From the NCBI GenBank assembly GCA_951800685.1, contig CATOJY010000004.1, forward strand, positions 1 through 64,000: a DNA stretch of 64,000 nucleotides. The letters run 5' to 3'. Each line of letters opens with the position of its first letter. The first letter of the stretch is position 1. The notes beneath the pieces were generated by a model. It was not told where the DNA came from, searched no databases, and worked only from the letters and a program-made list of their open reading frames with translations. This document shows positions 1-64,000 of the stretch, piece after piece. Both the position numbers and the translations under genes were made by a program. The DNA comes from an uncultured Lachnospiraceae bacterium (lineage in GTDB: Bacteria > Bacillota > Clostridia > Lachnospirales > Lachnospiraceae).

Positions 1-1
1 C

Positions 2-127
2 ACTATTATTGATAATATAGAGATATGCGATAATGTCGTTATTGGGGCTGGAGCAGTGGTGAATAGAGATATTGTTGAGCCGGGGATATATGTTGGAGTT
101 CCAGCAAGAAGAGTAAAACAGAAATAG
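2..127 (+). CDS. Hexapeptide-repeat acetyltransferase, C-terminal fragment (NeuD/LbetaH type)
   Basis: The reading frame is open from base 2 to a TAG at 125-127; the start lies outside the window. About 41 residues are visible. They show the end of a left-handed beta-helix with the pattern VVIGAGAVV followed by the family's usual ending VGVPARRV. This C-terminus is common to NeuD-type sialic acid O-acetyltransferases and PglD-type sugar acetyltransferases, which transfer acetyl from acetyl-CoA in the cytoplasm. It lies 26 bases upstream of a CMP-sialate-synthetase-like gene, so a role in acetylating a nonulosonic acid or its precursor is plausible. The acceptor cannot be told from this fragment. 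Confidence 0.8.
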   Translation, partial: TIIDNIEICDNVVIGAGAVVNRDIVEPGIYVGVPARRVKQK

Positions 128-153
128 ATTAGACATGAAAAAGGGGAAAAAGT

Positions 154-849
154 ATGTTGGCAGTAATACCGGCAAGGGGAGGTTCAAAAGGGGTACCAGG
201 TAAAAACATAAAGGATTTGGCGGGGAAACCATTAATTGCATATACGATAGAAGCGGCTTTTGCAGCGAATATATTTTCGAAAATAATTGTATCAACTGAT
301 AGCCAGGAAATAGCAAAGACCGCAATTGCTTATGGAGCAGAGGTTCCTTTTTTGCGGCCAGATGATATTTCTGGCGATTCCGTATCGTCAGATGATGTAA
401 TTCTTCATGCACTGTCATATTTTCAAGAATTGGGGATTCATTATGATATGGTATGTAAATTACAGCCGACATCTCCACTTAGAAATGGAAGACATTTGAA
501 AGAAGCATGGGAGCTTTTTTGCGAGAGACGGGCCGATTTTCTTGTCAGTGTTTGTGAATGCGAGCACTCTCCATTGTGGACCGGAAGGATCGGCAAGGAT
601 TTGCGTCTGGACCATTTTATTGCCGATGAAGTGAAGAGCTCCTGCCGACAGGAACTGGAAATTTATTACCGTTTGAATGGCGCAATCTATATGGGCAGAA
701 CAGAAAAGTTTAGGGGAAATAAAAATTTTTTAGGAGATAACAGTATTGCTTATATTATGAAGCAAGATGAGTCAATAGATATCGACAACTATCTGGATTT
801 TAAAATGGCAGAGATGCTTCTGAGTGGTGAGGTAGATAGAATAAATTAA
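154..849 (+). CDS. neuA: CMP-N-acylneuraminate (nonulosonate) cytidylyltransferase
   Basis: The 231-residue protein has the nucleotide-binding signature PARGGSKGVPGKN at residues 6-18 and the later block LQPTSPLR, both typical of acylneuraminate cytidylyltransferases. These cytoplasmic enzymes couple CTP to a nonulosonic acid (sialic, legionaminic or pseudaminic) to make the CMP-sugar donor. Length is normal for bacterial NeuA/NeuA-like enzymes without an extra domain. AAGGGG at 140-146 supports ATG 154. The upstream gene ends in a NeuD-like acetyltransferase, consistent with the 3' part of a nonulosonate cluster whose synthase genes lie left of the window. Family members for the three sugars look alike, so the exact sugar is not settled. 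Confidence 0.85.
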   Translation: MLAVIPARGGSKGVPGKNIKDLAGKPLIAYTIEAAFAANIFSKIIVSTDSQEIAKTAIAYGAEVPFLRPDDISGDSVSSDDVILHALSYFQELGIHYDMVCKLQPTSPLRNGRHLKEAWELFCERRADFLVSVCECEHSPLWTGRIGKDLRLDHFIADEVKSSCRQELEIYYRLNGAIYMGRTEKFRGNKNFLGDNSIAYIMKQDESIDIDNYLDFKMAEMLLSGEVDRIN

Positions 850-973
850 TATGGCAGGAGGCAGGGGAGTAGACTATAATGTAAAGATGAGCAATGGCAT
901 TAAAACAGGGTTACAGGCAAATAGGATTTTTTAATATAGAAGTTTAAATTTATATGAATAGGAGAAAATACAC

Positions 974-2377
974 ATGAGAATATTAATGGTTGCCTATGAC
1001 AATGACTCGTATATTACCTGGTTTCCACAGGGATTAGCGTATCTGGCTTCGGCGTTGCGAAATGCAGGACATGAAGTGGTAGTATACCAGCAGGATATTT
1101 ATCATTGGCCGGATAGCCATCTGACAGAATATTTGGATAATAATTACTTTGATGTTGTTGAAGTGAGCATTATTGGAGGCTACTACCAATATCATAAATT
1201 ATTGTCTCTTTCGGCAGCAATCAATGCATCCCAAAATCGGAAACGGGGGGGGGTAAAATATACAATAGGAGGACATGGACCTGCTGCAGCGCCTGAATAC
1301 TTCTTGAGAAAAACAGGAGCAGATATTGTTGGGATTGGCGAAGGCGAGATCACGTTTGTAGAATTAATGGATGCATTTGCAGGAAAGCGCTCTTTGGAAT
1401 CGGTTGACGGTATTGCATTTCTTGATGCAGATGGAAACTATATTAGGACAAAAGAACGGGAATTAATACAGGATATTGATAAAATTACCTGGCCAGCCTA
1501 TGATTTATTTGATATAACGCACTATTCATTATTACGGCTTCCTAATATCAAAGGTAATGAGCGATGTATGCCTGTTTTATCGGGACGGGGATGTATTTTC
1601 AAGTGTAATTTTTGTTACAGATTGGATAAGGGATTCAGGCCGAGAAGTCCGCAAAGCATTATTGATGAAATACAATTCTTGAAAAAAGAATATAATATCA
1701 AGTACATAGCGTTTTCGGATGAATTATTGATGAGTTCGAGGGAACGTACTCTGGAGTTGTGCCAGGCATTTATTGATGCAGAATTGAATGTAAAATGGGA
1801 TTGTAACGGCAGGCTGAATTTTGCGGATCTAGATGTGCTGTATAAGATGAAGGAGGCTGGGTGTGTATTTATTAATTATGGTATTGAATCGTTAGATGAT
1901 GACACTCTGAGAGTGATGCATAAAGGGCTGACTCGTCAGATGATTATTCGTGGGATAGAAAATACTTTAGAGGTTGGGATTAGTCCAGGGTTAAATATCA
2001 TCTATGGTAATATAAATGAGCCACTAAGTGCGATCGATGATGCCGTAGAATTTTTATTGAAATATGATGACCATGCACAGATGAGAACGATTCGACCGGT
2101 TACGCCATATCCGGGAAGTGAGCTATTTGATTATGCTGTTGAGCATAATTTACTGGAGGGTGTTGAAGATTTTTACGAAAATAAACATCAAAACTCAGAT
2201 TTGTTGAGTGTTAATTTCACACAATACACTGATGATGAGGTTTATGAGGCGCTTTATCATGCGAATATGAAATTGATCGAGAAGTATCAGGAAGTACAAG
2301 CAGAGGCGTCAGCAAGAATCTGCAAGGATCTGTATTTTAATAGAAATGCAGCATTTAGAGGATTTCGACAAACTTAA
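974..2377 (+). CDS. B12-binding-domain radical SAM protein
   Basis: 467 residues. The N-terminal ~150 residues look like a cobalamin-binding Rossmann domain (QGLAYLASALRNAGHEV near the start, then IGGHGPAAAPEYF), although I do not see a DxHxxG motif. The radical SAM core follows, with the CX3CX2C cluster motif at Cys207, Cys211 and Cys214 (GCIFKCNFCY). Family members cleave S-adenosylmethionine with a 4Fe-4S cluster; many methylate unactivated carbon or phosphinate centres, others rearrange carbon skeletons. GGAG at 961-964 supports the start. Its place between nonulosonate activation and a flippase suggests it modifies a sugar or lipid carrier, which is inference. A nine-G run at 1245-1253 lies in the frame (codons for Arg-Gly-Gly-Val). 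Confidence 0.85.
   Translation: MRILMVAYDNDSYITWFPQGLAYLASALRNAGHEVVVYQQDIYHWPDSHLTEYLDNNYFDVVEVSIIGGYYQYHKLLSLSAAINASQNRKRGGVKYTIGGHGPAAAPEYFLRKTGADIVGIGEGEITFVELMDAFAGKRSLESVDGIAFLDADGNYIRTKERELIQDIDKITWPAYDLFDITHYSLLRLPNIKGNERCMPVLSGRGCIFKCNFCYRLDKGFRPRSPQSIIDEIQFLKKEYNIKYIAFSDELLMSSRERTLELCQAFIDAELNVKWDCNGRLNFADLDVLYKMKEAGCVFINYGIESLDDDTLRVMHKGLTRQMIIRGIENTLEVGISPGLNIIYGNINEPLSAIDDAVEFLLKYDDHAQMRTIRPVTPYPGSELFDYAVEHNLLEGVEDFYENKHQNSDLLSVNFTQYTDDEVYEALYHANMKLIEKYQEVQAEASARICKDLYFNRNAAFRGFRQT
1245..1253 (+). repeat. Poly-G tract (G9) inside the radical SAM gene
   Basis: Nine consecutive G bases lie inside the coding frame about 270 bases after the start. With nine G the frame stays open; gain or loss of one G would truncate the protein. 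Such runs are typical slipped-strand phase-variation sites. Two more nine-G runs occur in genes 3-3.5 kb downstream. Confidence 0.9.
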
Positions 2378-2407
2378 TTATTTAAGAAAATTGGATGTTG
2401 AATTACG

Positions 2408-3790
2408 ATGAGGAAAGTAAGTACTGATGTTAAGGCAGGGATATGGTATACAGTTGGCAATTTTGTAAACAGGGGGATTGCCTTTGTCAGTACACCTATC
2501 TTTACAAGGCTTCTGTCCATAGAGGAGTATGGCGGGTTCAGTAATTTTACTGCATGGGCGGAGATGCTTGTCGTCATCACCTCACTGGATCTGTATGCAT
2601 CGATTAACAGGGCTTATCAGGAGTATGAGGAGGATTTCGATGCCTATATGTCGACGATCTCGTGGACGGGTATTACCTTTACGTCCTTGTGCTATCTGAT
2701 TGTGTGGATTTTTCGGGATTGGGCGGCAGCTTTGTTTGGAATGGAATTCACATATATCAATATGCTGTTTCTCTATCTGCTTTTTTCTCCGGCTACACAA
2801 TTGTTCCTTACCTGGCAGCGTATTAAGGGCAGATACCAGTCGGCAATCTTTGTAAGTGTAGGGAATGCCTTGTTTTCTCTTGCCCTGTCAGTGACCATGG
2901 TTTTGATGTGTCAGAACAGGGTATGGGGAAGAATCATGGGATATGTGCTTCCTGTCGTTATGATAAACGCGGTTTTATATGGGTTTTTTCTGGCAAAGGG
3001 GCGGGTGTTTGTTAAGGAAAAAGCGAGATATGCATTGATGATTGCAATACCGCTGATTCCGCATACTCTTTCGGGAACAATCCTTGCGAAATCAGATCAG
3101 TTTATGATCAAACATTATTGTGGCGATGCAGATCTTGCAGTATATAGTTTTGCCTATCAGTGTTCTTTAGTGGTGTCGATACTTAGCACATCTATCAATC
3201 AAGCTTATGTTCCCTGGTTGTATAGGAAAATGAAAGAAGGACGTCTGGAAGGGATTAAGCGGCAAGGAAGGCAGTTGTTTGTCTTGTTTCTCGTTCTGAT
3301 CCTTGGTGTTATGCTGATGGCTCCAGAAATGGTCTATATTCTCGGCGGTAAAAAATACAGAGAGGCTGTCTATATCATACCGATTGTGATGTCTGGCTAT
3401 TGTTTCAGATTTTTATATACTTATTATGTCAATATAGAGCTTTATTGTATGAAATCCTTTACTGTATCGATGGCGACAGTGGCCGCGGCGTTAATCAATG
3501 TCGCACTGAATTTCTGGTGGGTGCCTCATTATGGTTATGAGGCTGCAGCAGTTACCACTTCGATTGGATTTGCTGTGCTATATGGCTTGCATTATGGTGC
3601 TGTGAGGCGGACGCAGTATTGTGGGATCTATGATCATAAACGGTTGTTTTTATATATGTGTTTTTTTCTGCTGGTAGTATTAGGAGCTGAGTATTTATAT
3701 TTGGTTCCTGTTGTGAGATATTTTGTAGTTACCATATATATGGCAGTTGTCTGCTGGATGATATGGAATTTTTTCCTGAAAAATAAATAG
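2408..3790 (+). CDS. Polysaccharide flippase (Wzx/MATE-like)
   Basis: 460 residues, almost all hydrophobic, with about 12-14 predicted membrane segments and short polar loops. The start (DVKAGIWYTVGNFVNRGIAF) is the usual N-terminus of the oligosaccharide flippase family in the MOP superfamily. These proteins move undecaprenyl-linked oligosaccharide units to the outer face of the membrane. It follows the radical SAM gene by 30 bases and precedes two acyltransferase genes, as expected in a surface polysaccharide cluster. No strong ribosome binding site precedes ATG 2408; translational coupling to the upstream gene is possible. Substrate cannot be predicted. Confidence 0.85.
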   Translation: MRKVSTDVKAGIWYTVGNFVNRGIAFVSTPIFTRLLSIEEYGGFSNFTAWAEMLVVITSLDLYASINRAYQEYEEDFDAYMSTISWTGITFTSLCYLIVWIFRDWAAALFGMEFTYINMLFLYLLFSPATQLFLTWQRIKGRYQSAIFVSVGNALFSLALSVTMVLMCQNRVWGRIMGYVLPVVMINAVLYGFFLAKGRVFVKEKARYALMIAIPLIPHTLSGTILAKSDQFMIKHYCGDADLAVYSFAYQCSLVVSILSTSINQAYVPWLYRKMKEGRLEGIKRQGRQLFVLFLVLILGVMLMAPEMVYILGGKKYREAVYIIPIVMSGYCFRFLYTYYVNIELYCMKSFTVSMATVAAALINVALNFWWVPHYGYEAAAVTTSIGFAVLYGLHYGAVRRTQYCGIYDHKRLFLYMCFFLLVVLGAEYLYLVPVVRYFVVTIYMAVVCWMIWNFFLKNK

Positions 3791-3853
3791 GGATTCAGGG
3801 AAGATGCATGGTAGGGTTCTTTAAATGGTACTGAAGGTAAGGAGGTTGGGGTT

Positions 3854-4393
3854 ATGGAGGAAACCAGATATGTTAACCATATTGCAAATAGAAAATGGCT
3901 GCAGCGGGTGTTTCGTGTTGTAAGGAGAAGTATTTTTACTCTTATAGTGAGATGCAGGGCGGCTGAAGTAGGAGAAGGCTGTTGTGCTAATCATTATTCC
4001 AAAGTTACCAGGAATACCTATCTTGCGCCACATGTTTCTTTTAATGGAATCGAAATAATAGGTAAGGCGAGGGTGGAAATTGGACAGTATTTTCATTCCG
4101 GGGGGGGGTGTATGATCATAACCTCTAACCATAATTATGAAGGAGATGCGTTACCATATGATTATACAGATATAGTAAAGGATGTTAAAATCGAAGATTT
4201 TGTGTGGATTGGCAATCGTGTGATGATTCTTCCGGGAGTGACTATAGGAGAAGGAGCGATTGTGCAGGCAGGGGCAGTTGTGGTGAGCAATGTGCCTCCC
4301 TGTGCTATTGTGGGTGGAAATCCGGCAAGAGTATTTAAGTATAGAGATCGGGAGCACTTTGAGAGATTGAAGCAAGAGATGAAATTTCTATAA
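3854..4393 (+). CDS. WcaF/LacA-type hexapeptide O-acetyltransferase
   Basis: 179 residues ending in a left-handed beta-helix with repeats such as VWIGNRVMILPGVTIGEGA and the common tail IVGGNPARVFKYR. These CoA-dependent enzymes acetylate sugar hydroxyls. The block ITSNHNYEGDALPYD holds the histidine region seen in maltose/serine-type acetyltransferases. GGAGG at 3841-3845 sits eight bases before ATG 3854. A nine-G run at 4100-4108 encodes a Gly-Gly-Gly stretch just before the helix core, so a one-base slip would remove the catalytic domain. It probably adds acetyl groups to the glycan exported by the upstream flippase. Confidence 0.85.
   Translation: MEETRYVNHIANRKWLQRVFRVVRRSIFTLIVRCRAAEVGEGCCANHYSKVTRNTYLAPHVSFNGIEIIGKARVEIGQYFHSGGGCMIITSNHNYEGDALPYDYTDIVKDVKIEDFVWIGNRVMILPGVTIGEGAIVQAGAVVVSNVPPCAIVGGNPARVFKYRDREHFERLKQEMKFL
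4100..4108 (+). repeat. Poly-G tract (G9) inside the acetyltransferase gene
   Basis: Nine consecutive G bases encode three glycines (Ser-Gly-Gly-Gly-Cys). The frame is open as read. The position, about halfway through the gene, makes it a likely on/off switch by slipped-strand mispairing. Confidence 0.9.
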
Positions 4394-4432
4394 TATGTGA
4401 GAGGCGCAGGAGAGGAAGGGAGAGCATAGTTT

Positions 4433-5473
4433 ATGGAAGCGGCTAGGCGGAATCATTCTATAGATTGTATGAAGGGAATCTGTATTGTATTTATCATTAT
4501 TACACATTTTACTTGGAATGATTTGGAACGGTTACGGTATTTGTTTCCATTTTGGATTGATATGGCGGTTCCTTTTTTTATGATCATTTCAGGTTTTGTG
4601 TATGCAAGATCTTTCATAAAACATGAAATTGTGACGCTGGAAAGTGCCTATTGCTTGAAAAATGTGCTAAACAGGTTTATTCGCTATACGGTTCCGTTTG
4701 CTTTTGTATTCGCGGTGGAAGAAATGCTGTTTATTTATATCGGGGGGGGGTATGATACCTTCCAGCTAATAAGGGACTTCCTGAGTGGAGGAATGGGTCC
4801 AGGGAGTTATTATTATCCGGTCATGATACAGTTTGTCTTATATTTCCCGATCATTTATATTCTGGTCAAAAAGCATGATTTTAGAGGTGTGTGTGCTTGC
4901 GCTCTTATAAATATCATTTATGAAGTCTGCAGAAATGCCTATGGAATGAATGTGGAATGCTATCGCCTTTTGGTGTTCAGATATACATTGTGCATTGCTT
5001 TTGGCTGCTATTTGTCTATAGGAAATTACAAGCGAAATGTCAGGCTTTCTGGCATCATGGTATTGATGGGGATTCTTTATATAGTGGTATTTCGTTATTT
5101 GGGATATACACCGCCCATAACTAATTTCTGGACAGGGACATGTATTTGGGCATGTTTGTATATTATTCCTATATCTGCATGGATCTTAAACTGTAATGGA
5201 ATGAAAAACGGCATATTGGAGTTATTTGGAAAAGCATCCTATAATATCTTTCTCGTGCAAATGATTTATTACCGTGGTGCAAGAATAGTTTATGGATTAA
5301 TAGAGAACAGAGCACTGCAATTAGGGATTAATATAGTAATCTGTTTGGGGATGGGAGTTATATTTTATTACGTAGAGAAACCTGTTACAGATTATATCAA
5401 TAAGAAGGCATACTTGATCCTGGAGAAAATAGAAGATAATAGCAAGATAAAAATGGATGGAATCAATTCATAA
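4433..5473 (+). CDS. Acyltransferase family 3 membrane protein
   Basis: 346 residues with about ten membrane segments. The N-terminus (SIDCMKGICIVFIIITHF) has the family hallmark: the short Asp-x-x-Lys-Gly motif followed by a membrane helix carrying a histidine. Acyltransferase-3 proteins (OafA/WecH type) transfer acetyl or other acyl groups across the membrane onto surface glycans. AGAGGAAGGGA just upstream gives a good ribosome binding site. A nine-G run at 4742-4750 encodes Gly-Gly-Gly about 100 residues in. It is the last gene before a strong terminator, closing the A+T-rich cluster. Confidence 0.85.
   Translation: MEAARRNHSIDCMKGICIVFIIITHFTWNDLERLRYLFPFWIDMAVPFFMIISGFVYARSFIKHEIVTLESAYCLKNVLNRFIRYTVPFAFVFAVEEMLFIYIGGGYDTFQLIRDFLSGGMGPGSYYYPVMIQFVLYFPIIYILVKKHDFRGVCACALINIIYEVCRNAYGMNVECYRLLVFRYTLCIAFGCYLSIGNYKRNVRLSGIMVLMGILYIVVFRYLGYTPPITNFWTGTCIWACLYIIPISAWILNCNGMKNGILELFGKASYNIFLVQMIYYRGARIVYGLIENRALQLGINIVICLGMGVIFYYVEKPVTDYINKKAYLILEKIEDNSKIKMDGINS
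4742..4750 (+). repeat. Poly-G tract (G9) inside the acyltransferase-3 gene
   Basis: Nine consecutive G bases encode three glycines after Ile in an extracellular or loop segment. It is the third tract of identical length in the first 5 kb. The frame is on as read. Confidence 0.9.
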
Positions 5474-5488
5474 AGTGACACAAGTGAT

Positions 5489-5524
5489 AAACGCTGCTGT
5501 ACTTGCAATGTGCAGCAGCGTTTT
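5489..5524 (+). terminator. Rho-independent terminator after the A+T-rich glycan cluster
   Basis: A perfect 11-bp stem (AAACGCTGCTG / CAGCAGCGTTT) with a 13-base loop ends in four T, 15 bases after the acyltransferase stop codon. It separates the first cluster from the promoter at 5602-5630. Confidence 0.85.
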
Positions 5525-5601
5525 GTGGAGTAGCGTATAAGAGCAGTGCTCTCTAAAAATAGCAGTATTGATTAACTTAATGATATATTGCAGGAAGATT
5601 A

Positions 5602-5630
5602 TTGAAGAGCAAACAGGAGCATGCTATACT
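5602..5630 (+). promoter_or_regulatory. Sigma-A-type promoter for the 5661-14371 gene series
   Basis: TTGAAG (5602-5607), a 17-base spacer and TATACT (5625-5630) preceded by TGC, an extended -10. AAGGAG at 5648-5653 then serves ATG 5661. Location just after a terminator supports the call. Confidence 0.75.
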
Positions 5631-5660
5631 AGGAACCATGATTGACTAAGGAGTGTAACG

Positions 5661-7427
5661 ATGGAGAGAGAGACGATGCAGAAGAGGAAAAGTATGCAGG
5701 ACTATATCTTTGCGGGGATCTTCATCCTGGGCGTGGTTATTCTCAGGGTACTCTATATTTCCCGCACGACTGGACCGTTTATCTATGCGGATGAGTTTGG
5801 ATACTGGTCGCATGCGGCGCATATGATGGGGGATACATGGGCTGGGGTCATGGATGGTATGGGCTGGTATTCTTTCGGGTACAGCTTTTGGCTTGCGCTT
5901 ACCTTTCTGGTTTCTAACAACATGGTGGTTATGTACCGGGCAGCAATTTTAATCAATGTCTTGATGAGTGTTGCGACCTATGCGCTGGTGTATTGCATTG
6001 TCAGCAGAGTTTTGAAGAAGAGAGACAGTATTGTATGTGGAGCGATTGCTTTTGTGGCAGTCTCTTTCCCTACCTATATTTTTTACGCATATACAACGTT
6101 AGCAGAAACGCTAGGGGTTCTGGTCATTTGGCTTTTGTTTTATGAATTGATACTGTTGGAAGAGAGTCCAGTCTGGTGGAAGGGGGCATTGCTTGGGGTT
6201 ACATCCGTATATGCCTATATGGTTCACAACAGGCTGTTGGCGGCTGCACTGGTAGTGTGTGTTTGTCTGTGTATACTGTGGATTCTGCGCAGGATTGACT
6301 GGAAGATTATGATATCGTTTGTGCTTTCTGTTGTGGTGGTATTTTTGTTCTATGTTTTTATGAAAGAATATCTAGAAGGAATGGTTGCAGATAATCAGGC
6401 GATCGCGGAGACAGGCATAGCTGTCACCAGAGGCGGGGCAAATACTCTTCCTCATATTTTCCGTAAAGTTATGAAAATATTCAGTTTAGAAAATATAAAG
6501 AGGCCGCTTCTGAGTGTGATGGGACAACTCTGGCAATGCTTGTCGGCCACCTATCTGCTGATTGGCTTTGGGCTTGCATGTTGTGCTGGTAATTTTAGAA
6601 GAATGATTTCTGAGAAGAAGATCTGTTATTATTGTTATCCATTTTTGGCATTTCTGTTTTCTGTTGGATTAACAGGCGTTGTTGCACAGGGACCAGTACC
6701 ACAAGCAGCCCAAACAGCAGAAAGGGTCAGGATTGATCCTGCCTTTTATGGAAGATACAATGAGTGTTATTTTCCTTTATTGATTATGCTTGCGTTGATT
6801 ATGCTTTGGGAAGGAAAAGTTCGCAGTACTTTGAGAATATACTTAGGGTTGACGATCACATATCTTTGTCTGTCCATAGGTATGTATTTTCGCCTCAAGG
6901 GGATAGAGAATGGCTATCTGAATATGGTGTCCTCTATAAGCATTCACATCTTCCATTGGTTTGGTGAATTCAACGTATGGAAATGTACTTTGACTGCGCT
7001 GTTATGCGGCGGTATCCTTGTGGGACTATGCTGCTGGAAACGAATGGAGAGGTTTGCCTATTATGGCGGCCTGCTGCTGACGCTTTTTCTTTTCTCTACA
7101 ACGGCGTTATATTGTATGCGTACGTCGATTAGGGGAGAGAATGATTATACAATGCAGTATGCTCCTTTATATGATTATCTCAATGAGCATACACAGAAAG
7201 AGGAAATTGTGTATATCTGTGATGAGAACAAACCAGCGTATGATCTACAGAGCAGGTTGGTTGATAAGATCGTCGTTGGTACGGTACCTGAAAAGATTGC
7301 AGAGATTGAGGAGCCAGTCTATGTTGTTGTGAGGGACAGCCAGTTGGAAGAACTAAGCGGCATAGCGTTTGAAGTGTGCATGGAATGCCAAGGTTATACT
7401 GTTTTAGAAATAAATACTGGAAATTGA
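5661..7427 (+). CDS. Multi-membrane-span GT-C-type glycosyltransferase
   Basis: 588 residues with a short cytoplasmic N-terminus, about 12 membrane segments and a small soluble C-terminal domain. The first external loop carries the acidic pair Asp44-Glu45 (YADEFGYW), placed as the catalytic Asp/Glu of GT-C enzymes such as ArnT and PMT, which use polyprenyl-phosphate sugars as donors outside the membrane. No close named family is recognisable. The next gene encodes another GT-C-like protein, so the pair may add sugars to the same surface polymer. ATG 5661 has an AAGGAG site and its own promoter. Confidence 0.7.
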   Translation: MERETMQKRKSMQDYIFAGIFILGVVILRVLYISRTTGPFIYADEFGYWSHAAHMMGDTWAGVMDGMGWYSFGYSFWLALTFLVSNNMVVMYRAAILINVLMSVATYALVYCIVSRVLKKRDSIVCGAIAFVAVSFPTYIFYAYTTLAETLGVLVIWLLFYELILLEESPVWWKGALLGVTSVYAYMVHNRLLAAALVVCVCLCILWILRRIDWKIMISFVLSVVVVFLFYVFMKEYLEGMVADNQAIAETGIAVTRGGANTLPHIFRKVMKIFSLENIKRPLLSVMGQLWQCLSATYLLIGFGLACCAGNFRRMISEKKICYYCYPFLAFLFSVGLTGVVAQGPVPQAAQTAERVRIDPAFYGRYNECYFPLLIMLALIMLWEGKVRSTLRIYLGLTITYLCLSIGMYFRLKGIENGYLNMVSSISIHIFHWFGEFNVWKCTLTALLCGGILVGLCCWKRMERFAYYGGLLLTLFLFSTTALYCMRTSIRGENDYTMQYAPLYDYLNEHTQKEEIVYICDENKPAYDLQSRLVDKIVVGTVPEKIAEIEEPVYVVVRDSQLEELSGIAFEVCMECQGYTVLEINTGN

Positions 7428-7458
7428 GTGTTGGTAAGGGCGTGAACGGTAAAGAAGA

Positions 7459-9423
7459 ATGTTGATAGCGGTTATTGCAATATATGCGAATATTTATTTA
7501 TACAAGGCGGGAAAAGAGATAGGATCTTCACGCCTTACCTCTTATATAGAGGCGTGTTGTCTGTGGATGCTTTATTTGTTTGCAACAACGGAACTGTTCT
7601 CTATGTGGCATATGGTAAGGTTCAAGGTATTGTTTGTGGCATGGGGAGCGCTGGATCTTGTATTGTTGGCAGGTTTGGCGGTGCAGCTTAGAAGGGATAA
7701 GCACTTCTCTAAAGGCGTGTTTAAAAGAGTTAACACAGCAGGGAAAACGATATACGATCAATTACGACAATATCCATATTACGTCATCACAATTTTAATC
7801 GGAGCATGTGTACTGCTGCTGGCGTTTAGGATAACTCCTTATAATTGGGATTCCATGACTTATCATCTGCCGCGGATCGCCTACTGGACACAGAACCGGT
7901 CAGTGGAGCATTATGCCACAAACAGTATTAGGCAGATTGCAAGTCCAGTGTTGGGGGAATTTGTGAATCTGCATGTGTATATCTTATCCAGGGGAAGGGA
8001 TACTCTGTTTAATATGCTGCAGGCATTTTCCTATGTTACGAATGCTTTTCTGGTGGAAAGAATTGCGCGCAGGCTTGGGTGCGGCAGAGGCATTAGTTTT
8101 GTTGCTGCGCTGATCTATATGACGATGCCAATCGCTTATGCGGAGGCATTGACAACACAGGTGGATAATTTTGCGACAATATGGCTGCTTTTCTATGTAT
8201 ATGTGCTTCTGGACCTGGCGGAACAGAAGGACAAGCTGGAAGTGAATGGGGCGGCGGTACGTAAGGTATGTACACTGGGGTTATGTGTGGCATGGGGCTA
8301 TCTGACCAAACCTTCGGTATGTGTAGCTATGGTAGTTTTTGCGGCATGGCTTCTGGTCAGGTGCATTGTCAGGAAAGATAAAGTATGGGATCTGATCCGG
8401 CTGGTATTCTGCGCACTGCCTTGCTTAGTGCTGCCGCTGGCGCCTGAAATCCTGCGCAATTTTAAGACGTTTCATGCCTACGCCAGTAAGAGCGCCGGGG
8501 CGAGACAGTTGGTGGCGACGCTTAGGCCTTCTTATCTGTTTGTTAACTTTCTGAAAAACTTTACTTTTAATACCCCTACGGCACTGATCAGAGACAGTGA
8601 TGCGTTTTTTGCCAGACCAGCCAGGAAAGCTGCAGAGATTTTGAATGTAGAATTAAATGCTGAATCTATTTCGGAAGGTGGGAGAGACTTCGGACTGCAT
8701 GCGGCAAACACATATGGCTGCGATACTGCGATCAATCCGATTGTTATGTGGCTGTTTCTCTTTGCTGTATTATGGGCAGTTTTCATGATCAGGAGAATAG
8801 ACTGGCAGGGAATAGGAGCAGGATATTTGCTGGCAAGTACAATTTCTTTTTGCGTGTTCTGTACGGTTTTGCGGTGGGAGCCTTTTGTGAGCAGGTATAT
8901 GGTGTCTTATTTTGCGTTGCTATGTCCAATGATCGGCATCTGTATTCAGAAAGGGACGAGGCAGGAGCAGGTTAGACCCGCGCGTTATGCGATTGTGGGC
9001 ACCGTAGGGTTTCTATGTGTGATGGAAGCAGTGAGCGTGACGGCGTTCCACTATGATATTTATGCAAATGGGGGAGCAAACAACCGGCCCTATGGTTATT
9101 TTGCCGCCAGGAGGAGTGAGACAGGATATTACGCGGAAGTGACAGATGATGTTAAGGGTAGAGAATATGAGTCGGTAGGATTATATTTGATGAAGGCGGA
9201 CGACTACGAGTATCCCATCTGGGAAATGCTGGGGAATCAGCGGATTGAACATATTAATGTGCAGAACGAATCAGCAATCTATGTAGATCAGGAATTTACG
9301 CCCGATTGCATCATCTGGTTTGGAGCATTGCCGGATGGACCAGTTATGGTCAATGGAGCACCGTATACGCAGATAGAGGATTATGGCGAGAAACATTACT
9401 TGTTGGAGAAATCTGAAGGATGA
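7459..9423 (+). CDS. GT39/ArnT-like membrane glycosyltransferase
   Basis: 654 residues, about 11-12 membrane segments followed by a soluble tail of about 100 residues. The loop after the third helix holds NWDSMTYHLPRIAYW, with an Asp in the position of the GT-C catalytic acid and the aromatic-rich segment common in the GT39/PMT superfamily. Such enzymes move sugars from polyprenyl-phosphate donors to acceptors on the outer face. The ribosome binding site before ATG 7459 is weak (AAAGAAG). It is 31 bases from the preceding gene and probably co-transcribed. Acceptor unknown. Confidence 0.7.
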   Translation: MLIAVIAIYANIYLYKAGKEIGSSRLTSYIEACCLWMLYLFATTELFSMWHMVRFKVLFVAWGALDLVLLAGLAVQLRRDKHFSKGVFKRVNTAGKTIYDQLRQYPYYVITILIGACVLLLAFRITPYNWDSMTYHLPRIAYWTQNRSVEHYATNSIRQIASPVLGEFVNLHVYILSRGRDTLFNMLQAFSYVTNAFLVERIARRLGCGRGISFVAALIYMTMPIAYAEALTTQVDNFATIWLLFYVYVLLDLAEQKDKLEVNGAAVRKVCTLGLCVAWGYLTKPSVCVAMVVFAAWLLVRCIVRKDKVWDLIRLVFCALPCLVLPLAPEILRNFKTFHAYASKSAGARQLVATLRPSYLFVNFLKNFTFNTPTALIRDSDAFFARPARKAAEILNVELNAESISEGGRDFGLHAANTYGCDTAINPIVMWLFLFAVLWAVFMIRRIDWQGIGAGYLLASTISFCVFCTVLRWEPFVSRYMVSYFALLCPMIGICIQKGTRQEQVRPARYAIVGTVGFLCVMEAVSVTAFHYDIYANGGANNRPYGYFAARRSETGYYAEVTDDVKGREYESVGLYLMKADDYEYPIWEMLGNQRIEHINVQNESAIYVDQEFTPDCIIWFGALPDGPVMVNGAPYTQIEDYGEKHYLLEKSEG

Positions 9424-9516
9424 AAAATGCAATAGGGAGTTTTGGCCGTAATACAGGAAAAGTTGAGAGGAAGAAATAGGTATAAGATTTGTGTTTGTGG
9501 AGAAATGAGGAAAAAC

Positions 9517-10254
9517 ATGAAATTTACTTATAAGGCATATGAGGAATTATTGTCATTATTGGAGAAGCACGGTTATACCGTGTGTAATTACCATAATTAC
9601 CAGGACCATGCCAGAAGTGTTATTATACGGCATGATATAGATATGGATATCGCAAAGGCGCTGCAGGTCGCGAAGCTGGAGCAGGGCCGTGGGGTCTGTT
9701 CCACTTATTTTGTACTGGTGACAAGTGATTTTTACAATATATTCAGCAGGCAGAACCAGGCCATGTTAAGGCGGATCTGCGCAATGGGACATGAAGTTGG
9801 CCTGCATTTCGATGAAGCCAAATATGATGCACAGCAGACGGATATGGTGCAGGCGATCGAGCAGGAAGCGATGTTGCTGGAACAGTGTCTGGGCCGTGCA
9901 ACAACCAGTGTGTCTATGCACCGTCCATCCCAGAAGACTTTGGAAGCGGATTATCTTATTCAAGGCGGAAAGATTGTGAACAGCTATGGGACAGAGTTCT
10001 TCAGAAAACACAAGTATGTGTCAGATTCCAGGCGAAACTGGCGTGAAGACGTGACGGCAATCGTAGAGAGTGGAGAGTATGACAGGCTACATGTATTGAC
10101 ACATCCTTTCTGGTATGACGAGGTAGAGCGGTCCGCTAAGGAACAGCTAAAGACATTTTGTGAAGCGCAGACAGGTCTGTGCTATGACCGGATGAAGGAA
10201 AATGTACGTAACCTGGAAGAATTCTTATTAAAAATTGAACTGGGAAAAGAGTGA
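9517..10254 (+). CDS. Polysaccharide deacetylase-like (NodB-fold) protein
   Basis: 245 residues from ATG 9517, chosen because GAGG at 9507-9510 sits six bases upstream; a longer form from ATG 9505 or TTG 9442 is possible but adds a poorly conserved basic leader. The core has RHDIDMDIAKAL, resembling the NodB motif-1 HDxD metal-binding segment, HEVGLHFDEAKYD (motif-2 region) and LHVLTHPFWY near the C-terminus. No signal peptide is seen, so it probably acts in the cytoplasm on a sugar intermediate. Next to an LpxD-like N-acyltransferase it suggests deacetylation followed by re-acylation of an amino sugar, which is inference. Confidence 0.75.
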   Translation: MKFTYKAYEELLSLLEKHGYTVCNYHNYQDHARSVIIRHDIDMDIAKALQVAKLEQGRGVCSTYFVLVTSDFYNIFSRQNQAMLRRICAMGHEVGLHFDEAKYDAQQTDMVQAIEQEAMLLEQCLGRATTSVSMHRPSQKTLEADYLIQGGKIVNSYGTEFFRKHKYVSDSRRNWREDVTAIVESGEYDRLHVLTHPFWYDEVERSAKEQLKTFCEAQTGLCYDRMKENVRNLEEFLLKIELGKE

Positions 10255-10328
10255 ACAAGAATCCGCAGCAGATAGATAATAACAGGAAGGCTGGGACTGG
10301 ACTATTACGGCGGACATAAGGAATGTAT

Positions 10329-11237
10329 ATGGTAGGATTGACAGAAATCATAAATTTTTTAAAGGAAGAAAAACTGAAATTTCAAACGCGTATCTCAAAG
10401 GAGGTAACGCTGACAGGTTTCTCCTCCCTGGATCATTATCGGCAGGGCACCATAACATGGGCTAAGAGTGCGGATAAGTGGCGGAAGGATATGCCGGATA
10501 TTGCGCTTTGCGTTGTACAGGAGGGGGTAGAGCTGCCACTTCCGAATCAGATCATCTGTGAGAATTCGAAAGCGGTGTTTTTTATGCTGATCGAGCGTTT
10601 CTTCACAGTGCAGGAAGAAAAAAAAGCGGCCATAGGAACAAATACCGTGCTCGGCGACCAGGTGACTCTTGGACATAATGTCAGGATTGGCCATAACTGT
10701 TCTATCACAGGAGATGTTGTCATAGGAGATGACACAGTGATTCACGATAATGTAGTGATCAGGCATAAAGTGCGTATCGGAAGCAGGTGTGTCATAGAGT
10801 CATTGACAATGATCGGTGAGGACGGATTCGGTGCGTATGAGACAGAAAACCATCGAAAGGTAATGATCAAGCATTATGGCGGTGTAACAATAGGAGATGA
10901 TGTTTATATAGGAAGCCATGTGGATATAGAGAGAGGAACGATTGATGATACTTATATAGGAGATGGTGTTAAGATTGCCCCGTTTACGTTGATTGCCCAT
11001 AATGGTTTTGTTGGCAGAGATAGCGTAGTGGTCTGTTCTCATTTATATGGGAGTGCCCATTTGGATGAAAATGCATGGGTAGCAGGCAGCATAGTTAAGA
11101 ACCAGTGCAGGGTAGGAGAGAATGCAGTGGTTGGGATTGGGACTGTCGTGACAAGAGATGTGCCGAAGGGAAAAGTAGTAGTTGGAGTTCCAGCCAGGAT
11201 ATTAAGGGAGAGTAGCGGGACGACACTGAAAGAATGA
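10329..11237 (+). CDS. LpxD-like UDP-amino-sugar N-acyltransferase
   Basis: 302 residues from ATG 10329 (AAGGA lies six bases upstream; ATG 10323 is the alternative). An N-terminal ~95-residue domain precedes a long left-handed beta-helix. The helix holds IERGTIDDTYIGDGV and IAHN, closely matching the active-site region of LpxD, whose catalytic histidine lies in IAHN (His codon at 10998-11000). LpxD adds 3-hydroxyacyl chains to UDP-3-acyl-glucosamine in lipid A synthesis, which monoderm bacteria lack. The protein therefore likely N-acylates another UDP-amino sugar for a surface glycan. It sits between a deacetylase and a CotH gene. Confidence 0.8.
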   Translation: MVGLTEIINFLKEEKLKFQTRISKEVTLTGFSSLDHYRQGTITWAKSADKWRKDMPDIALCVVQEGVELPLPNQIICENSKAVFFMLIERFFTVQEEKKAAIGTNTVLGDQVTLGHNVRIGHNCSITGDVVIGDDTVIHDNVVIRHKVRIGSRCVIESLTMIGEDGFGAYETENHRKVMIKHYGGVTIGDDVYIGSHVDIERGTIDDTYIGDGVKIAPFTLIAHNGFVGRDSVVVCSHLYGSAHLDENAWVAGSIVKNQCRVGENAVVGIGTVVTRDVPKGKVVVGVPARILRESSGTTLKE

Positions 11238-11269
11238 GAGAATAGGCCTGTGAGAGCAGGAGTACGGGA

Positions 11270-12868
11270 ATGATTAAAACATCAAAAAGAAAAAAAGTTA
11301 TTGTTATAATAATTTTATTAGGGACTTTGTTTTTTCTTGTAAATTGGACAGTGATTAAGGACAAGCTGGAACCAGGCTATATGTCAGCGAGGATAGCGGA
11401 CACAGACAGCCTTAAGGAGTTGCTTCATGGGCTTAAGGAGAAACTGGAGAAACCAGAGATTACCTTCAATGGACACGCGCTTGCTTATGATGCTCCAGGA
11501 GAATCCTATTATGTTACACAGAATATGGAGAATGGGGTATGGGATGGCATGTTCACCTGTGAAGATGGCGAATTGTATTGGCAGGAAGACAGTTACTTTG
11601 AGAGCTGCGAGCAGGCTATAGCAGAGGGACATAGATTTGTGCTGTACTGCATTGACAGGCGGGCAGGGTGGTATAGTACTTATCAGATCGTCTTTACAGG
11701 CATGCCCATGATCGATATTACAACACAGACAGGAGCGCCTATTGGTGACGATGTGCAGCCGGCACAAGTGCGGATCTGGGATATGAAGTTTCCTGGCAGT
11801 GAATATCAGAGTACAGCTTGTGAAGTATCAGTTCGCGGACAAGGCTCCCGTAATTTCGAGAAACAGGGATATAAACTGGCGCTTGATCATAAGTTGTCGT
11901 TACTGGGGATGCGGCGGGATGACGACTGGCTTCTCGGCGCCCTGTATGACGATGACGGCTTGATCCACAATAAGCTGTCCTATGACGTATGGAATGCTAT
12001 CGCTTCTGATAATGCAGTTACGAAAGATAATGGGACAAACCTGGAGTATGTGGAGTTGTTTTGTAACAATACGTATATGGGTGTCTATGGTCTGATGGAA
12101 CGGATTGATGCAAAGCAGGTTCCGTTAGAGAAAAATGATATTATGTACAAGTGCCGTGGTTTTGCGACTCCGGATGAGGAGATTGTAGAAGATTTCGGGC
12201 TTAGTGTGGATTATGATATTAAATATCCGAAAAACTATGATCGGGAAACCTGGATTCCGTTAAAAAATTATCTGGATATTTTTGCGGTTGATGGAGTCAG
12301 TGATTACGAAGCGGCACGTGCGTTGCTTGACATGGAAAATGCGATTGACTATAATATATTCATTATATTAACGCGTGCCTGTGATAATTATAACAGGAAA
12401 AATACTTTCTTTGTGGCGGACTACGACAAGAACTCTGGGACGTACAAAATAGTCAAAATACCCTGGGACTGCAATGCAACTTGGGGTGATGGTCTCTATA
12501 AGGGGAACATCGACCGCAAATTGTACAACGCCAGCTGGGCGTACTGTGCATGGGTATGGAGTGACGATATCAGGTCGATGTACAAATGTTATCCTGACGA
12601 AATTCAGGAAATGACACTGGCGCGCTGGAAACAGCTGCGGCAGGAGATCCTGTCTAAAGAGCGGTTGTTTCATATGCTGGATGAGGACTTTCATTATCTT
12701 CATGCGTCGGGAGCCTATGACAGGAATTATGTGCGTTGGAACGAGCATGGCCGGGAGCACTGGGAGGACAAGTATATCTATGAGTATATAGACAACAGAC
12801 TGCGGTTTTTGGATGCTTATTTTGAGGCGCCTTACTTCGATGAAGAACCGTTGTCTGAGGAAGGGTAG
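11270..12868 (+). CDS. CotH kinase family protein, membrane-anchored
   Basis: 532 residues. An N-terminal basic stretch and one membrane helix (residues ~7-24) anchor an external domain. The CotH core is clear: SVRGQGSRNFEKQGYKL, LLGALYDDDGLIHNKLSYD, EYVELFCNNTYMGVYGL and, near residue 400, PWDCNATWGDG in the position of the family's metal-binding Asp motif (usually WDFDxAxG). CotH of Bacillus phosphorylates spore coat proteins; most bacterial homologues are surface proteins of unknown target. AGGAG at 11258-11262 supports ATG 11270. VTC and DUF4956 genes follow directly, a recurrent trio. The DCN version of the Asp motif is slightly atypical. Confidence 0.85.
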   Translation: MIKTSKRKKVIVIIILLGTLFFLVNWTVIKDKLEPGYMSARIADTDSLKELLHGLKEKLEKPEITFNGHALAYDAPGESYYVTQNMENGVWDGMFTCEDGELYWQEDSYFESCEQAIAEGHRFVLYCIDRRAGWYSTYQIVFTGMPMIDITTQTGAPIGDDVQPAQVRIWDMKFPGSEYQSTACEVSVRGQGSRNFEKQGYKLALDHKLSLLGMRRDDDWLLGALYDDDGLIHNKLSYDVWNAIASDNAVTKDNGTNLEYVELFCNNTYMGVYGLMERIDAKQVPLEKNDIMYKCRGFATPDEEIVEDFGLSVDYDIKYPKNYDRETWIPLKNYLDIFAVDGVSDYEAARALLDMENAIDYNIFIILTRACDNYNRKNTFFVADYDKNSGTYKIVKIPWDCNATWGDGLYKGNIDRKLYNASWAYCAWVWSDDIRSMYKCYPDEIQEMTLARWKQLRQEILSKERLFHMLDEDFHYLHASGAYDRNYVRWNEHGREHWEDKYIYEYIDNRLRFLDAYFEAPYFDEEPLSEEG

Positions 12869-12936
12869 TGTTTGGGAAAATATATAAGGGTGGGGAAATT
12901 TCCGTATAGAGTTGGGATTTCACTTAGTATAAAATC

Positions 12937-13629
12937 ATGGAGAGTAGGATAATGTATCGGGTAGAAGACAAATATTGCTGTAGTCCAACAGAACTATTTC
13001 TGTTACAGGACAGAATAGGGGCCGTTTTGCAGCCGGACCGTAATGAAAACAGTGAGGATGGCTATAGCATTGTGAGTCTGTATTTTGATGATCTGGCGGA
13101 TAACTGTTACCAGGATACTCTGGATGGGTATGGAATTCGTGACAAATACCGTATTAGGATCTATAATCATTCGTTCGAAAATATCCGGCTGGAAGTGAAG
13201 CAGAAAAAGGACTCCAGAATCTGTAAGCAATCGAAGCGTATTGACCGGGAGCAGATGTACCGGCTGATTCATGGAGAGTGCATAGAGAGTGAGATGTCAT
13301 CAGAGGATCCGGCAACGCTTTTTAATGTTGCCATTCAGACACGCGGACTAAGACCGAAAGTGATTGTAGCTTATGAGCGCAAAGCATATGTGTTCGAGCC
13401 GGGTAATACGAGGATCACTTTTGACAGAAATATCCGGGCGAGCGACTGGATTGAGTGGTTTGGACAGGCGGATATTGCTTATGATCCATTGAGGGAACAG
13501 GATGCTGTGTTAGAGATCAAATATGATGAATTCATACCAGATTTTCTGTTGCAAATGCTGGAACTGGGGAATATGAGACAGACTGCCTATTCTAAATATC
13601 AGCTGTGCAGAGCGTTATATATAGATTAG
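12937..13629 (+). CDS. VTC-domain (polyphosphate polymerase-like) protein
   Basis: 230 residues, essentially one VTC domain of the triphosphate tunnel metalloenzyme fold. Signatures: YRVEDKYCCSP at the start, DKYRIRIYNHSFENIRLEVKQKK with alternating basic residues lining the tunnel, VAYERKAYV, TRITFDRNIRAS and the acidic strand AVLEIKYDE. In yeast the VTC domain polymerises polyphosphate from ATP; the bacterial versions near CotH have no proven reaction. ATG 12952 is an alternative start with AGGA close by. The order CotH-VTC-DUF4956 suggests a shared membrane function. A second VTC paralogue lies at 38334. Confidence 0.85.
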   Translation: MESRIMYRVEDKYCCSPTELFLLQDRIGAVLQPDRNENSEDGYSIVSLYFDDLADNCYQDTLDGYGIRDKYRIRIYNHSFENIRLEVKQKKDSRICKQSKRIDREQMYRLIHGECIESEMSSEDPATLFNVAIQTRGLRPKVIVAYERKAYVFEPGNTRITFDRNIRASDWIEWFGQADIAYDPLREQDAVLEIKYDEFIPDFLLQMLELGNMRQTAYSKYQLCRALYID

Positions 13630-13690
13630 GCATATTGTTAAGGGAACATTTGAATGATTGTAAGAGACGAAAGGAAAAGAGGAGAAATTT

Positions 13691-14371
13691 ATGTCAGTCA
13701 AGGATGTAATCAAGAGAAGCGTGTATGAGAGTTTAGGAGGGGGAACGAATTTGTCCGCCTTGAATGTGGTGTTAATCATTGGGATTGCCTGCCTGGTAGG
13801 GCTTTATATTTTCTATGTATATAAATTGACTACCAAATCGGCCTTTTATTCCAAGGATCTGAATGTGACGATGGCTGGTCTCCCCTTAATTATAGCGGCG
13901 ATCATGATTGCAATGCAGTCGAATCTTCTGGTTTCTCTCGGTATGGTAGGAGCGCTGTCCATCGTCAGATTCCGTAATGCAGTCAAGAATCCGTTGGATC
14001 TTTTGTACCTATTCTGGTCAGTCAGTGCAGGTATCATCGTGGGAGTGGGACTTTATGTACTTGCGTTTATTCTCTGCATTGTGATGACAGTGCTTCTTCT
14101 TGTTCTGGATATGATACCGAATGCTAAGGCACCGGACTTGCTTGTGCTTCGGGGCGCGGCAGATGGAATGGATTATGATGGAGTCGAAAAGATTTTGAAA
14201 GAGTGCAGTAAGTATCACAAGGAGAAATCCAGAACGATTAAGAACCGTGAAGTGGAGCTGATTATCGAAGTCAGATCGTCTGAGAGAGAAGAGATGCTGC
14301 GGAGGCTGAGCGCTATGGACAAGCTTACGCAGGTAAACTGCATTGCGCATGATGGGGAATGCAGGATATAG
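13691..14371 (+). CDS. DUF4956 membrane protein
   Basis: 226 residues. Three or four membrane helices in the first ~150 residues, with the family signature SLGMVGALSIVRFRNAVKNP between helices, then a soluble ~75-residue domain (ELIIEVRSSEREEMLRRLS) resembling a small ACT-like or ferredoxin-like fold. DUF4956 has no established biochemical function but occurs repeatedly with VTC and CotH genes. GAGGAGAAATTT precedes ATG 13691. Closest relative in the window is the protein starting at 46891. It is the last gene before the RADAR-like unit. Confidence 0.85.
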   Translation: MSVKDVIKRSVYESLGGGTNLSALNVVLIIGIACLVGLYIFYVYKLTTKSAFYSKDLNVTMAGLPLIIAAIMIAMQSNLLVSLGMVGALSIVRFRNAVKNPLDLLYLFWSVSAGIIVGVGLYVLAFILCIVMTVLLLVLDMIPNAKAPDLLVLRGAADGMDYDGVEKILKECSKYHKEKSRTIKNREVELIIEVRSSEREEMLRRLSAMDKLTQVNCIAHDGECRI

Positions 14372-14380
14372 AGTAATATA

Positions 14381-14423
14381 TTGGTGAAGCAATACGTATA
14401 TACTATATAAAACCGTATTGCTT
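14381..14423 (+). promoter_or_regulatory. Inverted repeat with possible promoter ahead of the RADAR-like operon
   Basis: A perfect 10-bp inverted repeat (AAGCAATACG 14387-14396, CGTATTGCTT 14414-14423, 17-base loop) lies between the DUF4956 gene and the next unit. TTGGTG (14381-14386) and TATATA (14404-14409) at 17-base spacing form a possible promoter, so the arms would flank its -10. No T-run follows the repeat, which makes a simple terminator less likely than an operator. The promoter call is weak. Confidence 0.45.
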
Positions 14424-14453
14424 CGGCAGCCTATTGGCTGATAAGGAAATAAT

Positions 14454-15779
14454 ATGGACAGAATCAGGATGTTCTATAGTAATATAGATACAAAGCCAAG
14501 AGTGTTGATCACTCATTTTGTTCGGTTTCTTGGCTTTTATGTCGAAGGGATTACGAACAAGGACAATATCGTAATAAATAATGTAGAGTCTGTGATAGAT
14601 ATTTACATTATCAGTGATGCCTATGTGGAGGAGAGAACTACATCTATAGAGGTGCAAGAAGAAGAGAAATCTATCCTGATCTACCTGGATGGATGGGGTT
14701 CGGATGATCTGCAGGATCTTCTATCGATTCATTATGACGATCAGGCAGATCAGATTTTCTTACAGCAGTTATCGCAGCACATCCTGCACATTGTTTCAAG
14801 ACGTGTGGATAGGAATAAGAGGTTGATTGGCAGTGCGGACAGTTTACGCGGGCTGTTAGGTGTTTTCATTAAACAATATATAGACAACGACATTTTACAG
14901 ATTACATTATTTGCCAGGTGTTTTCGCGCGCATTATGTCCTATATAAGATAGTTCAAAAAAAATACCGTTCTTTTGTTGCGTGGCTTGAGCAGATGGCGG
15001 CTTCAGAATACGCTTGTGATCTGACAAATTATATGTGTGTCAGATCGAAATATGAAGTGGATTTGATCTGCAAAGTGAATGGATTTAAACTTTATTTTGA
15101 TCCGGAAGAGCTGCGGGAAGTTTGCGAAGAGTTGCTGCGAAAGTATGTTGACAATGAGACGCTGCATATCCTGCAGGCAGATATCAGTTTTGAATTAAAT
15201 GAGGTATGGAACAAGGCAGGGAATGAATATGCGGATATCCGCTTGAATGATTGTGCTTACGCTTATTTAAAGCAGGGAATTATATTGCAAAATTATGTGA
15301 GGGATCTAGACACTGCTTTGCTCGCCTATAGGGTGGCAGTCCAGGAAAAAGAGGACTACTATCTGGCATGGTCTCAGATGGGGGAATGCTATGAGAAGCA
15401 GAATAAGCATAGCCGGGCAGCCGATGCGTACGAGCAGGTATGCTTGATTCTGTCTGGCAGGTATCATCAGCATGTACTCGCGCCTTTGGAAATTGAGCAT
15501 CTATATAATGCAGTTGTAAGGAGCGCAGTCATCAATGAAGTAATGCTTAGAAATTATGCGCTTGCCAGATATTATAGGGAACTGGCAAAGAGTATTTTAG
15601 AAGAAATTGACAGAGACGATTACTTCAAGCTGGTATGGGATGATGAAAAAGCATACAAAATGTATTTTCCACTTGTAAAAGATAAGATGAAAGTTGAAAT
15701 AGAGGGAAAAACGGGAAACGAAGGGAGACAGATTTATGGAACAAGAGAGGAAAAAAGAAGGGACAATCACGTTACGTGA
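14454..15779 (+). CDS. TPR protein of unknown function, first gene of the RADAR-like operon
   Basis: 441 residues, no signal peptide or membrane helix. I do not recognise the N-terminal ~110 residues; alternating hydrophobic strands (RVLITHFVRFLGFY, DIYIISDAY, KSILIYLDG) suggest an alpha/beta fold, perhaps flavodoxin-, receiver- or TIR-like. A helical middle region follows, then about two or three TPR-like repeats from residue ~268 to ~380 (AYLKQGIILQNY, LAWSQMGECYEKQNK, AADAYEQV). The last 44 bases overlap rdrA, whose ribosome binding site lies inside this gene, so the two are translationally linked. It does not resemble the small membrane accessory proteins known from RADAR loci. It could be a phage sensor, adaptor or regulator; that is inference. 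Confidence 0.75.
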   Translation: MDRIRMFYSNIDTKPRVLITHFVRFLGFYVEGITNKDNIVINNVESVIDIYIISDAYVEERTTSIEVQEEEKSILIYLDGWGSDDLQDLLSIHYDDQADQIFLQQLSQHILHIVSRRVDRNKRLIGSADSLRGLLGVFIKQYIDNDILQITLFARCFRAHYVLYKIVQKKYRSFVAWLEQMAASEYACDLTNYMCVRSKYEVDLICKVNGFKLYFDPEELREVCEELLRKYVDNETLHILQADISFELNEVWNKAGNEYADIRLNDCAYAYLKQGIILQNYVRDLDTALLAYRVAVQEKEDYYLAWSQMGECYEKQNKHSRAADAYEQVCLILSGRYHQHVLAPLEIEHLYNAVVRSAVINEVMLRNYALARYYRELAKSILEEIDRDDYFKLVWDDEKAYKMYFPLVKDKMKVEIEGKTGNEGRQIYGTREEKRRDNHVT

Positions 15780-18318
15780 GAGTAATCGCCCGGTTCTGGA
15801 GTCTTTGAAGGATATTTCAAATTCTATTTTTAAAGGAGTATACCAGCAGGCTGACAGGACGCTGTTCAGAGTGATCGAGGATAATGAGAAATATAAAGAA
15901 GAAGAGGGAATGGATCGGCAGGGACTCAATGTTGTTTCTTTTCTTGGAGGGAGAGGAAGAGGAAAGACATCAGCGCTGCTTTCCTTTCTTTCATGCTTAA
16001 ACGAACTACAAAAGGAAATTGAATGGAGTAAGTTTAATAAGAATGAAAATAAAAAAATCCAGTTTGTCACGCTGCCTTATATCGATGCCGCGATGCTGGC
16101 CGAAGCAGAGTATGTTATTGATGTCATACTGGCGGAGATGTGGGATCAGTTTGAGGGACATACGAAGCGCAGTGTTAATTCACACAACGCTGAGTTTGAA
16201 AGACTGGAGCGGGATATCAAGCAGCAGTTTATTAATGTCCGGCAGGCGTATCTGCTCTTAAAGGAAAGAGAAGATGGCAAAACGGGATTTCATGAGAAGG
16301 AAGTGCCTGTTCCGAGCGCACTGCATGATTTGGCGGCGAGTATTAATCTAAGGGATGAACTGCAGAAGCTGATAAATGATTATCTCAAAATATTTCAGTA
16401 TGGCAGTTTTGATGGAAAAGGAGAGTGTTATTTAGTCATTGCGATTGATGACGTGGATATGAGTGGTCAGAAGGCCCACTTTATTTTGGAACAGATCAGA
16501 AGATTTCTGCGTGTACAGAAAGTTGTTATTTTTATCACAGCAGATATCGACAGGCTCCAGCAGGGATGTGAAGCCCGCTATCAACAAATTTATACAGAGA
16601 AAGATGACAGACGGAAATTCATTAACGAATATCTGGAAAAGGTTCTGCCATACAATATGCGGATTTATATGCCAGAAATAAGAGAAAAGCATGGGGAGAT
16701 TCCGCTTGATACAGAAGCAAAAAAGATGCTCAATCTGACAAGCGATAATGAAAAAGATATGATTCTGGAATTTATGGCAAAAAAATGCGGCATTTATTTT
16801 GACGGGAATCGGCGAAAAAGGCATTTTCTGCAAAATCAATCAATGCGGAGTATGGTTAATTATTTCGAACAGATTGTGAGGATGGAGGAGGAATGTCTTG
16901 CCTGGCTGAAAATTGATTTAAAAGAAAGAATCATTGAAAGAATACAGGACATAAAGCAAAAGCGTTTCATGCTAGAGCTATTATCAAAGGATTATGAGGA
17001 GATCAATAACTATTTGATCACATATTTGGAAATAGATGATTATGGGTTTTCCCAGAAAAGAGGAATAGGGAAGGAGAAGAGTATGGGACGGGCATTGTGT
17101 GCCTGCCATTCCTATGAAGGAAGCGACGCCCGGAATGCCGAATTTGTAGATGCAGTTATCATGCTGTATTCTATTATTTTAAAACAGGCTGATGAGGATA
17201 CAAGAGAAAGGGTGATTGGAAAGAGCTTATTGGGTGAGTGGGAATATAGTCTGATATCTTCCAATGAAGAGAGTACCTCATTTTGCCAGTCTTTTGATCT
17301 ATTGGGCAGCCTGGATCTAGAGACTGATACTATTAGCGCGGAGGAATTAAAAGGTATTGACGTACAGGAACTTGTGATAAAGATTATAAGAGATAATAAA
17401 GCAGAGATCGTTTCCTGGTTGTGTTCCTTGTTCTATGTTACATTGGACGTAGAGGAGGAAATCGAGTTCGTGCTGCAAGAAATGTATTGGGAACCAGATT
17501 CGGAAGATGAAGGGGACGATTTTACGTGGGATCTCCTCAATATGCAAATTAAAGAGGACATAGATGAAGAGAATTTACCGACGGAAGATATGCCAGTGGA
17601 TCATTCACCAGCAGATGCTTCCTCAGGTGCCGATGAGTATAAGATGAGACTGACAATTAAGTTGAAGCCAATGACGAATGCGCGCAAGAATTATCTGACC
17701 AATGCGTTTAAGGAAGAGGGAGAAATAAAAAGTCAATGTGATGCCCTATTTTTAGGGGTGCTGAGTGCTCTTACGAGATGGCTGGAAGAAAAGAGAGGAG
17801 AAGAGAGACACCAGGTAATAGAGGAAAACCTGTGTAAAGCACTGCTAGATGAAATATTGGCGGAAGCCGGTATTATACCGGAGCGGAACGCTTCATCGGG
17901 AGCGGATGCTGTTTTAGATGAGAATGCCGAAAGGCGGAGTGATACGATAGAGGCAGATGGGCAGGATCATACGCTGATCAGTGTTGAATTACTGTACAGC
18001 ATTGGTAAAGTTCTTTCGAATCAGGTGCGGACCTATGAGTTTGATGAGAAAGAAGCATACAGAATGCTGCAGTCGAGCTACCAGCTAGTTAAGAAGGAAC
18101 TGCATAAGCGGGATGCATATTTTAATAAACTCCAAATAAAAACAAATTTTGAGGACAAGTTTGAGCACAGTCTGCCAGCGAAAGTGTTATTATTACCGGA
18201 TTTTCTAGGTCAGGTAGAACGAAAAAAATTTGAAATGCGGCTGGGAGAACTTCTGATGGAATACCGGGGTAAGACAACGGTATTGCAGAAATCAATGACG
18301 AGGGCAGCATTGTCATAA
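15736..18318 (+). CDS. rdrA: RdrA-like P-loop ATPase of a RADAR-type defence system
   Basis: 860 residues. Walker A is GGRGRGKT at residues 71-78; Walker B is VIAIDDVD with Asp238-Asp239, followed by IFITADIDRLQQ, a sensor-like segment. This layout fits the KAP/STAND-like AAA+ ATPase RdrA, usually around 900 residues. RdrA forms ring assemblies that cooperate with the deaminase RdrB. The C-terminal half is helical, interrupted at residues ~590-630 by an acidic, Pro/Ser-containing linker. AAGGGAGA at 15721-15728 supports ATG 15736. It overlaps the TPR gene by 44 bases and is 14 bases from the deaminase gene. Identification rests mainly on the pairing with an ADA-fold protein of RdrB size. Confidence 0.8.
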   Translation: MEQERKKEGTITLRESNRPVLESLKDISNSIFKGVYQQADRTLFRVIEDNEKYKEEEGMDRQGLNVVSFLGGRGRGKTSALLSFLSCLNELQKEIEWSKFNKNENKKIQFVTLPYIDAAMLAEAEYVIDVILAEMWDQFEGHTKRSVNSHNAEFERLERDIKQQFINVRQAYLLLKEREDGKTGFHEKEVPVPSALHDLAASINLRDELQKLINDYLKIFQYGSFDGKGECYLVIAIDDVDMSGQKAHFILEQIRRFLRVQKVVIFITADIDRLQQGCEARYQQIYTEKDDRRKFINEYLEKVLPYNMRIYMPEIREKHGEIPLDTEAKKMLNLTSDNEKDMILEFMAKKCGIYFDGNRRKRHFLQNQSMRSMVNYFEQIVRMEEECLAWLKIDLKERIIERIQDIKQKRFMLELLSKDYEEINNYLITYLEIDDYGFSQKRGIGKEKSMGRALCACHSYEGSDARNAEFVDAVIMLYSIILKQADEDTRERVIGKSLLGEWEYSLISSNEESTSFCQSFDLLGSLDLETDTISAEELKGIDVQELVIKIIRDNKAEIVSWLCSLFYVTLDVEEEIEFVLQEMYWEPDSEDEGDDFTWDLLNMQIKEDIDEENLPTEDMPVDHSPADASSGADEYKMRLTIKLKPMTNARKNYLTNAFKEEGEIKSQCDALFLGVLSALTRWLEEKRGEERHQVIEENLCKALLDEILAEAGIIPERNASSGADAVLDENAERRSDTIEADGQDHTLISVELLYSIGKVLSNQVRTYEFDEKEAYRMLQSSYQLVKKELHKRDAYFNKLQIKTNFEDKFEHSLPAKVLLLPDFLGQVERKKFEMRLGELLMEYRGKTTVLQKSMTRAALS

Positions 18319-18332
18319 TTGAGGTACGCAAG

Positions 18333-21179
18333 ATGGATAACATACGCAACGTATTACGGATTCTTTTCCGCCACACATCATCACAGGAAGTTCTGGATCA
18401 GAACAGTAATTATCCGTATGTCAACAAGAAGAGCTTCATGAAGCTTGCCAATGTGTATATGGCACAGTATTCGAATAATGAGATAGAGAATATGTTTCAT
18501 TATCTGAGTTCTGAATTTGAATGGCATAATAACAAGATGCGTAGCAGAGCTGCTTTGTGCGGACAGCGGGAAGTCAATGCATTTGATGCGTTACTTCTTT
18601 TTGTAGATAACGTTCTGGTGGAAGAGAACGGAGTTCCCCTGTGTTGTTATGAACATTTGCTCCGTTGGCGTGAAATGACGGTTGAGCTGGATGAGGATCT
18701 GTTTACGACGGCTTTTTTCGCACAAAAAGATCTGCAATGCTCCATATCACACAGAAGTTTTTTCTGGCCTCCGGTCATAGGACACAATAATAAGTCTCTG
18801 AACCGGCTTATGGCACATGGTGTTGCGGAGAATCATTTCCACCTTAAAGGATCCGCGCCGCTATTCCACCTATCGTGGTGCAGCATGATGATGGACGTCT
18901 GCAACAAAGATTTTAAGAAAATGTTTGATTTCTGCGATGATAACAGGATGTATCTGAATATTAATTATCGGGTCAAATATGTAGATACAACACTGTACAT
19001 CGCATATCTGCAGGCGGCGTTGATCAGATTGTATCTGTTTGCCTGTCTGGTGGGAGAACCCTTTATACTGGATCGGGAGTATGTGGAGTATTCCATGATC
19101 AAACCATATCTGAAGCTGCCGCTTGACGATCAGGATGACGGGAGAAGACTGCATGAGAAAGTCCGTCTGGAAGACTATAGAGACAAGTTTGACTCTGTGG
19201 AGAGCTATCAGAGGATCATGTGGTATATCCTTAGGGAGGAAGTGGAGGAACTTTTGCATGACCACCAGATGCTGCAGTATTCCCTGGGGAAGATACAGAA
19301 TAAGATTCGGTATATGCAGAGCCAATATGCGCCAGATGAACTGGATTATACGATCTGCCGAAGGCATTTGTCTAAAAACCCTGACAGGCATCTGAATGAG
19401 GTGATCAGTGGTGAGCGCTGGTTTTTGTATGAGATTTTCAAAAAAATCTATTCGGAAGATGAAAGTTTTCTCTACAATACGAAGCTGTTTTATGCATATT
19501 TACTGGTCAAGGAAAGTATACGTGCAGAATTGATTCAGGTAAATCATAATGTAGGATTCCAGAATTTCCTGCTGTATCAGAACAGGAAAGAGTCCTTTGT
19601 CGAAAACACGCCGTTTGAAGAAGTCTATTTGAGAATGGCAGTGAGGGATACCATATTAAATCAACATATTACGAAACTGGAAGCGCGGATCACACCGAAA
19701 GACAGCGTGGAGAAAATAAGGAGTTCTATTGAAAAAAACGATAAGACAATCCTGGCATTAGAGACGAGTAAGGAGAAGAGAAAAAAATTACAGGACAAAT
19801 TTTTCTACGTGTGCCATTTTATTAAGGAAAAGGATTTCGCATTAGAGAAACTGGATTCAATGCAGGGAAAGCTGTCACAGTTTGAAGCATATTGCAGACA
19901 TGATAAAATTCGGAGGGATGTAAAAAAGCAGGCACATGCTATCCTGGAATTCCGGCGCAAATATGAGAAGCTGGGACAACGGATCAGAGGGATAGATGCA
20001 AGTTCTGAAGAGATCGTATGCCGGCCGGAAGTGTTTGCGCAGGCCTTCCGGTTTCTGAGGAATAGAGCTGTCAGTCACATAGATCACATCACAGGAGTGG
20101 TACGGCAGATGCCGGATTTGTGTATTACGTATCATGTTGGAGAAGATTTTCTGGATCTTATCGATGGGCTGCGTGCGATTGATGAAGCGGTATCATTTCT
20201 GAATATGCGGTGTGGTGATCGTCTTGGACATGCCCTGGCATTGGGTGTGGATGTAGACGAGTGGTATGCGTCTAAGTCAGGCCGGATACTGATCACGCAG
20301 ATGGATTATCTTGATAATCTGGTCTGGCTGTACTCTATCATTCGCAAATACCGCATCGAGGGTTGTGAGGACGCAATGCATTATATCGAGAAAAGATATG
20401 ATGAATACTTCCGCATTATCTATCTGAACAACATGGATGAGGCGTATTATTCCATGGTAGTGGAAGATGCAGTGAAGTACTATGATGAGAGAAAGATTCA
20501 GAATATGTATGGCAATAAGACGTGCCTGTTCCCCATCAATACCTATTATGACTCCTGGAAACTCCGCGGAGATAATCCAGAATATTTCAGGAAAGGATTT
20601 TTTGATCTGGAGGCGAGTACCAGAACGGAATGGGACGAGTACGGTATCAACAAAGAGTTTCCGGAAAACTACCGGATCCGGTATAATCCAGAAGCCGCCT
20701 ATCTCTACCACATGTACCACTATAATCCCAGAATCAAACGGGAGGGAAATAAATGTGTGGAGATCAAGGTGAATCTATCTATCATAAAGGCGGTTAGGAA
20801 AGTACAGAAGAAATTACAATGGGTGGTTGCACAGAAGGGAATTGGCATAGAGACGAATCCTTCCTCGAATGCGCTGATCGGCACATTTAAGAGATATGAT
20901 AAGCATCCCATCCAGAACTGGTATAACAATGGTCTGGTCACCGACCATAAGCAGCTGGCAGAAGCGCCGCAGATCCAGGTGTCGATCAATACAGATGATC
21001 AGGGAGTTTTTGCCACTTACATTGAGAATGAGTATGCCTACCTGGCGCTGGCGCTGGAGAAGATGAGGGATGAGGATGGGAATCCCAAATACAGCAGGAC
21101 CATTATTTATGAGTGGATAGACAATATCCGCAGGATGGGGTTGGCGCAGAGCTTTGAGGAGGCGGATCTTCATGATTAA
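18333..21179 (+). CDS. rdrB: RdrB-like adenosine deaminase of a RADAR-type defence system
   Basis: 948 residues, far longer than housekeeping adenosine deaminase (~350). All ADA motifs are present in order: metal ligands His168 and His170 (ENHFHLKGS), His601 with catalytic Glu604 (YHVGED), His633 (DRLGHALALG), the ETNPSSN block at 840-846 and Asp888-Asp889 (SINTDDQG). About 430 residues separate the first His pair from the third His, against about 200 in normal ADA; the excess includes a lysine/glutamate-rich helical stretch around residues 445-560. RADAR RdrB deaminates adenine nucleotides (RNA adenosine, ATP to ITP) and builds a large shell contacting RdrA. The gene follows rdrA by 14 bases and ends in a terminator. 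Confidence 0.85.
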   Translation: MDNIRNVLRILFRHTSSQEVLDQNSNYPYVNKKSFMKLANVYMAQYSNNEIENMFHYLSSEFEWHNNKMRSRAALCGQREVNAFDALLLFVDNVLVEENGVPLCCYEHLLRWREMTVELDEDLFTTAFFAQKDLQCSISHRSFFWPPVIGHNNKSLNRLMAHGVAENHFHLKGSAPLFHLSWCSMMMDVCNKDFKKMFDFCDDNRMYLNINYRVKYVDTTLYIAYLQAALIRLYLFACLVGEPFILDREYVEYSMIKPYLKLPLDDQDDGRRLHEKVRLEDYRDKFDSVESYQRIMWYILREEVEELLHDHQMLQYSLGKIQNKIRYMQSQYAPDELDYTICRRHLSKNPDRHLNEVISGERWFLYEIFKKIYSEDESFLYNTKLFYAYLLVKESIRAELIQVNHNVGFQNFLLYQNRKESFVENTPFEEVYLRMAVRDTILNQHITKLEARITPKDSVEKIRSSIEKNDKTILALETSKEKRKKLQDKFFYVCHFIKEKDFALEKLDSMQGKLSQFEAYCRHDKIRRDVKKQAHAILEFRRKYEKLGQRIRGIDASSEEIVCRPEVFAQAFRFLRNRAVSHIDHITGVVRQMPDLCITYHVGEDFLDLIDGLRAIDEAVSFLNMRCGDRLGHALALGVDVDEWYASKSGRILITQMDYLDNLVWLYSIIRKYRIEGCEDAMHYIEKRYDEYFRIIYLNNMDEAYYSMVVEDAVKYYDERKIQNMYGNKTCLFPINTYYDSWKLRGDNPEYFRKGFFDLEASTRTEWDEYGINKEFPENYRIRYNPEAAYLYHMYHYNPRIKREGNKCVEIKVNLSIIKAVRKVQKKLQWVVAQKGIGIETNPSSNALIGTFKRYDKHPIQNWYNNGLVTDHKQLAEAPQIQVSINTDDQGVFATYIENEYAYLALALEKMRDEDGNPKYSRTIIYEWIDNIRRMGLAQSFEEADLHD

Positions 21180-21190
21180 CAGTATATCAT

Positions 21191-21229
21191 CGCAGAATAA
21201 CGATACCACGTTATTTTGCGGTGTTTTTC
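21191..21229 (+). terminator. Rho-independent terminator closing the RADAR-like operon
   Basis: A 12-bp stem (CGCAGAATAACG / CGTTATTTTGCG, one G-T wobble) with loop ATACCA is followed by GTGTTTTTCTTT. It starts 12 bases after the rdrB stop codon, so the defence genes form their own transcription unit at the 3' end. Confidence 0.85.
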
Positions 21230-21251
21230 TTTGTATAAAAATTGGGAATGA

Positions 21252-21280
21252 TTTACATAACTTTTTACTAGAAATATTTA
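21252..21280 (+). promoter_or_regulatory. Possible promoter of the glucosaminidase gene
   Basis: TTTACA (21252-21257), 17 bases, TATTTA (21275-21280) in a very A+T-rich stretch. Other -10-like hexamers (TATTAT 21291-21296) are close by, so the exact site is uncertain. Confidence 0.35.
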
Positions 21281-21317
21281 AAAAATATGGTATTATGATT
21301 ATTGCAGGTAGACATAA

Positions 21318-21394
21318 CATTCCGGCAAAAGTTCCAAAGCAATTTCAGCCCATCGGTCTGCAGTAAAATGAGACCAGGATAATATGGCCGGATG
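21318..21394 (+). other. Possible structured 5' leader RNA of the glucosaminidase gene
   Basis: CATTCCGGC (21318-21326) can pair with GCCGGATG (21387-21394) with one bulged base, enclosing about 60 bases that include a second small stem GGTCT/AGACC (21355-21359, 21371-21375). The element lies 35 bases before the coding start. I could not match it to a riboswitch class; it may be a chance fold. Confidence 0.3.
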
Positions 21395-21428
21395 CAACTA
21401 ATACACAGAAAGGCTCTAGTGATGGAGA

Positions 21429-24400
21429 ATGGTATCTACTTCTATGATCAAAGGACAACATAGTAAAATATTTCGTTACCTGGCCGGTTTCCTCTGTCTT
21501 GTCCTGTGCTTGACAAGCAGTCCAGTACAGGTGTCTGCGGCAGATGTCTCTATAACGGACGGGATTGGTACAATAGGGAATATAGCGAGTGGAGATGAAC
21601 TGAACAACATAGATGTACCCTCGGACAGCGGCGCCCCAAATGATAGTGGAAATTCGAATGGGCCGGCAGGCGAAGATGAAAATTTGGACACTGATAATTC
21701 TGATTCTACCGAGGGTGATCCTGGTGATGATGGTACAGAAGATGGCAAGCCGGAAAATCCAGATGAAGGGGAGGATGGCAGTGGGGAGCAAAGCGATGCG
21801 GAAAATCCTGGAGCTGGAGATGTTGACAATGCGGATGGCGATTCTGAGGATACAGAGAATTCTGATCCAGATCAAGGGAATACGGAAACCGGTGACGCAG
21901 ACAATGCGGAACCGGATCTTGATGATGCCCAGGAGGACCAGAACCTTTCGGATGACATTTCTGACAGTGAACTTGATGTAGATAGTGTTTCCGGGAACGA
22001 TTTGTCGTCTGTTTCTGAAAATGATCTATCCTCTGTCTCTGAGAACAGCCTGGATGAAGAACGTGCAGTTATGATCGATGCGGCGGAGGAAGCCTTTCTG
22101 GGGCTGCTTTCTGAGAAAAATCTGATGGCGCTTCTCTATCATACGGACACGTACAATGTGTGCAGCGAACCGGCGGAGGAAAGTGAGAGCGATGCGCTGC
22201 TTGAAATTGGCCAGACATTGTATATGAGAGGGATCAAGATTACAGAGGACGATGTATGGTATGAAGTACAGTTCTGGCTGAATGGCGTAGAAGGTACGGG
22301 TTATGTACAGAACTATTATCTGGCATATTCGGATGAAGACTGGCTCGCGTGGGAGGAGGAGTATCTGTTTCCGATTCTGGAAACGGGGGAGGAATATGGA
22401 ATCTCCGCCTATGGGATGCAGTCTTCCTCTAGGATGCCGTATAGTGTAAACACTTCTGATATCTCGGCTTTTCCGGCCTCTTATCAGAGTGCGCTCAGAA
22501 GCCTGAAAAATGCACATCCTAACTGGACTTTCGTACCCATGAAAACAGGATTGGATTTCAATACAGTGATATCAAAAGAAATGGGTCTCAAAAGCCTGAT
22601 TCAGAAGACGACAAGTAATGTCTCTAAAGGATGGGTAGGAGACATATGTCCAGCTGAAAAAGGCTGGTATTATGCGACCAGACCTGCAGTACAATATTTT
22701 ATGGATCCGCGTAACTTCCTGACAGAGACTTATATTTTCCAGTTTGAGCAGCTAACGTTTAACGCTTCTTATCACACACAGTCAGCGGTACAGACCTTTT
22801 TGAATACAACGTTTATGAAAGGCATACTGCCGGACGATTCCGCGAAGCGTACTTATGCCCAGGCGTTTTATGAGATTGGAAAGAAGAGACGGCTAAGTCC
22901 TATTCATCTTGCATCCCGCGTATACCAGGAACAGGGGCAGGGGACTTCTGGATTGATTTCCGGTAAATATCCAGGTTATGAAGGATATTACAATTTCTTT
23001 AACGTAGACGTCTATGGGGCTTCCACAGCAGAGAAAATTACAAGAGGACTGACTTACGCGAAAAGTAAGGGCTGGAATACCCGCTATAAATCTCTTGAGG
23101 GAGGCGCCGCGACAATCGGCAATAATTACATTCTTAAGTATCAGGACACGCTCTATCTGGAGAAATTCAATGTAGATAAGAACAGTCCTTACGGGCTTTA
23201 TGAGCATCAATACATGCAGAATATCCAGGCGCCTACCAGTGAGGCTTCCAGCACGAAAAAAATGTATACCAGTGCAGGTACATTAAACTCGGCGTTTGTA
23301 TTTAAGATTCCAGTATACAATAATATGCCGAATGACAGCGGCGTGGAGGAACCAGAGGAACCGGAACCAGAACTGCCGCCTGTGCTGAAATTGAATAAAA
23401 CGGCGCTGAAATTGGATCGGAGCAAAGCCAGCGATTATGAGGTTGGTCAGCAATTAAGGCTGTATGCCGATGGTATTGAGGTGACGGATTTTGAAGCGCA
23501 TCCGGCAGCTGCGGCAGAAGATCTTGCTCTGGCAGCAGATTCGCCTGAGAAAGTCAAATGGACCAGCAGCGATGAAGCCGTCGTGAAAGTTGTCATTGAG
23601 AATGGACAAGTTATGGTCAGGGCAGTGGATAAAGCGCACGGAGGAAAACCGGGGGAAGCTACTGTTACGGCGTCCTACAAAGACGTAGAGATATCCTGTA
23701 AAGTGACAGTGCAGGCTTCTTTACAAAGTATTTCTCTGGATAAGACAAAGATTGCACTCCGCAGGCCGGATACGGTGGTGGAAGATGTTACAGGACTTAG
23801 TGTGGCAGAGAGGGCAGAGAATAAAGATACGGAAGTGTTGCAGGTGTCGTTTGACCCTGATGATACTACGTCGAACAAGACAATTGTGTGGACCTCGTCT
23901 AATACCAGGGTAGCAAAGGTCACGGTTATTGCGAATCCAGACGATCCGACGGATTGTTCCAGGGCCACTGTGACTGCAGTGGGCAAAGGAGAGGCTGTAA
24001 TTACAGCAAAGGCCTCGAAGGCAGGGGTAAGTCCAGTCAGGACAGCTGCTTGCAATGTAAAGGTGAGCGCACCGATTTACCAGGCGGCATTATCCAATCC
24101 GAATGCGAAAGAGACGGATTCGGAAGAGCGGACGACACTTCTGGCAGGACAGAGTGTGAATCTGGCAGCAGAGTACTGGCCGAAGGACACCACGTCTGAT
24201 ACACAGGTGTCCTGGAGCAGTTCTAATGAAAAGGTCGCTATTGTCAGGAATGGCAGAGTGGAAGCAAAGAGCAAAGGAACAGCTGTGATCACAGCGAAGG
24301 TGGCAGGGTGTGCGCAAGGGTATACAGCGAAGCATACCATTGCAGTGGAAGAATGCTATGTTGCCTTTATGAAAGAAAATGGTGACCCTGATAATAGTAA

Positions 24401-26663
24401 GGATATTTTGAAGAAGCTGCCAGTGCTTTATGGCACAAGAGTAACAGAGCAGGAATTTCCTGAGAAGCCAGGGGAGGAAGGAACAGATAACAGAGTTTTC
24501 ATCGGATGGTATACAGGAAAAAATGGGACAGGAAGCCGGTTTGACGCCGCCACAGTGATCCATGAGAAGGAGACTTTTCTGTATCCGTATTATGAAGAAC
24601 AAGGTCAGGGATTCTATGTACTGCCTGTGGGAGATCAGGTTTATACAGGCAGTACCATAAAGCCGGTGGTGCAGGTATATGACAGTGTACGCTATGAGGA
24701 TGGCAGCAGGGAGCTGATTGAGCTTGTTTTGAATAAGGACTACACTGTTTCTTATAAGAATAACAAGAACGTCAATCTGGAAGGGAAAGCGGTACCAACC
24801 GTTACAGTCAGAGGTAAAGGCAATTATGCAGGAACAGAGACAGTGCTTTTCAATATTGTGCCGAAAGCATTGACGGATACAGACATCACGGCAGATGATA
24901 TTACGGTGGCTTACAGCGGCAGAGCGATCAAAAGTGTGCCGGTGGTCTACCGGAATGGAAAGCGGCTTGCGCGGAATGTCGATTATACGCTAACCTATCC
25001 TCAGACGGGAACTGGCGCGTACCAGACTGCAGGCACTTATCCGATCCTGATCAAGGGGAAAGGCGGTTATACCGGAGCGATCACAGTTTACGAGACAATT
25101 ACGCAGAACGTGCTGATGAGCAAAGTTTCGGTTGCGAAGATACCTAACCAGACTTACAGAAATGAGCTGGTCGATAAAGAACAGGGAATCGGTATCAGCC
25201 CGGAGAGCCTGAAAGTGACATACAAGAAAGAAATATTGACAGAGAGCACAGATGGCGGTTTGACGGGGGATTATACGGTATCTTATAAGAATAATACTGC
25301 AGTGGGAACTGCTACGGCGACGATCACGGCTGTAGAAGGAAGCGGATTCAGCGGCAGCAAGAGCATCACCTATAAAATTGTAGGGACATCCATCTCCAGA
25401 GCGAAGGTGGAAGGAGTGGAGAACAAGGAATACACGGGAACAGAGGCAGATGTAAAGCAGGATCCTGATTCCTATACGCTGACATTAAATAATCGCGTGC
25501 TGACAGAGAGTGAGGACGGCGGTGTCACGGGAGATTATATTGTCTCTTATTCCAATCTTTCCAAAGCAGGTACGGCGACGATCCTGTTTAAGGGGATCAA
25601 CGAGTATACAGGTCAGATTAAGAAGAGCTATAAGATAACAGGCTACAATATCAGCCCGGATGAATCGGGTAGAAATCCTGCTATTGAAATGCAGTATTAT
25701 ACGCAGGATGCACCGGATAAGCTTCTGGGGATCGAAGATTTATCCCAGATTGTGACACCTTATATGAAAGGGGGAAGCAAGCCGGGAGTGCTCCTTCGCT
25801 TCAACGGAATGGAGCTGCAGCCAGGCAAAGATTATACGGTTAAATATGTGAACAACAATGCAGTCACCACAGTGGAGATGGCGGAGAAGAAGCTTCCGAA
25901 GATCACGATCACCGGAAAAGGAAGTTTCAAGGGAACTATTACAGGTTATTTTAAGATTACCGATGGACAGATGTCGCAGGGGAATGGCAAACTGACGATG
26001 ACAGCAAAGGATATCGTGTACAGGAAACGGAAGAATGCTTATAAAAGCTCGGCGATTCTGACAGACTGTAATGGCGCGAGACTGGCAGCAGGCAGAGATT
26101 ATGAGAAAACACTTGTCTATACGTATGTAGATGACAGTATGAAGATGGAATATGACAAGGGTGTCATATCAAAACAGGGCGCTGGACCTTCCAATGTGGA
26201 CAATTCCCTGGGGACAGATACGCTTACAGGACAGGAAGGACTGATCAACGGAGAGGTGCCAGTAGGAGCAGACGATATTCCGGAAGTTGGGACCTTGATT
26301 CGTGTTACCGCATATGGCAAAGGCTGTTATGCAGGAGATGGAACTGCCGCAATCTCGACGGTTTACCGAATCGTGGCGGCAGATATTTCCAAGGCCAAAG
26401 TCAAAGTGCAGGCTAAGGAATACCGCAACGGACAGCCGGTAACCTTGAAGGAGGAAGACCTGCAGCTTACGATCAGTGGCAGTCCGGATTCTTTACAGTA
26501 CGGGATCGATTATGTGATTGACGCAAATACCTATACGAAGAATCAGAATAAGGGCAAGGCGACGGTGGTCATACGTGGACTAGGGAATTATGGGGGAGAG
26601 AAAAAGATTAGTTTCACGATTGGAAGCAAAAAACTGGTGTGGTGGAAAAATTTGCTGTTATAA
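21429..26663 (+). CDS. Giant secreted glucosaminidase with Ig-like (Big) and InlB-type repeats
   Basis: 1744 residues. A signal peptide covers residues ~1-38 (hydrophobic core FLCLVLCL, cleavage near VSAA). An acidic low-complexity linker (~40-200) is followed by an SH3-like region (~225-310) and a LytG/Atl-type N-acetylglucosaminidase domain (~350-620), with Glu501 in HLASRVYQEQG as the expected catalytic acid. Next come two or more Big_2 domains (KVKWTSSDEAVVKV, NKTIVWTSSNTRVAKV, QVSWSSSNEKVAIV), one InlB-type repeat (FIGWYTGKNGTG) and several ~80-residue beta repeats with DYTVSYKNN. No LPxTG, SLH or membrane anchor is seen. It likely cleaves peptidoglycan glycan strands at the cell surface. 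ATG 21444 is an alternative start. Confidence 0.85.
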   Translation: MVSTSMIKGQHSKIFRYLAGFLCLVLCLTSSPVQVSAADVSITDGIGTIGNIASGDELNNIDVPSDSGAPNDSGNSNGPAGEDENLDTDNSDSTEGDPGDDGTEDGKPENPDEGEDGSGEQSDAENPGAGDVDNADGDSEDTENSDPDQGNTETGDADNAEPDLDDAQEDQNLSDDISDSELDVDSVSGNDLSSVSENDLSSVSENSLDEERAVMIDAAEEAFLGLLSEKNLMALLYHTDTYNVCSEPAEESESDALLEIGQTLYMRGIKITEDDVWYEVQFWLNGVEGTGYVQNYYLAYSDEDWLAWEEEYLFPILETGEEYGISAYGMQSSSRMPYSVNTSDISAFPASYQSALRSLKNAHPNWTFVPMKTGLDFNTVISKEMGLKSLIQKTTSNVSKGWVGDICPAEKGWYYATRPAVQYFMDPRNFLTETYIFQFEQLTFNASYHTQSAVQTFLNTTFMKGILPDDSAKRTYAQAFYEIGKKRRLSPIHLASRVYQEQGQGTSGLISGKYPGYEGYYNFFNVDVYGASTAEKITRGLTYAKSKGWNTRYKSLEGGAATIGNNYILKYQDTLYLEKFNVDKNSPYGLYEHQYMQNIQAPTSEASSTKKMYTSAGTLNSAFVFKIPVYNNMPNDSGVEEPEEPEPELPPVLKLNKTALKLDRSKASDYEVGQQLRLYADGIEVTDFEAHPAAAAEDLALAADSPEKVKWTSSDEAVVKVVIENGQVMVRAVDKAHGGKPGEATVTASYKDVEISCKVTVQASLQSISLDKTKIALRRPDTVVEDVTGLSVAERAENKDTEVLQVSFDPDDTTSNKTIVWTSSNTRVAKVTVIANPDDPTDCSRATVTAVGKGEAVITAKASKAGVSPVRTAACNVKVSAPIYQAALSNPNAKETDSEERTTLLAGQSVNLAAEYWPKDTTSDTQVSWSSSNEKVAIVRNGRVEAKSKGTAVITAKVAGCAQGYTAKHTIAVEECYVAFMKENGDPDNSKDILKKLPVLYGTRVTEQEFPEKPGEEGTDNRVFIGWYTGKNGTGSRFDAATVIHEKETFLYPYYEEQGQGFYVLPVGDQVYTGSTIKPVVQVYDSVRYEDGSRELIELVLNKDYTVSYKNNKNVNLEGKAVPTVTVRGKGNYAGTETVLFNIVPKALTDTDITADDITVAYSGRAIKSVPVVYRNGKRLARNVDYTLTYPQTGTGAYQTAGTYPILIKGKGGYTGAITVYETITQNVLMSKVSVAKIPNQTYRNELVDKEQGIGISPESLKVTYKKEILTESTDGGLTGDYTVSYKNNTAVGTATATITAVEGSGFSGSKSITYKIVGTSISRAKVEGVENKEYTGTEADVKQDPDSYTLTLNNRVLTESEDGGVTGDYIVSYSNLSKAGTATILFKGINEYTGQIKKSYKITGYNISPDESGRNPAIEMQYYTQDAPDKLLGIEDLSQIVTPYMKGGSKPGVLLRFNGMELQPGKDYTVKYVNNNAVTTVEMAEKKLPKITITGKGSFKGTITGYFKITDGQMSQGNGKLTMTAKDIVYRKRKNAYKSSAILTDCNGARLAAGRDYEKTLVYTYVDDSMKMEYDKGVISKQGAGPSNVDNSLGTDTLTGQEGLINGEVPVGADDIPEVGTLIRVTAYGKGCYAGDGTAAISTVYRIVAADISKAKVKVQAKEYRNGQPVTLKEEDLQLTISGSPDSLQYGIDYVIDANTYTKNQNKGKATVVIRGLGNYGGEKKISFTIGSKKLVWWKNLLL

Positions 26664-26685
26664 AGATTAATTTTTTCTTAAAACA

Positions 26686-26714
26686 CTACATCTTGTAGCA
26701 AAGACACTTGTGTC
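26686..26714. promoter_or_regulatory. Two adjacent short palindromes upstream of the LRR-protein leader
   Basis: CTACA-TCT-TGTAG (26686-26698) and GACAC-TT-GTGTC (26703-26714) lie side by side, the second covering the -35 region of the promoter at 26708-26736. They could be a regulator binding site or a weak 3' stem for the preceding gene. No regulator can be named. Confidence 0.35.
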
Positions 26715-26736
26715 ATACAATTAGAAATGCTATACT
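26708..26736 (+). promoter_or_regulatory. Extended -10 promoter for a short leader RNA and the LRR-protein gene
   Basis: TTGTGT (26708-26713), 17 bases, TATACT (26731-26736) preceded by TGC, the same extended -10 as at 5622-5630. A transcript from about 26743 would meet the hairpin at 26784-26819 first. Confidence 0.55.
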
Positions 26737-26783
26737 AACTAACATATGGTATTGTTTGTCATAATATACATTTTTTGAGGGGC

Positions 26784-26819
26784 AAACAATGGCATGCGAT
26801 TATGCGATGCCTGTTTTTT
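26784..26819 (+). terminator. Intrinsic terminator or attenuator in the leader of the LRR-protein gene
   Basis: AAACA-AT-GGCAT-GC...GC-G-ATGCC-TGTTT pairs into an interrupted stem followed by a T-run ending at 26819. It is about 40 bases downstream of the likely transcription start and about 120 bases after the preceding gene. ATTGTTTG at 26751-26758 is an exact complement of CAAACAAT at 26783-26790, so an alternative pairing would break the lower part of this stem. The 26664-27021 gap holds only these elements; from 26820 to 27000 I see nothing further except a TTGACA at 26869 without a -10 at the right distance. Confidence 0.65.
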
Positions 26820-27021
26820 CACGCACAGATGTTAAAAGATAGGGCACGAGTGTTTGGTCAAAAGATTCTTGACAATAATGTCAGATTCTGGACTGCTATA
26901 TGGGAGGATTCAGCAGGATTCTATCGATATAAATGTTGCTAATAAGTGACAGGAGAGCAGGACTGCAACACAGTAACACGATTAGGTTTCAGGAAGGTAC
27001 AAACAGGAGAAGGTAAGGAAG

Positions 27022-30000
27022 ATGAAGAAAAGAAGAGCACTTGCATTGCTGTTGGCGCTTAGCCTCTCGGTAAGTATGAACGGAATGACGGTTCTTGCTA
27101 CAGCGCCTGATTCAGGGAGTCTTTCCGCTGTGACGGAGGAAGAAAGCAGTGGGGCTGGAAAAGAAGAGACGTCTGATTCCCAGGGAACAGAGGCTACTGG
27201 TAAGGAAGACCAGAAGGAGGATCAGACTGACGGGGAGAATACTGGCGGTGAGACGAATCCGGGAGATTCCGCAGACGGTAATGGCACTTCTGGGGAAGAA
27301 AACAATGAAAAGGATCCGGGGGCCCAGGATGGTACAGACAAGGAAGATGGTTCTGGAGATCAGGATAATCAGGGAGACTTGAACCCGGACGGGGATAATA
27401 ACGGCGGAAAGCCTTCAGGAGGAGAAGAAGCAGATCCCGGCGAAGAGAAACCGGATGACAAGGATCCTGATCTGGAAGGAAACCTGGATACAGAAGAGGT
27501 ACCGGGGGAGAAGGTTGATGAAAGTGTCTCTGAGAATACGGTAGAGGAAGAGGAGGAAGAGCTTCCGGAAGAAATTCCTGAGGTTAGAATGGAGTCCTTT
27601 ACCGATGCAACGGGAATGACGATCACTTATGATGCGGTGATGGCGGCCAGTTTTGAGGTAGAGATTGAGAACGGAAGGTTAATTGCGGTGCCTGATGCTG
27701 AGGGTGTGGTTGACCTGCGGGAAGAAGAGATTACACAAGTCGACACAGCGTTTAAGGGAAATACAGATGTTAAATATATCATGCTGCCTACCACTGTAAA
27801 GGTGATTGGAAGCAGTGCGTTTGAAGGGTGCAGCGCCCTGAAAGGCATTTCCATCCCATCACGGCTGACAGAGGTTGGAGACAGTGCGTTCAAAGGGTGT
27901 ACTTCGCTGACACAGCTGGCCCTGCCCAATAGTGTTACAACGATCGGCGTGTCTGCCTTTCAAGATGACAGCCGGCTGTTTATGGTCCACATGGTCAGTG
28001 CAGAGTATGCTAAGTTGAAGACGATTGGCAAGGAAGCTTTCAGAGGCTGTTCGTCCCTGGAGTTCTTCTGCTCAGATGAGGAGTACCGACTGCCCGACAG
28101 CCTCACGACAATTGGAGAGAATGCGTTTCAGGAATGTAGGAAGATAAAGAAGATCAGCATGAATGATACGCTTACTTCTCTGGGAACTGGTGCTTATCAA
28201 GGTTGTTCTGGGGTTACAGAAGTTTTGCTTTCGAGTGGGCTGGCAGTTATCTCTGCGGATGCCTTTGCGAACTGTACGGGACTTACGAAAGTGATCTTTG
28301 GAAATAATAATATATTGATGACAACTGAAATTGCAGGAAATGCATTCCGCAATTGTTCTAAGTTGGGAAATATAGAATTGCCAGGACAGATCGGGAAAGT
28401 TTGTACAAATGCTTTCCAGGGGTGTAGATTGCTCAAAAGAATCCAGGTAAATAGTGACAGGACGATTTTGGAGGACGATGCATTTCCCAACGATAATCCG
28501 GAACTGTGTCTGGTAGGATGGGCTGTATCTACAGCAGCGAACTATGCAAAAAAAGCGGGCGTTCGTTTTGTTGCAACGAATGATACCGAGAGTGTGGAAT
28601 ATTATACGTATAAACAGCGCCTTTCGGGTGCTGGTACTGAGACTGGCCAGATTAATTTAAAGATAACGGCTACCAAGACAAATTCTGACGCTACTCCGGA
28701 TATTAATAAGATCACCAATGGGGAAAATACCAGGAATGGGGTCAAGGCCGGCACGCCATGTTATGTATGGATCACCTGGGGCGGCGTACAGGGTGTACAG
28801 CTGGTAGAAGGTTCTATGAAGTGCAATGGCGTACCTGTGACGAAAGCTGGCGGCTACTATACGTTCAATATGCCTCAGGGCGGCGCGACGATTACGGCAG
28901 AGTTTGAGTTGACATATGGAAGTGTGCTGATCGAGGGAAATGAGGATAGTGTAGAAGGCAGACTCTCAACGGATACTAATTTTACGGTCAAAAATAAAAA
29001 GGGATATGGGAAGCTGAAAGTAGGTCAGTCGACCAAATTCTATTTGACAAACTCCGCAGACGGATCAGGAAGCAGGATCCCTACTTCTAAAGTGAAATAT
29101 TATGTATCGGGCACTTCACCGAGAGGTATTGTCTCGGTCGATCAGAACGGCACGGTTAAGGCCTTAAAAACAGGTACGGCAGTGGTATGTGCGGATGTCA
29201 AGAACATAGAGGGCGATACTATAAGCAGAATGATAGAGATCACCGTGGAACAGGTGAAAGTCGATCATATCAGTATGCTGGTGACGTCTTATGACAGAGA
29301 GAATATGACGATTGACAGAGACGAGAATGACGCTGACAAGGTAGTTGGCATTTCCGTTCCGACGAGTGCAGTCACCAAGAATTATACGTTTAATCTCAAA
29401 GCGTCTGCTTTTGCAACAGAAGATGATGGAGAAGCTTTGGAAGTTCCTTTTACCTGGTCAACCAGTGACGCCAAAGTGGCTAAGCTTACCAAGACATCCA
29501 CAACGGCGGCTTCTTCTGTGAATACGATTACAATTCCGGTCAATACGGACGGGGAAGCGACGATCACGGTGACGGCTACGAATGCTGACAAGACCAAGGT
29601 AACGAGAAAGTTTGTTGTCAGTGTGCAGAATTATAAGCCAAGATTGACAGCTGCGAAGATTACGATCAATCCGAATCAGGTTGACGGTGCAACAACCTTA
29701 GGGATCATCAGTGCATATGGCAGGAAGATTGACAAGGAATCTGTCAAGGTTATTGATGCCAAGGAAGATAAAGATTATGGAGACTTTACACTGGAGGAGG
29801 TGGTGTCTGCGGACGTTAATGATCCAGTCACTACCTACAAAGTGTCCGCGCGAGATGGGCTGTCGGACAAGACATATACAGTACGGATTCAGGTGAAAGT
29901 GGACAGAACTACTTATGCTATTCCCTTGACGATCGTGGTCAAGAAGTCCGTGCCGAACCCGAAAGTATCTTTTGCGAAGGATCAGAAGAAAATCAATCTA

Positions 30001-32100
30001 TTCTATGCAAAGGACAAGACAGAAGCGGGCGAGCCGATACCAGTTAAGCCGGTGATCAGTAATCTGGGAACTGCGGAAGTCGAAAGTTACAGCCTGGAGC
30101 CACTGACAGAGCCGGGAAGCAAGACGTATGAGGATGATGTTAAGTTTACAGAGAATTTTGAGATCAAAGTGGTTGATGGACAGCCGGTCATTACACAAAA
30201 GAGTGACAATTTGGCCTGCAATAAATCAAAAAAGCCGGTGGTGACAGGATATCTTGTACTCAAGTTCAAAGATTACAAGAAAAATGGTACTAAGAAATAT
30301 AAGATCACAATTCCAACCCAGACGGTGGCACCGGCTTATGTATTAGATAAGACTGCCAATACCTTTGGGACAGGATATACGGATACACAGGTAGTTTATT
30401 TACAGCTGTTGGACAAAAAGACAAAGACGCCGATCGACTTGCATCCGGTGTCCAGTGTAGAAGAAAATCCTTATCAATTGTTGAAATGGAATACAAGCAC
30501 CACAGATTCTGCGAATTGCTCGATCGTGGAGGATGATGGAGAGCATGACGGTATGATTCGCGTGGAGATCGCTGCGAACCCGGATAAGGGCAGGTTAGTT
30601 ATGAAGTTGACTAACAATACCTGGGCACAAGGTAAGGAATTTATGTATACATACCAGATTAACACGGATGCCAAGGCGCCCAGGATCAGTCTTAAGACAG
30701 CGACTGTCAATATCAATGCCAGTTATCCGGAACAGACAGCGGCGTTTGAGCTTGTTTCAAATCAGTATGACACAATCATTGAGGATACACAGACATTTGA
30801 TGCAGTGAATTATGAGAGATTGTCAGAGAGTGCGCAGGAACAGTATGATAAGCTGGATGTAAGTTATGCAGGTGGAATAGGCACAGTATCTCTGGCAGAT
30901 AGTGATATTAAGCCTGGAACCTATAGATTTATCTGTAATGTGAGCAGGGAAGGCGGTACGCAGTGGGATAAGCATAATGTTACGCTGTCAGTCCGGGTCA
31001 CCAAGACAGCCCCTACAGTCACATTAAAGGGAACGAATGCCTTTAACCTGTCTGCGTATATGCTAAAAGAGGAGAATGGACAGAATAAGAAAGAATTTAT
31101 CGAAAAATCAGAAGTGACTTTTACCACCAAAAATCTCCCGGCAGACTATGCGTTCAAGGAAACGGAATCCTTTGATACGATTGCGTGTACGACTAAGGGA
31201 TATGAAGGGGTCGAGGAATGTTTTGATTTTAAGTGGAATGAGGCAAAGAACGTCATGGAGATTTCCATGAAAGAAGCAGTTCCGGCAAGAACGTATGCTT
31301 TTAAGATGATGCCCTTTTATTCGAATCAGAGTAATGAGATTTCGCCATTAAAGTATGTTACTTTTAGTATCAGGGTCTATGATGGGAAAATTTCTGTCAA
31401 ATTAGGAGCCAGGGGAAAGATGAATCTGGTGGACCGGGGCGGTGAAAGTACAGAGAAAAACGGTATACGTTACACACCGACTTTCGCGAACCTGAAGGAT
31501 ACGCTGAGTGAGGTAGTGATTCTGGATGCCAGTGGGGAATATCCTACCTATGGACAGGACCGGTTTATCAGTAAACAATTTGAGGCAAAAATCGCGGAGG
31601 ACGGAAAATCATTCTTTGTGGTACCGAAAGATGGAGTTGAGATCGAAAATCGGAAATCTTATCCCGTACGGATTTGGATGAAGACAAAGGCGTACACATT
31701 CCCATCAAATGGTGGAGGGATCTACGCTCCAGGCACAGTCAAGATCAGTACGGCGGAAGTTTTACCTAAGGTGAAGACTGACAAGACAGAAGCGAACCTC
31801 TACCTGTCGAGTAAAAGTTATAAAGCATCTTTTACGGTGACGAAAGCGGATCTTAACGCTATCGGTGCGATTGAAGAGATTACGTTTGGTGAGAAGGATG
31901 ATAAGGCGAACGAGTCGTTTGAGATCACTTACGACCCTCCACAGAAAGACGGATCCCTCAAAGTGTACTTAAAACTTAAAAATACAGTTTCCTATGGATG
32001 TAACACAACCAACAGGGTTACAATGTATATTAAGTTTAAGAACCAGGGAACGAATACAGCTGGTACGGCTGTCAGCATGAATGTCAAAATCAATAAGTAA
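27022..32100 (+). CDS. Giant secreted BspA-type leucine-rich-repeat protein with Big-like domains
   Basis: 1692 residues. A classical signal peptide (KKRR then ALALLLALSLSV, cleavage near VLA) is followed by an acidic linker rich in Glu, Asp, Gly and Asn to residue ~190. Residues ~230-500 contain LRR_5/BspA repeats, each with an IGxxAFxGC core (VIGSSAFEGCSALKGISIP, TIGENAFQECRKIKKISM). The remainder (~600-1690) is beta-rich with at least two Big_2-like domains (GIVSVDQNGTVKALKTGTAVV, TWSTSDAKVAKL) and long repeats of unknown fold. No sortase motif, SLH or membrane anchor is visible. BspA-type LRR proteins bind host or matrix ligands in other genera. GGTAAGGAAG before ATG 27022 gives the ribosome binding site. 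Confidence 0.85.
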   Translation: MKKRRALALLLALSLSVSMNGMTVLATAPDSGSLSAVTEEESSGAGKEETSDSQGTEATGKEDQKEDQTDGENTGGETNPGDSADGNGTSGEENNEKDPGAQDGTDKEDGSGDQDNQGDLNPDGDNNGGKPSGGEEADPGEEKPDDKDPDLEGNLDTEEVPGEKVDESVSENTVEEEEEELPEEIPEVRMESFTDATGMTITYDAVMAASFEVEIENGRLIAVPDAEGVVDLREEEITQVDTAFKGNTDVKYIMLPTTVKVIGSSAFEGCSALKGISIPSRLTEVGDSAFKGCTSLTQLALPNSVTTIGVSAFQDDSRLFMVHMVSAEYAKLKTIGKEAFRGCSSLEFFCSDEEYRLPDSLTTIGENAFQECRKIKKISMNDTLTSLGTGAYQGCSGVTEVLLSSGLAVISADAFANCTGLTKVIFGNNNILMTTEIAGNAFRNCSKLGNIELPGQIGKVCTNAFQGCRLLKRIQVNSDRTILEDDAFPNDNPELCLVGWAVSTAANYAKKAGVRFVATNDTESVEYYTYKQRLSGAGTETGQINLKITATKTNSDATPDINKITNGENTRNGVKAGTPCYVWITWGGVQGVQLVEGSMKCNGVPVTKAGGYYTFNMPQGGATITAEFELTYGSVLIEGNEDSVEGRLSTDTNFTVKNKKGYGKLKVGQSTKFYLTNSADGSGSRIPTSKVKYYVSGTSPRGIVSVDQNGTVKALKTGTAVVCADVKNIEGDTISRMIEITVEQVKVDHISMLVTSYDRENMTIDRDENDADKVVGISVPTSAVTKNYTFNLKASAFATEDDGEALEVPFTWSTSDAKVAKLTKTSTTAASSVNTITIPVNTDGEATITVTATNADKTKVTRKFVVSVQNYKPRLTAAKITINPNQVDGATTLGIISAYGRKIDKESVKVIDAKEDKDYGDFTLEEVVSADVNDPVTTYKVSARDGLSDKTYTVRIQVKVDRTTYAIPLTIVVKKSVPNPKVSFAKDQKKINLFYAKDKTEAGEPIPVKPVISNLGTAEVESYSLEPLTEPGSKTYEDDVKFTENFEIKVVDGQPVITQKSDNLACNKSKKPVVTGYLVLKFKDYKKNGTKKYKITIPTQTVAPAYVLDKTANTFGTGYTDTQVVYLQLLDKKTKTPIDLHPVSSVEENPYQLLKWNTSTTDSANCSIVEDDGEHDGMIRVEIAANPDKGRLVMKLTNNTWAQGKEFMYTYQINTDAKAPRISLKTATVNINASYPEQTAAFELVSNQYDTIIEDTQTFDAVNYERLSESAQEQYDKLDVSYAGGIGTVSLADSDIKPGTYRFICNVSREGGTQWDKHNVTLSVRVTKTAPTVTLKGTNAFNLSAYMLKEENGQNKKEFIEKSEVTFTTKNLPADYAFKETESFDTIACTTKGYEGVEECFDFKWNEAKNVMEISMKEAVPARTYAFKMMPFYSNQSNEISPLKYVTFSIRVYDGKISVKLGARGKMNLVDRGGESTEKNGIRYTPTFANLKDTLSEVVILDASGEYPTYGQDRFISKQFEAKIAEDGKSFFVVPKDGVEIENRKSYPVRIWMKTKAYTFPSNGGGIYAPGTVKISTAEVLPKVKTDKTEANLYLSSKSYKASFTVTKADLNAIGAIEEITFGEKDDKANESFEITYDPPQKDGSLKVYLKLKNTVSYGCNTTNRVTMYIKFKNQGTNTAGTAVSMNVKINK

Positions 32101-32113
32101 GAATGCAGCAGGC

Positions 32114-32145
32114 ACAGCGGCCGGGTTTCCGGCCGCTGTTGTTTT
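32114..32145 (+). terminator. Rho-independent terminator after the LRR-protein gene
   Basis: CAGCGGCCGG (32115-32124), loop GTTT, CCGGCCGCTG (32129-32138), extended by one A-T pair and followed by TTGTTTT. It starts 14 bases after the stop codon. Confidence 0.9.
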
Positions 32146-32172
32146 GTATAGATATTGCGTATAACTGTTGTA

Positions 32173-32201
32173 TTGTAATTCGTAACTGGATATACTATAA
32201 T
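32173..32201 (+). promoter_or_regulatory. Strong promoter of the dlt-like operon
   Basis: TTGTAA (32173-32178), exactly 17 bases, TATAAT (32196-32201, consensus). A transcript would start near 32208 and carry a leader of about 97 bases before ATG 32305. Confidence 0.8.
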
Positions 32202-32235
32202 TAGAAAGAATATCGCTACCAATTTCAACCAAACG

Positions 32236-32272
32236 CAGGTACAGAGCAGCATAAATGCACTGCGTACCATGT
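32236..32272 (+). promoter_or_regulatory. Hairpin in the dlt-like operon leader
   Basis: GGTAC...GTACC, then GCAG...CTGC and CAT-AA-ATG can stack into an interrupted stem-loop about 35 bases before the start codon. No T-run follows, so it is not a terminator. Function unknown. Confidence 0.35.
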
Positions 32273-32304
32273 GCCGGCACCTATCATGCAGAAAAGAGAA
32301 GTTC

Positions 32305-33831
32305 ATGAACACTAACATATTAGAATGGCTTGAGGCGGCAGCAAGGCGAAGCCCTTCCCAGACAGCGTTTGCGGATCTGGACAAGCGGATCGATTATTTA
32401 ACCTTCTTGCAGCAGGCGAAAAGAGTTGGCTGTAACATTATTGCCAGATCCCGCCGGAACGGAGAAGTATGGCATAACAAGCCGATTGCGGTCCTGATTG
32501 ACAGGAATATTGAGAGTCTGATCCTTTTTATGGGGATTGTTTACAGTGGTAATTTCTATGTGCCGTTGGATGATACGATGCCCCGTAAGAGGATTGACTT
32601 GATCCTTACTACCTTAGACCCGGTATTGATCCTGAATTCTAAGAATGAGACAAACTTGTCTTTGCAGAAGGTTGACATTATATCTTATTCTATGATGACA
32701 GAGACAGGAGAGATACAGGATGATATCTTGCAGCAAGTCAGACACAAGTGTCTTGACACGGATCCGCTCTATACGATCTTTACTTCCGGCTCTACGGGCG
32801 TTCCGAAAGGGGTGGTGGTCAACCACCGTTCGGTAGTCGATCTGGTGAAACAGTTTGCAGCTGCCTTTGCCTTTCCGTCTGCTCCGGTTTTCGGGAATCA
32901 GGCGCCATTGGATTTTGACGTCTCCACGAAAGACATTTATTGCAGTCTCTATTTGGGTGGGACCGTGCAGGTAGTGCCAAAGCAGTATTTTGTATTGCCG
33001 GTCGGGCTGATTCCGTATCTGAATGAGCGGGGCGTCAACGTGATCATCTGGGCGGTTTCGGCGTTGCGGATTGTTTCGAATTTCAAGGTATTTGAGAAGT
33101 TTATGCCAAAGTTCCTTTCGCTTGTCATGTTTTCGGGTGAGGTCATGCCCGTCAAAGATCTGAAATATTGGCAGAAAGCGTTACCTGCAGCACAGTTTGT
33201 CAATCTTTATGGTCCAACGGAAATTACCTGTAACTGCGGATACTACATTGTCGACAGGGAATTTGAGGAGACAGAGGCGTTGCCGATTGGACGGGCATTT
33301 TGTAATACGGAGATGTTTTTAATCGATACACAGACAGGGCATTTGGTGACGCAGATGGGACAGAAAGGCGAGATTTGCGTAAGAGGTGCTTGTCTGGCTA
33401 TGGGTTATTACAATAATCCGGAGAAAACGAGAGAGGCTTTTGTCCAGAATCCCTTGCAGAATCTCTATCCTGAGTTAGTGTACAAGACGGGGGATCTGGG
33501 ATTTTATGGTGAACGGAGAGAACTGTACTTTGCAGGGCGCAAAGACTATCAGATCAAGCATATGGGACACCGGATTGAACTGGGTGAGATCGAGACGGCA
33601 GTCAATGCACTGGACTTTATCGATGTGGGATGCTGCATTTACCAGGAGGAGAAAGAGAAGATCATTCTGTGTTATCAGGCGAAGGAGGCCTGTGACAGAA
33701 GAATTGTGAAGGCGCTGGGCGATTTCTTGCCGAAGTTTATGTGGCCGAATCAGTATATTTTCTTCGAGAAAATACCAATGAACAAGAATGGCAAGATCGA
33801 TAGGGTATTGTTAAAGAAGGAATATTGTTAA
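32305..33831 (+). CDS. dltA: DltA-like amino-acid-adenylating ligase (carrier-protein loading)
   Basis: 508 residues from ATG 32305; an in-frame ATG at 32269 would add 12 residues but lies in the leader hairpin. The adenylation core is complete: TIFTSGSTGVPKGV (phosphate-binding loop), LYGPTEITC, YKTGDLGFY, the GRKDYQIKHMGHRIELGEIE block and a C-terminal Lys in NKNGKIDR. DltA activates D-alanine with ATP and loads it on carrier protein DltC. Length matches DltA. A carrier protein, MBOAT and SGNH gene follow, as in dlt operons, but a downstream PLP decarboxylase raises the possibility that another amino acid is loaded. Confidence 0.8.
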   Translation: MNTNILEWLEAAARRSPSQTAFADLDKRIDYLTFLQQAKRVGCNIIARSRRNGEVWHNKPIAVLIDRNIESLILFMGIVYSGNFYVPLDDTMPRKRIDLILTTLDPVLILNSKNETNLSLQKVDIISYSMMTETGEIQDDILQQVRHKCLDTDPLYTIFTSGSTGVPKGVVVNHRSVVDLVKQFAAAFAFPSAPVFGNQAPLDFDVSTKDIYCSLYLGGTVQVVPKQYFVLPVGLIPYLNERGVNVIIWAVSALRIVSNFKVFEKFMPKFLSLVMFSGEVMPVKDLKYWQKALPAAQFVNLYGPTEITCNCGYYIVDREFEETEALPIGRAFCNTEMFLIDTQTGHLVTQMGQKGEICVRGACLAMGYYNNPEKTREAFVQNPLQNLYPELVYKTGDLGFYGERRELYFAGRKDYQIKHMGHRIELGEIETAVNALDFIDVGCCIYQEEKEKIILCYQAKEACDRRIVKALGDFLPKFMWPNQYIFFEKIPMNKNGKIDRVLLKKEYC

Positions 33832-33972
33832 TAATAGTATAATAGTGAAAACAAGGGCTGGATTGATGGCAGGACCGGTCGGGGCATGGAATGACAGGGA
33901 AGGTTTGGCCGCTGTAGAACAGCCAAAATAACGCAGGTGATACGGCGGAGCAGAGAGGAGTATTTTATAAAT

Positions 33973-34200
33973 ATGGAAGAATTACAGAGAATTTTAGAAG
34001 AGATCAGACAGGATATTGATTTTACTTCACAGGACAGATTGATCGATGATGGCGTGCTGGACTCGATCGATATCATCGCGATCGTCACAGCGGTCAATGA
34101 TGCTTTTGATGTGGATATCAATGTGCAGTATCTGCTGCCTGAGAATTTTAATTCTATGGAGGCGATCTATCGGCTGATCTGCAAATTGCAGGATGAATAG
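33973..34200 (+). CDS. dltC: DltC-like acyl/peptidyl carrier protein
   Basis: 75 residues from ATG 33973 (an upstream in-frame ATG at 33937 is less likely). The phosphopantetheine attachment serine is in GVLDSIDIIAIV, preceded by the usual Asp, and the rest fits a four-helix carrier protein. Length and acidic character match DltC. It should accept the activated amino acid from the ligase and pass it to the membrane MBOAT protein. GAGGAG lies about 12 bases before the start, rather far. It sits 141 bases after the ligase gene and 70 before the MBOAT gene, giving order A-C-B-D rather than A-B-C-D. Confidence 0.85.
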   Translation: MEELQRILEEIRQDIDFTSQDRLIDDGVLDSIDIIAIVTAVNDAFDVDINVQYLLPENFNSMEAIYRLICKLQDE

Positions 34201-34270
34201 CGGGAGACACCATTAAGAAACTCTAGAGTGTCAAAGAGCATGGGCTAAAGCAGGAAAGAAGAGAGGGAGT

Positions 34271-35794
34271 ATGTCACTGATATCGATACAATTTTTTGCA
34301 TTTCTGGCGCTCTTACTACTGATTTATTATATGGTACCGGCGAAATGGCAGTGGATGGTGCCGCCGGTTTTCAGTATCGTATTCTATTTGTCGTACGGTG
34401 TGGGGCAGATCATCCTGATCTTATCTACGATCCTGCTCACTTATGGGTTAGGGCTTAGCTTAAACTATGTGGAGGAGAAGTTTAGCGCGCTGAGAAGTGC
34501 GTGCAAGGATCGGGAAGTGCGTAAGGCATATAAAGCAGAGTGCACAAAGTTGAAGAAAAGAATGATGTTGGCAGGGCTGCTGCTCAATTTTGGAATCTGG
34601 GTAGTTTTCAAGTTTACGTCTGTTTTTCCGTTTTCTCCGCTGGGTATTTCGATCTATACTTTTATCGCGGCTGGATACTGTATCGATGTATACAGAGCAA
34701 AATATCCGGCGGAGAGAAATCTGCTTAGATATTGCTCGTTTATTATGTTTTTTCCACATATTGTACAGGGACCGTTCAGTCGGTATGATGCTCTGGGGAA
34801 GACTTTGTTTGCCAGACATGCATTTGACTTTGATCATCTGGAACAGGGAATGCTCCGTCTGGTGTGGGGCTGCTTCAAGAAGCTGGTGATCGCGGATAGG
34901 ATGTTGGCTGTGATCAATGTGATTCTGCCAAAGGACTCTGGTTATGGTGGAATTTATGTGTTTCTCCTGTTTATACTGTTGCCGGTCCAGCTCTACGCGG
35001 ATTTCTCCGGCTATATGGATATTGTGGCAGGAGTGTGTCATATGATGGGCATAACGCTGCAGGAGAACTTTGCACAGCCTTTTTTTGCGAGATCGGTCGA
35101 TGAATTCTGGCGAAGATGGCACATTACGCTGGGGGCATGGTTTAAAGATTATCTTTTCTACCCAATTTCTATGGGTAAGAGTGTTCAGAAGTTTTCCAGC
35201 AGATGTAAGAAAATCTGTCCGCCTGCGGTGGTGCGTATGATTCCTAGCTATATTGCCCTCTTTTTCGTTTGGAGTGCAACCGGGTTATGGCATGGCAGTT
35301 CTCCTAACTTTCTGCTTTGGGGGTGGATTAACCTATTCTGCATTGTATCCAGTATGCAGTTAAAACCGGTTTATACGAAGATCAGGCAGAGGCTTCATCT
35401 TTCAGAGGAAAACAGATGTTGGCATTTGGTGCAGATGATCAGGACGTTTCTGATCTTTGGCTTTGCGGAGATGATTTCTGATCTTAGGTCTGTGCACGGT
35501 ATTATGATGAAGTGCAGGTCTTTATTTCTGGAGCATAACTGGCGTCTGCTCTATAGACCGATGAACCTTTTTCCAGGACTGGAAGAAAGAGATCTGCTGA
35601 TTCTGGCAGTTGGGATAGTAATGATGATAGTATTGGATATCTTAAAGGAAAAAGGTTACAACCCCTATGAGATAATAGCCCGCATTCCAATACTGCCAAG
35701 ATATATCTGTTATGTGTCCCTGCTCTATGCAGCCCTTTTGCTTGATTATGCGGGAGCCGGTGCGGCGGGAGGATTTATGTATGAACAATTTTAA
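34271..35794 (+). CDS. dltB: DltB-like MBOAT O-acyltransferase
   Basis: 507 residues, about 12 membrane segments. The MBOAT core is clear: FFPHIVQGPFSR, FWRRWHITLGAWFKDYLFYP and the catalytic histidine in GLWHGSSPNFLLWG. DltB moves the carrier-bound D-alanyl group across the membrane for transfer to teichoic acid; AlgI-type relatives move acetyl. The adjacent carrier-protein gene favours a DltB-like role. GAGGGAG before ATG 34271 supports the start. The next gene overlaps its end by 14 bases. Two further MBOAT proteins occur in the window (56864-58309 minus, 59999-61534). Confidence 0.85.
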   Translation: MSLISIQFFAFLALLLLIYYMVPAKWQWMVPPVFSIVFYLSYGVGQIILILSTILLTYGLGLSLNYVEEKFSALRSACKDREVRKAYKAECTKLKKRMMLAGLLLNFGIWVVFKFTSVFPFSPLGISIYTFIAAGYCIDVYRAKYPAERNLLRYCSFIMFFPHIVQGPFSRYDALGKTLFARHAFDFDHLEQGMLRLVWGCFKKLVIADRMLAVINVILPKDSGYGGIYVFLLFILLPVQLYADFSGYMDIVAGVCHMMGITLQENFAQPFFARSVDEFWRRWHITLGAWFKDYLFYPISMGKSVQKFSSRCKKICPPAVVRMIPSYIALFFVWSATGLWHGSSPNFLLWGWINLFCIVSSMQLKPVYTKIRQRLHLSEENRCWHLVQMIRTFLIFGFAEMISDLRSVHGIMMKCRSLFLEHNWRLLYRPMNLFPGLEERDLLILAVGIVMMIVLDILKEKGYNPYEIIARIPILPRYICYVSLLYAALLLDYAGAGAAGGFMYEQF

Positions 35795-37097
35795 GAAGGT
35801 CCTGCTTCTAGCTGTACTTTTGATCCTCTTTGAACAGGTGCTTGGATATGTCTTGGAACCAGTAACGTTTCAGCATTATCTGGAGTTGGAGCTGCGGCAA
35901 AAGAACGTGGAGGACAAGCAGCCTGATATGGTGTTTATCGGGAATTCCAGGGTAAGCACGACCTTTATTCCCTCGGTGTTTTCCGATCGGATCGAGGGAG
36001 TCTCCTGTGCTTTTAATGCAGGAACAGGCTCACAGGGAATCGAGGGGACGTACTATTATCTGAAAGACATTCTGGATCAGTATGACCTCAAGTATGTAGT
36101 GCTGGGAGTGGATTATCAGACCTTTTTGTGGGAGGAAAGGGTGCCGGAGAGGGACCTTTTGGTATTAAAAAGGATTAAATCACCTCTAATCCGTGCAGCC
36201 TTTATCAGAGATATTTTTGAACCGTCTGAGTATGCCTATTTTCTGAAAAGTTATCAGTACAGGAGTAAAATTGGCAGTGCAGGCAGTAATTTGAAGAAGA
36301 AGTTATCGTTAGAATACCGTCAGGGAATCGATACAGGTGATAGGACAGTATATGAAGATCTGGGATTTACCAGGGAGACGAAGGTGTTCGGTAATAAAGC
36401 GGGGATCTATCTATCCCAGCCATGGACGGAGGAAGCGGTGGATCAGGATAAGCTGGCTTACCTGGATAGGATTGTCGGGCTTTGCCGGGAGAAGGGGGCG
36501 GCGCTTTATGCTGTTTCTACGCCGCTTACGATCAGTACGGTATACGCCACGCCTGGATACGGGGAATGCACGCGGTTTTTCAAAAGCTATCTGGAGGAAC
36601 GGGGTGTGGCTTATGATAATCTGAATCTGATGAGGGACAGGGAAAACCTGCTGCCGGACGCCAAAATGAACAGCATGGAGCATGTAGGAGCTGATGGAGC
36701 GGATCTGGTCAGCGATTTTTACTGTGAAGTTTTATATAGGCGCATGAGACAGGAAAATGTAGACGCTTATTTCTATGATTCCGTGCCGCAGATGAAGGAG
36801 GCTATGTCGGATGTGGTATGCGTCGGACTGCATACGGAAAAAGTGGATGAATGTGGAAACCGTCAGATCATAGGAGAAACATTGGGGAAAGAAGGTACGA
36901 AACTGGTGTACCAGTTTGAGTTGGTGACAGAGGAAGAGGTCCGGATTTTACAGGAATATAGTGAAAGGGACAGATGTCCGCTGCCTGTGGAAGCGATGGT
37001 ATTTCCGATGACACTGCGGATCCGCTGCCGCCAGGCGTCAGGTGGCGTTTTGGAGAGAGTAGCGGAAGTGGATGTTGATGAGACAAGCTGGGAATAG
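35781..37097 (+). CDS. DltD/AlgJ-like SGNH-fold surface acyl-transfer protein
   Basis: 438 residues from ATG 35781, chosen because GGGAGGA at 35767-35773 fits and the N-terminus then begins with a short basic stretch plus a membrane helix (VLLLAVLLILFEQVLGY). The external domain has the SGNH nucleophile motif IGNSRVST, and a C-terminal segment around MEHVGADGADLVSDF may hold the Asp/His pair. SGNH partners of MBOAT proteins complete acyl transfer at the cell surface (DltD for D-alanine, AlgJ/AlgX for acetyl). The last ~80 residues look like a small extra beta domain. The 14-base overlap with the MBOAT gene indicates coupling. Confidence 0.75.
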   Translation: MNNFKKVLLLAVLLILFEQVLGYVLEPVTFQHYLELELRQKNVEDKQPDMVFIGNSRVSTTFIPSVFSDRIEGVSCAFNAGTGSQGIEGTYYYLKDILDQYDLKYVVLGVDYQTFLWEERVPERDLLVLKRIKSPLIRAAFIRDIFEPSEYAYFLKSYQYRSKIGSAGSNLKKKLSLEYRQGIDTGDRTVYEDLGFTRETKVFGNKAGIYLSQPWTEEAVDQDKLAYLDRIVGLCREKGAALYAVSTPLTISTVYATPGYGECTRFFKSYLEERGVAYDNLNLMRDRENLLPDAKMNSMEHVGADGADLVSDFYCEVLYRRMRQENVDAYFYDSVPQMKEAMSDVVCVGLHTEKVDECGNRQIIGETLGKEGTKLVYQFELVTEEEVRILQEYSERDRCPLPVEAMVFPMTLRIRCRQASGGVLERVAEVDVDETSWE

Positions 37098-37126
37098 TAT
37101 GGGAAAACGGCATTATGGAGGGCAGT

Positions 37127-38356
37127 ATGACACAGGAAGAAATCAGGCGGCTTACAGGGACAGATTCATTGCAGACGCCTTGTTATATTTTTGATGAAGA
37201 GGAGCTGGCAGGAAGAGCACAACAGACCAAAGAGGCATTAGCGTCTTGCGGCGCAGAGTTGTGCTTTGCGGTCAAGGCGAATCCCTTCCTGATTCCTTTG
37301 TTGGATCCGGTCATCGGGAAATATGAGGTTTGTTCACCAGGCGAATTGGAGATTTGCCGGAAGTACGGGGTTGTGGGTGAGAAGATCATCTTCTCTGGGG
37401 TGGTAAAGTCCTATGAGGATATGAAGACGGCGCTGGATTATCCGGTAGATGTGATCACCATTGAGTCAGCCCGGCACTGGCAGCTTCTGAAAACATGCGT
37501 AGTTACGACTGGAAAGAAGGCAAAAGTACTGTTGCGGCTGACTAGCGGAGCCCAGTTTGGTATGGAAGAGCAGACTGTGCATACCGTTATGGAAGAGATA
37601 CAGCTGATGCCGGACATCACTTTTGCAGGGATTCATTTTTTCGCAGGTACACAGAGGAAAGGCAGCAAGTATGAAAAGGAGTTGACAATGCTTGCACAGT
37701 TTATGACTTCCCTGCAGGAAAAGTATGGTTTGGAGGATATGAGACTAGAGTATGGACCGGGACTTGGAGTAGCGTACTTTGAAGGGGAAACTGTGGAAGA
37801 GGGGGTAGAGGAGGCGCGCCGCCTGGCTGGATTTATGGGCAGACAGTCATTTCCCTATCCAGTCACAATAGAACTGGGCAGGTATATCGCGGCTTCCTGC
37901 GGGCACTATGTGACCAGGATCATGGATGTGAAGCAGGCGGGAGAACGGAACTATTGTCTGATTGACGGCGGTATTCACCATGTCAACTACTATGGACAGA
38001 ATATGGCGATGCGCACACCGGTCATTCACCATATCCCAGCGGGAGACCGTGGACGGGAAGGTGTTCTTGAGAGCGGGGAATATATGGTTTGTGGAGCGTT
38101 ATGTACTTTTGCAGATCTTGTGGCGCGGGGACTTATCCTGAGAGATCCCAGAATAGATGATTTGCTGGTGTTTGACCGGATTGGGGCCTATTCGGTTACG
38201 GAGGGAAGCTATCTCTTTCTAAGCCGGGATCTGCCGACGATCTATACTTACAGGAAAGATACAGGAGTAAGAAGGATGCGGGAGGGGATTGCGGCGTGGA
38301 AGATGAATGTAGCCGGGAGTGTGGAGGAAGGGAATGCTTTCTGTACTAAGAAGTGA
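37127..38356 (+). CDS. Type III PLP-dependent decarboxylase (LysA/BtrK-like)
   Basis: 409 residues from ATG 37127, where GGAGG sits five to six bases upstream; ATG 37115 is alternative. Motifs of fold-type III decarboxylases: PLP lysine Lys50 in FAVKANPF, the stacking His in GIHFFAGTQ, GPGLG, ELGRYIAASCG, catalytic Cys in CGALCTFADL and DRIGAYSV for the second active site. Family members decarboxylate diaminopimelate, ornithine or carrier-bound glutamate (BtrK in butirosin synthesis). Proximity to an amino acid ligase and carrier protein suggests it acts on a tethered or free amino acid destined for a surface polymer. Substrate not determinable. Confidence 0.8.
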   Translation: MTQEEIRRLTGTDSLQTPCYIFDEEELAGRAQQTKEALASCGAELCFAVKANPFLIPLLDPVIGKYEVCSPGELEICRKYGVVGEKIIFSGVVKSYEDMKTALDYPVDVITIESARHWQLLKTCVVTTGKKAKVLLRLTSGAQFGMEEQTVHTVMEEIQLMPDITFAGIHFFAGTQRKGSKYEKELTMLAQFMTSLQEKYGLEDMRLEYGPGLGVAYFEGETVEEGVEEARRLAGFMGRQSFPYPVTIELGRYIAASCGHYVTRIMDVKQAGERNYCLIDGGIHHVNYYGQNMAMRTPVIHHIPAGDRGREGVLESGEYMVCGALCTFADLVARGLILRDPRIDDLLVFDRIGAYSVTEGSYLFLSRDLPTIYTYRKDTGVRRMREGIAAWKMNVAGSVEEGNAFCTKK

Positions 38357-39026
38357 GTTGAAATACTGGATCAGCTACGGCGATAGTTTGCGTCTGCAGG
38401 AAGAGCTGCACAAGCTTCTGCTGCCTGACCGGTATTCTGAGAACGGGTTTTACCGGGTCAGAAGTCTATACTTTGATTCGATTGGTCAGAAGGATTATGT
38501 GGAGAAACTGGATGGTGTAGAGCGGCGGAAGAAGATACGTATGCGCATCTATGATGAGAGCGCGGCTACGGTTAAGCTGGAGTGTAAGCAGAAAACGGGA
38601 GCACTGCAGCAAAAAGAAAGCCTGTTGATTGACAGGGAGGATGCCATCCGCATTATAGAAGGAGATTATGGCAGGCTGCTTGATCGACCGGAAGAACTGG
38701 CATGGAGACTGTACTGTGATATGACACTGGGATGTTACCGTCCTGTGGTCATCATAGAGTATGACAGATGCGCCTATCTGTATGGAGAATACAATACGCG
38801 TATCACAATTGACCGGCATGTGCGCAGTTCAGAACTGGAGCTGGATTTGTTTGACAATAGCCTGCCCTGGATCAATACGATTGAAGATGCAGTAATTCTG
38901 GAAGTAAAGTTTAATGAGACGCTGATCGAACCGATCAGGAAACTACTGGCCAAATATCATTTGACCAATGTAGCGGTGAGTAAGTATGGCAGCGGCCGGC
39001 CGGTCCTGGAAAGATATCTTGTATGA
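38334..39026 (+). CDS. VTC-domain protein, second paralogue
   Basis: 230 residues from ATG 38334 with GGAGG six bases upstream; a GTG at 38319 is less likely. It overlaps the decarboxylase gene by 23 bases. The VTC tunnel signatures recur: LRSELKYWIS, KKIRMRIYDESAATVKLECKQKT, VIIEYDRCAYLY, TRITIDRHVRSS and VILEVKFNE. Paralogous to the protein at 12937-13629. Reaction unproven; polyphosphate synthesis or another nucleoside-triphosphate reaction is possible. Its DUF4956 and CotH partners lie 8 kb downstream (46891-51305), as though a trio was split by glycosyltransferase genes. Confidence 0.85.
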   Translation: MLSVLRSELKYWISYGDSLRLQEELHKLLLPDRYSENGFYRVRSLYFDSIGQKDYVEKLDGVERRKKIRMRIYDESAATVKLECKQKTGALQQKESLLIDREDAIRIIEGDYGRLLDRPEELAWRLYCDMTLGCYRPVVIIEYDRCAYLYGEYNTRITIDRHVRSSELELDLFDNSLPWINTIEDAVILEVKFNETLIEPIRKLLAKYHLTNVAVSKYGSGRPVLERYLV

Positions 39027-39090
39027 AGAGACAAAACATTGGTACTGCCAAGGCAGATCGAAACAGTATCACTCCCGGCCGCGGCAAGAG

Positions 39091-40110
39091 TTAATGCTGC
39101 AGGAAAAAACGGAATGCGCCAAAGAGCCTGTACCGGATGCAGAGGGCATAAAGCTTATTGTGGATACCAGTGATCTCTTTGACGGGAACGTGGGCAAAGG
39201 CCTTTTGGAGTAAGGGGAAATCACATTCCTCACAGAAGATCTGTTTCTGAACTGCCGGGGAGGCAGTCATATTTCTGAAAACAGGCGGATAAGTCAGAAG
39301 ACACTGGTATACGAAGTAATAGTCCAGCTGCCGCTCCATGCAGGGATAGGCGGTGGTGTCGATCACGTCGTGAAGTGTCTGGAACAGCTTATGGTTGTCC
39401 TGCAGGCGTCTGGAAGGCATAGCCTGGTGGCTTACAGAGCTGGCATTGCTTCGGTAATAATAGAAAGCTTCCTTAAGGATAAAGATGGAATCAGCCTCCA
39501 GCAGACAACTGTAGGAAGCCATCGCGTCCTCTCCGACGACTACATCATTGGGAACATGCAACAGATGGCGGCAAAGCAGCTTACGGCGGAATATTTTATT
39601 GCACAGACTGGGGGCCAGACCGTACTTATAGAATACACCGGAGTATAACATGAAGGGATAGACTTCTCTTTCCAGTCGGGCTTTATCATAGAAGCCTGTG
39701 GAAAAGGGAGTTGTGCAGACTTCCTTCCGGTCGGGCATGGCAGCGATATAATCGCAGACTACAACGTCCGCCTGGGTATCATGGATAGCCTGGCACATCC
39801 TGCAATACATATCGGAGGAGACCCAGTCGTCGCTGTCTACGAAAGTCACGTACTGTCCACGACTCGCCTCAAATCCGTATTTTCTGGCGGATGGAAGCCC
39901 GCCGTTAGGTTTATGGACACATTGGAAGACGGAATGCAGAGCGGCATACTGATCGCAGATTGTGCCGCTGTTGTCTGTAGAACCGTCGTCTACCAGTATG
40001 ATCTCATAATCGGAAAGATTCTGCGCAAGAAGGCTGTCAAGGCATTGGCATAGATAGTTTTCTACGTTATAGACGGGAACGATAATGCTTAACAAAGGGG
40101 AAGTGGACAT
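39091..40110 (-). CDS. Family 2 glycosyltransferase
   Basis: 339 residues with the GT-A nucleotide-sugar core: IIVPVYNVENYLCQCLDSL, VDDGSTDNSG and the metal-binding FVDSDDW. Soluble, acting at the inner membrane face. On the minus strand AAGGAG precedes ATG and the promoter at 40154-40182 reads into it. It is convergent with the VTC gene (64 bases apart) and divergent from the GT2 gene at 40293. Length and sequence type fit EpsJ/CpsI-like transferases adding a galactose or N-acetylhexosamine, without proof. Confidence 0.85.
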   Translation of the reverse strand: MSTSPLLSIIVPVYNVENYLCQCLDSLLAQNLSDYEIILVDDGSTDNSGTICDQYAALHSVFQCVHKPNGGLPSARKYGFEASRGQYVTFVDSDDWVSSDMYCRMCQAIHDTQADVVVCDYIAAMPDRKEVCTTPFSTGFYDKARLEREVYPFMLYSGVFYKYGLAPSLCNKIFRRKLLCRHLLHVPNDVVVGEDAMASYSCLLEADSIFILKEAFYYYRSNASSVSHQAMPSRRLQDNHKLFQTLHDVIDTTAYPCMERQLDYYFVYQCLLTYPPVFRNMTASPAVQKQIFCEECDFPLLQKAFAHVPVKEITGIHNKLYALCIRYRLFGAFRFFLQH

Positions 40111-40153
40111 GGAAAACTCCTTTTGAAGATAGTAGGTTGCTTGTTCCTACCCA

Positions 40154-40182
40154 ATAGTAACGTATTTTGGCCAGAAGCGCAA
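40154..40182 (-). promoter_or_regulatory. Minus-strand promoter of the GT2 gene
   Basis: Read on the minus strand: TTGCGC (40182-40177), 17 bases, TACTAT (40159-40154). Transcription would start about 40 bases before the coding start at 40110. Confidence 0.6.
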
Positions 40183-40256
40183 TAGAAACACAAGAGGAGC
40201 AAAGAGCCTGGGGAGCCTCAGAAGGATAGTGGCACAACAGATGCGCCTGGGGCTGA

Positions 40257-40285
40257 TTGCATATCTTGCGGAAATAAGGTAAAAT
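40257..40285 (+). promoter_or_regulatory. Plus-strand promoter immediately before the GT2 gene at 40293
   Basis: TTGCAT (40257-40262), 17 bases, TAAAAT (40280-40285). The -10 ends only seven bases before ATG 40293, so a transcript would have almost no leader. Confidence 0.55.
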
Positions 40286-40292
40286 CTAAATT

Positions 40293-41048
40293 ATGTGGAA
40301 AGTATCGTTGTTGGTTACAACTTATAATGTGAGAGAGAATTTGAAGATAACCTTGACAAGTATTGAACAGCAGGATTATCCGTCTGTGGAAGTTATCATT
40401 GTGGACGGACAGTCAAACGACGGCACGCTGGATGTGATTCGGGAATTTGCAGGCAGACAGGAGAAGCGGGAGGATGCCTGTACGGTGCGTTGGATCTCAG
40501 AGCCGGATGGCGGGCTGTATGATGCTATGAACAAGGCATGGAGCATGTGTACCGGGGAGATTGTTGCAGTCTGTAATGACAGGCTCTGCAAGCCGGATGC
40601 CGTCACGAAGCTTGTAAAAGCGGTGGAGCGGGGCGGCAGGGAATGCATCGGCGCGCATGCAGACCTGGTCTATGTGGAGGGGGAACACGTCGTCAGAGCA
40701 TGGCATATGGGAGAAGGAAGATTGTCGGAAGGTTGGCTTCCGGGACATCCGACTATGTTTTTGAAGCGGGAGATTTACGAAAAGTATGGCGTCTATGACA
40801 CGTCTTACCAGTGTGCTGCAGATTATGAATTTATGGTGCGTTTCCTGAAGGAGGAGAAGAACCGGCTTGCCTATGTGCCGGAGGTGCTGGTCGAGATGTT
40901 TTATGGCGGGATCAGCAATGCCGGCCTGCGCAACTATCTTGTTTCTTTCTGGGAAGGGTGCCTGGCGCTCAGAAGAAACGGTGTACGGCATCCGCTTCTG
41001 ATTTCTATTAAGAGAACAGTCCGGGTGCTCAGGCAGTTTAAGGCATAA
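40293..41048 (+). CDS. Family 2 glycosyltransferase (WcaA-like)
   Basis: 251 residues. GT-A core with LLVTTYNVRENLKITL, VDGQSNDGT and the conserved block ISEPDGGLYDAMNKA found in colanic-acid WcaA/WcaE-like transferases; later CAADYEFMVRFL. Cytoplasmic or peripheral. The N-terminus begins with the first beta strand, so the start cannot lie further downstream; AAGG lies about 13 bases upstream, a weak site. It opens a series of glycosyltransferase genes reading rightward to about 51305. Confidence 0.85.
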   Translation: MWKVSLLVTTYNVRENLKITLTSIEQQDYPSVEVIIVDGQSNDGTLDVIREFAGRQEKREDACTVRWISEPDGGLYDAMNKAWSMCTGEIVAVCNDRLCKPDAVTKLVKAVERGGRECIGAHADLVYVEGEHVVRAWHMGEGRLSEGWLPGHPTMFLKREIYEKYGVYDTSYQCAADYEFMVRFLKEEKNRLAYVPEVLVEMFYGGISNAGLRNYLVSFWEGCLALRRNGVRHPLLISIKRTVRVLRQFKA

Positions 41049-41102
41049 GAAAGAGAGAGACTGCTGGCAGTCTGCAGATCGAGAGAAAGGCATGAACAGA
41101 AA

Positions 41103-43463
41103 ATGAGATCAGACAAAATCCAGAAATCAATCTATGCTGCTGCGAATGCTGTTATTCGTATGATCTTGATACTGATCACGTCAGGATTGTGCCTTCAGAG
41201 CGTGTTCAGCACCAGTTTTATCGGCACGGTGGCAAGAGAAGATGGGAGCTTGCAGGAGCGGACGCTGAACCTGGCGGACAACCCATGGAGACATTTGCTT
41301 GTGTTCCTATGCTTTACGGTTATAGGAAGTCTGCTTGTTGGCAGAGTAGCAGCTAGACAGGGAAGGCAGATTCAGACGGCCGGAGAAAGAGACAGGGGAA
41401 TGAAGCGGAAGTTTTGGTTTCTAAGCGGACTTGTCCTGGTGATGGGAACGCTCTGGATCCTGATGACACAGCTGGCTCCTGGCTCCGATCCTGCTAAGGT
41501 ATACAGCATTGCCATGCAGTGGCGGCGTGGGAATTTTTCTGCATATGCAGAAGGGGGCTATCTGTTCCGCTATCCTTTCCAGGCAGGAATCATCTTATTT
41601 TATTATTTCCTGTCCTTTGTCTTTGGCATAGACAACTACGTAGGCCTGCAGCTTGTCAATGTGCTTGCACTTCTGGCAGTGTATATCCTGCTGGCGAAAT
41701 TATCCGCTATATTTTGGAAAAGGGACAATAGACTGCCAGTTATCGTGTATGTGGCTCTGGTTTTGTGGCTGCCACTTGGCTTTTATGTTACCTACTTATA
41801 TGGCATTCTTCCAGGAATGGCGCTATCCCTCGGCGCGGTATTTTTTGCAGCCAAATATCTGGAGACAAGGAAATACCACTGTCTGCTGCCGGCATGTGTG
41901 TGCATAGGGCTAGCGACAGTGATCAAGATGAATTGTCTGATCTATCTGGTTGCGATTGCTTGTTTCCTACTGTATGATGCGCTTATGCTTGCGCTGCGTG
42001 CCGGGAAGGAAACTGGAAAGCCTGCCGGGCATTGGGCGGGTTCTTTGGCGGCCATTGTGCTGATGGGACTTAGCGTAGCAGGCTGCAACCAGGCGACAGC
42101 CAGCTATGTGGAACATTTATCGGGTTATGAGGCAGGAGAAGGGGAGGCAATGGTCTCCTGGGTCGTCATGGGACTGCAGGAGACACCTCTGGGACCAGGA
42201 GGTTACAGCGGTTACATCGGAGATGTTTTTGTCAGGTATGCATATGATACGGAGAAGATTACAGAGGCCTCTATTGCAGATATCAAGAAAATAATGACAA
42301 GAATGTCAGAAAATATTTTGGACGAAGGCGTAACTTTTTTTGCGCGGAAAAATGCGTTTCAGTGGAATGATCCAACGTTTATCAGTCTGGACCGTACAAG
42401 AGGGCGTACCTCTGCAGTAAAGCTCCCTGCGTTTGCAGTGAGTCTGATCGAGGGCCGGGGGAGCGTTATCCTTTCCGTACTGCTGAATTACGCGCAGACG
42501 TTGTTGCTGTTGGGCATGCTGCTGTATTTGGCATTAAACTGGCGCAGCGGTAATCTGTATGAACTGTTGGGTGCAGTCGTTTTTCTGGGGGGTTATCTGT
42601 TTCATTTCGTCTGGGAATCCAGTGCATCCTACACGATTCCATACTTCGTGATTCTCATTCCCTATGCAGTCAAGGGACTGGCAGACTGGATCCGGTGTAT
42701 AGTGGTTCTGCCTGCCTGGTGCAAAAATTATCAGGAGAACAGAAGGACAGCCTGGAATTTGTTGTGGAGAAATAAGATGGCGGCCGGAAGTGGTATTGTT
42801 ATCCTGGCGTTTTTGTTTGTGTTTAGCAGGACGAATCTTTTTGACAGGACAATCGCGCTGGATGATGGGAAGGAAGCGCGGGCACAGTTCTATCATGAGA
42901 GCATGGCAGCAGAAGAGACGAAGGAAGCGAGAGCGGTAAAACAGACAAGCTATGTAGAGAAGAAGACAAGTACGGAGCCGGTGGCAGGGATACAGGATGG
43001 ATATTACTATCTGTCACCTTATACAGACCAGGAAATGAGTATAGCGGAAGAGAATGGGGAAGTGACGGTTAAGGAGATCCTGCCAGTGACGACGGCTAAG
43101 AAGATTGTCATGCCAGTGTCTGCCGTGGAGGACATAGAGCATAAGCTGTTGTTAAATACAGAGCAGATCCCTGTTTCTGGGCGTAAGGCGGCAGGAATCA
43201 GCATACGTTTCCGCAGCAATGAGCAGGTTCTGGCGGTCAGGAAAGAGGAGGAAGAGCTGCGTGTAACAGTGTATCTGGATGATGATATGAATTTATTCTA
43301 TGAACCGGACCATGGGATCTCTTATGTGTGGGAATTCTATCCGGCAGACGATGTAGGCTATTATATTGTAGTTGATGGTATGGCGCTTACGTATCGCGAT
43401 GGGGAGACAGGATTGGAAGAGTTGACCAGAAGCGAGGAGCAGTGCTGGGTACTGCGCTGGTGA
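41103..43463 (+). CDS. Large GT-C-like membrane glycosyltransferase with external C-terminal domain
   Basis: 786 residues. Two N-terminal helices flank a loop, then about ten further helices; the loop LAPGSDPAKVYSIAMQW carries an Asp in the GT-C catalytic position. The C-terminal ~200 residues are soluble and beta-rich, probably external. Fits ArnT/PMT-like transferases using polyprenyl-phosphate sugars, though I cannot name the subfamily. It follows a GT2 gene by 54 bases and precedes two GT4 genes, implying a shared repeat unit or side-branch addition at the outer face. Confidence 0.7.
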   Translation: MRSDKIQKSIYAAANAVIRMILILITSGLCLQSVFSTSFIGTVAREDGSLQERTLNLADNPWRHLLVFLCFTVIGSLLVGRVAARQGRQIQTAGERDRGMKRKFWFLSGLVLVMGTLWILMTQLAPGSDPAKVYSIAMQWRRGNFSAYAEGGYLFRYPFQAGIILFYYFLSFVFGIDNYVGLQLVNVLALLAVYILLAKLSAIFWKRDNRLPVIVYVALVLWLPLGFYVTYLYGILPGMALSLGAVFFAAKYLETRKYHCLLPACVCIGLATVIKMNCLIYLVAIACFLLYDALMLALRAGKETGKPAGHWAGSLAAIVLMGLSVAGCNQATASYVEHLSGYEAGEGEAMVSWVVMGLQETPLGPGGYSGYIGDVFVRYAYDTEKITEASIADIKKIMTRMSENILDEGVTFFARKNAFQWNDPTFISLDRTRGRTSAVKLPAFAVSLIEGRGSVILSVLLNYAQTLLLLGMLLYLALNWRSGNLYELLGAVVFLGGYLFHFVWESSASYTIPYFVILIPYAVKGLADWIRCIVVLPAWCKNYQENRRTAWNLLWRNKMAAGSGIVILAFLFVFSRTNLFDRTIALDDGKEARAQFYHESMAAEETKEARAVKQTSYVEKKTSTEPVAGIQDGYYYLSPYTDQEMSIAEENGEVTVKEILPVTTAKKIVMPVSAVEDIEHKLLLNTEQIPVSGRKAAGISIRFRSNEQVLAVRKEEEELRVTVYLDDDMNLFYEPDHGISYVWEFYPADDVGYYIVVDGMALTYRDGETGLEELTRSEEQCWVLRW

Positions 43464-43492
43464 GCGGGAGGTAGTAAGGTGGTGTTTGCCAG

Positions 43493-44602
43493 ATGAAAAC
43501 AGATACAAGTAAGAAGATCGTATTCGTGATCCCTGACATGCCTGGAGGAGGAACAGAACGGGTAGTGGCGCTTCTGGCCAACGAGTATGCCGGGCGCAGG
43601 ATTGCTGTCACGATCCTGCTCTTTGCAGGGCATCAGACGGCTTACCCTTTGCATCCTGGGGTGGAAGTAGTCTGCCTTGGAGAACCTTCCGGGGGAAAGG
43701 TTATGGAGAGGCTTGCAAGGATTAGGCGGATGCGGGAGTATTACAGACAGAATAAAGGATGCCGGATATGGGCCTTCAGCGTAATGGGGGCAGTGTTTTC
43801 TGCTGCCGCGGTAGGCTTACACAGAAAGGAATACGAATTTCTGGTTTCGGAGCGGAATGATCCTAACCGGTATGATCACCCCTTCATCCGTAATCTTGCG
43901 TATCGGACGGCGGACAGAATCGTCTGCCAGACGAAGGACGCTGCGGATTCTTTTCCGAAAGCAATCCGGTGTAAGGCACGGGTGATCCCGAATCCTGTGG
44001 AGATCGGGGAGACGGAAAGATGGCAGGGGGAGAGAGAAAAACGGATTGTCGCAGTGGGGCGGTTGGAGGAGCAGAAGAATCATAAACTGCTTTTACAGGC
44101 CTTTGCACATTTTGTCAGACAATATCCAGGGTATAGCCTGGAGCTGTATGGGCAGGGGGCGTTGGAAGAAGAACTGCATGCCCTGGCAAGAAAATTAAGT
44201 ATTGACACATGTGTCGTATTTCGCGGCTTTTCCCGGCACATAGGAGAAGATATCCGTAAAGCAGCGATGTATGTCCTGTCTTCTGACTATGAAGGAATTT
44301 CTAATTCTATGCTGGAAGCGTTGGCATTGGGGATGCCGGTGATCGCTACGGATTGTCCCTGTGGAGGATCTCGGACCTATATTCAGGATAATGTCAATGG
44401 ACTGCTGGTGCCCACAGGAGATGACAAGGCGCTGGCGGCGGCGATAAAGCGTCTGGCAGAAGACAAGGATCTGGGGATTCGCCTGGGCGAGGAGGCAGCG
44501 AAACTGAAAGAGCAGTTGAGTGTGGCGAAAATCGCAGAGCGTTTTCTCTGCTCCTGTAACAGCCATATTCAGAAGGGAGATGCCGAAAGACAGAAGCCAT
44601 GA
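43493..44602 (+). CDS. Family 4 glycosyltransferase
   Basis: 369 residues of GT-B fold. N-terminal IPDMPGGGTERVVALLANEY is the acceptor-domain glycine loop; the donor domain holds VAVGRLEEQKNHKLLLQAF and the EX7E segment EGISNSMLEALALGMPVIATD. Retaining transferase at the cytoplasmic membrane face, using a UDP- or GDP-sugar. The stop overlaps the next gene's start by four bases (ATGA), so the two GT4 genes are translationally coupled. Confidence 0.9.
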   Translation: MKTDTSKKIVFVIPDMPGGGTERVVALLANEYAGRRIAVTILLFAGHQTAYPLHPGVEVVCLGEPSGGKVMERLARIRRMREYYRQNKGCRIWAFSVMGAVFSAAAVGLHRKEYEFLVSERNDPNRYDHPFIRNLAYRTADRIVCQTKDAADSFPKAIRCKARVIPNPVEIGETERWQGEREKRIVAVGRLEEQKNHKLLLQAFAHFVRQYPGYSLELYGQGALEEELHALARKLSIDTCVVFRGFSRHIGEDIRKAAMYVLSSDYEGISNSMLEALALGMPVIATDCPCGGSRTYIQDNVNGLLVPTGDDKALAAAIKRLAEDKDLGIRLGEEAAKLKEQLSVAKIAERFLCSCNSHIQKGDAERQKP

Positions 44603-45741
44603 GCAATATATTGATCATCAACCCGATTTTGTATACAGCAGAGACGAATGAAATTCCAAAAGTAGATTCCATCAAGGATACGATGATCTATGCCCTTTGT
44701 ATGGGATTTATGCATGGGGGCCATAAGGTGACACTGATTGCGGCGCAGGATTACCGTCCGGTGAAATCAGAGGAGTATCCTTTCACGGTCATCTATATGA
44801 AGACAGTCTGGCACCGGGTCTTTTTGCCCCGCTGCTTTCCCTATATGCCCCAGCTGCGGGAGTTTCTAAGAGAACACGGGGAGTACGATTTGATTCTTTC
44901 CAGTGAAATATTTGCCACATGGTCTTATACTGCAGTCAGAACGCGTCCGGCAGAGACATTGATTTGGCATGAGCTGGCGGCACACAATCATATGCTGCGG
45001 CAGATGCCGTCAAAAGTATGGTACAATATTGTGGCAAGATGGCTGATGCGCAGGGCGCTGGTAGTACCGCGCTCAGAGGCGGCGGCATTGTTTATAAGTC
45101 AGTTTATGCGCCGGGTGTCGGATACGCTTGTCGACCACGGCGTTGACCTTGAGAAATTGGAGAGGATTCTTTGTACAGAGAATGAAGTGGCACCGGAGAA
45201 TGTTCTGGCGCAGACAATGCCAGAGAAGCAGTTTGCAGTGGTTTCTCAGCTGATTGACAGAAAGAGGATTGACAGGATTATCGAAGCGTTCGTGGAATTT
45301 GTCAGTGGCGGTCAGGAAGCATACAGACTATATATCATCGGAAGCGGAGAGCAGGAGACGAAACTGAGGGCGTTGGTGAAAGAGCGTCAGGTACAGGAGC
45401 AGGTCGTTTTTTGCGGCCGGATGACACATGAGCAGCTTCTTCCCATCGTCGCCGCTTCGCAGGCGCTGCTTGTCTATACAAGCAAGGACAACAATATGGT
45501 ATCGATTGTGGAGAGCATTGCGGTAGGAACGCCTGTTGTCACAACCGCTGTTCCATATAATGCAGCCTATATCCGGCGGGAAGCGTTAGGGATTGTGCAG
45601 GATGACTGGACAGCCCAGGCGCTGCGGGAGATTGTGGAGAACAATGCATTTTACCGGAAGAATTGTCTTGGCTATCGCAATAGATTATCGAATGATTACT
45701 GTGCAGAGCAGTTCTTAAATATCTGCCGAAAATACATGTAA
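44599..45741 (+). CDS. Family 4 glycosyltransferase
   Basis: 380 residues, GT-B fold. The donor-domain features are VVSQLIDRKRIDRIIEAFVEF, YIIGSGEQETKL, FCGRMTHEQL and the EX7E-like SIVESIAVGTPVVTT. The N-terminal half is less typical. It overlaps the preceding GT4 gene by four bases. A short stem spans the stop codon (see 45723-45753), and a new promoter follows, so it probably ends a transcript segment. Confidence 0.85.
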   Translation: MSNILIINPILYTAETNEIPKVDSIKDTMIYALCMGFMHGGHKVTLIAAQDYRPVKSEEYPFTVIYMKTVWHRVFLPRCFPYMPQLREFLREHGEYDLILSSEIFATWSYTAVRTRPAETLIWHELAAHNHMLRQMPSKVWYNIVARWLMRRALVVPRSEAAALFISQFMRRVSDTLVDHGVDLEKLERILCTENEVAPENVLAQTMPEKQFAVVSQLIDRKRIDRIIEAFVEFVSGGQEAYRLYIIGSGEQETKLRALVKERQVQEQVVFCGRMTHEQLLPIVAASQALLVYTSKDNNMVSIVESIAVGTPVVTTAVPYNAAYIRREALGIVQDDWTAQALREIVENNAFYRKNCLGYRNRLSNDYCAEQFLNICRKYM

Positions 45742-45753
45742 ACGGCAGGTTTT
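45723..45753 (+). terminator. Weak terminator overlapping the GT4 stop codon
   Basis: CTGCCG (45723-45728) and CGGCAG (45743-45748) with a 14-base loop, followed by GTTTTC. A second copy of GGCAGGTTTT occurs about 20 bases on and forms another small stem with TGCCGAAAA. The stem is short, so termination is probably partial. Confidence 0.4.
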
Positions 45754-45798
45754 CACAGATTTTTGGCAGGTTTTTGCCGAAAATATCCAGGAACGATA

Positions 45799-45827
45799 TC
45801 GCCACAGCAGAAGTTTTTTGTTATAAT
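45799..45827 (+). promoter_or_regulatory. Promoter before the GT8 gene
   Basis: TCGCCA (45799-45804), 17 bases, TATAAT (45822-45827, consensus). The leader is about 60 bases; AAGGTAAGGAG directly precedes ATG 45896. Confidence 0.6.
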
Positions 45828-45895
45828 ATGGAAGTTAGCGTTTATACATGTTCAAGTCTTACAAGAAGAAAGAGGCATAAGGTAAGGAGAAACAG

Positions 45896-46837
45896 ATGCA
45901 GAGGAATATAGCGTTTTGCTTTGATCATAATTTGACCAGCCAGGCACAGGTGACAGTTGCTTCTCTGTTAGATTTTGCCAGGCCGCATCAGGTACATTAT
46001 CATATATACTGTATCTGCACAAAGGAAGCGGCGCAGGTTGAGCATAAGCTGCGCCAGATTGTGAAGGTAAGGGACGAAGAGTCGGAACTTATCATGAAGG
46101 TGATGGACAATCCATATGAAGGGGCTTATGAAGTCAGGGGAATCTCGGCTGGAACTTATCTGCGTTTGGCTTTGCCGGGGCTTTTGCCGGAGGTAGACCA
46201 AATTCTGTATACAGACGTGGACATTCTCTTTCAGGATAGCCTGGAAGAGCTTTGGCGGACACCTATGGAAGGGAAAGTTCTGGCAGCAGTGCGGGGCGGG
46301 GCGAATCTATCTGACCAGTGGGAGCAGAACAGCGCACAGCCTTATTGGCATCTTCTGGAGAAGATGCGGGGAGATTACATCAATGCCGGCGTGACGCTGA
46401 TGAATCTGGACAGAATCCGGGAAAGAAATCTGGAAGAGCAGTGGCAGGAATGGGCGAAGCAGAAACTTTATTACCAGGATCAGGATATTTTGAATCTCAC
46501 CTGCCAGGGGGAGATCGCCTATCTGCCCTTTAAATATAATTATCTTGCCTATATGACGGACGAGGATTGTGCTAAGTGCATCAGGGAAGGCGTCCATCCG
46601 GCGCAGGAATGTGAAGAAGCCAGGAGATGTCCCGTGATTATCCACTATGCCGGCTATAAGCCATGGAAGCAGTATGATACGAACCTTGGCTATCTGTGGT
46701 GGGAGTACGTGAATTCGCAGCCGGATCTGCAGGGGCTTTTCGATGAGGCGGCGGCAAGAAGATATCATGGTCCGACGCTTTTAGAGAGAGGGAAGCGGAA
46801 ACTAAAGAAGATATTCGAGAAAAATACTTGCCAGTGA
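45896..46837 (+). CDS. Family 8 glycosyltransferase
   Basis: 313 residues. Retaining GT-A fold of family GT8: NIAFCFDHNL at the start, the DxD metal motif in ILYTDVDILFQDSLEEL, YINAGVTLMNLD and HYAGYKPW. These match bacterial LgtC/RfaJ-like galactosyl- or glucosyltransferases using UDP-sugars. Cytoplasmic, with a basic C-terminus that may touch the membrane. It leads a transcript that probably continues into DUF4956 and CotH genes. Confidence 0.9.
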   Translation: MQRNIAFCFDHNLTSQAQVTVASLLDFARPHQVHYHIYCICTKEAAQVEHKLRQIVKVRDEESELIMKVMDNPYEGAYEVRGISAGTYLRLALPGLLPEVDQILYTDVDILFQDSLEELWRTPMEGKVLAAVRGGANLSDQWEQNSAQPYWHLLEKMRGDYINAGVTLMNLDRIRERNLEEQWQEWAKQKLYYQDQDILNLTCQGEIAYLPFKYNYLAYMTDEDCAKCIREGVHPAQECEEARRCPVIIHYAGYKPWKQYDTNLGYLWWEYVNSQPDLQGLFDEAAARRYHGPTLLERGKRKLKKIFEKNTCQ

Positions 46838-46890
46838 GAAGTTTGTATTGTTAAAGAGCTTGCTGCGGGCAATTTTGCGTGGAGAAGAGT

Positions 46891-47562
46891 ATGTCGAAGA
46901 GAGAGATTTTAGATTGGTTTACAGGTAACAGCGACGCGCTTGATGCGGACAAGATCCTGTTTGTCCTGTGTACGGCGCTGCTGTTAGGGATTGTTATTTT
47001 TGTCACATACCGGATTGCCTATACGGGCGTCAGCTATAATGGGCGGTTCAATGCGGGAAATGTGGTGATTGTGCTCATCACGTCGGTGATCATGCTGATG
47101 ATCAGCAGCAATATGGCAATCTCGTTGGGGATGGTGGGAGCCTTGTCAATCGTCAGATTCAGGACCGCGATCAAAGATCCGTCCGATACGATTTATATTT
47201 TCTGGGCCATCGTTGAGGGACTCTGCGTCGGCGCACAGATTTATAAACTGGCGCTTCTGTCTACGATCGTTATCGCAATCGTGTTGTTATCATTCAGTTA
47301 TTATACAAGCATGCAGCGAAAATACCTGATCATTATACGCGGCACCAAGGAAGTGGAGTTAGAACAGATCAAGGAGAAACTGAGCGCATATTACCCAAAG
47401 ATGGGAGTGCGTGCATCTAATTATATAGAGGAGCGGTGCGAGATCATATGTGAAGTGTCGGCGCGGCAGGAGATCAGGGAGGAAGCGGTCCGGGCATTGC
47501 GGGACTGTGCCCATGTAAGAGGGGTTAACTGGCTGCTGGAAATGGGAGACCGTGTTGGATAA
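46891..47562 (+). CDS. DUF4956 membrane protein, second paralogue
   Basis: 223 residues from ATG 46891 with GGAG six bases upstream; an in-frame GTG at 46879 is less likely. Same layout as the protein at 13691: membrane helices with the signature SLGMVGALSIVRFRTAIKDPSD, then a soluble C-terminal domain (CEIICEVSARQEIREEAVRAL). The stop overlaps the next start (TAATG, bases 47560-47564). Function unknown; the recurrent link with VTC and CotH suggests one membrane-associated system. Confidence 0.85.
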   Translation: MSKREILDWFTGNSDALDADKILFVLCTALLLGIVIFVTYRIAYTGVSYNGRFNAGNVVIVLITSVIMLMISSNMAISLGMVGALSIVRFRTAIKDPSDTIYIFWAIVEGLCVGAQIYKLALLSTIVIAIVLLSFSYYTSMQRKYLIIIRGTKEVELEQIKEKLSAYYPKMGVRASNYIEERCEIICEVSARQEIREEAVRALRDCAHVRGVNWLLEMGDRVG

Positions 47563-49031
47563 TGAAGAAGAAACAGATTTGGATGTTGTGTCTGATCACG
47601 GCGCTTTTTGGCTCTTTGCTGTTGATCGACAGAACGGACGCTATGGAATTAAATGGTCTGTATGTGATGTCGGAAGAAGAGCTGACACAGATGGTGGCAG
47701 ATCTTCCCAGAGCGGATCACCTAGGTGAGAGGCTCCGGTTTGAGGGGAAACCGGTTCCCTATGATCAGTCGGAAAACACATTCTATGTCAGTCAGAAGAT
47801 AGAGGAGAAAGCTTACGAAGGCACTTTTGATGCGGTTGGAGAAGACTGCATGATCTGCCTCCAGGCTGATGAAGTCTTGTGGGATAAGCAGGAAGTCGTC
47901 TCGCAAGGACATGTACTCAGGATCTGGTTTGTGACGAAGGAGGCCTATGCGGTTGCAAACCTGATCTTTACAGGACTTCCGGTGATCGACATTGATTCTG
48001 ATGAGCATGCCTTGTCTGAGAAGTATGCCAGAGGAAACATGGTAGTGCAGAATCCGAATGACCATGATGTGGTCACTATGAGCGCCAAAGAGTCTCAGAT
48101 GGAAGCGAAGATCAATGATCATACAGGAACGATCAGCTTCCGGTTGTATAAGAAAGATTATACGGAAGAAAGAAATCTTTCCCTGCTGGGACTTGGAAAG
48201 AGGAGCGCGTGGAAGCTATATCCGGTGAGCGAGAAGGACGAGGCGGCTTCACGGGAGATGATGGCTGTCTATCTATGGAATTGTGTATGTGAAGAAGATA
48301 CCCTGAGAAAGGGAGTGGAATATGCAGAGCTGATCGTAGATGGGGAGTATAAAGGATTGTATTATGTTGCGCCGAAGATTGGCCGGGGTTATCTGAACCT
48401 GCAGGAAGAGGACTTTCTGTATGAATGCGAAGCACTGCAGGAGGATGGGAAGAGGCGGTATAAGGTCATTGGCGGCGGAAACCTCCCGTCAGAAAACAGC
48501 GTGCTGAAGGCATACGAGGATATATGGAAGGAAGAAGGGCAGGGATTTTCTCAGATAGATGTAGAGAATTATATGAATTATACAATCTATCTGCAGGCAG
48601 CCTGTGCGGTCCAGAACAGTGTGGAAGAGTACTATGTGGCGGCGCAGCAGGTCGACGGAAATTACCGGTTTTTGAAACTGCCGGAAAGAAGCCGATTTGT
48701 TTTGGGAATGTATCCTTCTGAAATTGGATGGCAGTCGCTTTTCGCATCGGAAAACATCATAGAAGATGCAGAGTATGATGCATTGAGTTCCCGGATCCAG
48801 GATCTGGACTCCAGAACATCAAAGCGTTGGGTGGAATTGCGAAAAGATGTTTTGTCCACGGACACGCTGCTGCGGACAGCCTATTTGTATGAGCAGAGGC
48901 TGGCTGATTCAGGTTATATTGTCAGAAGAGGAGAAGTCAATGCCTATGTCATGGGCTGTAATGCGCTGCATGATATGATAGAAGAGCGTATGGAGTATCT
49001 GGATCACTATTATGGGGTTGTTAACGAATAA
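47562..49031 (+). CDS. Divergent CotH-like protein, probable pseudokinase
   Basis: 489 residues with an N-terminal signal/anchor helix. The first ~180 residues align in pattern with the CotH protein at 11270 (ENTFYVSQKIEEKAYEGTF, FTGLPVIDID), and the core still shows LLGLGKRSAWKLYPVSEKDE and YAELIVDGEYKGLYYVAPK. But the RGxGSxxF nucleotide-loop segment is replaced by a non-basic stretch, and the C-terminal Asp motif (WDFD/WDCN) is missing, replaced by a segment around LPERSRFVLGMYP. It therefore looks catalytically dead, perhaps a partner or regulator of the active CotH encoded next door. Confidence 0.7.
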   Translation: MKKKQIWMLCLITALFGSLLLIDRTDAMELNGLYVMSEEELTQMVADLPRADHLGERLRFEGKPVPYDQSENTFYVSQKIEEKAYEGTFDAVGEDCMICLQADEVLWDKQEVVSQGHVLRIWFVTKEAYAVANLIFTGLPVIDIDSDEHALSEKYARGNMVVQNPNDHDVVTMSAKESQMEAKINDHTGTISFRLYKKDYTEERNLSLLGLGKRSAWKLYPVSEKDEAASREMMAVYLWNCVCEEDTLRKGVEYAELIVDGEYKGLYYVAPKIGRGYLNLQEEDFLYECEALQEDGKRRYKVIGGGNLPSENSVLKAYEDIWKEEGQGFSQIDVENYMNYTIYLQAACAVQNSVEEYYVAAQQVDGNYRFLKLPERSRFVLGMYPSEIGWQSLFASENIIEDAEYDALSSRIQDLDSRTSKRWVELRKDVLSTDTLLRTAYLYEQRLADSGYIVRRGEVNAYVMGCNALHDMIEERMEYLDHYYGVVNE

Positions 49032-49058
49032 GAAAATCTATTTGGATTGAAGGGATAT

Positions 49059-51305
49059 ATGCTGTTTGACCAGGAACATAGAAAGAAAAACAGAATAATT
49101 AATACCACGATAGCCGTGCTGGCGCTTTGTGCAGTGGGTTACTGTATCTTTTATCTGTTAGAGAACAGAGAGCATGTTAGGAAAGAGGACGATTATCAGG
49201 TAGTCATAAGTGACAGCGTTATCCCCGAACCAGTGGAGGAGGCAGAGGATCCTTACGAGAAAAGTTTTCTTCCCATACAGATATTGGTAGAAGGAGAGGA
49301 GCAGGACAGAGAAATCAGCCTGTATGTCACAGATGGTATCTGTTATGCCTTTTTGCCAACTTATGCGCAGATGGCTAAGGTGTCTTATGTGTTTGATGAG
49401 GCGGCGTATGAGATCAGGTTGTCCGGCAGAACAATTATTTCAGGAGAAGTGATCCCTGATCTGGAAACAGAGACGGACTATGAACTTGAGGTGATAGATA
49501 AAGAACAAGGCGTTCTCCGCTATACAATGGTCTTCTTACAGTCACAAAACCTGCCGGCTGTGTTTATCGATACTCAGTCGGGCTCTATGGATTATGTCGA
49601 TGCCTACAAGGGAAACGAAGAGTCTGGACGGTTTCTGTGTGTAACGGCGGATGGAAAGATTGACAGTGAAAGCGTCATGGAGCGGATCAAAGGACGGGGT
49701 AATACAAGCTGGGATGGAATTGGCGCAAAGAATCAATACAATGTGCGCATGCGTGACAGTACGGATATCCTGCATATGGGAAGCGCGCAAAACTGGGTGA
49801 TACAGGCAAACCGACTGGATGTCTCTATGATGAGAAATAAACTGGCATATGATCTCGCCAGGGATCTGGCAATGCCTTATGCGGTGGATTCTGAATTTGC
49901 AGATTTATATTTTAATGGGAATTATATGGGTACCTACCTGATCTGCGAGAAGGTAGAAGCGGCAAAAAACCGGATGGATATTCCAGAGGGATATCTTCTG
50001 GAAGCAAATTTCCGGGAAGAGGATCCGGAAAGAGTGCTGACTACGGAGTTTGGGACTTTTTTGATTAATAGTCCGAAGGAAGTGACCAGGGAACAGTACG
50101 AAGCAATCAAGGGATATCTGGATAAGGCAGCTGCCTGTCTTTCGGAAGCGGCGAAAAACGACGCTTACACAGAGTATATAGATTTGAATTCTTTTGCAAA
50201 GCTGTTTCTCATGAATGAGATCAGCAATGATCCAGATGCGAATCTGCTCAGCGCTTTTTTCTATAAAGAGGACATGACGGAGGCAAGTAAGCTGACAGCG
50301 GGTCCCGTGTGGGATTTTGATCTGGCCTTTGGAAATGAAGAAAGAGGAAGCAATCCACTGATCAGCGCATTTGGGGAATCCTGGTATAGGGAACTATATC
50401 AAAGCGGCTGTTTTCGTGCGGAAGTGTCTGCAGTGCTGCGGGATTTTGCAGAAGAGCATGGAGCGAGATATAAGCAGGAATATTTCGAGAATATGAAGCG
50501 ATATTTGAGGCAGTCATACCGTATGAATGAAGTCAGATGGGCAGAGAAGCAAGGTTATATCGCGTCCTTATATCCGGAGTTTGAAGAAACGATCGGCTAC
50601 CTGAGGGATTACTACACAGTACGGTTTGAGAATCTGACAGATGTCTTTATAGAATCCGGGAAGATGCACAAGGTAGACTTTATCAAGGACGGCCAGACGA
50701 CTCATATTTTTGTGGAAGATGGTGCGGTCATTCCAGCATCGGTGCTGGAGAGTATGGGATATTTCTGGAGGGAAGAAACTTTTCGGCTGGTGGATGGTCA
50801 GAAGATCGATCCAGAGAGGTATCAGGTTTACGGAGATGTTCTGATCCGGTGCAGCGATGGGGCAGATTCTGAGGAAGAGCATCTTCAGGCAGAAGAAGCA
50901 TATCGTATCGCAGAAGAAGAACAGGGAAGAGAGAAAGGGGATTTGGCAATGCAATGGATCAGTTTTATTATGTTGATGGTACCTGGCTTACTATCTGTAT
51001 GGATCAGCGGAAATACGAAATTAAGCGCAGAGAATGCTTTTGCAGTTCTGACGCAGTATTTTCTGAACAGTTTCCTTGTACTGCTTCTGGCGTATGGAAT
51101 TTTTTATGTGCTGTACGGAAGTGTTGTTCTGAGTTTTTCGGATCATTATAATGAAGCGTATGATTACAGTATCTACAATATCAATGTGGCGTTTAAATAT
51201 TTGCTGTTAGTTGGAATACTCTCCATAGGTCTGGGGATTGTTGAGAGAATCGTCATGAAGATGCGGGACAAACGGAAATTGACGAAAGAGCAGATTGGGA
51301 TATAA
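49059..51305 (+). CDS. CotH kinase family protein with C-terminal membrane helices
   Basis: 748 residues from ATG 49059 (AAGGGA just upstream; TTG 49047 alternative). One N-terminal membrane helix, an external beta region, then an intact CotH core: RIKGRGNTSWDGIGAKNQYN, WVIQANRLDVSMMRNKLAYD, LYFNGNYMGTYLICEKV and the metal motif GPVWDFDLAFGNEE. After the kinase comes a soluble helical region and two C-terminal membrane helices. Unlike the protein at 47562 it keeps all family motifs. Likely a surface-facing kinase for a secreted protein or glycan; target unknown. Confidence 0.85.
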   Translation: MLFDQEHRKKNRIINTTIAVLALCAVGYCIFYLLENREHVRKEDDYQVVISDSVIPEPVEEAEDPYEKSFLPIQILVEGEEQDREISLYVTDGICYAFLPTYAQMAKVSYVFDEAAYEIRLSGRTIISGEVIPDLETETDYELEVIDKEQGVLRYTMVFLQSQNLPAVFIDTQSGSMDYVDAYKGNEESGRFLCVTADGKIDSESVMERIKGRGNTSWDGIGAKNQYNVRMRDSTDILHMGSAQNWVIQANRLDVSMMRNKLAYDLARDLAMPYAVDSEFADLYFNGNYMGTYLICEKVEAAKNRMDIPEGYLLEANFREEDPERVLTTEFGTFLINSPKEVTREQYEAIKGYLDKAAACLSEAAKNDAYTEYIDLNSFAKLFLMNEISNDPDANLLSAFFYKEDMTEASKLTAGPVWDFDLAFGNEERGSNPLISAFGESWYRELYQSGCFRAEVSAVLRDFAEEHGARYKQEYFENMKRYLRQSYRMNEVRWAEKQGYIASLYPEFEETIGYLRDYYTVRFENLTDVFIESGKMHKVDFIKDGQTTHIFVEDGAVIPASVLESMGYFWREETFRLVDGQKIDPERYQVYGDVLIRCSDGADSEEEHLQAEEAYRIAEEEQGREKGDLAMQWISFIMLMVPGLLSVWISGNTKLSAENAFAVLTQYFLNSFLVLLLAYGIFYVLYGSVVLSFSDHYNEAYDYSIYNINVAFKYLLLVGILSIGLGIVERIVMKMRDKRKLTKEQIGI

Positions 51306-51306
51306 T
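51279..51306 (+). promoter_or_regulatory. Promoter of the ugd operon, inside the end of the CotH gene
   Basis: TTGACG (51279-51284), 16 bases, TATAAT (51301-51306). The -10 covers the CotH stop codon. A leader of about 60 bases precedes ATG 51372, which has GAGGAAAAG. Confidence 0.65.
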
Positions 51307-51371
51307 AGTAAAGGAAAGTAACGCGCAGACTCAATAAACTGGGTCAAAAGCAGCGTAGAAATGAGGAAAAG

Positions 51372-52682
51372 ATGAAAATAGCAGTTGCGGGAACAGGGTA
51401 TGTAGGACTTGTCGCAGGGGTATGCTTTGCGGAGAAGGGACATGACGTCACATGTGTGGATGTGGATGAGAAGAAAGTGAAACTGATGGAGTCCGGCATT
51501 TCCCCCATCTATGAAGAAGGTTTAGAAGCATTGATGCAGAAGAATAATGCTACAGGCAGACTGCATTACACGACAGATTACAAAAATGCATACAAGGATG
51601 TAGATGCCATTTTTATAGGAGTAGGAACACCGGAGCAGCCGGATGGTTCCGCTAATTTGAGTTATATTGCGACAGTGTCGAGGCAGATTGCAGAATCTGT
51701 GGAGCGGGACTGCCTGGTGGTTGTGAAATCTACGGTTCCTGTCGGAACGAATGATAAAGTGGAGCAGTTTATCAGAGATTTTCTGATCAGAGATGTGAAG
51801 GTGGAGGTGGCTTCCAATCCGGAATTCCTGGCGCAGGGATCAGCAGTCCATGATACGCTGCATGCGGCGCGGATCATCATTGGTACGGAGAGTAAGGAGG
51901 CAGAAGCGGTCTTAAAGAAAATCTATGAGCCATTCGGCCTGCCGATTGTTTCCGTGGGCAGACGTTCAGCGGAGATGATCAAATATGCGTGCAATGACTT
52001 TCTGGCGTTGAAGATTTCTTATATGAATGATATTGCAAATCTGTGCGAACTGGTGGGCGCAGATATAGATGCTGTGGCAGAAGGAATGAGTTATGATGCC
52101 AGGATTGGTTCCAGATTCCTGAATGCCGGTGTCGGATATGGCGGAAGCTGTTTTCCGAAGGATACGAAAGCGCTCAAGTATCTGGCCAGAAAGAATGGAT
52201 ATAAACTGCGGACTGTGGAGGCGGCAGTGGATGTGAATGCAGAACAGAAGACGAGGCTGTTTCACAAGGCCAGTAACCGGATGATTACGTTTCAGAATCT
52301 TCGGGTAGCGGTGCTGGGCCTTGCCTTTAAGGCGGGGACTGACGATTTGAGGGAGGCCCCTTCGCTTGACAATGTACAGCTCCTTTTGGAGAGCGGCGCG
52401 GATATTTATGCTTATGACCCGGTGGCTGCGGATAATTTCAAGAAGCGGTATCCTGAGGGCAGGAGTGAGAGAGGAACGATCCAGTATACAGCGACGCCGG
52501 AAGAAGCGCTGCAGGATGCCAACATCTGCTTTATCTTCACCGAATGGGGCGAGATTAAGGCAGTTGCGCCTGAAACTTTTAAAGAAAAAATGCGGATTCC
52601 GCTTGTGTATGACGGGCGTAATCTATATGATTTGAAGGCTATGAAAGAAGCCGGTGTGGAATATTACAGTATTGGACGGTAG
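51372..52682 (+). CDS. ugd: UDP-glucose 6-dehydrogenase
   Basis: 436 residues. N-terminal NAD-binding fold AVAGTGYVGLVAGVCFA, and the catalytic cysteine in GVGYGGSCFPKDTKAL, with FKAGTDDLREAPS in the C-terminal UDP-binding domain. It oxidises UDP-glucose to UDP-glucuronate with two NAD+, in the cytoplasm. The following epimerase gene probably converts the product to UDP-galacturonate, so the locus supplies uronic acids for an acidic surface polymer. Length is typical of the family. Confidence 0.95.
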   Translation: MKIAVAGTGYVGLVAGVCFAEKGHDVTCVDVDEKKVKLMESGISPIYEEGLEALMQKNNATGRLHYTTDYKNAYKDVDAIFIGVGTPEQPDGSANLSYIATVSRQIAESVERDCLVVVKSTVPVGTNDKVEQFIRDFLIRDVKVEVASNPEFLAQGSAVHDTLHAARIIIGTESKEAEAVLKKIYEPFGLPIVSVGRRSAEMIKYACNDFLALKISYMNDIANLCELVGADIDAVAEGMSYDARIGSRFLNAGVGYGGSCFPKDTKALKYLARKNGYKLRTVEAAVDVNAEQKTRLFHKASNRMITFQNLRVAVLGLAFKAGTDDLREAPSLDNVQLLLESGADIYAYDPVAADNFKKRYPEGRSERGTIQYTATPEEALQDANICFIFTEWGEIKAVAPETFKEKMRIPLVYDGRNLYDLKAMKEAGVEYYSIGR

Positions 52683-52817
52683 GCCGGCGTGTTTGTTGTG
52701 GAGCGTAGTTTTTCATAACAGGAAGAGGGGAGCGGTTACCCTGCAGGTGCTTTGTAGAACGGAAGTGGCCGGAAAAGGCTGGCTTGTACGAGATTGTAAG
52801 AAAGGTATGACTATAGC

Positions 52818-53813
52818 ATGAACCCATTGGATATCAATAAAACCTATTTGGTGACAGGAGGAGCCGGCTTTATCGGATTCCATCTGTCTAAGAGTTTGCT
52901 TGAGAAGGGGGCCAGGGTAGTTGGTTTTGATAATCTGAACGATTATTATGACGTGAAACTGAAAGAGGACAGGCTGTCTATTCTGAAAGAATATGGGAAT
53001 TATACTTTTATCAAAGGTGATCTGGGGGATAAGGGAGATGTCTTCCGGCTGTTTCAGGAATATGCACCGCAGATTGTGGTGAATCTGGGGGCACAGGCAG
53101 GGGTGCGATACAGTATTGACAATCCTGACGCCTATATGCGGTCTAATATGATGGGATTCTTTCATGTTCTGGAAGGATGCCGGTATTTTCCGGTAGAGCA
53201 CCTGGTTTATGCCTCTTCCAGTTCGGTTTATGGCGGTAATGAGAAGATTCCTTTCTCCACGCAGGACAAGGTAGATGAGCCGGTGAGCCTGTATGCGGCT
53301 ACGAAGAAATCCAATGAACTGCTGGCGCATGCTTACAGTAAGCTTTACCATATTCCAGTGACAGGACTTCGCTTTTTTACGGTATATGGGCCTTTTGGAA
53401 GGCCGGATATGGCGTACTATAAGTTTACACAGAAGATACTGGCAGGACAGCCAATCCAGATTTATAATAATGGCGATATGTATAGGGACTTTACCTATAT
53501 AGATGATATTACCAGGGGAGTAGCGAATATTCTCTGTAATCCGCCGCAGCAAAACGACAAGGGTGTTAGTTACAAGCTGTATAATATTGGCAACAACAAA
53601 CCGGAGAAGTTGATGGACTATATAGAGGCGCTGGAAAAGTGTCTGGGGAAAACAGCAGTGAAAGAATACCTGCCAATGCAGCCGGGTGATGTATACCAGA
53701 CCTATGCGGATGTCACAGACCTGATGAGAGATTATGATTTCAAACCGGAAACTACGATCGAGGATGGGCTGGGTAGGTTTGTGGATTGGTATCGGACATA
53801 TTATGGTGTGTAA
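52818..53813 (+). CDS. UDP-glucuronate 4-epimerase-type NAD-dependent epimerase
   Basis: 331 residues of the extended SDR family: GGAGFIGFHLSK (NAD-binding), FDNLNDYYDVKLK (a hallmark of CapI/UDP-glucuronate epimerases), SSSSVYGG and the catalytic Tyr-x3-Lys in YAATKKSNE. CapI-like enzymes interconvert UDP-glucuronate and UDP-galacturonate. Placement 135 bases after ugd supports this substrate. The gap between the genes holds no clear promoter or terminator. Confidence 0.9.
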   Translation: MNPLDINKTYLVTGGAGFIGFHLSKSLLEKGARVVGFDNLNDYYDVKLKEDRLSILKEYGNYTFIKGDLGDKGDVFRLFQEYAPQIVVNLGAQAGVRYSIDNPDAYMRSNMMGFFHVLEGCRYFPVEHLVYASSSSVYGGNEKIPFSTQDKVDEPVSLYAATKKSNELLAHAYSKLYHIPVTGLRFFTVYGPFGRPDMAYYKFTQKILAGQPIQIYNNGDMYRDFTYIDDITRGVANILCNPPQQNDKGVSYKLYNIGNNKPEKLMDYIEALEKCLGKTAVKEYLPMQPGDVYQTYADVTDLMRDYDFKPETTIEDGLGRFVDWYRTYYGV

Positions 53814-53857
53814 AGGAAAGTCTGGCGGTGCTGTCAATAGAAAGGTACGATGGAAGA

Positions 53858-54877
53858 ATGAGTAATAGAACAGAAAGAAACATCCCGGTCTTGTATCTGG
53901 TGGTTCCCTGCTATAACGAAGAAGAAGTGATAGAGAAGTCGGCGCAGGTACTTGGAGACAAGATCCGGCGGCTGCAGCGGGAAAAGCGGATTGCCACGGG
54001 CAGCAAGATTATGTTTGTCAACGATGGCAGCAAGGACCGCACGCTGTATTTGCTTCATGGGATTGCAGAGAAGGATGCAATGTTTGCGGTAGTCAGCCTG
54101 GCGGGCAACTATGGACATCAGAGCGCGATTCTGGCAGGGATGATGACGGCGAAAGAGCATGCGGATGCGGTCGTGACGATTGACGCGGATCTGCAGCAGG
54201 ATATTGAAGCCCTGGATAAGTTTATTGACAGTTATATGGCGGGCAGTGAGGTGGTCTATGGGGTGCGGAACGACAGGCATTCCGATGGATTTTTTAAGAA
54301 GGAGAGCGCCACACTGTATTATGGTCTTATGCATCTTCTGGGAAGCAGGGTGATTACCAATCATGCGGATTACCGGTTGCTGTCTAAGAAGGCGCTGGAT
54401 GCGCTGGCAGAGTATCGGGAGACAAATCTGTTTCTCCGTGGGTTGATTCCTACGATGGGCTTTCCCTCTGATGTAGTGTATTTCGATGTTAAGGCCAGAG
54501 AGGCAGGACATTCCAAATATACCCTGAGTAAGATGATGACGCTGGCGATGGATGGGATCACCTCTATGAGTACAAGGCCGCTCAGAATGATCAGCGTTCT
54601 GGGATTCATCGTGTTTGTATTCAGTGCGGTCATGAGTGTGATTAGTCTGGTGGATTGGGCAAATGGAAATAATGTACCGGGCTATACGACGACGATGATC
54701 GTTTCCTTGCTGATCGGCGGCATCACGCTGCTCTCTCTGGGGATCATTGGAGAATATATCGGTAAGATCTATATGGAAACGAAGCAAAGACCCCGTTATA
54801 TTATTGATACCCTGGTGTGGAAGCGGGAAGACGCTGCAAAAACGCCTGAAAGTGTGGAGGGAAAAACAGCGGATTAA
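53858..54877 (+). CDS. GtrB/DPM1-like polyprenyl-phosphate glycosyltransferase (GT2)
   Basis: 339 residues from ATG 53858; a longer frame from 53786 would overlap the epimerase gene and adds an unlikely leader. GT-A domain: VVPCYNEEEVIEKSAQ, VNDGSKDRT and IDADLQQDIEALDKF, followed by two C-terminal membrane helices (ISVLGFIVFVF, MIVSLLIGGITLLSLG). Such proteins charge undecaprenyl phosphate with a sugar at the cytoplasmic face, making donors for GT-C enzymes outside. Several GT-C candidates exist in the window; which one it serves is unknown. A similar gene lies at 61772. Confidence 0.85.
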   Translation: MSNRTERNIPVLYLVVPCYNEEEVIEKSAQVLGDKIRRLQREKRIATGSKIMFVNDGSKDRTLYLLHGIAEKDAMFAVVSLAGNYGHQSAILAGMMTAKEHADAVVTIDADLQQDIEALDKFIDSYMAGSEVVYGVRNDRHSDGFFKKESATLYYGLMHLLGSRVITNHADYRLLSKKALDALAEYRETNLFLRGLIPTMGFPSDVVYFDVKAREAGHSKYTLSKMMTLAMDGITSMSTRPLRMISVLGFIVFVFSAVMSVISLVDWANGNNVPGYTTTMIVSLLIGGITLLSLGIIGEYIGKIYMETKQRPRYIIDTLVWKREDAAKTPESVEGKTAD

Positions 54878-54897
54878 GGATTGTAGCAGAAGAGACG

Positions 54898-55869
54898 ATG
54901 ACAGAGCGTCGGAGGAGGGCGGATTACGTGATCAAGATAGATATCCATGCAGACGATTATGCGCTGACAGTCAATACATCCAGGGACATGTTGGCGTGTA
55001 TGGAGAAAGGACAGTTGGACAGCATCAGTATTGTGCCGAATATGTCCTGTTTTGATGCGTGTATGCAGATGTTATATGATGCAATACCGAAGATGCCGTT
55101 CCTTCCGAAGATGTCTGTACATTTGGACTTCGTGGAAGGGCATTGTCTTGCGGGAACAGAGAAGGCCCCGTTACTTGCGGCAGGGAAAGGTTCTCTGATG
55201 GGATTATCCTGGGGGAACTTATTTATATTGTCGTATCTTCCATGGAAACGTGCGGCGGCTAAGCGGCAGATCAAACAGGAGATCAGGGCACAGATCGCAG
55301 CTGTAAACGCAGCTGTACAGAAAGCGATGCAAATAGCCACACGGGCAGGCGTTTCCTGCGGGCAGAAGGGGCTTAGGATTGACTCCCACCAGCATGCCCA
55401 TATGATTCCTATCGTGTGGGAAGCTTTAACAGAAGTCATTGCAGAAGAAGGGTATTCCATAGAATATATTCGAAATTCCAAGGAGATGATAGGCATATTT
55501 CTGGCGGAGACGTCCCTCTGGAAAACTTACCGTCCGATCAATTTCGTGAAAAACCGGCTGCTGGCGTTCTATTCCCATAGAGCGGACCACTATGCGAAGG
55601 CGCACGATTTGCAGCAGATGTATCTATGGGGACTTGTCATGAGCGGCCATATGGATTATGAGAGGATTGCAGTGTTATACCCTTCGGTCATAGCGAAGGC
55701 AGAGCGGAACGGCCGAATGTTGGAGATTCTGTTCCATCCCGGTCTTATGCTGCCTGACGAAGTGACAGAGGAAACCGGGGAGGAAGCCGCCAGGGATTTC
55801 TATCTGCGGGAGGACCGGCATGTGGAGATGGAAGCGGTAAGCCGTATCCGCCAGCTGTTTACCAGATAG
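54898..55869 (+). CDS. YdjC/ChbG-type carbohydrate deacetylase
   Basis: 323 residues. Metal-binding motif HADDYALTVNTS near the N-terminus and SHQHAHMIP around residue 165, both standard in YdjC/ChbG deacetylases, which remove N-acetyl groups from amino sugars or chito-oligosaccharides. GTG 54928 with GGAGGAGG about ten bases upstream is a plausible alternative start that would give the usual short N-terminus. No signal peptide. Directly after a GtrB-like gene, it may deacetylate the lipid-linked amino sugar, by analogy with polyprenyl-sugar deacetylases. It ends 11 bases from a convergent gene. Confidence 0.85.
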   Translation: MTERRRRADYVIKIDIHADDYALTVNTSRDMLACMEKGQLDSISIVPNMSCFDACMQMLYDAIPKMPFLPKMSVHLDFVEGHCLAGTEKAPLLAAGKGSLMGLSWGNLFILSYLPWKRAAAKRQIKQEIRAQIAAVNAAVQKAMQIATRAGVSCGQKGLRIDSHQHAHMIPIVWEALTEVIAEEGYSIEYIRNSKEMIGIFLAETSLWKTYRPINFVKNRLLAFYSHRADHYAKAHDLQQMYLWGLVMSGHMDYERIAVLYPSVIAKAERNGRMLEILFHPGLMLPDEVTEETGEEAARDFYLREDRHVEMEAVSRIRQLFTR

Positions 55870-55880
55870 GCTTTCTTGTT

Positions 55881-56840
55881 TTAGTGGTATTGTTCAAGTT
55901 CCGCTATTTCATCCCACAAGATTCCCATAAAGTAGGCGGCGCCCGTATCGTTCAGGTGGTCGGAGTCGGAGAAATATTCCAGGCTATCCCGAAATCTCTC
56001 ATCGCATGAGTAGTCATAGTAGCGGGTGTTTGTTTCGGACGCGATCGTGGTGACGGTGTTGCTAAATTCCTGCAGGAATTCGTCGGATACCAGGTCCTGA
56101 TAGTATCTGGAAAAGGGTGTGGTAATCAGAACAGGTATCACATTGTGCGCATGACAGTAGTCTATGATCGCATATAGTTCGTCGATTCGTTCTGGAAGGA
56201 AGTATTCTTCCTTGTTGTCGAAATGCCGGCTGTACCGTTGCTGCGCTCTTAGGGCGAATTCTTCTACATTGATACCGTCGTCCGCCGCGTGGGCGACCAG
56301 AGCAGGGTTTATGTTAGGAAATAGCTTTAGAATATCTTCCCCTGCAGTCAGGATGGGAAGTCTGTTGGTAAGAAGATCTACATAAGGATCATAATCGGGG
56401 ATGTTCTCCGGCGATAAGAAGTGATAATAGCGCAGACTCATTGCCTCGGCTTCTGAGGCATTCACCACCTCATTGTTAAAGGAAAAATAGGAGACCGGGA
56501 TAAACAGGACGCAGTCCTCTTCCATGTATTGGGCGTATTGTTTCAGGATTGCATAATCATAGTTATAACTCTGGCTGGTATTAGCAAAGTTAAAACAGGT
56601 ATAGCCTCTTTCCTGGATCTCACCATAGTTGAAATCATAAGCGCCGTGGGAACTGCCCAGATTGGCAACGTGGATTTCCCAGACCTCCCGGCCAACCGTT
56701 TCAAATTTGACGATGTCCAGATATTTCTGTGCATCGATTTTTTTATAGGGTTTATTGATCATGTAGATCACAAAAACCGCCGCTGCCGGGATCAGAATGC
56801 ATTTCAGTACAAAACGTATCACATCGAATCCTTTTTTCAT
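55881..56840 (-). CDS. SGNH-fold protein, partner of an MBOAT acyltransferase
   Basis: 319 residues with an N-terminal basic stretch and membrane helix (VLKCILIPAAAVFVIYMI). The external domain has the nucleophile motif NLGSSHGAYDF and the C-terminal catalytic pair in SDSDHLNDTGAAYF. This is the usual AlgJ/DltD-type arrangement. The minus-strand start has AAAGAGGT before ATG. It follows the MBOAT gene by 23 bases in the same operon, so the two probably O-acylate the same surface glycan. Confidence 0.8.
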   Translation of the reverse strand: MKKGFDVIRFVLKCILIPAAAVFVIYMINKPYKKIDAQKYLDIVKFETVGREVWEIHVANLGSSHGAYDFNYGEIQERGYTCFNFANTSQSYNYDYAILKQYAQYMEEDCVLFIPVSYFSFNNEVVNASEAEAMSLRYYHFLSPENIPDYDPYVDLLTNRLPILTAGEDILKLFPNINPALVAHAADDGINVEEFALRAQQRYSRHFDNKEEYFLPERIDELYAIIDYCHAHNVIPVLITTPFSRYYQDLVSDEFLQEFSNTVTTIASETNTRYYDYSCDERFRDSLEYFSDSDHLNDTGAAYFMGILWDEIAELEQYH

Positions 56841-56863
56841 AGTAGTTTACCTCTTTCTTTACG

Positions 56864-58309
56864 CTAAAACTGGAAATAAATAAATTCTGTCGCCACACCC
56901 TTCGGGGCAAATAAGGCGATCAGGACCAGAAACAGCACATATATGGGCCACCGGATGAAAAACTTCTGTCTCGAAAAGGCGGCGATCACATCGCCCCTAA
57001 AGGAAGCAAGATCATAAAGTGTGAGCACCAGAACGGATAATCCCATGGCCATGGCAGCGATGGGAGACAGCTCCAGACAGGTGATGCCAGTCTGGAGGTA
57101 ATTCAGTGGCCGTTCAATATCCCAGAAAAGTCTGGAGAGGATCCAAAGAGCGTCTTGTATGCTGTTTGCACGGAAGAAGATCCATGTGAAGCAGAGCAGA
57201 AGGAAAGTAATAGGAAGCTGCCACCAGTGTCTGCGCCGCTTGCATTCTACGTCCTTTCGTTTCTTGGGGAAAAACAGCGTCTCCAGGATCTGCAGGAATC
57301 CGTGTATGCCGCCCCACAGGATGTAGGTCAGGCTGCTTCCATGCCAGAAGCCGCTGACTAAGAATGTCACAAGCAGGTTCAGGCAGTGGCGCCATTTCGC
57401 GACCCTGTTACCACCGAGAGGAATATATACATAATCCCGGAACCAGGTGGAAAGCGAGATATGCCACCGGCTCCAGAATTCTCTGATCGAAAAGGAGAAA
57501 TAAGGACTTTTAAAGTTGGTCATCAGATCAATGCCAAACAATTTGGCGCAGCCAATAGCAATATCCGAATATCCAGAAAAATCACAGTAGATTTCAATGG
57601 CAAACATAAGCGTAGCAACGATAAAGATAAGCCCGACATAGGACTGCGCATTGTTATAGATCCGATTGACGGTGAGGGCGAATACGTCAGCGATCACCAG
57701 CTTTTTGAAATATCCCCAGACCATCAGCTTCAGGCCGTAGGTCACGTTTTCATAGACAAAGGGCCGCTTCTCCTTATATTGTGGCAGCAGGCTGTCTGCC
57801 CTGCCGATCGGCCCCGCCAGAAGCTGCGGGAAAAAGGAGACAAACAGTGCGTAATACCCGAAATGCCGTTCTGCATTGATCTTACCGCGGTAAACGTCGA
57901 TCAGATAGCCCATGGATTGGAAAAAGTAAAAGGAGACACCTGCAGGAAGAAGCAGGGTCAGCGTCAGGGGCTGTAGAGACAATCTGCCGGCGGTGATCAT
58001 TTGGTTGAGCTGTCCGATCAGAGGATTGGCAGTCTTGTAGACGAGCAGAATCAGTACGAAAGGCAGGACACCACCCCAAAGGCACAGCTTTTTACGGGAG
58101 GAGACGGGGTTTGCTTCCAGTCTGCGTGCCAGGGTGTAAGTCAGCACGGTGGTGAAGAATAGCAGCAGTCCGTATCCAACATGCAGATTCATATAGAAAA
58201 CATAGCTGGCGGCCAGCAGAAATGCCCAGCGGTACTTATGAGGCACAAGATAATATAAAATAAATACGACCGGTAAAAACATAGCAAAGGTTATGGAATT
58301 AAACAGCAT
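56864..58309 (-). CDS. AlgI-like MBOAT O-acyltransferase
   Basis: 481 residues, about 10-12 membrane segments. Signature blocks: FFPQLLAGPIGR, EFWSRWHISLSTWFRDYVYIPLGG and catalytic His in GFWHGSSLTYILWGGIHG. AlgI relatives move acetyl groups across the membrane to a surface polysaccharide. GGAGG precedes the ATG on the minus strand. Closely linked SGNH gene downstream and GtrII-like gene upstream; no carrier protein nearby, so acetyl transfer is more likely than aminoacylation. Confidence 0.9.
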   Translation of the reverse strand: MLFNSITFAMFLPVVFILYYLVPHKYRWAFLLAASYVFYMNLHVGYGLLLFFTTVLTYTLARRLEANPVSSRKKLCLWGGVLPFVLILLVYKTANPLIGQLNQMITAGRLSLQPLTLTLLLPAGVSFYFFQSMGYLIDVYRGKINAERHFGYYALFVSFFPQLLAGPIGRADSLLPQYKEKRPFVYENVTYGLKLMVWGYFKKLVIADVFALTVNRIYNNAQSYVGLIFIVATLMFAIEIYCDFSGYSDIAIGCAKLFGIDLMTNFKSPYFSFSIREFWSRWHISLSTWFRDYVYIPLGGNRVAKWRHCLNLLVTFLVSGFWHGSSLTYILWGGIHGFLQILETLFFPKKRKDVECKRRRHWWQLPITFLLLCFTWIFFRANSIQDALWILSRLFWDIERPLNYLQTGITCLELSPIAAMAMGLSVLVLTLYDLASFRGDVIAAFSRQKFFIRWPIYVLFLVLIALFAPKGVATEFIYFQF

Positions 58310-58326
58310 GACAAACCTCCAAACGA

Positions 58327-59841
58327 CTATTCCTTATGAAAGTTGATTATAATAGTATCTGTATCTGTGTAACAATCATACACCGCGTTGTGTAAGACGG
58401 GCGTTGTATTCTGAAATAATGTTTCTGTTTCTTCTGACATCCCTTCATGCGCAAGATCATACTGCAGGTAATGCTGCAGCTGTGCGCCTCCTATATAGCC
58501 GTTGTTGGTAATATACACGGGAATGAGATGCTTCAAGAGCGGGTATTTGGAACAGAGCATGCCAGTCTCCGGGGAATGTGGCGCTCTGCCGTTGATCGTC
58601 AGGTACTGGTACTGTCCATCCGCGTTCAGTATGTCGAGGTCATGCACGATCTGGTAAGTCAGATAGTCCTCATATCTTGCCTGGCTCTTTAAAGCGTTGC
58701 CGTACGTATAGGAAAAGGTGAAGCAGAACAGCATACACGGCAGCAGCAAAATTGCTGTGAACTTGTCAAACCTGCGCGGCAGGAAAGAGAGCATGACGCC
58801 TTCCCACAGTCCGAATCCACACAAGGCAATCAGGGAGTGGGCACTGATAGAGAAATTAGAAGGGGTCAGGACGAACAAAGGCAGCATACATCCCCCCATT
58901 ACGAGGATAGGAAGAAGTATGGCATAACCAAGTTTCAAGATTCTGTAGGGCTGTCTCGATCTTCCTATTTGGACGGCAAGGCACAACATACTCCCGGCAA
59001 GGAGGATGGCAAAAGCGGCCAGGACAGGAGTGGGGACACTGGCGAGATAATTGTCAATCTGTTTCCAGAAAAGAAGCAGGTTCTGTAAAGCAGAAGCAAA
59101 AAAGCCAGGTTCGGAAGAGAAAGAAAACTGATAAGCGCTTTTCTGCCACCCGGCGTCCGGTATATAGTGTTTCATGATAATAAAGTAATAGACAAGAACA
59201 CTGGCGCACAGTGCACCTGCGCGAACGATGATGCGCGTAAACCGGATAGAAGAGTCCCGGAACATAAAGAGGAGTTCCAGCGCCCCAAGGGCAATGTAAA
59301 TGCCGCAGCATGGCTGGTAAGTAGTCAGCAGAATCATGCAGGCCAAAAAGCATATGCCAAAGACTTTCCACAAGGGATACTGCACTGGCAGAGCATATAC
59401 GATAATCGCGCCACATAAAGCCAATACCATAGTGATGCAGTCAAACCGATAGGAGAGAGAGGAGAGCATAAAGGGATTGGCAGGTACAAGGAAGCCTATG
59501 GCCAGTAACAGAAACAGGGGGTATGATCCAGGCAGGTTATGCCTGATATATAAAGTCAGGACATAAGCGAGGACTATGACAGACAAGAGCAGCGTAAGAG
59601 GGAAAATATCCCCGATCGGCGTACCGCCGCAGAGCCATTTGAGTATCCATTCTGTCAGGGGACGGCCATCGTTATTCCAGCCTGTGATACCGCGCAGGCT
59701 TCTGGACAGATCATCCTGGTAATAACGGTCGGCGAGTATGATCGGCAGGACATATAATCCGAAAAGAAGTGTTAATGCGTAGAAAAAACGGGTATATTTT
59801 TTATCTAGTATCAGCCAGGCTGGGATTTTTACTTGGTCCAT
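58327..59841 (-). CDS. GtrII-type glucosyltransferase domain membrane protein
   Basis: 504 residues, about 11 membrane segments. The first external loop carries YYQDDLSRSLRGITGWNNDGRPL, the recognised start of the glucosyl transferase GtrII family, with the Asp-Asp pair likely catalytic. GtrII-type proteins add glucose from undecaprenyl-phosphate-glucose to surface glycans. AAGGAG precedes the ATG, and the promoter at 59869-59897 reads into it. The GtrB-like proteins at 53858 and 61772 could supply its donor. Confidence 0.85.
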   Translation of the reverse strand: MDQVKIPAWLILDKKYTRFFYALTLLFGLYVLPIILADRYYQDDLSRSLRGITGWNNDGRPLTEWILKWLCGGTPIGDIFPLTLLLSVIVLAYVLTLYIRHNLPGSYPLFLLLAIGFLVPANPFMLSSLSYRFDCITMVLALCGAIIVYALPVQYPLWKVFGICFLACMILLTTYQPCCGIYIALGALELLFMFRDSSIRFTRIIVRAGALCASVLVYYFIIMKHYIPDAGWQKSAYQFSFSSEPGFFASALQNLLLFWKQIDNYLASVPTPVLAAFAILLAGSMLCLAVQIGRSRQPYRILKLGYAILLPILVMGGCMLPLFVLTPSNFSISAHSLIALCGFGLWEGVMLSFLPRRFDKFTAILLLPCMLFCFTFSYTYGNALKSQARYEDYLTYQIVHDLDILNADGQYQYLTINGRAPHSPETGMLCSKYPLLKHLIPVYITNNGYIGGAQLQHYLQYDLAHEGMSEETETLFQNTTPVLHNAVYDCYTDTDTIIINFHKE

Positions 59842-59868
59842 TTCAGACGCTCCTTTTTAATATTATTT

Positions 59869-59897
59869 ATTCTACGGTATTTACCAAAAATATGCAA
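59869..59897 (-). promoter_or_regulatory. Minus-strand promoter of the GtrII-MBOAT-SGNH operon
   Basis: On the minus strand TTGCAT (59897-59892), 17 bases, TAGAAT (59874-59869). The start codon at 59841 follows with an AAGGAG site. Confidence 0.65.
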
Positions 59898-59923
59898 ATG
59901 GAAAATCCTATATATAAAAATGG

Positions 59924-59952
59924 TTTCTTTCAAAAGATATCTATGATAAAAT
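59924..59952 (+). promoter_or_regulatory. Extended -10 promoter before the third MBOAT gene
   Basis: TGATAAAAT (59944-59952) is a good extended -10; the -35 (TTTCTT at 59924-59929) is poor. The start codon lies 46 bases downstream. Confidence 0.4.
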
Positions 59953-59998
59953 AAAGTAATTTTATGAAAATAGGAATGAAGCGGGAATACAGGCTGTT

Positions 59999-61534
59999 AT
60001 GGGCATTACATCTTTTTATTTTTTGTGTTTTTTTACGGCAATCTTAATATTATATTACATTATTCCGGGCAGACTGCAGTGGGGACTATTGCTTCTTTGC
60101 AGCATAGCGTACTATCTATTGAGCGGCAATGGCATGTTGATCCTGTACCCAATCGCATCAGTGACGGCCTGCTATGCGGGGAGCCGGCTGCTGACGGCGG
60201 CGCCTGCAGAGGAAGGGAAGCGGCGCCGGATGATTCTGGCGGTGACGGTTCTGGTGAATATTGGCATACTGGCAGTGCTCAAATATGTGAACTTCGGTAT
60301 TTACACGATCGACGGTATTGCCAGAATATTTGGAAGTTCCGGGGAGCTGATCAAGAGCGTAGATTTTCTGATTCCTCTGGGGGTTTCCTTCTATACGTTC
60401 TCTTTGCTGGGCTATGTGATCGATGTGTATTACGGGATAGCAAAACCGCAGGAGAATTATCTGAAGTTAATGCTTTACGGTATGTATTTTCCGGTGATCC
60501 TGTCCGGGCCGATTTTGAAGTACCGGGAGCATGGGGAACAGTTTTTTAAAGCGCATACATTTGATTACCGCCAGGTGACACGGGGGCTGCAGCGTATGCT
60601 TTGGGGATTTTTTAAGAAGCTGGTAATCGCAGAGCGGTTAGGCATTCTTGTAGACACAGTTTACGGCAGTTATGTGGAGTATCCTGGAGCGTATATCTGG
60701 TTTGCTACAGTGTGTTACGCATTCCAGCTTTATACAGATTTCTCCGGCTGTATGGATATTGTGCTGGGTATGTCGGAGAGTCTGGGTATTCTGCTGCCAG
60801 AGAACTTCCAGACACCGTTTTTTGCAAAGAGTGTTGCGGAATACTGGCGAAGATGGCACATCACTCTGGGGGTATGGATGAAGGAGTATGTGTTCTATCC
60901 GGTACTGCGGTCGCCGTTTTTTACGAAGCTCAACAAGGCATGGCGGGAGAAGTTCGGCAAGAAGAAGGGCAAGCAGTATGCGACGTTTATGGCGATGTTT
61001 CTTCTTTGGCTGACGGTGGGAATCTGGCATGGGGGAGATTGGAAATTTGTGATTGGTTCCGGCCTGCTGCACTGGATTTACATCGTGCTGGAAGAGGTGT
61101 TGGAGCCGTCCTGTGGACGGTTCATGAAGAAATACAGGATTGATCCTGCAGGCAGGACGGTGAATGTGCTGCGGATCCTGCGGACGTTCTTCCTGGTCTG
61201 TGTTGGGGATCTTTTCTTCCGTGCTGCATCGGTGGGGGATGCCTTCGCTATGCTTGGCAAAGCGGCATCTGTGTGGAATCCGTCGATTCTTTGGAATGGA
61301 GCGTTGTTTGAGCTGGGACTTGACTGGATGGAGATGGTCATCGTCTTAGCAGCACTTCTGGTCTTATATGGTGTGTCGCTGCTAAAGCAGACGGGTTCTG
61401 TCAGAGACCGGATTGCCTGCAGGGCGCTGCCGGTCCGCTGGCTGATCTGGTATGCATTGCTCTTTGCGGTGATTCTGCTTGGGTGTTATGGGCCGGGATA
61501 TAGCGCAGGAGAGTTTATTTATCAGGGATTCTAA
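59999..61534 (+). CDS. MBOAT O-acyltransferase, third copy
   Basis: 511 residues with about 11-12 membrane segments. MBOAT blocks: [37 protein letters not shown] and catalytic His in [10 protein letters not shown]. Sequence pattern is nearer to the dlt-like MBOAT at 34271 ([21 protein letters not shown]) than to the AlgI-like copy on the minus strand. No SGNH partner gene is adjacent; it may share a partner or act alone. The ribosome binding site before ATG 59999 is weak. Confidence 0.85.
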   Translation: [511 protein letters not shown]

Positions 61535-61577
61535 GAGAAATGTTTCTGTGATTTTCATAGTAAATAAGGCGTATCTA

Positions 61578-61586
61578 TGCTAGAAT
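61578..61586 (+). promoter_or_regulatory. Extended -10 element before the GT2 gene at 61772
   Basis: TGCTAGAAT forms a clear extended -10 without a recognisable -35. A leader of about 180 bases would follow, with a small GGAATG/CATTCC stem (61622-61641) around a T7 loop. Nothing else is visible in the leader. Confidence 0.4.
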
Positions 61587-61771
61587 AAATAAGTAATATC
61601 AAAATGTGGTATACCCGTAGGGGAATGTTTTTTTGCATTCCGAAAGGCTCCAGGTGTTTTCTGCGCCAGAGAATGCTGCAAAACCGTCTATGGCAGGACG
61701 CTGGCAGAACCAGGGGAATGCGCAGGATTGCTCACAGAAAGATTGATAGAGAAAGGTTGAGACAGAAGAAA

Positions 61772-62707
61772 ATGGACAAGATAGCAGTACTGATTCCATG
61801 CTATAACGAGGAGAGAACGATTGCCAAGGTGGTACGGGATGCGAAACAGGCCCTGCCGGAAGCGGTGATCTATGTATATGATAATAATTCCACAGACCGT
61901 ACCGTGGAACTGGCCAGAGAGGCTGGAGCTGTGATCCGGTACGAGCATATGCAGGGAAAGGGTAATGTGATCCGCCGTATGTTCCGCGAGATTGAGGCAG
62001 AGTGCTACATTATGGTGGATGGGGATGACACGTATCCTATGGAGTATGCCAGTGAGATGGTGGACAGGGTGCTTTGCCGCAATGCAGATATGGTAGTGGG
62101 GGACAGGCTCTCTTCCACCTATTTTACAGAGAACAAGAGACCCTTTCACAACTTCGGTAATACGATTGTGCGCAGCAGCATCAACAGACTGTTTAACTGC
62201 GAGATTAAGGATATTATGACTGGCTACCGGGCATTCAGCTATGGGTTTGTGAAGACATTCCCCGTGTTGTCTACAGGGTTTGAGATTGAGACGGAGATGA
62301 CTATCCACGCAGTGTATAATAACATGCAGATTGAAAATGTGATTGTAGATTACCGGGACAGGCCGGAAGGCAGTGAATCTAAGCTCAATACCTTTTCGGA
62401 TGGATTTAAGGTGATCCGGACAATCCTGAAACTGTACAGAGACTACAAGCCGCTCGGATTCTTCGGAATGTGTGCAGCGATCCTCACGGTGATTGCGGTG
62501 CTTATGTTTATTCCGATCCTGATCGCCTATGTCGAGACGGGGCTGGTACTCCGGTTTCCGACGCTGTTTGTCTGTGGATTTATCGGTCTGGCGGCGCTGC
62601 AGTCGTTGTTTGCTGGTTTAATGCTGTCAAATATGGCACTGAAGAATCGCAGGGACTTTGAGTACAGGCTGACGCTGGTGACGCGCAGAGTGAGGCATGA
62701 AGACTAG
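61772..62707 (+). CDS. GtrB-like polyprenyl-phosphate glycosyltransferase (GT2)
   Basis: 311 residues from ATG 61772; an open frame reaches back to 61604 but its basic, cysteine-containing leader does not resemble the family. GT-A core: VLIPCYNEERTIAKVV, YDNNSTDRT and the metal motif VDGDDTYPMEYA, then LNTFSDGFKVIRT and two C-terminal membrane helices. Fits polyprenyl-phosphate glucosyl- or N-acetylglucosaminyltransferases. It lies just before a multi-span membrane protein that may be a GT-C partner. Confidence 0.85.
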   Translation: MDKIAVLIPCYNEERTIAKVVRDAKQALPEAVIYVYDNNSTDRTVELAREAGAVIRYEHMQGKGNVIRRMFREIEAECYIMVDGDDTYPMEYASEMVDRVLCRNADMVVGDRLSSTYFTENKRPFHNFGNTIVRSSINRLFNCEIKDIMTGYRAFSYGFVKTFPVLSTGFEIETEMTIHAVYNNMQIENVIVDYRDRPEGSESKLNTFSDGFKVIRTILKLYRDYKPLGFFGMCAAILTVIAVLMFIPILIAYVETGLVLRFPTLFVCGFIGLAALQSLFAGLMLSNMALKNRRDFEYRLTLVTRRVRHED

Positions 62708-62808
62708 GCGGGGGAAGTGTGCCGTACTCTGGCCGCAGGGCAGTCTTGCATAGTGTGTGGCGACTTTTGGAGACTGTTATCACAACATTGATGGGAAAAG
62801 GATTCAAT

Positions 62809-64000
62809 ATGGAAAGAAAAAAGGATTTCTATCAAAATCATAACAGTAGAACACAGCAGATCATAACTGCTGTTTCACTGTTTGTGGCAGCATTGGCCGC
62901 AGGGCGTGTTATATTCGTCTGCCATAGCGTTGGCGTGCTTTATACTTTCGGGATCTTTTATCTTGCGGTTCTGATTGGTGGAGTTTGCATTTTACAAAAG
63001 GCCTTTTTTTTACAGGAGGTCTTTTTTACTGTCTGGACAAGGATCCTGCTGGCCGTGTTCTTTACGGGATTCCAGGTACTGGGGCTGTATTACAGTATTC
63101 CTGGCCTAGAGGAAAAGGCAGGAGGCTGGGAACTCCTTCTGTGGATTTTGTGCTTTACGCCGCTGACATTCGGCGCACAGAATATGCTGTTTGCCTGGGT
63201 GCGGGGAGGGTGTCACAAAGCAGCTGAAAAAGAAGGGGATTCTTTGAAGGAGAAGGTTGGCTTTTCCCCCTGGAGGAGTTTCTGGATTGCCTATGCGGTG
63301 ATTCTGGTTGGGTTTTTGATCCCATTTGCGGCCTATTATCCGGCTATTATGGCCTATGACGTGATTCCGCAGTTAGACCAGATTAAGATCAGCGGATATA
63401 CAACACATCATCCGCTCATTCATACGCTGATGCTGGCGGGCAGCCTGAAAGCCGGGGAGGCGCTTCCTATGGTACACAATGTGGATCGTGCTGGACTGGC
63501 AGTGTACACAGTGCTGCAGATGCTGATTGCTGCTGGATGTTTTGCCTATGTATCTGTCTATCTGCGCAGAAGGGGAGTCCATAAATACATCTGTTATCTC
63601 TTTGTACTTTGTGCGGCGTTTTATCCGACACATGGTATGCTGGCGGTGTCGATCACGAAAGATACAGTCTATGCGGCACTTGTGATGCTGTTTACAGTGT
63701 ATGCATGGGAATTGGTCACAACAACAGGAAGGGAAGAAGAAAGGAAGAGCGGCACAGGGCTGCACAATGGCAGACAGCGCAGCGGGCAGAGTGTATGGAT
63801 GGTGTCCTATTGCATCCTGACAGTGCTGCTTCTCCTGTTTCGGAACAACAGTATTTATGCGTGGATCTTATATCTGCTTGCAGTGAGCATTGTATTGTAT
63901 AGGAAAGCCTATAAGGCGTCCGCAAAGATAAAGAAGTTCGCAAACAAGATCAGCCTGACGCATGTGACAGCATTGCTTTTGTATCTGGCGCTGAATGCGG
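62809..64000 (+). CDS. Multi-span membrane protein, possibly GT-C/DUF6020-like, cut by the window end
   Basis: The frame opens at ATG 62809 (AAAAGGA six bases upstream) and runs past base 64000; about 397 residues are visible. It has about eight hydrophobic segments so far. After the fourth comes a loop with YYPAIMAYDVIPQLDQ and TTHHPLIHTL, an Asp-x4-Gln plus His-His-Pro pattern I associate with DUF6020-type membrane proteins and with GT-C donor-site loops. A T8 run at 63003-63010 encodes Phe-Phe-Leu. Function unproven; the preceding GtrB-like gene suggests glycosyl transfer from a polyprenyl carrier. Confidence 0.65.
   Translation, partial: MERKKDFYQNHNSRTQQIITAVSLFVAALAAGRVIFVCHSVGVLYTFGIFYLAVLIGGVCILQKAFFLQEVFFTVWTRILLAVFFTGFQVLGLYYSIPGLEEKAGGWELLLWILCFTPLTFGAQNMLFAWVRGGCHKAAEKEGDSLKEKVGFSPWRSFWIAYAVILVGFLIPFAAYYPAIMAYDVIPQLDQIKISGYTTHHPLIHTLMLAGSLKAGEALPMVHNVDRAGLAVYTVLQMLIAAGCFAYVSVYLRRRGVHKYICYLFVLCAAFYPTHGMLAVSITKDTVYAALVMLFTVYAWELVTTTGREEERKSGTGLHNGRQRSGQSVWMVSYCILTVLLLLFRNNSIYAWILYLLAVSIVLYRKAYKASAKIKKFANKISLTHVTALLLYLALNA

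What the first reader, a model, noticed from the sequence alone, without database searches (positions are those of the whole stretch)
14454..21179. RADAR-type anti-phage system (RdrA ATPase + RdrB giant adenosine deaminase) inside a surface-glycan locus
Seen: an 860-residue protein with Walker A (residues 71-78) and Walker B (Asp238-Asp239), followed 14 bases later by a 948-residue protein with every ADA catalytic motif (His168/His170, His601/Glu604, His633, Asp888/Asp889). Known: RADAR couples an RdrA ATPase to a ~900-residue RdrB deaminase that converts adenine nucleotides to inosine nucleotides on phage infection. Inference: this pair is a functional RADAR relative in a monoderm commensal. 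The unit ends at its own terminator and lies among envelope genes rather than in an obvious defence island.
Basis: partly seen in the sequence, partly recalled or inferred. Interest (0 to 1): 0.9.

Follow-up and report, generated by a model that had tools for sequence, protein, structure and literature searches.

The report
RADAR phage defence with third gene
A gut bacterium carries a distant version of the RADAR anti-phage system, which is thought to spoil the cell's ATP during infection, and this version comes with a conserved extra gene, apparently not described before, that may help it sense the phage.

Summary
An 860-aa P-loop ATPase and a 948-aa deaminase lie 14 nt apart with every quoted motif in place. 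They are RdrA and RdrB homologues (NCBIfam E 9e-15 and 8e-61; solved RdrB chains 1.5e-26, ordinary ADA 0.01), though far below NCBI's naming cut-offs. Zinc-His/Glu spacings near the active site equal those published for E. coli RdrB.

AlphaFold gives a TIR/receiver-like domain plus a TPR solenoid (pLDDT 89). In 397 Lachnospiraceae genomes the family has 8 strong matches, each directly upstream of rdrA-rdrB (up to 4 candidates scored per genome). These systems form one group in the RdrB tree (92/100), and the third protein's divergence tracks RdrA (r 0.92) more than RdrB (0.75). At this site 18 genus relatives lack all three genes, so they look like one inserted cassette.

Best reading: a three-gene RADAR variant in which the third protein is an adaptor or sensor for RdrA, and RdrB poisons the (d)ATP pool. 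Homology and linkage are shown; activity and the adaptor role are inferred. It is none of the three subtypes I found described.

The parts
14454..15779 (+). Third gene ('T3', my label): 441 aa; TIR/receiver-like alpha/beta domain (residues about 1-118) followed by a TPR solenoid (about 120-420)
   Evidence: narrow family; AF2 pLDDT 89; the 8 strong matches in 397 Lachnospiraceae genomes all lie beside RADAR
15736..18318 (+). rdrA homologue, 860 aa, KAP/AAA+-type P-loop ATPase; starts 44 nt inside the third gene
   Evidence: PADLOC RdrA 3.8e-7; KAP_NTPase 2.8e-5; NF041743 8.7e-15; Walker A/B
18333..21179 (+). rdrB homologue, 948 aa, large adenosine deaminase-fold protein with the complete zinc/catalytic site
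   Evidence: PADLOC RdrB 2.1e-38; NF041744 8.2e-61; PDB 8fnv/8fnw 1.5e-26
21188..21223 (+). terminator-like hairpin closing the unit
   Evidence: 15-pair stem plus T tail; 11 terminator-like sites in the region against a mean of 4.0 in shuffles
14386..14424 (+). 11-bp perfect inverted repeat (17-nt loop) between the DUF4956 gene and the third gene; possible regulatory site or cassette edge
   Evidence: one match in the window, none in 100 shuffles; the 11-base arm: of 160 loci searched only L059 and L089 match, both from the window's own contig
13691..14371 (+). left flank: DUF4956 membrane protein of the surface locus; nucleotide homology to genus relatives stops at or near its end
21429..26663 (+). 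right flank: large secreted cell-wall-type protein whose homologue follows the same VTC-DUF4956 module, without RADAR in between, in 9 of 18 genus relatives examined

Best explanation
This is a three-gene RADAR variant, T3-rdrA-rdrB, inserted as a cassette in a surface-glycan locus of a Lachnospiraceae species. RdrB is expected to assemble into a shell of ADA-fold deaminases that convert ATP/dATP to ITP/dITP. RdrA, a P-loop ATPase expected to form a ring, is expected to dock on it and switch it on in infection, so that the nucleotide pool is poisoned and phage replication fails. The extra protein, a TIR/receiver-like domain fused to TPR repeats, shows no recognisable catalytic residues and co-diverges with RdrA. 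It is best read as an adaptor or sensor that binds RdrA and gates its response to a phage cue. Shown: homology, conserved active sites, gene order, RADAR linkage of the third gene in the genomes sampled, cassette-like insertion. Inferred: nucleotide deamination, anti-phage action, and the adaptor role.
For: RdrA/RdrB family matches. Catalytic His/Glu and Walker motifs in an alignment with 40 other RdrB rows, among them Aliivibrio rdrB annotated as RADAR. The spacing from the third to the fourth zinc His is 32 residues, equal to H498-H530 in E. coli RdrB. Third gene: a profile built only from the window's own subfamily finds 6 of 7 distant upstream genes at E 1.3e-6 or better and the seventh (L046) at 0.011, the best unrelated ORF scoring 0.19. 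In 397 Lachnospiraceae genomes 8 places match strongly, all immediately upstream of rdrA-rdrB; the next match is E 1.3e-7 and covers repeats only. Gap from third gene to rdrA is -89 to +119 nt in 10 of 10 systems. Systems with it form one side of a branch in the RdrB tree, one change against 9.9 for shuffled labels. Distance correlation with RdrA is 0.92 and with RdrB 0.75; partial correlations are 0.86 and -0.49. In 18 genus relatives this site lacks all three genes. For 10 of the 18 other database homologues of the third protein, the longest contig has exactly the length reported for a listed RdrA or RdrB homologue. Mechanism of RADAR: passages of PMC9994260.
Against: Both proteins miss the NCBI equivalog cut-offs by a wide margin. 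RdrA's match to the solved RdrA chain is weak (E 0.02), and its ring and C-terminal lobe were not modelled. All 8 strong matches were members of the profile used, and at most 4 candidates per genome were scored, so that call shows no strong match elsewhere rather than an independent discovery or a proof of absence; 55 further genomes have weak matches that I take as repeat-only. The link between the window's third protein and its distant relatives (13-17% identity) rests largely on the TPR part; single-sequence profile comparison is weak for L046 (10%) and L051 (31%). Support for the third-gene group is 92/100, just under the starred threshold, and the root is a midpoint. Co-divergence with RdrA may partly reflect similarly fast evolution; only 10 systems were compared. 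No expression, phage or ITP data exist.
Confidence: 0.7

Rival explanations
1. The third protein is a chaperone or inhibitor (antitoxin-like) that keeps the toxic deaminase off, or helps the giant complex assemble, rather than sensing phage.
For: TPR solenoids are typical protein-binding scaffolds (fold matches). Overexpressed RdrB alone is toxic in E. coli (PMC9994260 passage). The overlap with rdrA suits co-translation and stoichiometric binding.
Against: It tracks RdrA rather than RdrB in divergence; other RADAR systems manage without it.
Confidence: 0.25
2. The third protein is a second effector: an active TIR-type NADase domain regulated by TPRs.
Confidence: 0.07
3. The third gene is a passenger of the cassette without a role in RADAR.
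For: 15 of the 26 rows of the window-type RdrB group lack it in the sequence held (some of these loci are cut at contig ends).
Against: Present in front of rdrA in 10 of 10 systems of its group, with RdrB identity down to 35%; no strong match away from RADAR in 397 genomes (up to 4 candidates scored each); co-diverges with RdrA.
Confidence: 0.08
4. The ATPase-deaminase pair serves purine metabolism or the envelope locus, not defence.
For: It lies in a surface-glycan locus; PADLOC finds only one weak candidate among 36 other window ORFs scanned.
Against: The site is found without it in 18 genus relatives. RADAR is patchy (12 of 77 genomes of the genus). Other Lachnospiraceae RADARs sit with Csx27-like, DUF4231 or dGTPase genes. 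RdrB and RdrA family matches.
Confidence: 0.06

Closest known systems
RADAR, standalone subtype (rdrAB; Gao et al. 2020 as summarised in PMC7699616; structures in PMC9994260)
   Same: Adjacent rdrA-rdrB, ATPase and deaminase active sites, large insertions splitting the ADA core
   Different: Extra conserved third gene upstream, overlapping rdrA; sequence far below the NCBI equivalog cut-offs
Csx27- and SLATT-associated RADAR subtypes (PMC7699616, PMC11676413 passages)
   Same: RADAR with a partner gene
   Different: The partner here is a predicted soluble TIR/receiver-like plus TPR protein, not a small membrane protein; related loci L045 and L046 carry both the third gene and a Csx27-like gene (PADLOC)
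Ordinary adenosine deaminases (PF00962, TIGR01430)
   Same: Same zinc/glutamate catalytic motifs
   Different: 948 aa against model lengths of about 330; much weaker match (E 1e-8 against 8e-61)

Membership tests
RADAR (broad sense, PMC9994260) | RdrB with ADA zinc-histidine tetrad and catalytic Glu | tested here: met
   H168, H170, H601, H633, E604 aligned with annotated RdrB; H-x-H, H-x-x-E and His-32-His spacings match E. coli H152/H154/H498/E501/H530
RADAR (broad sense, PMC9994260) | Large insertions that split the deaminase core and build a dodecamer | tested here: inconclusive
   Insertions are present by length (433 residues from first to third His against 346 in E. coli numbering); the oligomer is not testable here
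RADAR (broad sense, PMC9994260) | RdrA P-loop/AAA+ ATPase | tested here: met
   NF041743 E 8.7e-15, KAP_NTPase 2.8e-5, Walker A/B intact
RADAR (broad sense, PMC9994260) | RdrA helical C-terminal lobe, heptamer, crown contacting RdrB | not tested
RADAR (broad sense, PMC9994260) | rdrA and rdrB adjacent, same strand | tested here: met
   14 nt apart
RADAR (broad sense, PMC9994260) | ATP/dATP to ITP/dITP conversion and phage defence | not testable with these tools
   Needs experiment
NCBIfam equivalogs NF041743 (RdrA) and NF041744 (RdrB) | Score above the curated cut-off | tested here: not met
   54.2 of 600 and 206.6 of 800 bits; 0 of 397 Lachnospiraceae genomes pass the RdrB cut-off
Csx27-associated RADAR | Csx27-like membrane gene in the operon | tested here: not met
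   Neighbours are the third gene and DUF4956 upstream and a 1744-aa secreted protein downstream; no Csx27 model at E 1e-5 among 36 other window ORFs
SLATT-associated RADAR | SLATT gene in the operon | tested here: not met
   Only a 70-aa ORF, overlapping the rdrB end, starts between rdrB and the next gene
TIR domain (third protein N-terminus) | TIR fold | tested here: inconclusive
TIR domain (third protein N-terminus) | NADase catalytic Glu | tested here: inconclusive
   No invariant Glu in the close family; E31 is nearly invariant but lies in strand 2; the catalytic position is recalled, not superposed

The most novel reading that the evidence does not exclude
RADAR has an exchangeable partner slot in front of rdrA: lineages have each recruited a different protein there (here a TIR/receiver-TPR protein; elsewhere a phosphoribosyltransferase-like protein or a dGTPase) that supplies phage sensing or a nucleotide-acting step, and the TPR protein is a dedicated sensor that opens the RdrA-RdrB machine.
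Probability: 0.4. Interest if true: 0.75.

Novelty: new variant of a known kind. Interest (0 to 1): 0.55.

Why it matters
How RADAR detects phage is not settled in the passages I read; PMC9994260 only suggests that the RdrA C-terminus may sense. A conserved, RADAR-linked third protein that co-diverges with RdrA is a direct handle on that question. The work also shows that RADAR homologues are common in this gut genus (12 of 77 genomes) against 270 of about 38,000 genomes in one published survey (PMC9994260), and that none of 397 Lachnospiraceae genomes reaches NCBI's RdrB naming cut-off although 15 carry a clear homologue.

Tried and rejected
Ordinary ADA or AMP deaminase: rejected by match strength.

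Defence island: not supported; PADLOC finds one weak candidate (PDC-M51A, 2.3e-8) at E 1e-5 among 36 window ORFs of 120 aa or more (the three RADAR genes and the two large secreted proteins were not in that set).

Phage or plasmid origin of the cassette: no match in 50,697 phage records; 7 plasmid records with distant RdrB, best 37.7% identity; 6 viral contigs with distant RdrB, none with the third gene in the sequence held, one of them (L109) being cut before rdrA.

Third gene as a known family: 0 PADLOC matches; NCBIfam shows only a weak TPR-type hit; in Pfam the 25 of 45 families listed for its members are mostly TPR models plus low-scoring others, and none is TIR or a receiver. The full-length model's structure search was filled by TPRs, so the N-terminal domain was folded alone; TIR and receiver then tied. 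A profile search of solved sequences gave TPR-containing chains in the 60 of 93 rows shown.

Structure of RdrA or RdrB: not run, cap spent on the third protein.

Literature: RADAR + RdrA + RdrB, 4 papers. In PMC9994260 the terms accessory, TPR, third gene, SLATT and Csx27 do not occur. RADAR + adenosine deaminase + anti-phage + tetratricopeptide, 0 papers; RADAR + adenosine deaminase + Lachnospiraceae + defense system, 0; RADAR + deaminase + TPR + phage defense, 1 paper on the TIR protein SpbK, seen in the listing only. The library misses most subscription journals; Gao et al. 2020 was seen only through passages of two reviews. Every paper cited was seen as passages, none as a whole.
Full report
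OBSERVATION. A terminator-like hairpin follows the rdrB stop.

RADAR HOMOLOGY. The 948-aa protein matches NCBIfam RdrB at E 8.2e-61 (TIGR01430 adenosine deaminase only 9.7e-9) and PADLOC RdrB at 2.1e-38. The 860-aa protein matches NCBIfam RdrA at 8.7e-15, PADLOC RdrA at 3.8e-7 and Pfam KAP_NTPase at 2.8e-5. Against solved sequences the deaminase finds the RADAR RdrB chains (8fnv, 8fnw) at 1.5e-26 and ordinary ADA at about 0.01; the ATPase finds the 8hr7 ATPase chain only at 0.02. Scores are well below NCBI's equivalog cut-offs (54 of 600 and 207 of 800 bits), so this is a divergent relative. In an alignment of 41 RdrB rows (two of them, L001 and L152, the same contig), including Aliivibrio rdrB annotated as RADAR, the window has all catalytic motifs; HxH and H(V/A)GE are present in 41 of 41 rows, the last zinc His is missing in L050, the DD pair reads DN in L157 and L158, and L001, L110 and L152 are cut before it. 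The spacing from the third to the fourth zinc His is 32 residues in the window, as in E. coli RdrB H498-H530 (PMC9994260, passages).

THE THIRD GENE. A search of 5.8 billion proteins (6011 candidates scored) found 19 proteins, one being the window's own; for 10 of the 18 others the longest contig has exactly the length reported for a listed RdrA or RdrB homologue, which suggests linkage. Neighbourhoods of 43 loci were read (window, L001, L002, L034-L051, L109-L117, L148-L160). Eleven rows, being 10 distinct systems (L001 and L152 are one contig), have the third gene directly upstream of rdrA. Seven of them are only 13-17% identical to the window protein. A profile from the window's own subfamily alone finds six of these seven at E 1.3e-6 or better and L046 at 0.011, against 0.19 for the best unrelated ORF; the seven also match one another by BLAST. 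Much of that similarity lies in the TPR part. A profile of the whole family, searched through 397 Lachnospiraceae genomes, gave 8 strong matches, all next to RADAR; the next best is E 1.3e-7 and covers only repeats; 63 genomes have any match. All 8 were members of the profile, and up to 4 candidates per genome were scored, so this shows that no strong match was seen elsewhere, not that none exists. In the same 397 genomes 15 have a clear RdrB (22 genomes with a match, 7 of them with about 26 bits or less; up to 2 candidates scored), so 8 of 15 RADAR-bearing genomes carry the third gene; one of the other seven (G252, L037) is cut before rdrA is complete. In a class sample of 321 genomes four RADAR loci outside the family (L177-L180) lack it; a fifth hit (G1115) is a fragment. 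In a phylum sample of 398 genomes the only clear RdrB was the window's own.

EVOLUTION. In a maximum-likelihood RdrB tree (41 rows with 600 or more residues; L111 and L160 dropped as fragments) the third-gene systems are one side of a branch with support 92/100, needing one change against a shuffled mean of 9.9, 0 of 500 shuffles as low. The root is a midpoint and some branches are long. Among 10 systems the third protein's distances correlate with RdrA at 0.92, with RdrB at 0.75, and RdrA with RdrB at 0.90; partial correlations are 0.86 (RdrA given RdrB) and -0.49 (RdrB given RdrA). The third protein and RdrA diverge fast while RdrB is more conserved. I infer that the third protein works with RdrA; similar evolutionary rates are an alternative reason.

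SETTING. The flanks are a surface-polysaccharide/envelope locus. PADLOC finds one weak candidate among 36 other window ORFs scanned. In 18 genus relatives with the same VTC-DUF4956 module, none has any of the three genes in the stretch fetched; 9 of 18 go on to the homologue of the protein that follows RADAR in the window, one of them directly (L134). Four of these 18 genomes (G799, G817, G822, G828) do carry other RdrB homologues elsewhere. Nucleotide homology with the relatives stops at or near the end of the DUF4956 gene on the left and resumes inside the next gene on the right, from about 21975. The three genes thus look like one inserted cassette. The glycan setting recurs: UBA7202 (L001/L152) has FkbM and ABC-transporter genes upstream; S29_Bin3 (L002) has MBOAT; another genus member (G822, L157) carries a RADAR of the other deep type, with a Csx27-like gene, about 5 kb upstream of the same VTC-DUF4956 module; L158 and L155 adjoin NeuB/cytidylyltransferase and NTP-transferase genes. 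Other RADAR loci do not look like glycan loci (for example the flanks of L038, L043 and L049, read by eye), and no control for chance was made, so I treat surface loci as a plausible insertion site, not a functional link.

PREVALENCE. In the window's genus 12 of 77 genomes carry a clear RdrB (13 with a match, one weak). PMC9994260 reports RADAR in 270 of about 38,000 genomes.

MECHANISM. Shown: homology, active sites, order, linkage, cassette-like insertion. From the literature: RdrB converts ATP and dATP to ITP and dITP, and RdrA forms a heptameric funnel whose addition enhances the conversion; the signal sensed is called unknown (PMC9994260 passages). Inferred: the window's pair does the same, and the third protein is an RdrA-directed adaptor or sensor. 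Chaperone/inhibitor is the main rival.

NOVELTY. Reviews of Gao et al. 2020 list standalone, Csx27-associated and SLATT-associated RADAR (PMC7699616 and PMC11676413 passages). The third gene is in none of these and matches no PADLOC model. Text searches for a TPR partner found nothing relevant, though most subscription papers are not held. I call it a new variant of a known kind.

Noticed in passing
L153:4026-5870, L154:535-2367, L110:5522-7303: A related 594-615 aa protein sits directly upstream of rdrA in another RdrB subclade (L153 vs L154 41% identity; both about 23% to L110). It has a phosphoribosyltransferase-like motif (LLCDDVCIHGRN in L153; motif recalled); no Pfam family passes its cut-off, and L153's protein has no PDB match.
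   Followed up: partly
L155:3580-5586 and 10778-13408: A RADAR flanked by an HD-domain dGTPase (PADLOC 2.6e-82) upstream and a leucine-rich-repeat protein downstream, another nucleotide-acting partner.
   Followed up: partly
G029, G176, G364, G345, G806: Genomes that carry two RADAR systems of different deep types; in G029, G176 and G364 one of the two is a third-gene system.
   Followed up: no
L157 (G822:C11): A RADAR of the other deep type with a Csx27-like gene lies about 5 kb upstream of the same VTC-DUF4956 surface module as in the window.
   Followed up: partly
L050:9275-11755: The rdrB of this third-gene system lacks the segment with the last zinc histidine; it may be decayed or misassembled.
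   Followed up: no
window:14386-14424: Perfect 11-bp inverted repeat just upstream of the third gene, unique in the window; its arm occurs in no other of 160 fetched loci except two stretches of the window's own contig.
   Followed up: partly
L002:11043-15844: Downstream of a third-gene RADAR lie a 1263-aa protein with a weak nSTAND NTPase match and a 337-aa protein, possibly a further defence unit.
   Followed up: partly
L115 (NZ_AP025306.1, Aureibacter tunicatorum plasmid pAT1): A Bacteroidota plasmid carries a RADAR whose RdrB is 37.7% identical to the window's over 82% of it, with a SLATT-annotated gene downstream and no third gene in the stretch read, suggesting transfer across phyla.
   Followed up: partly
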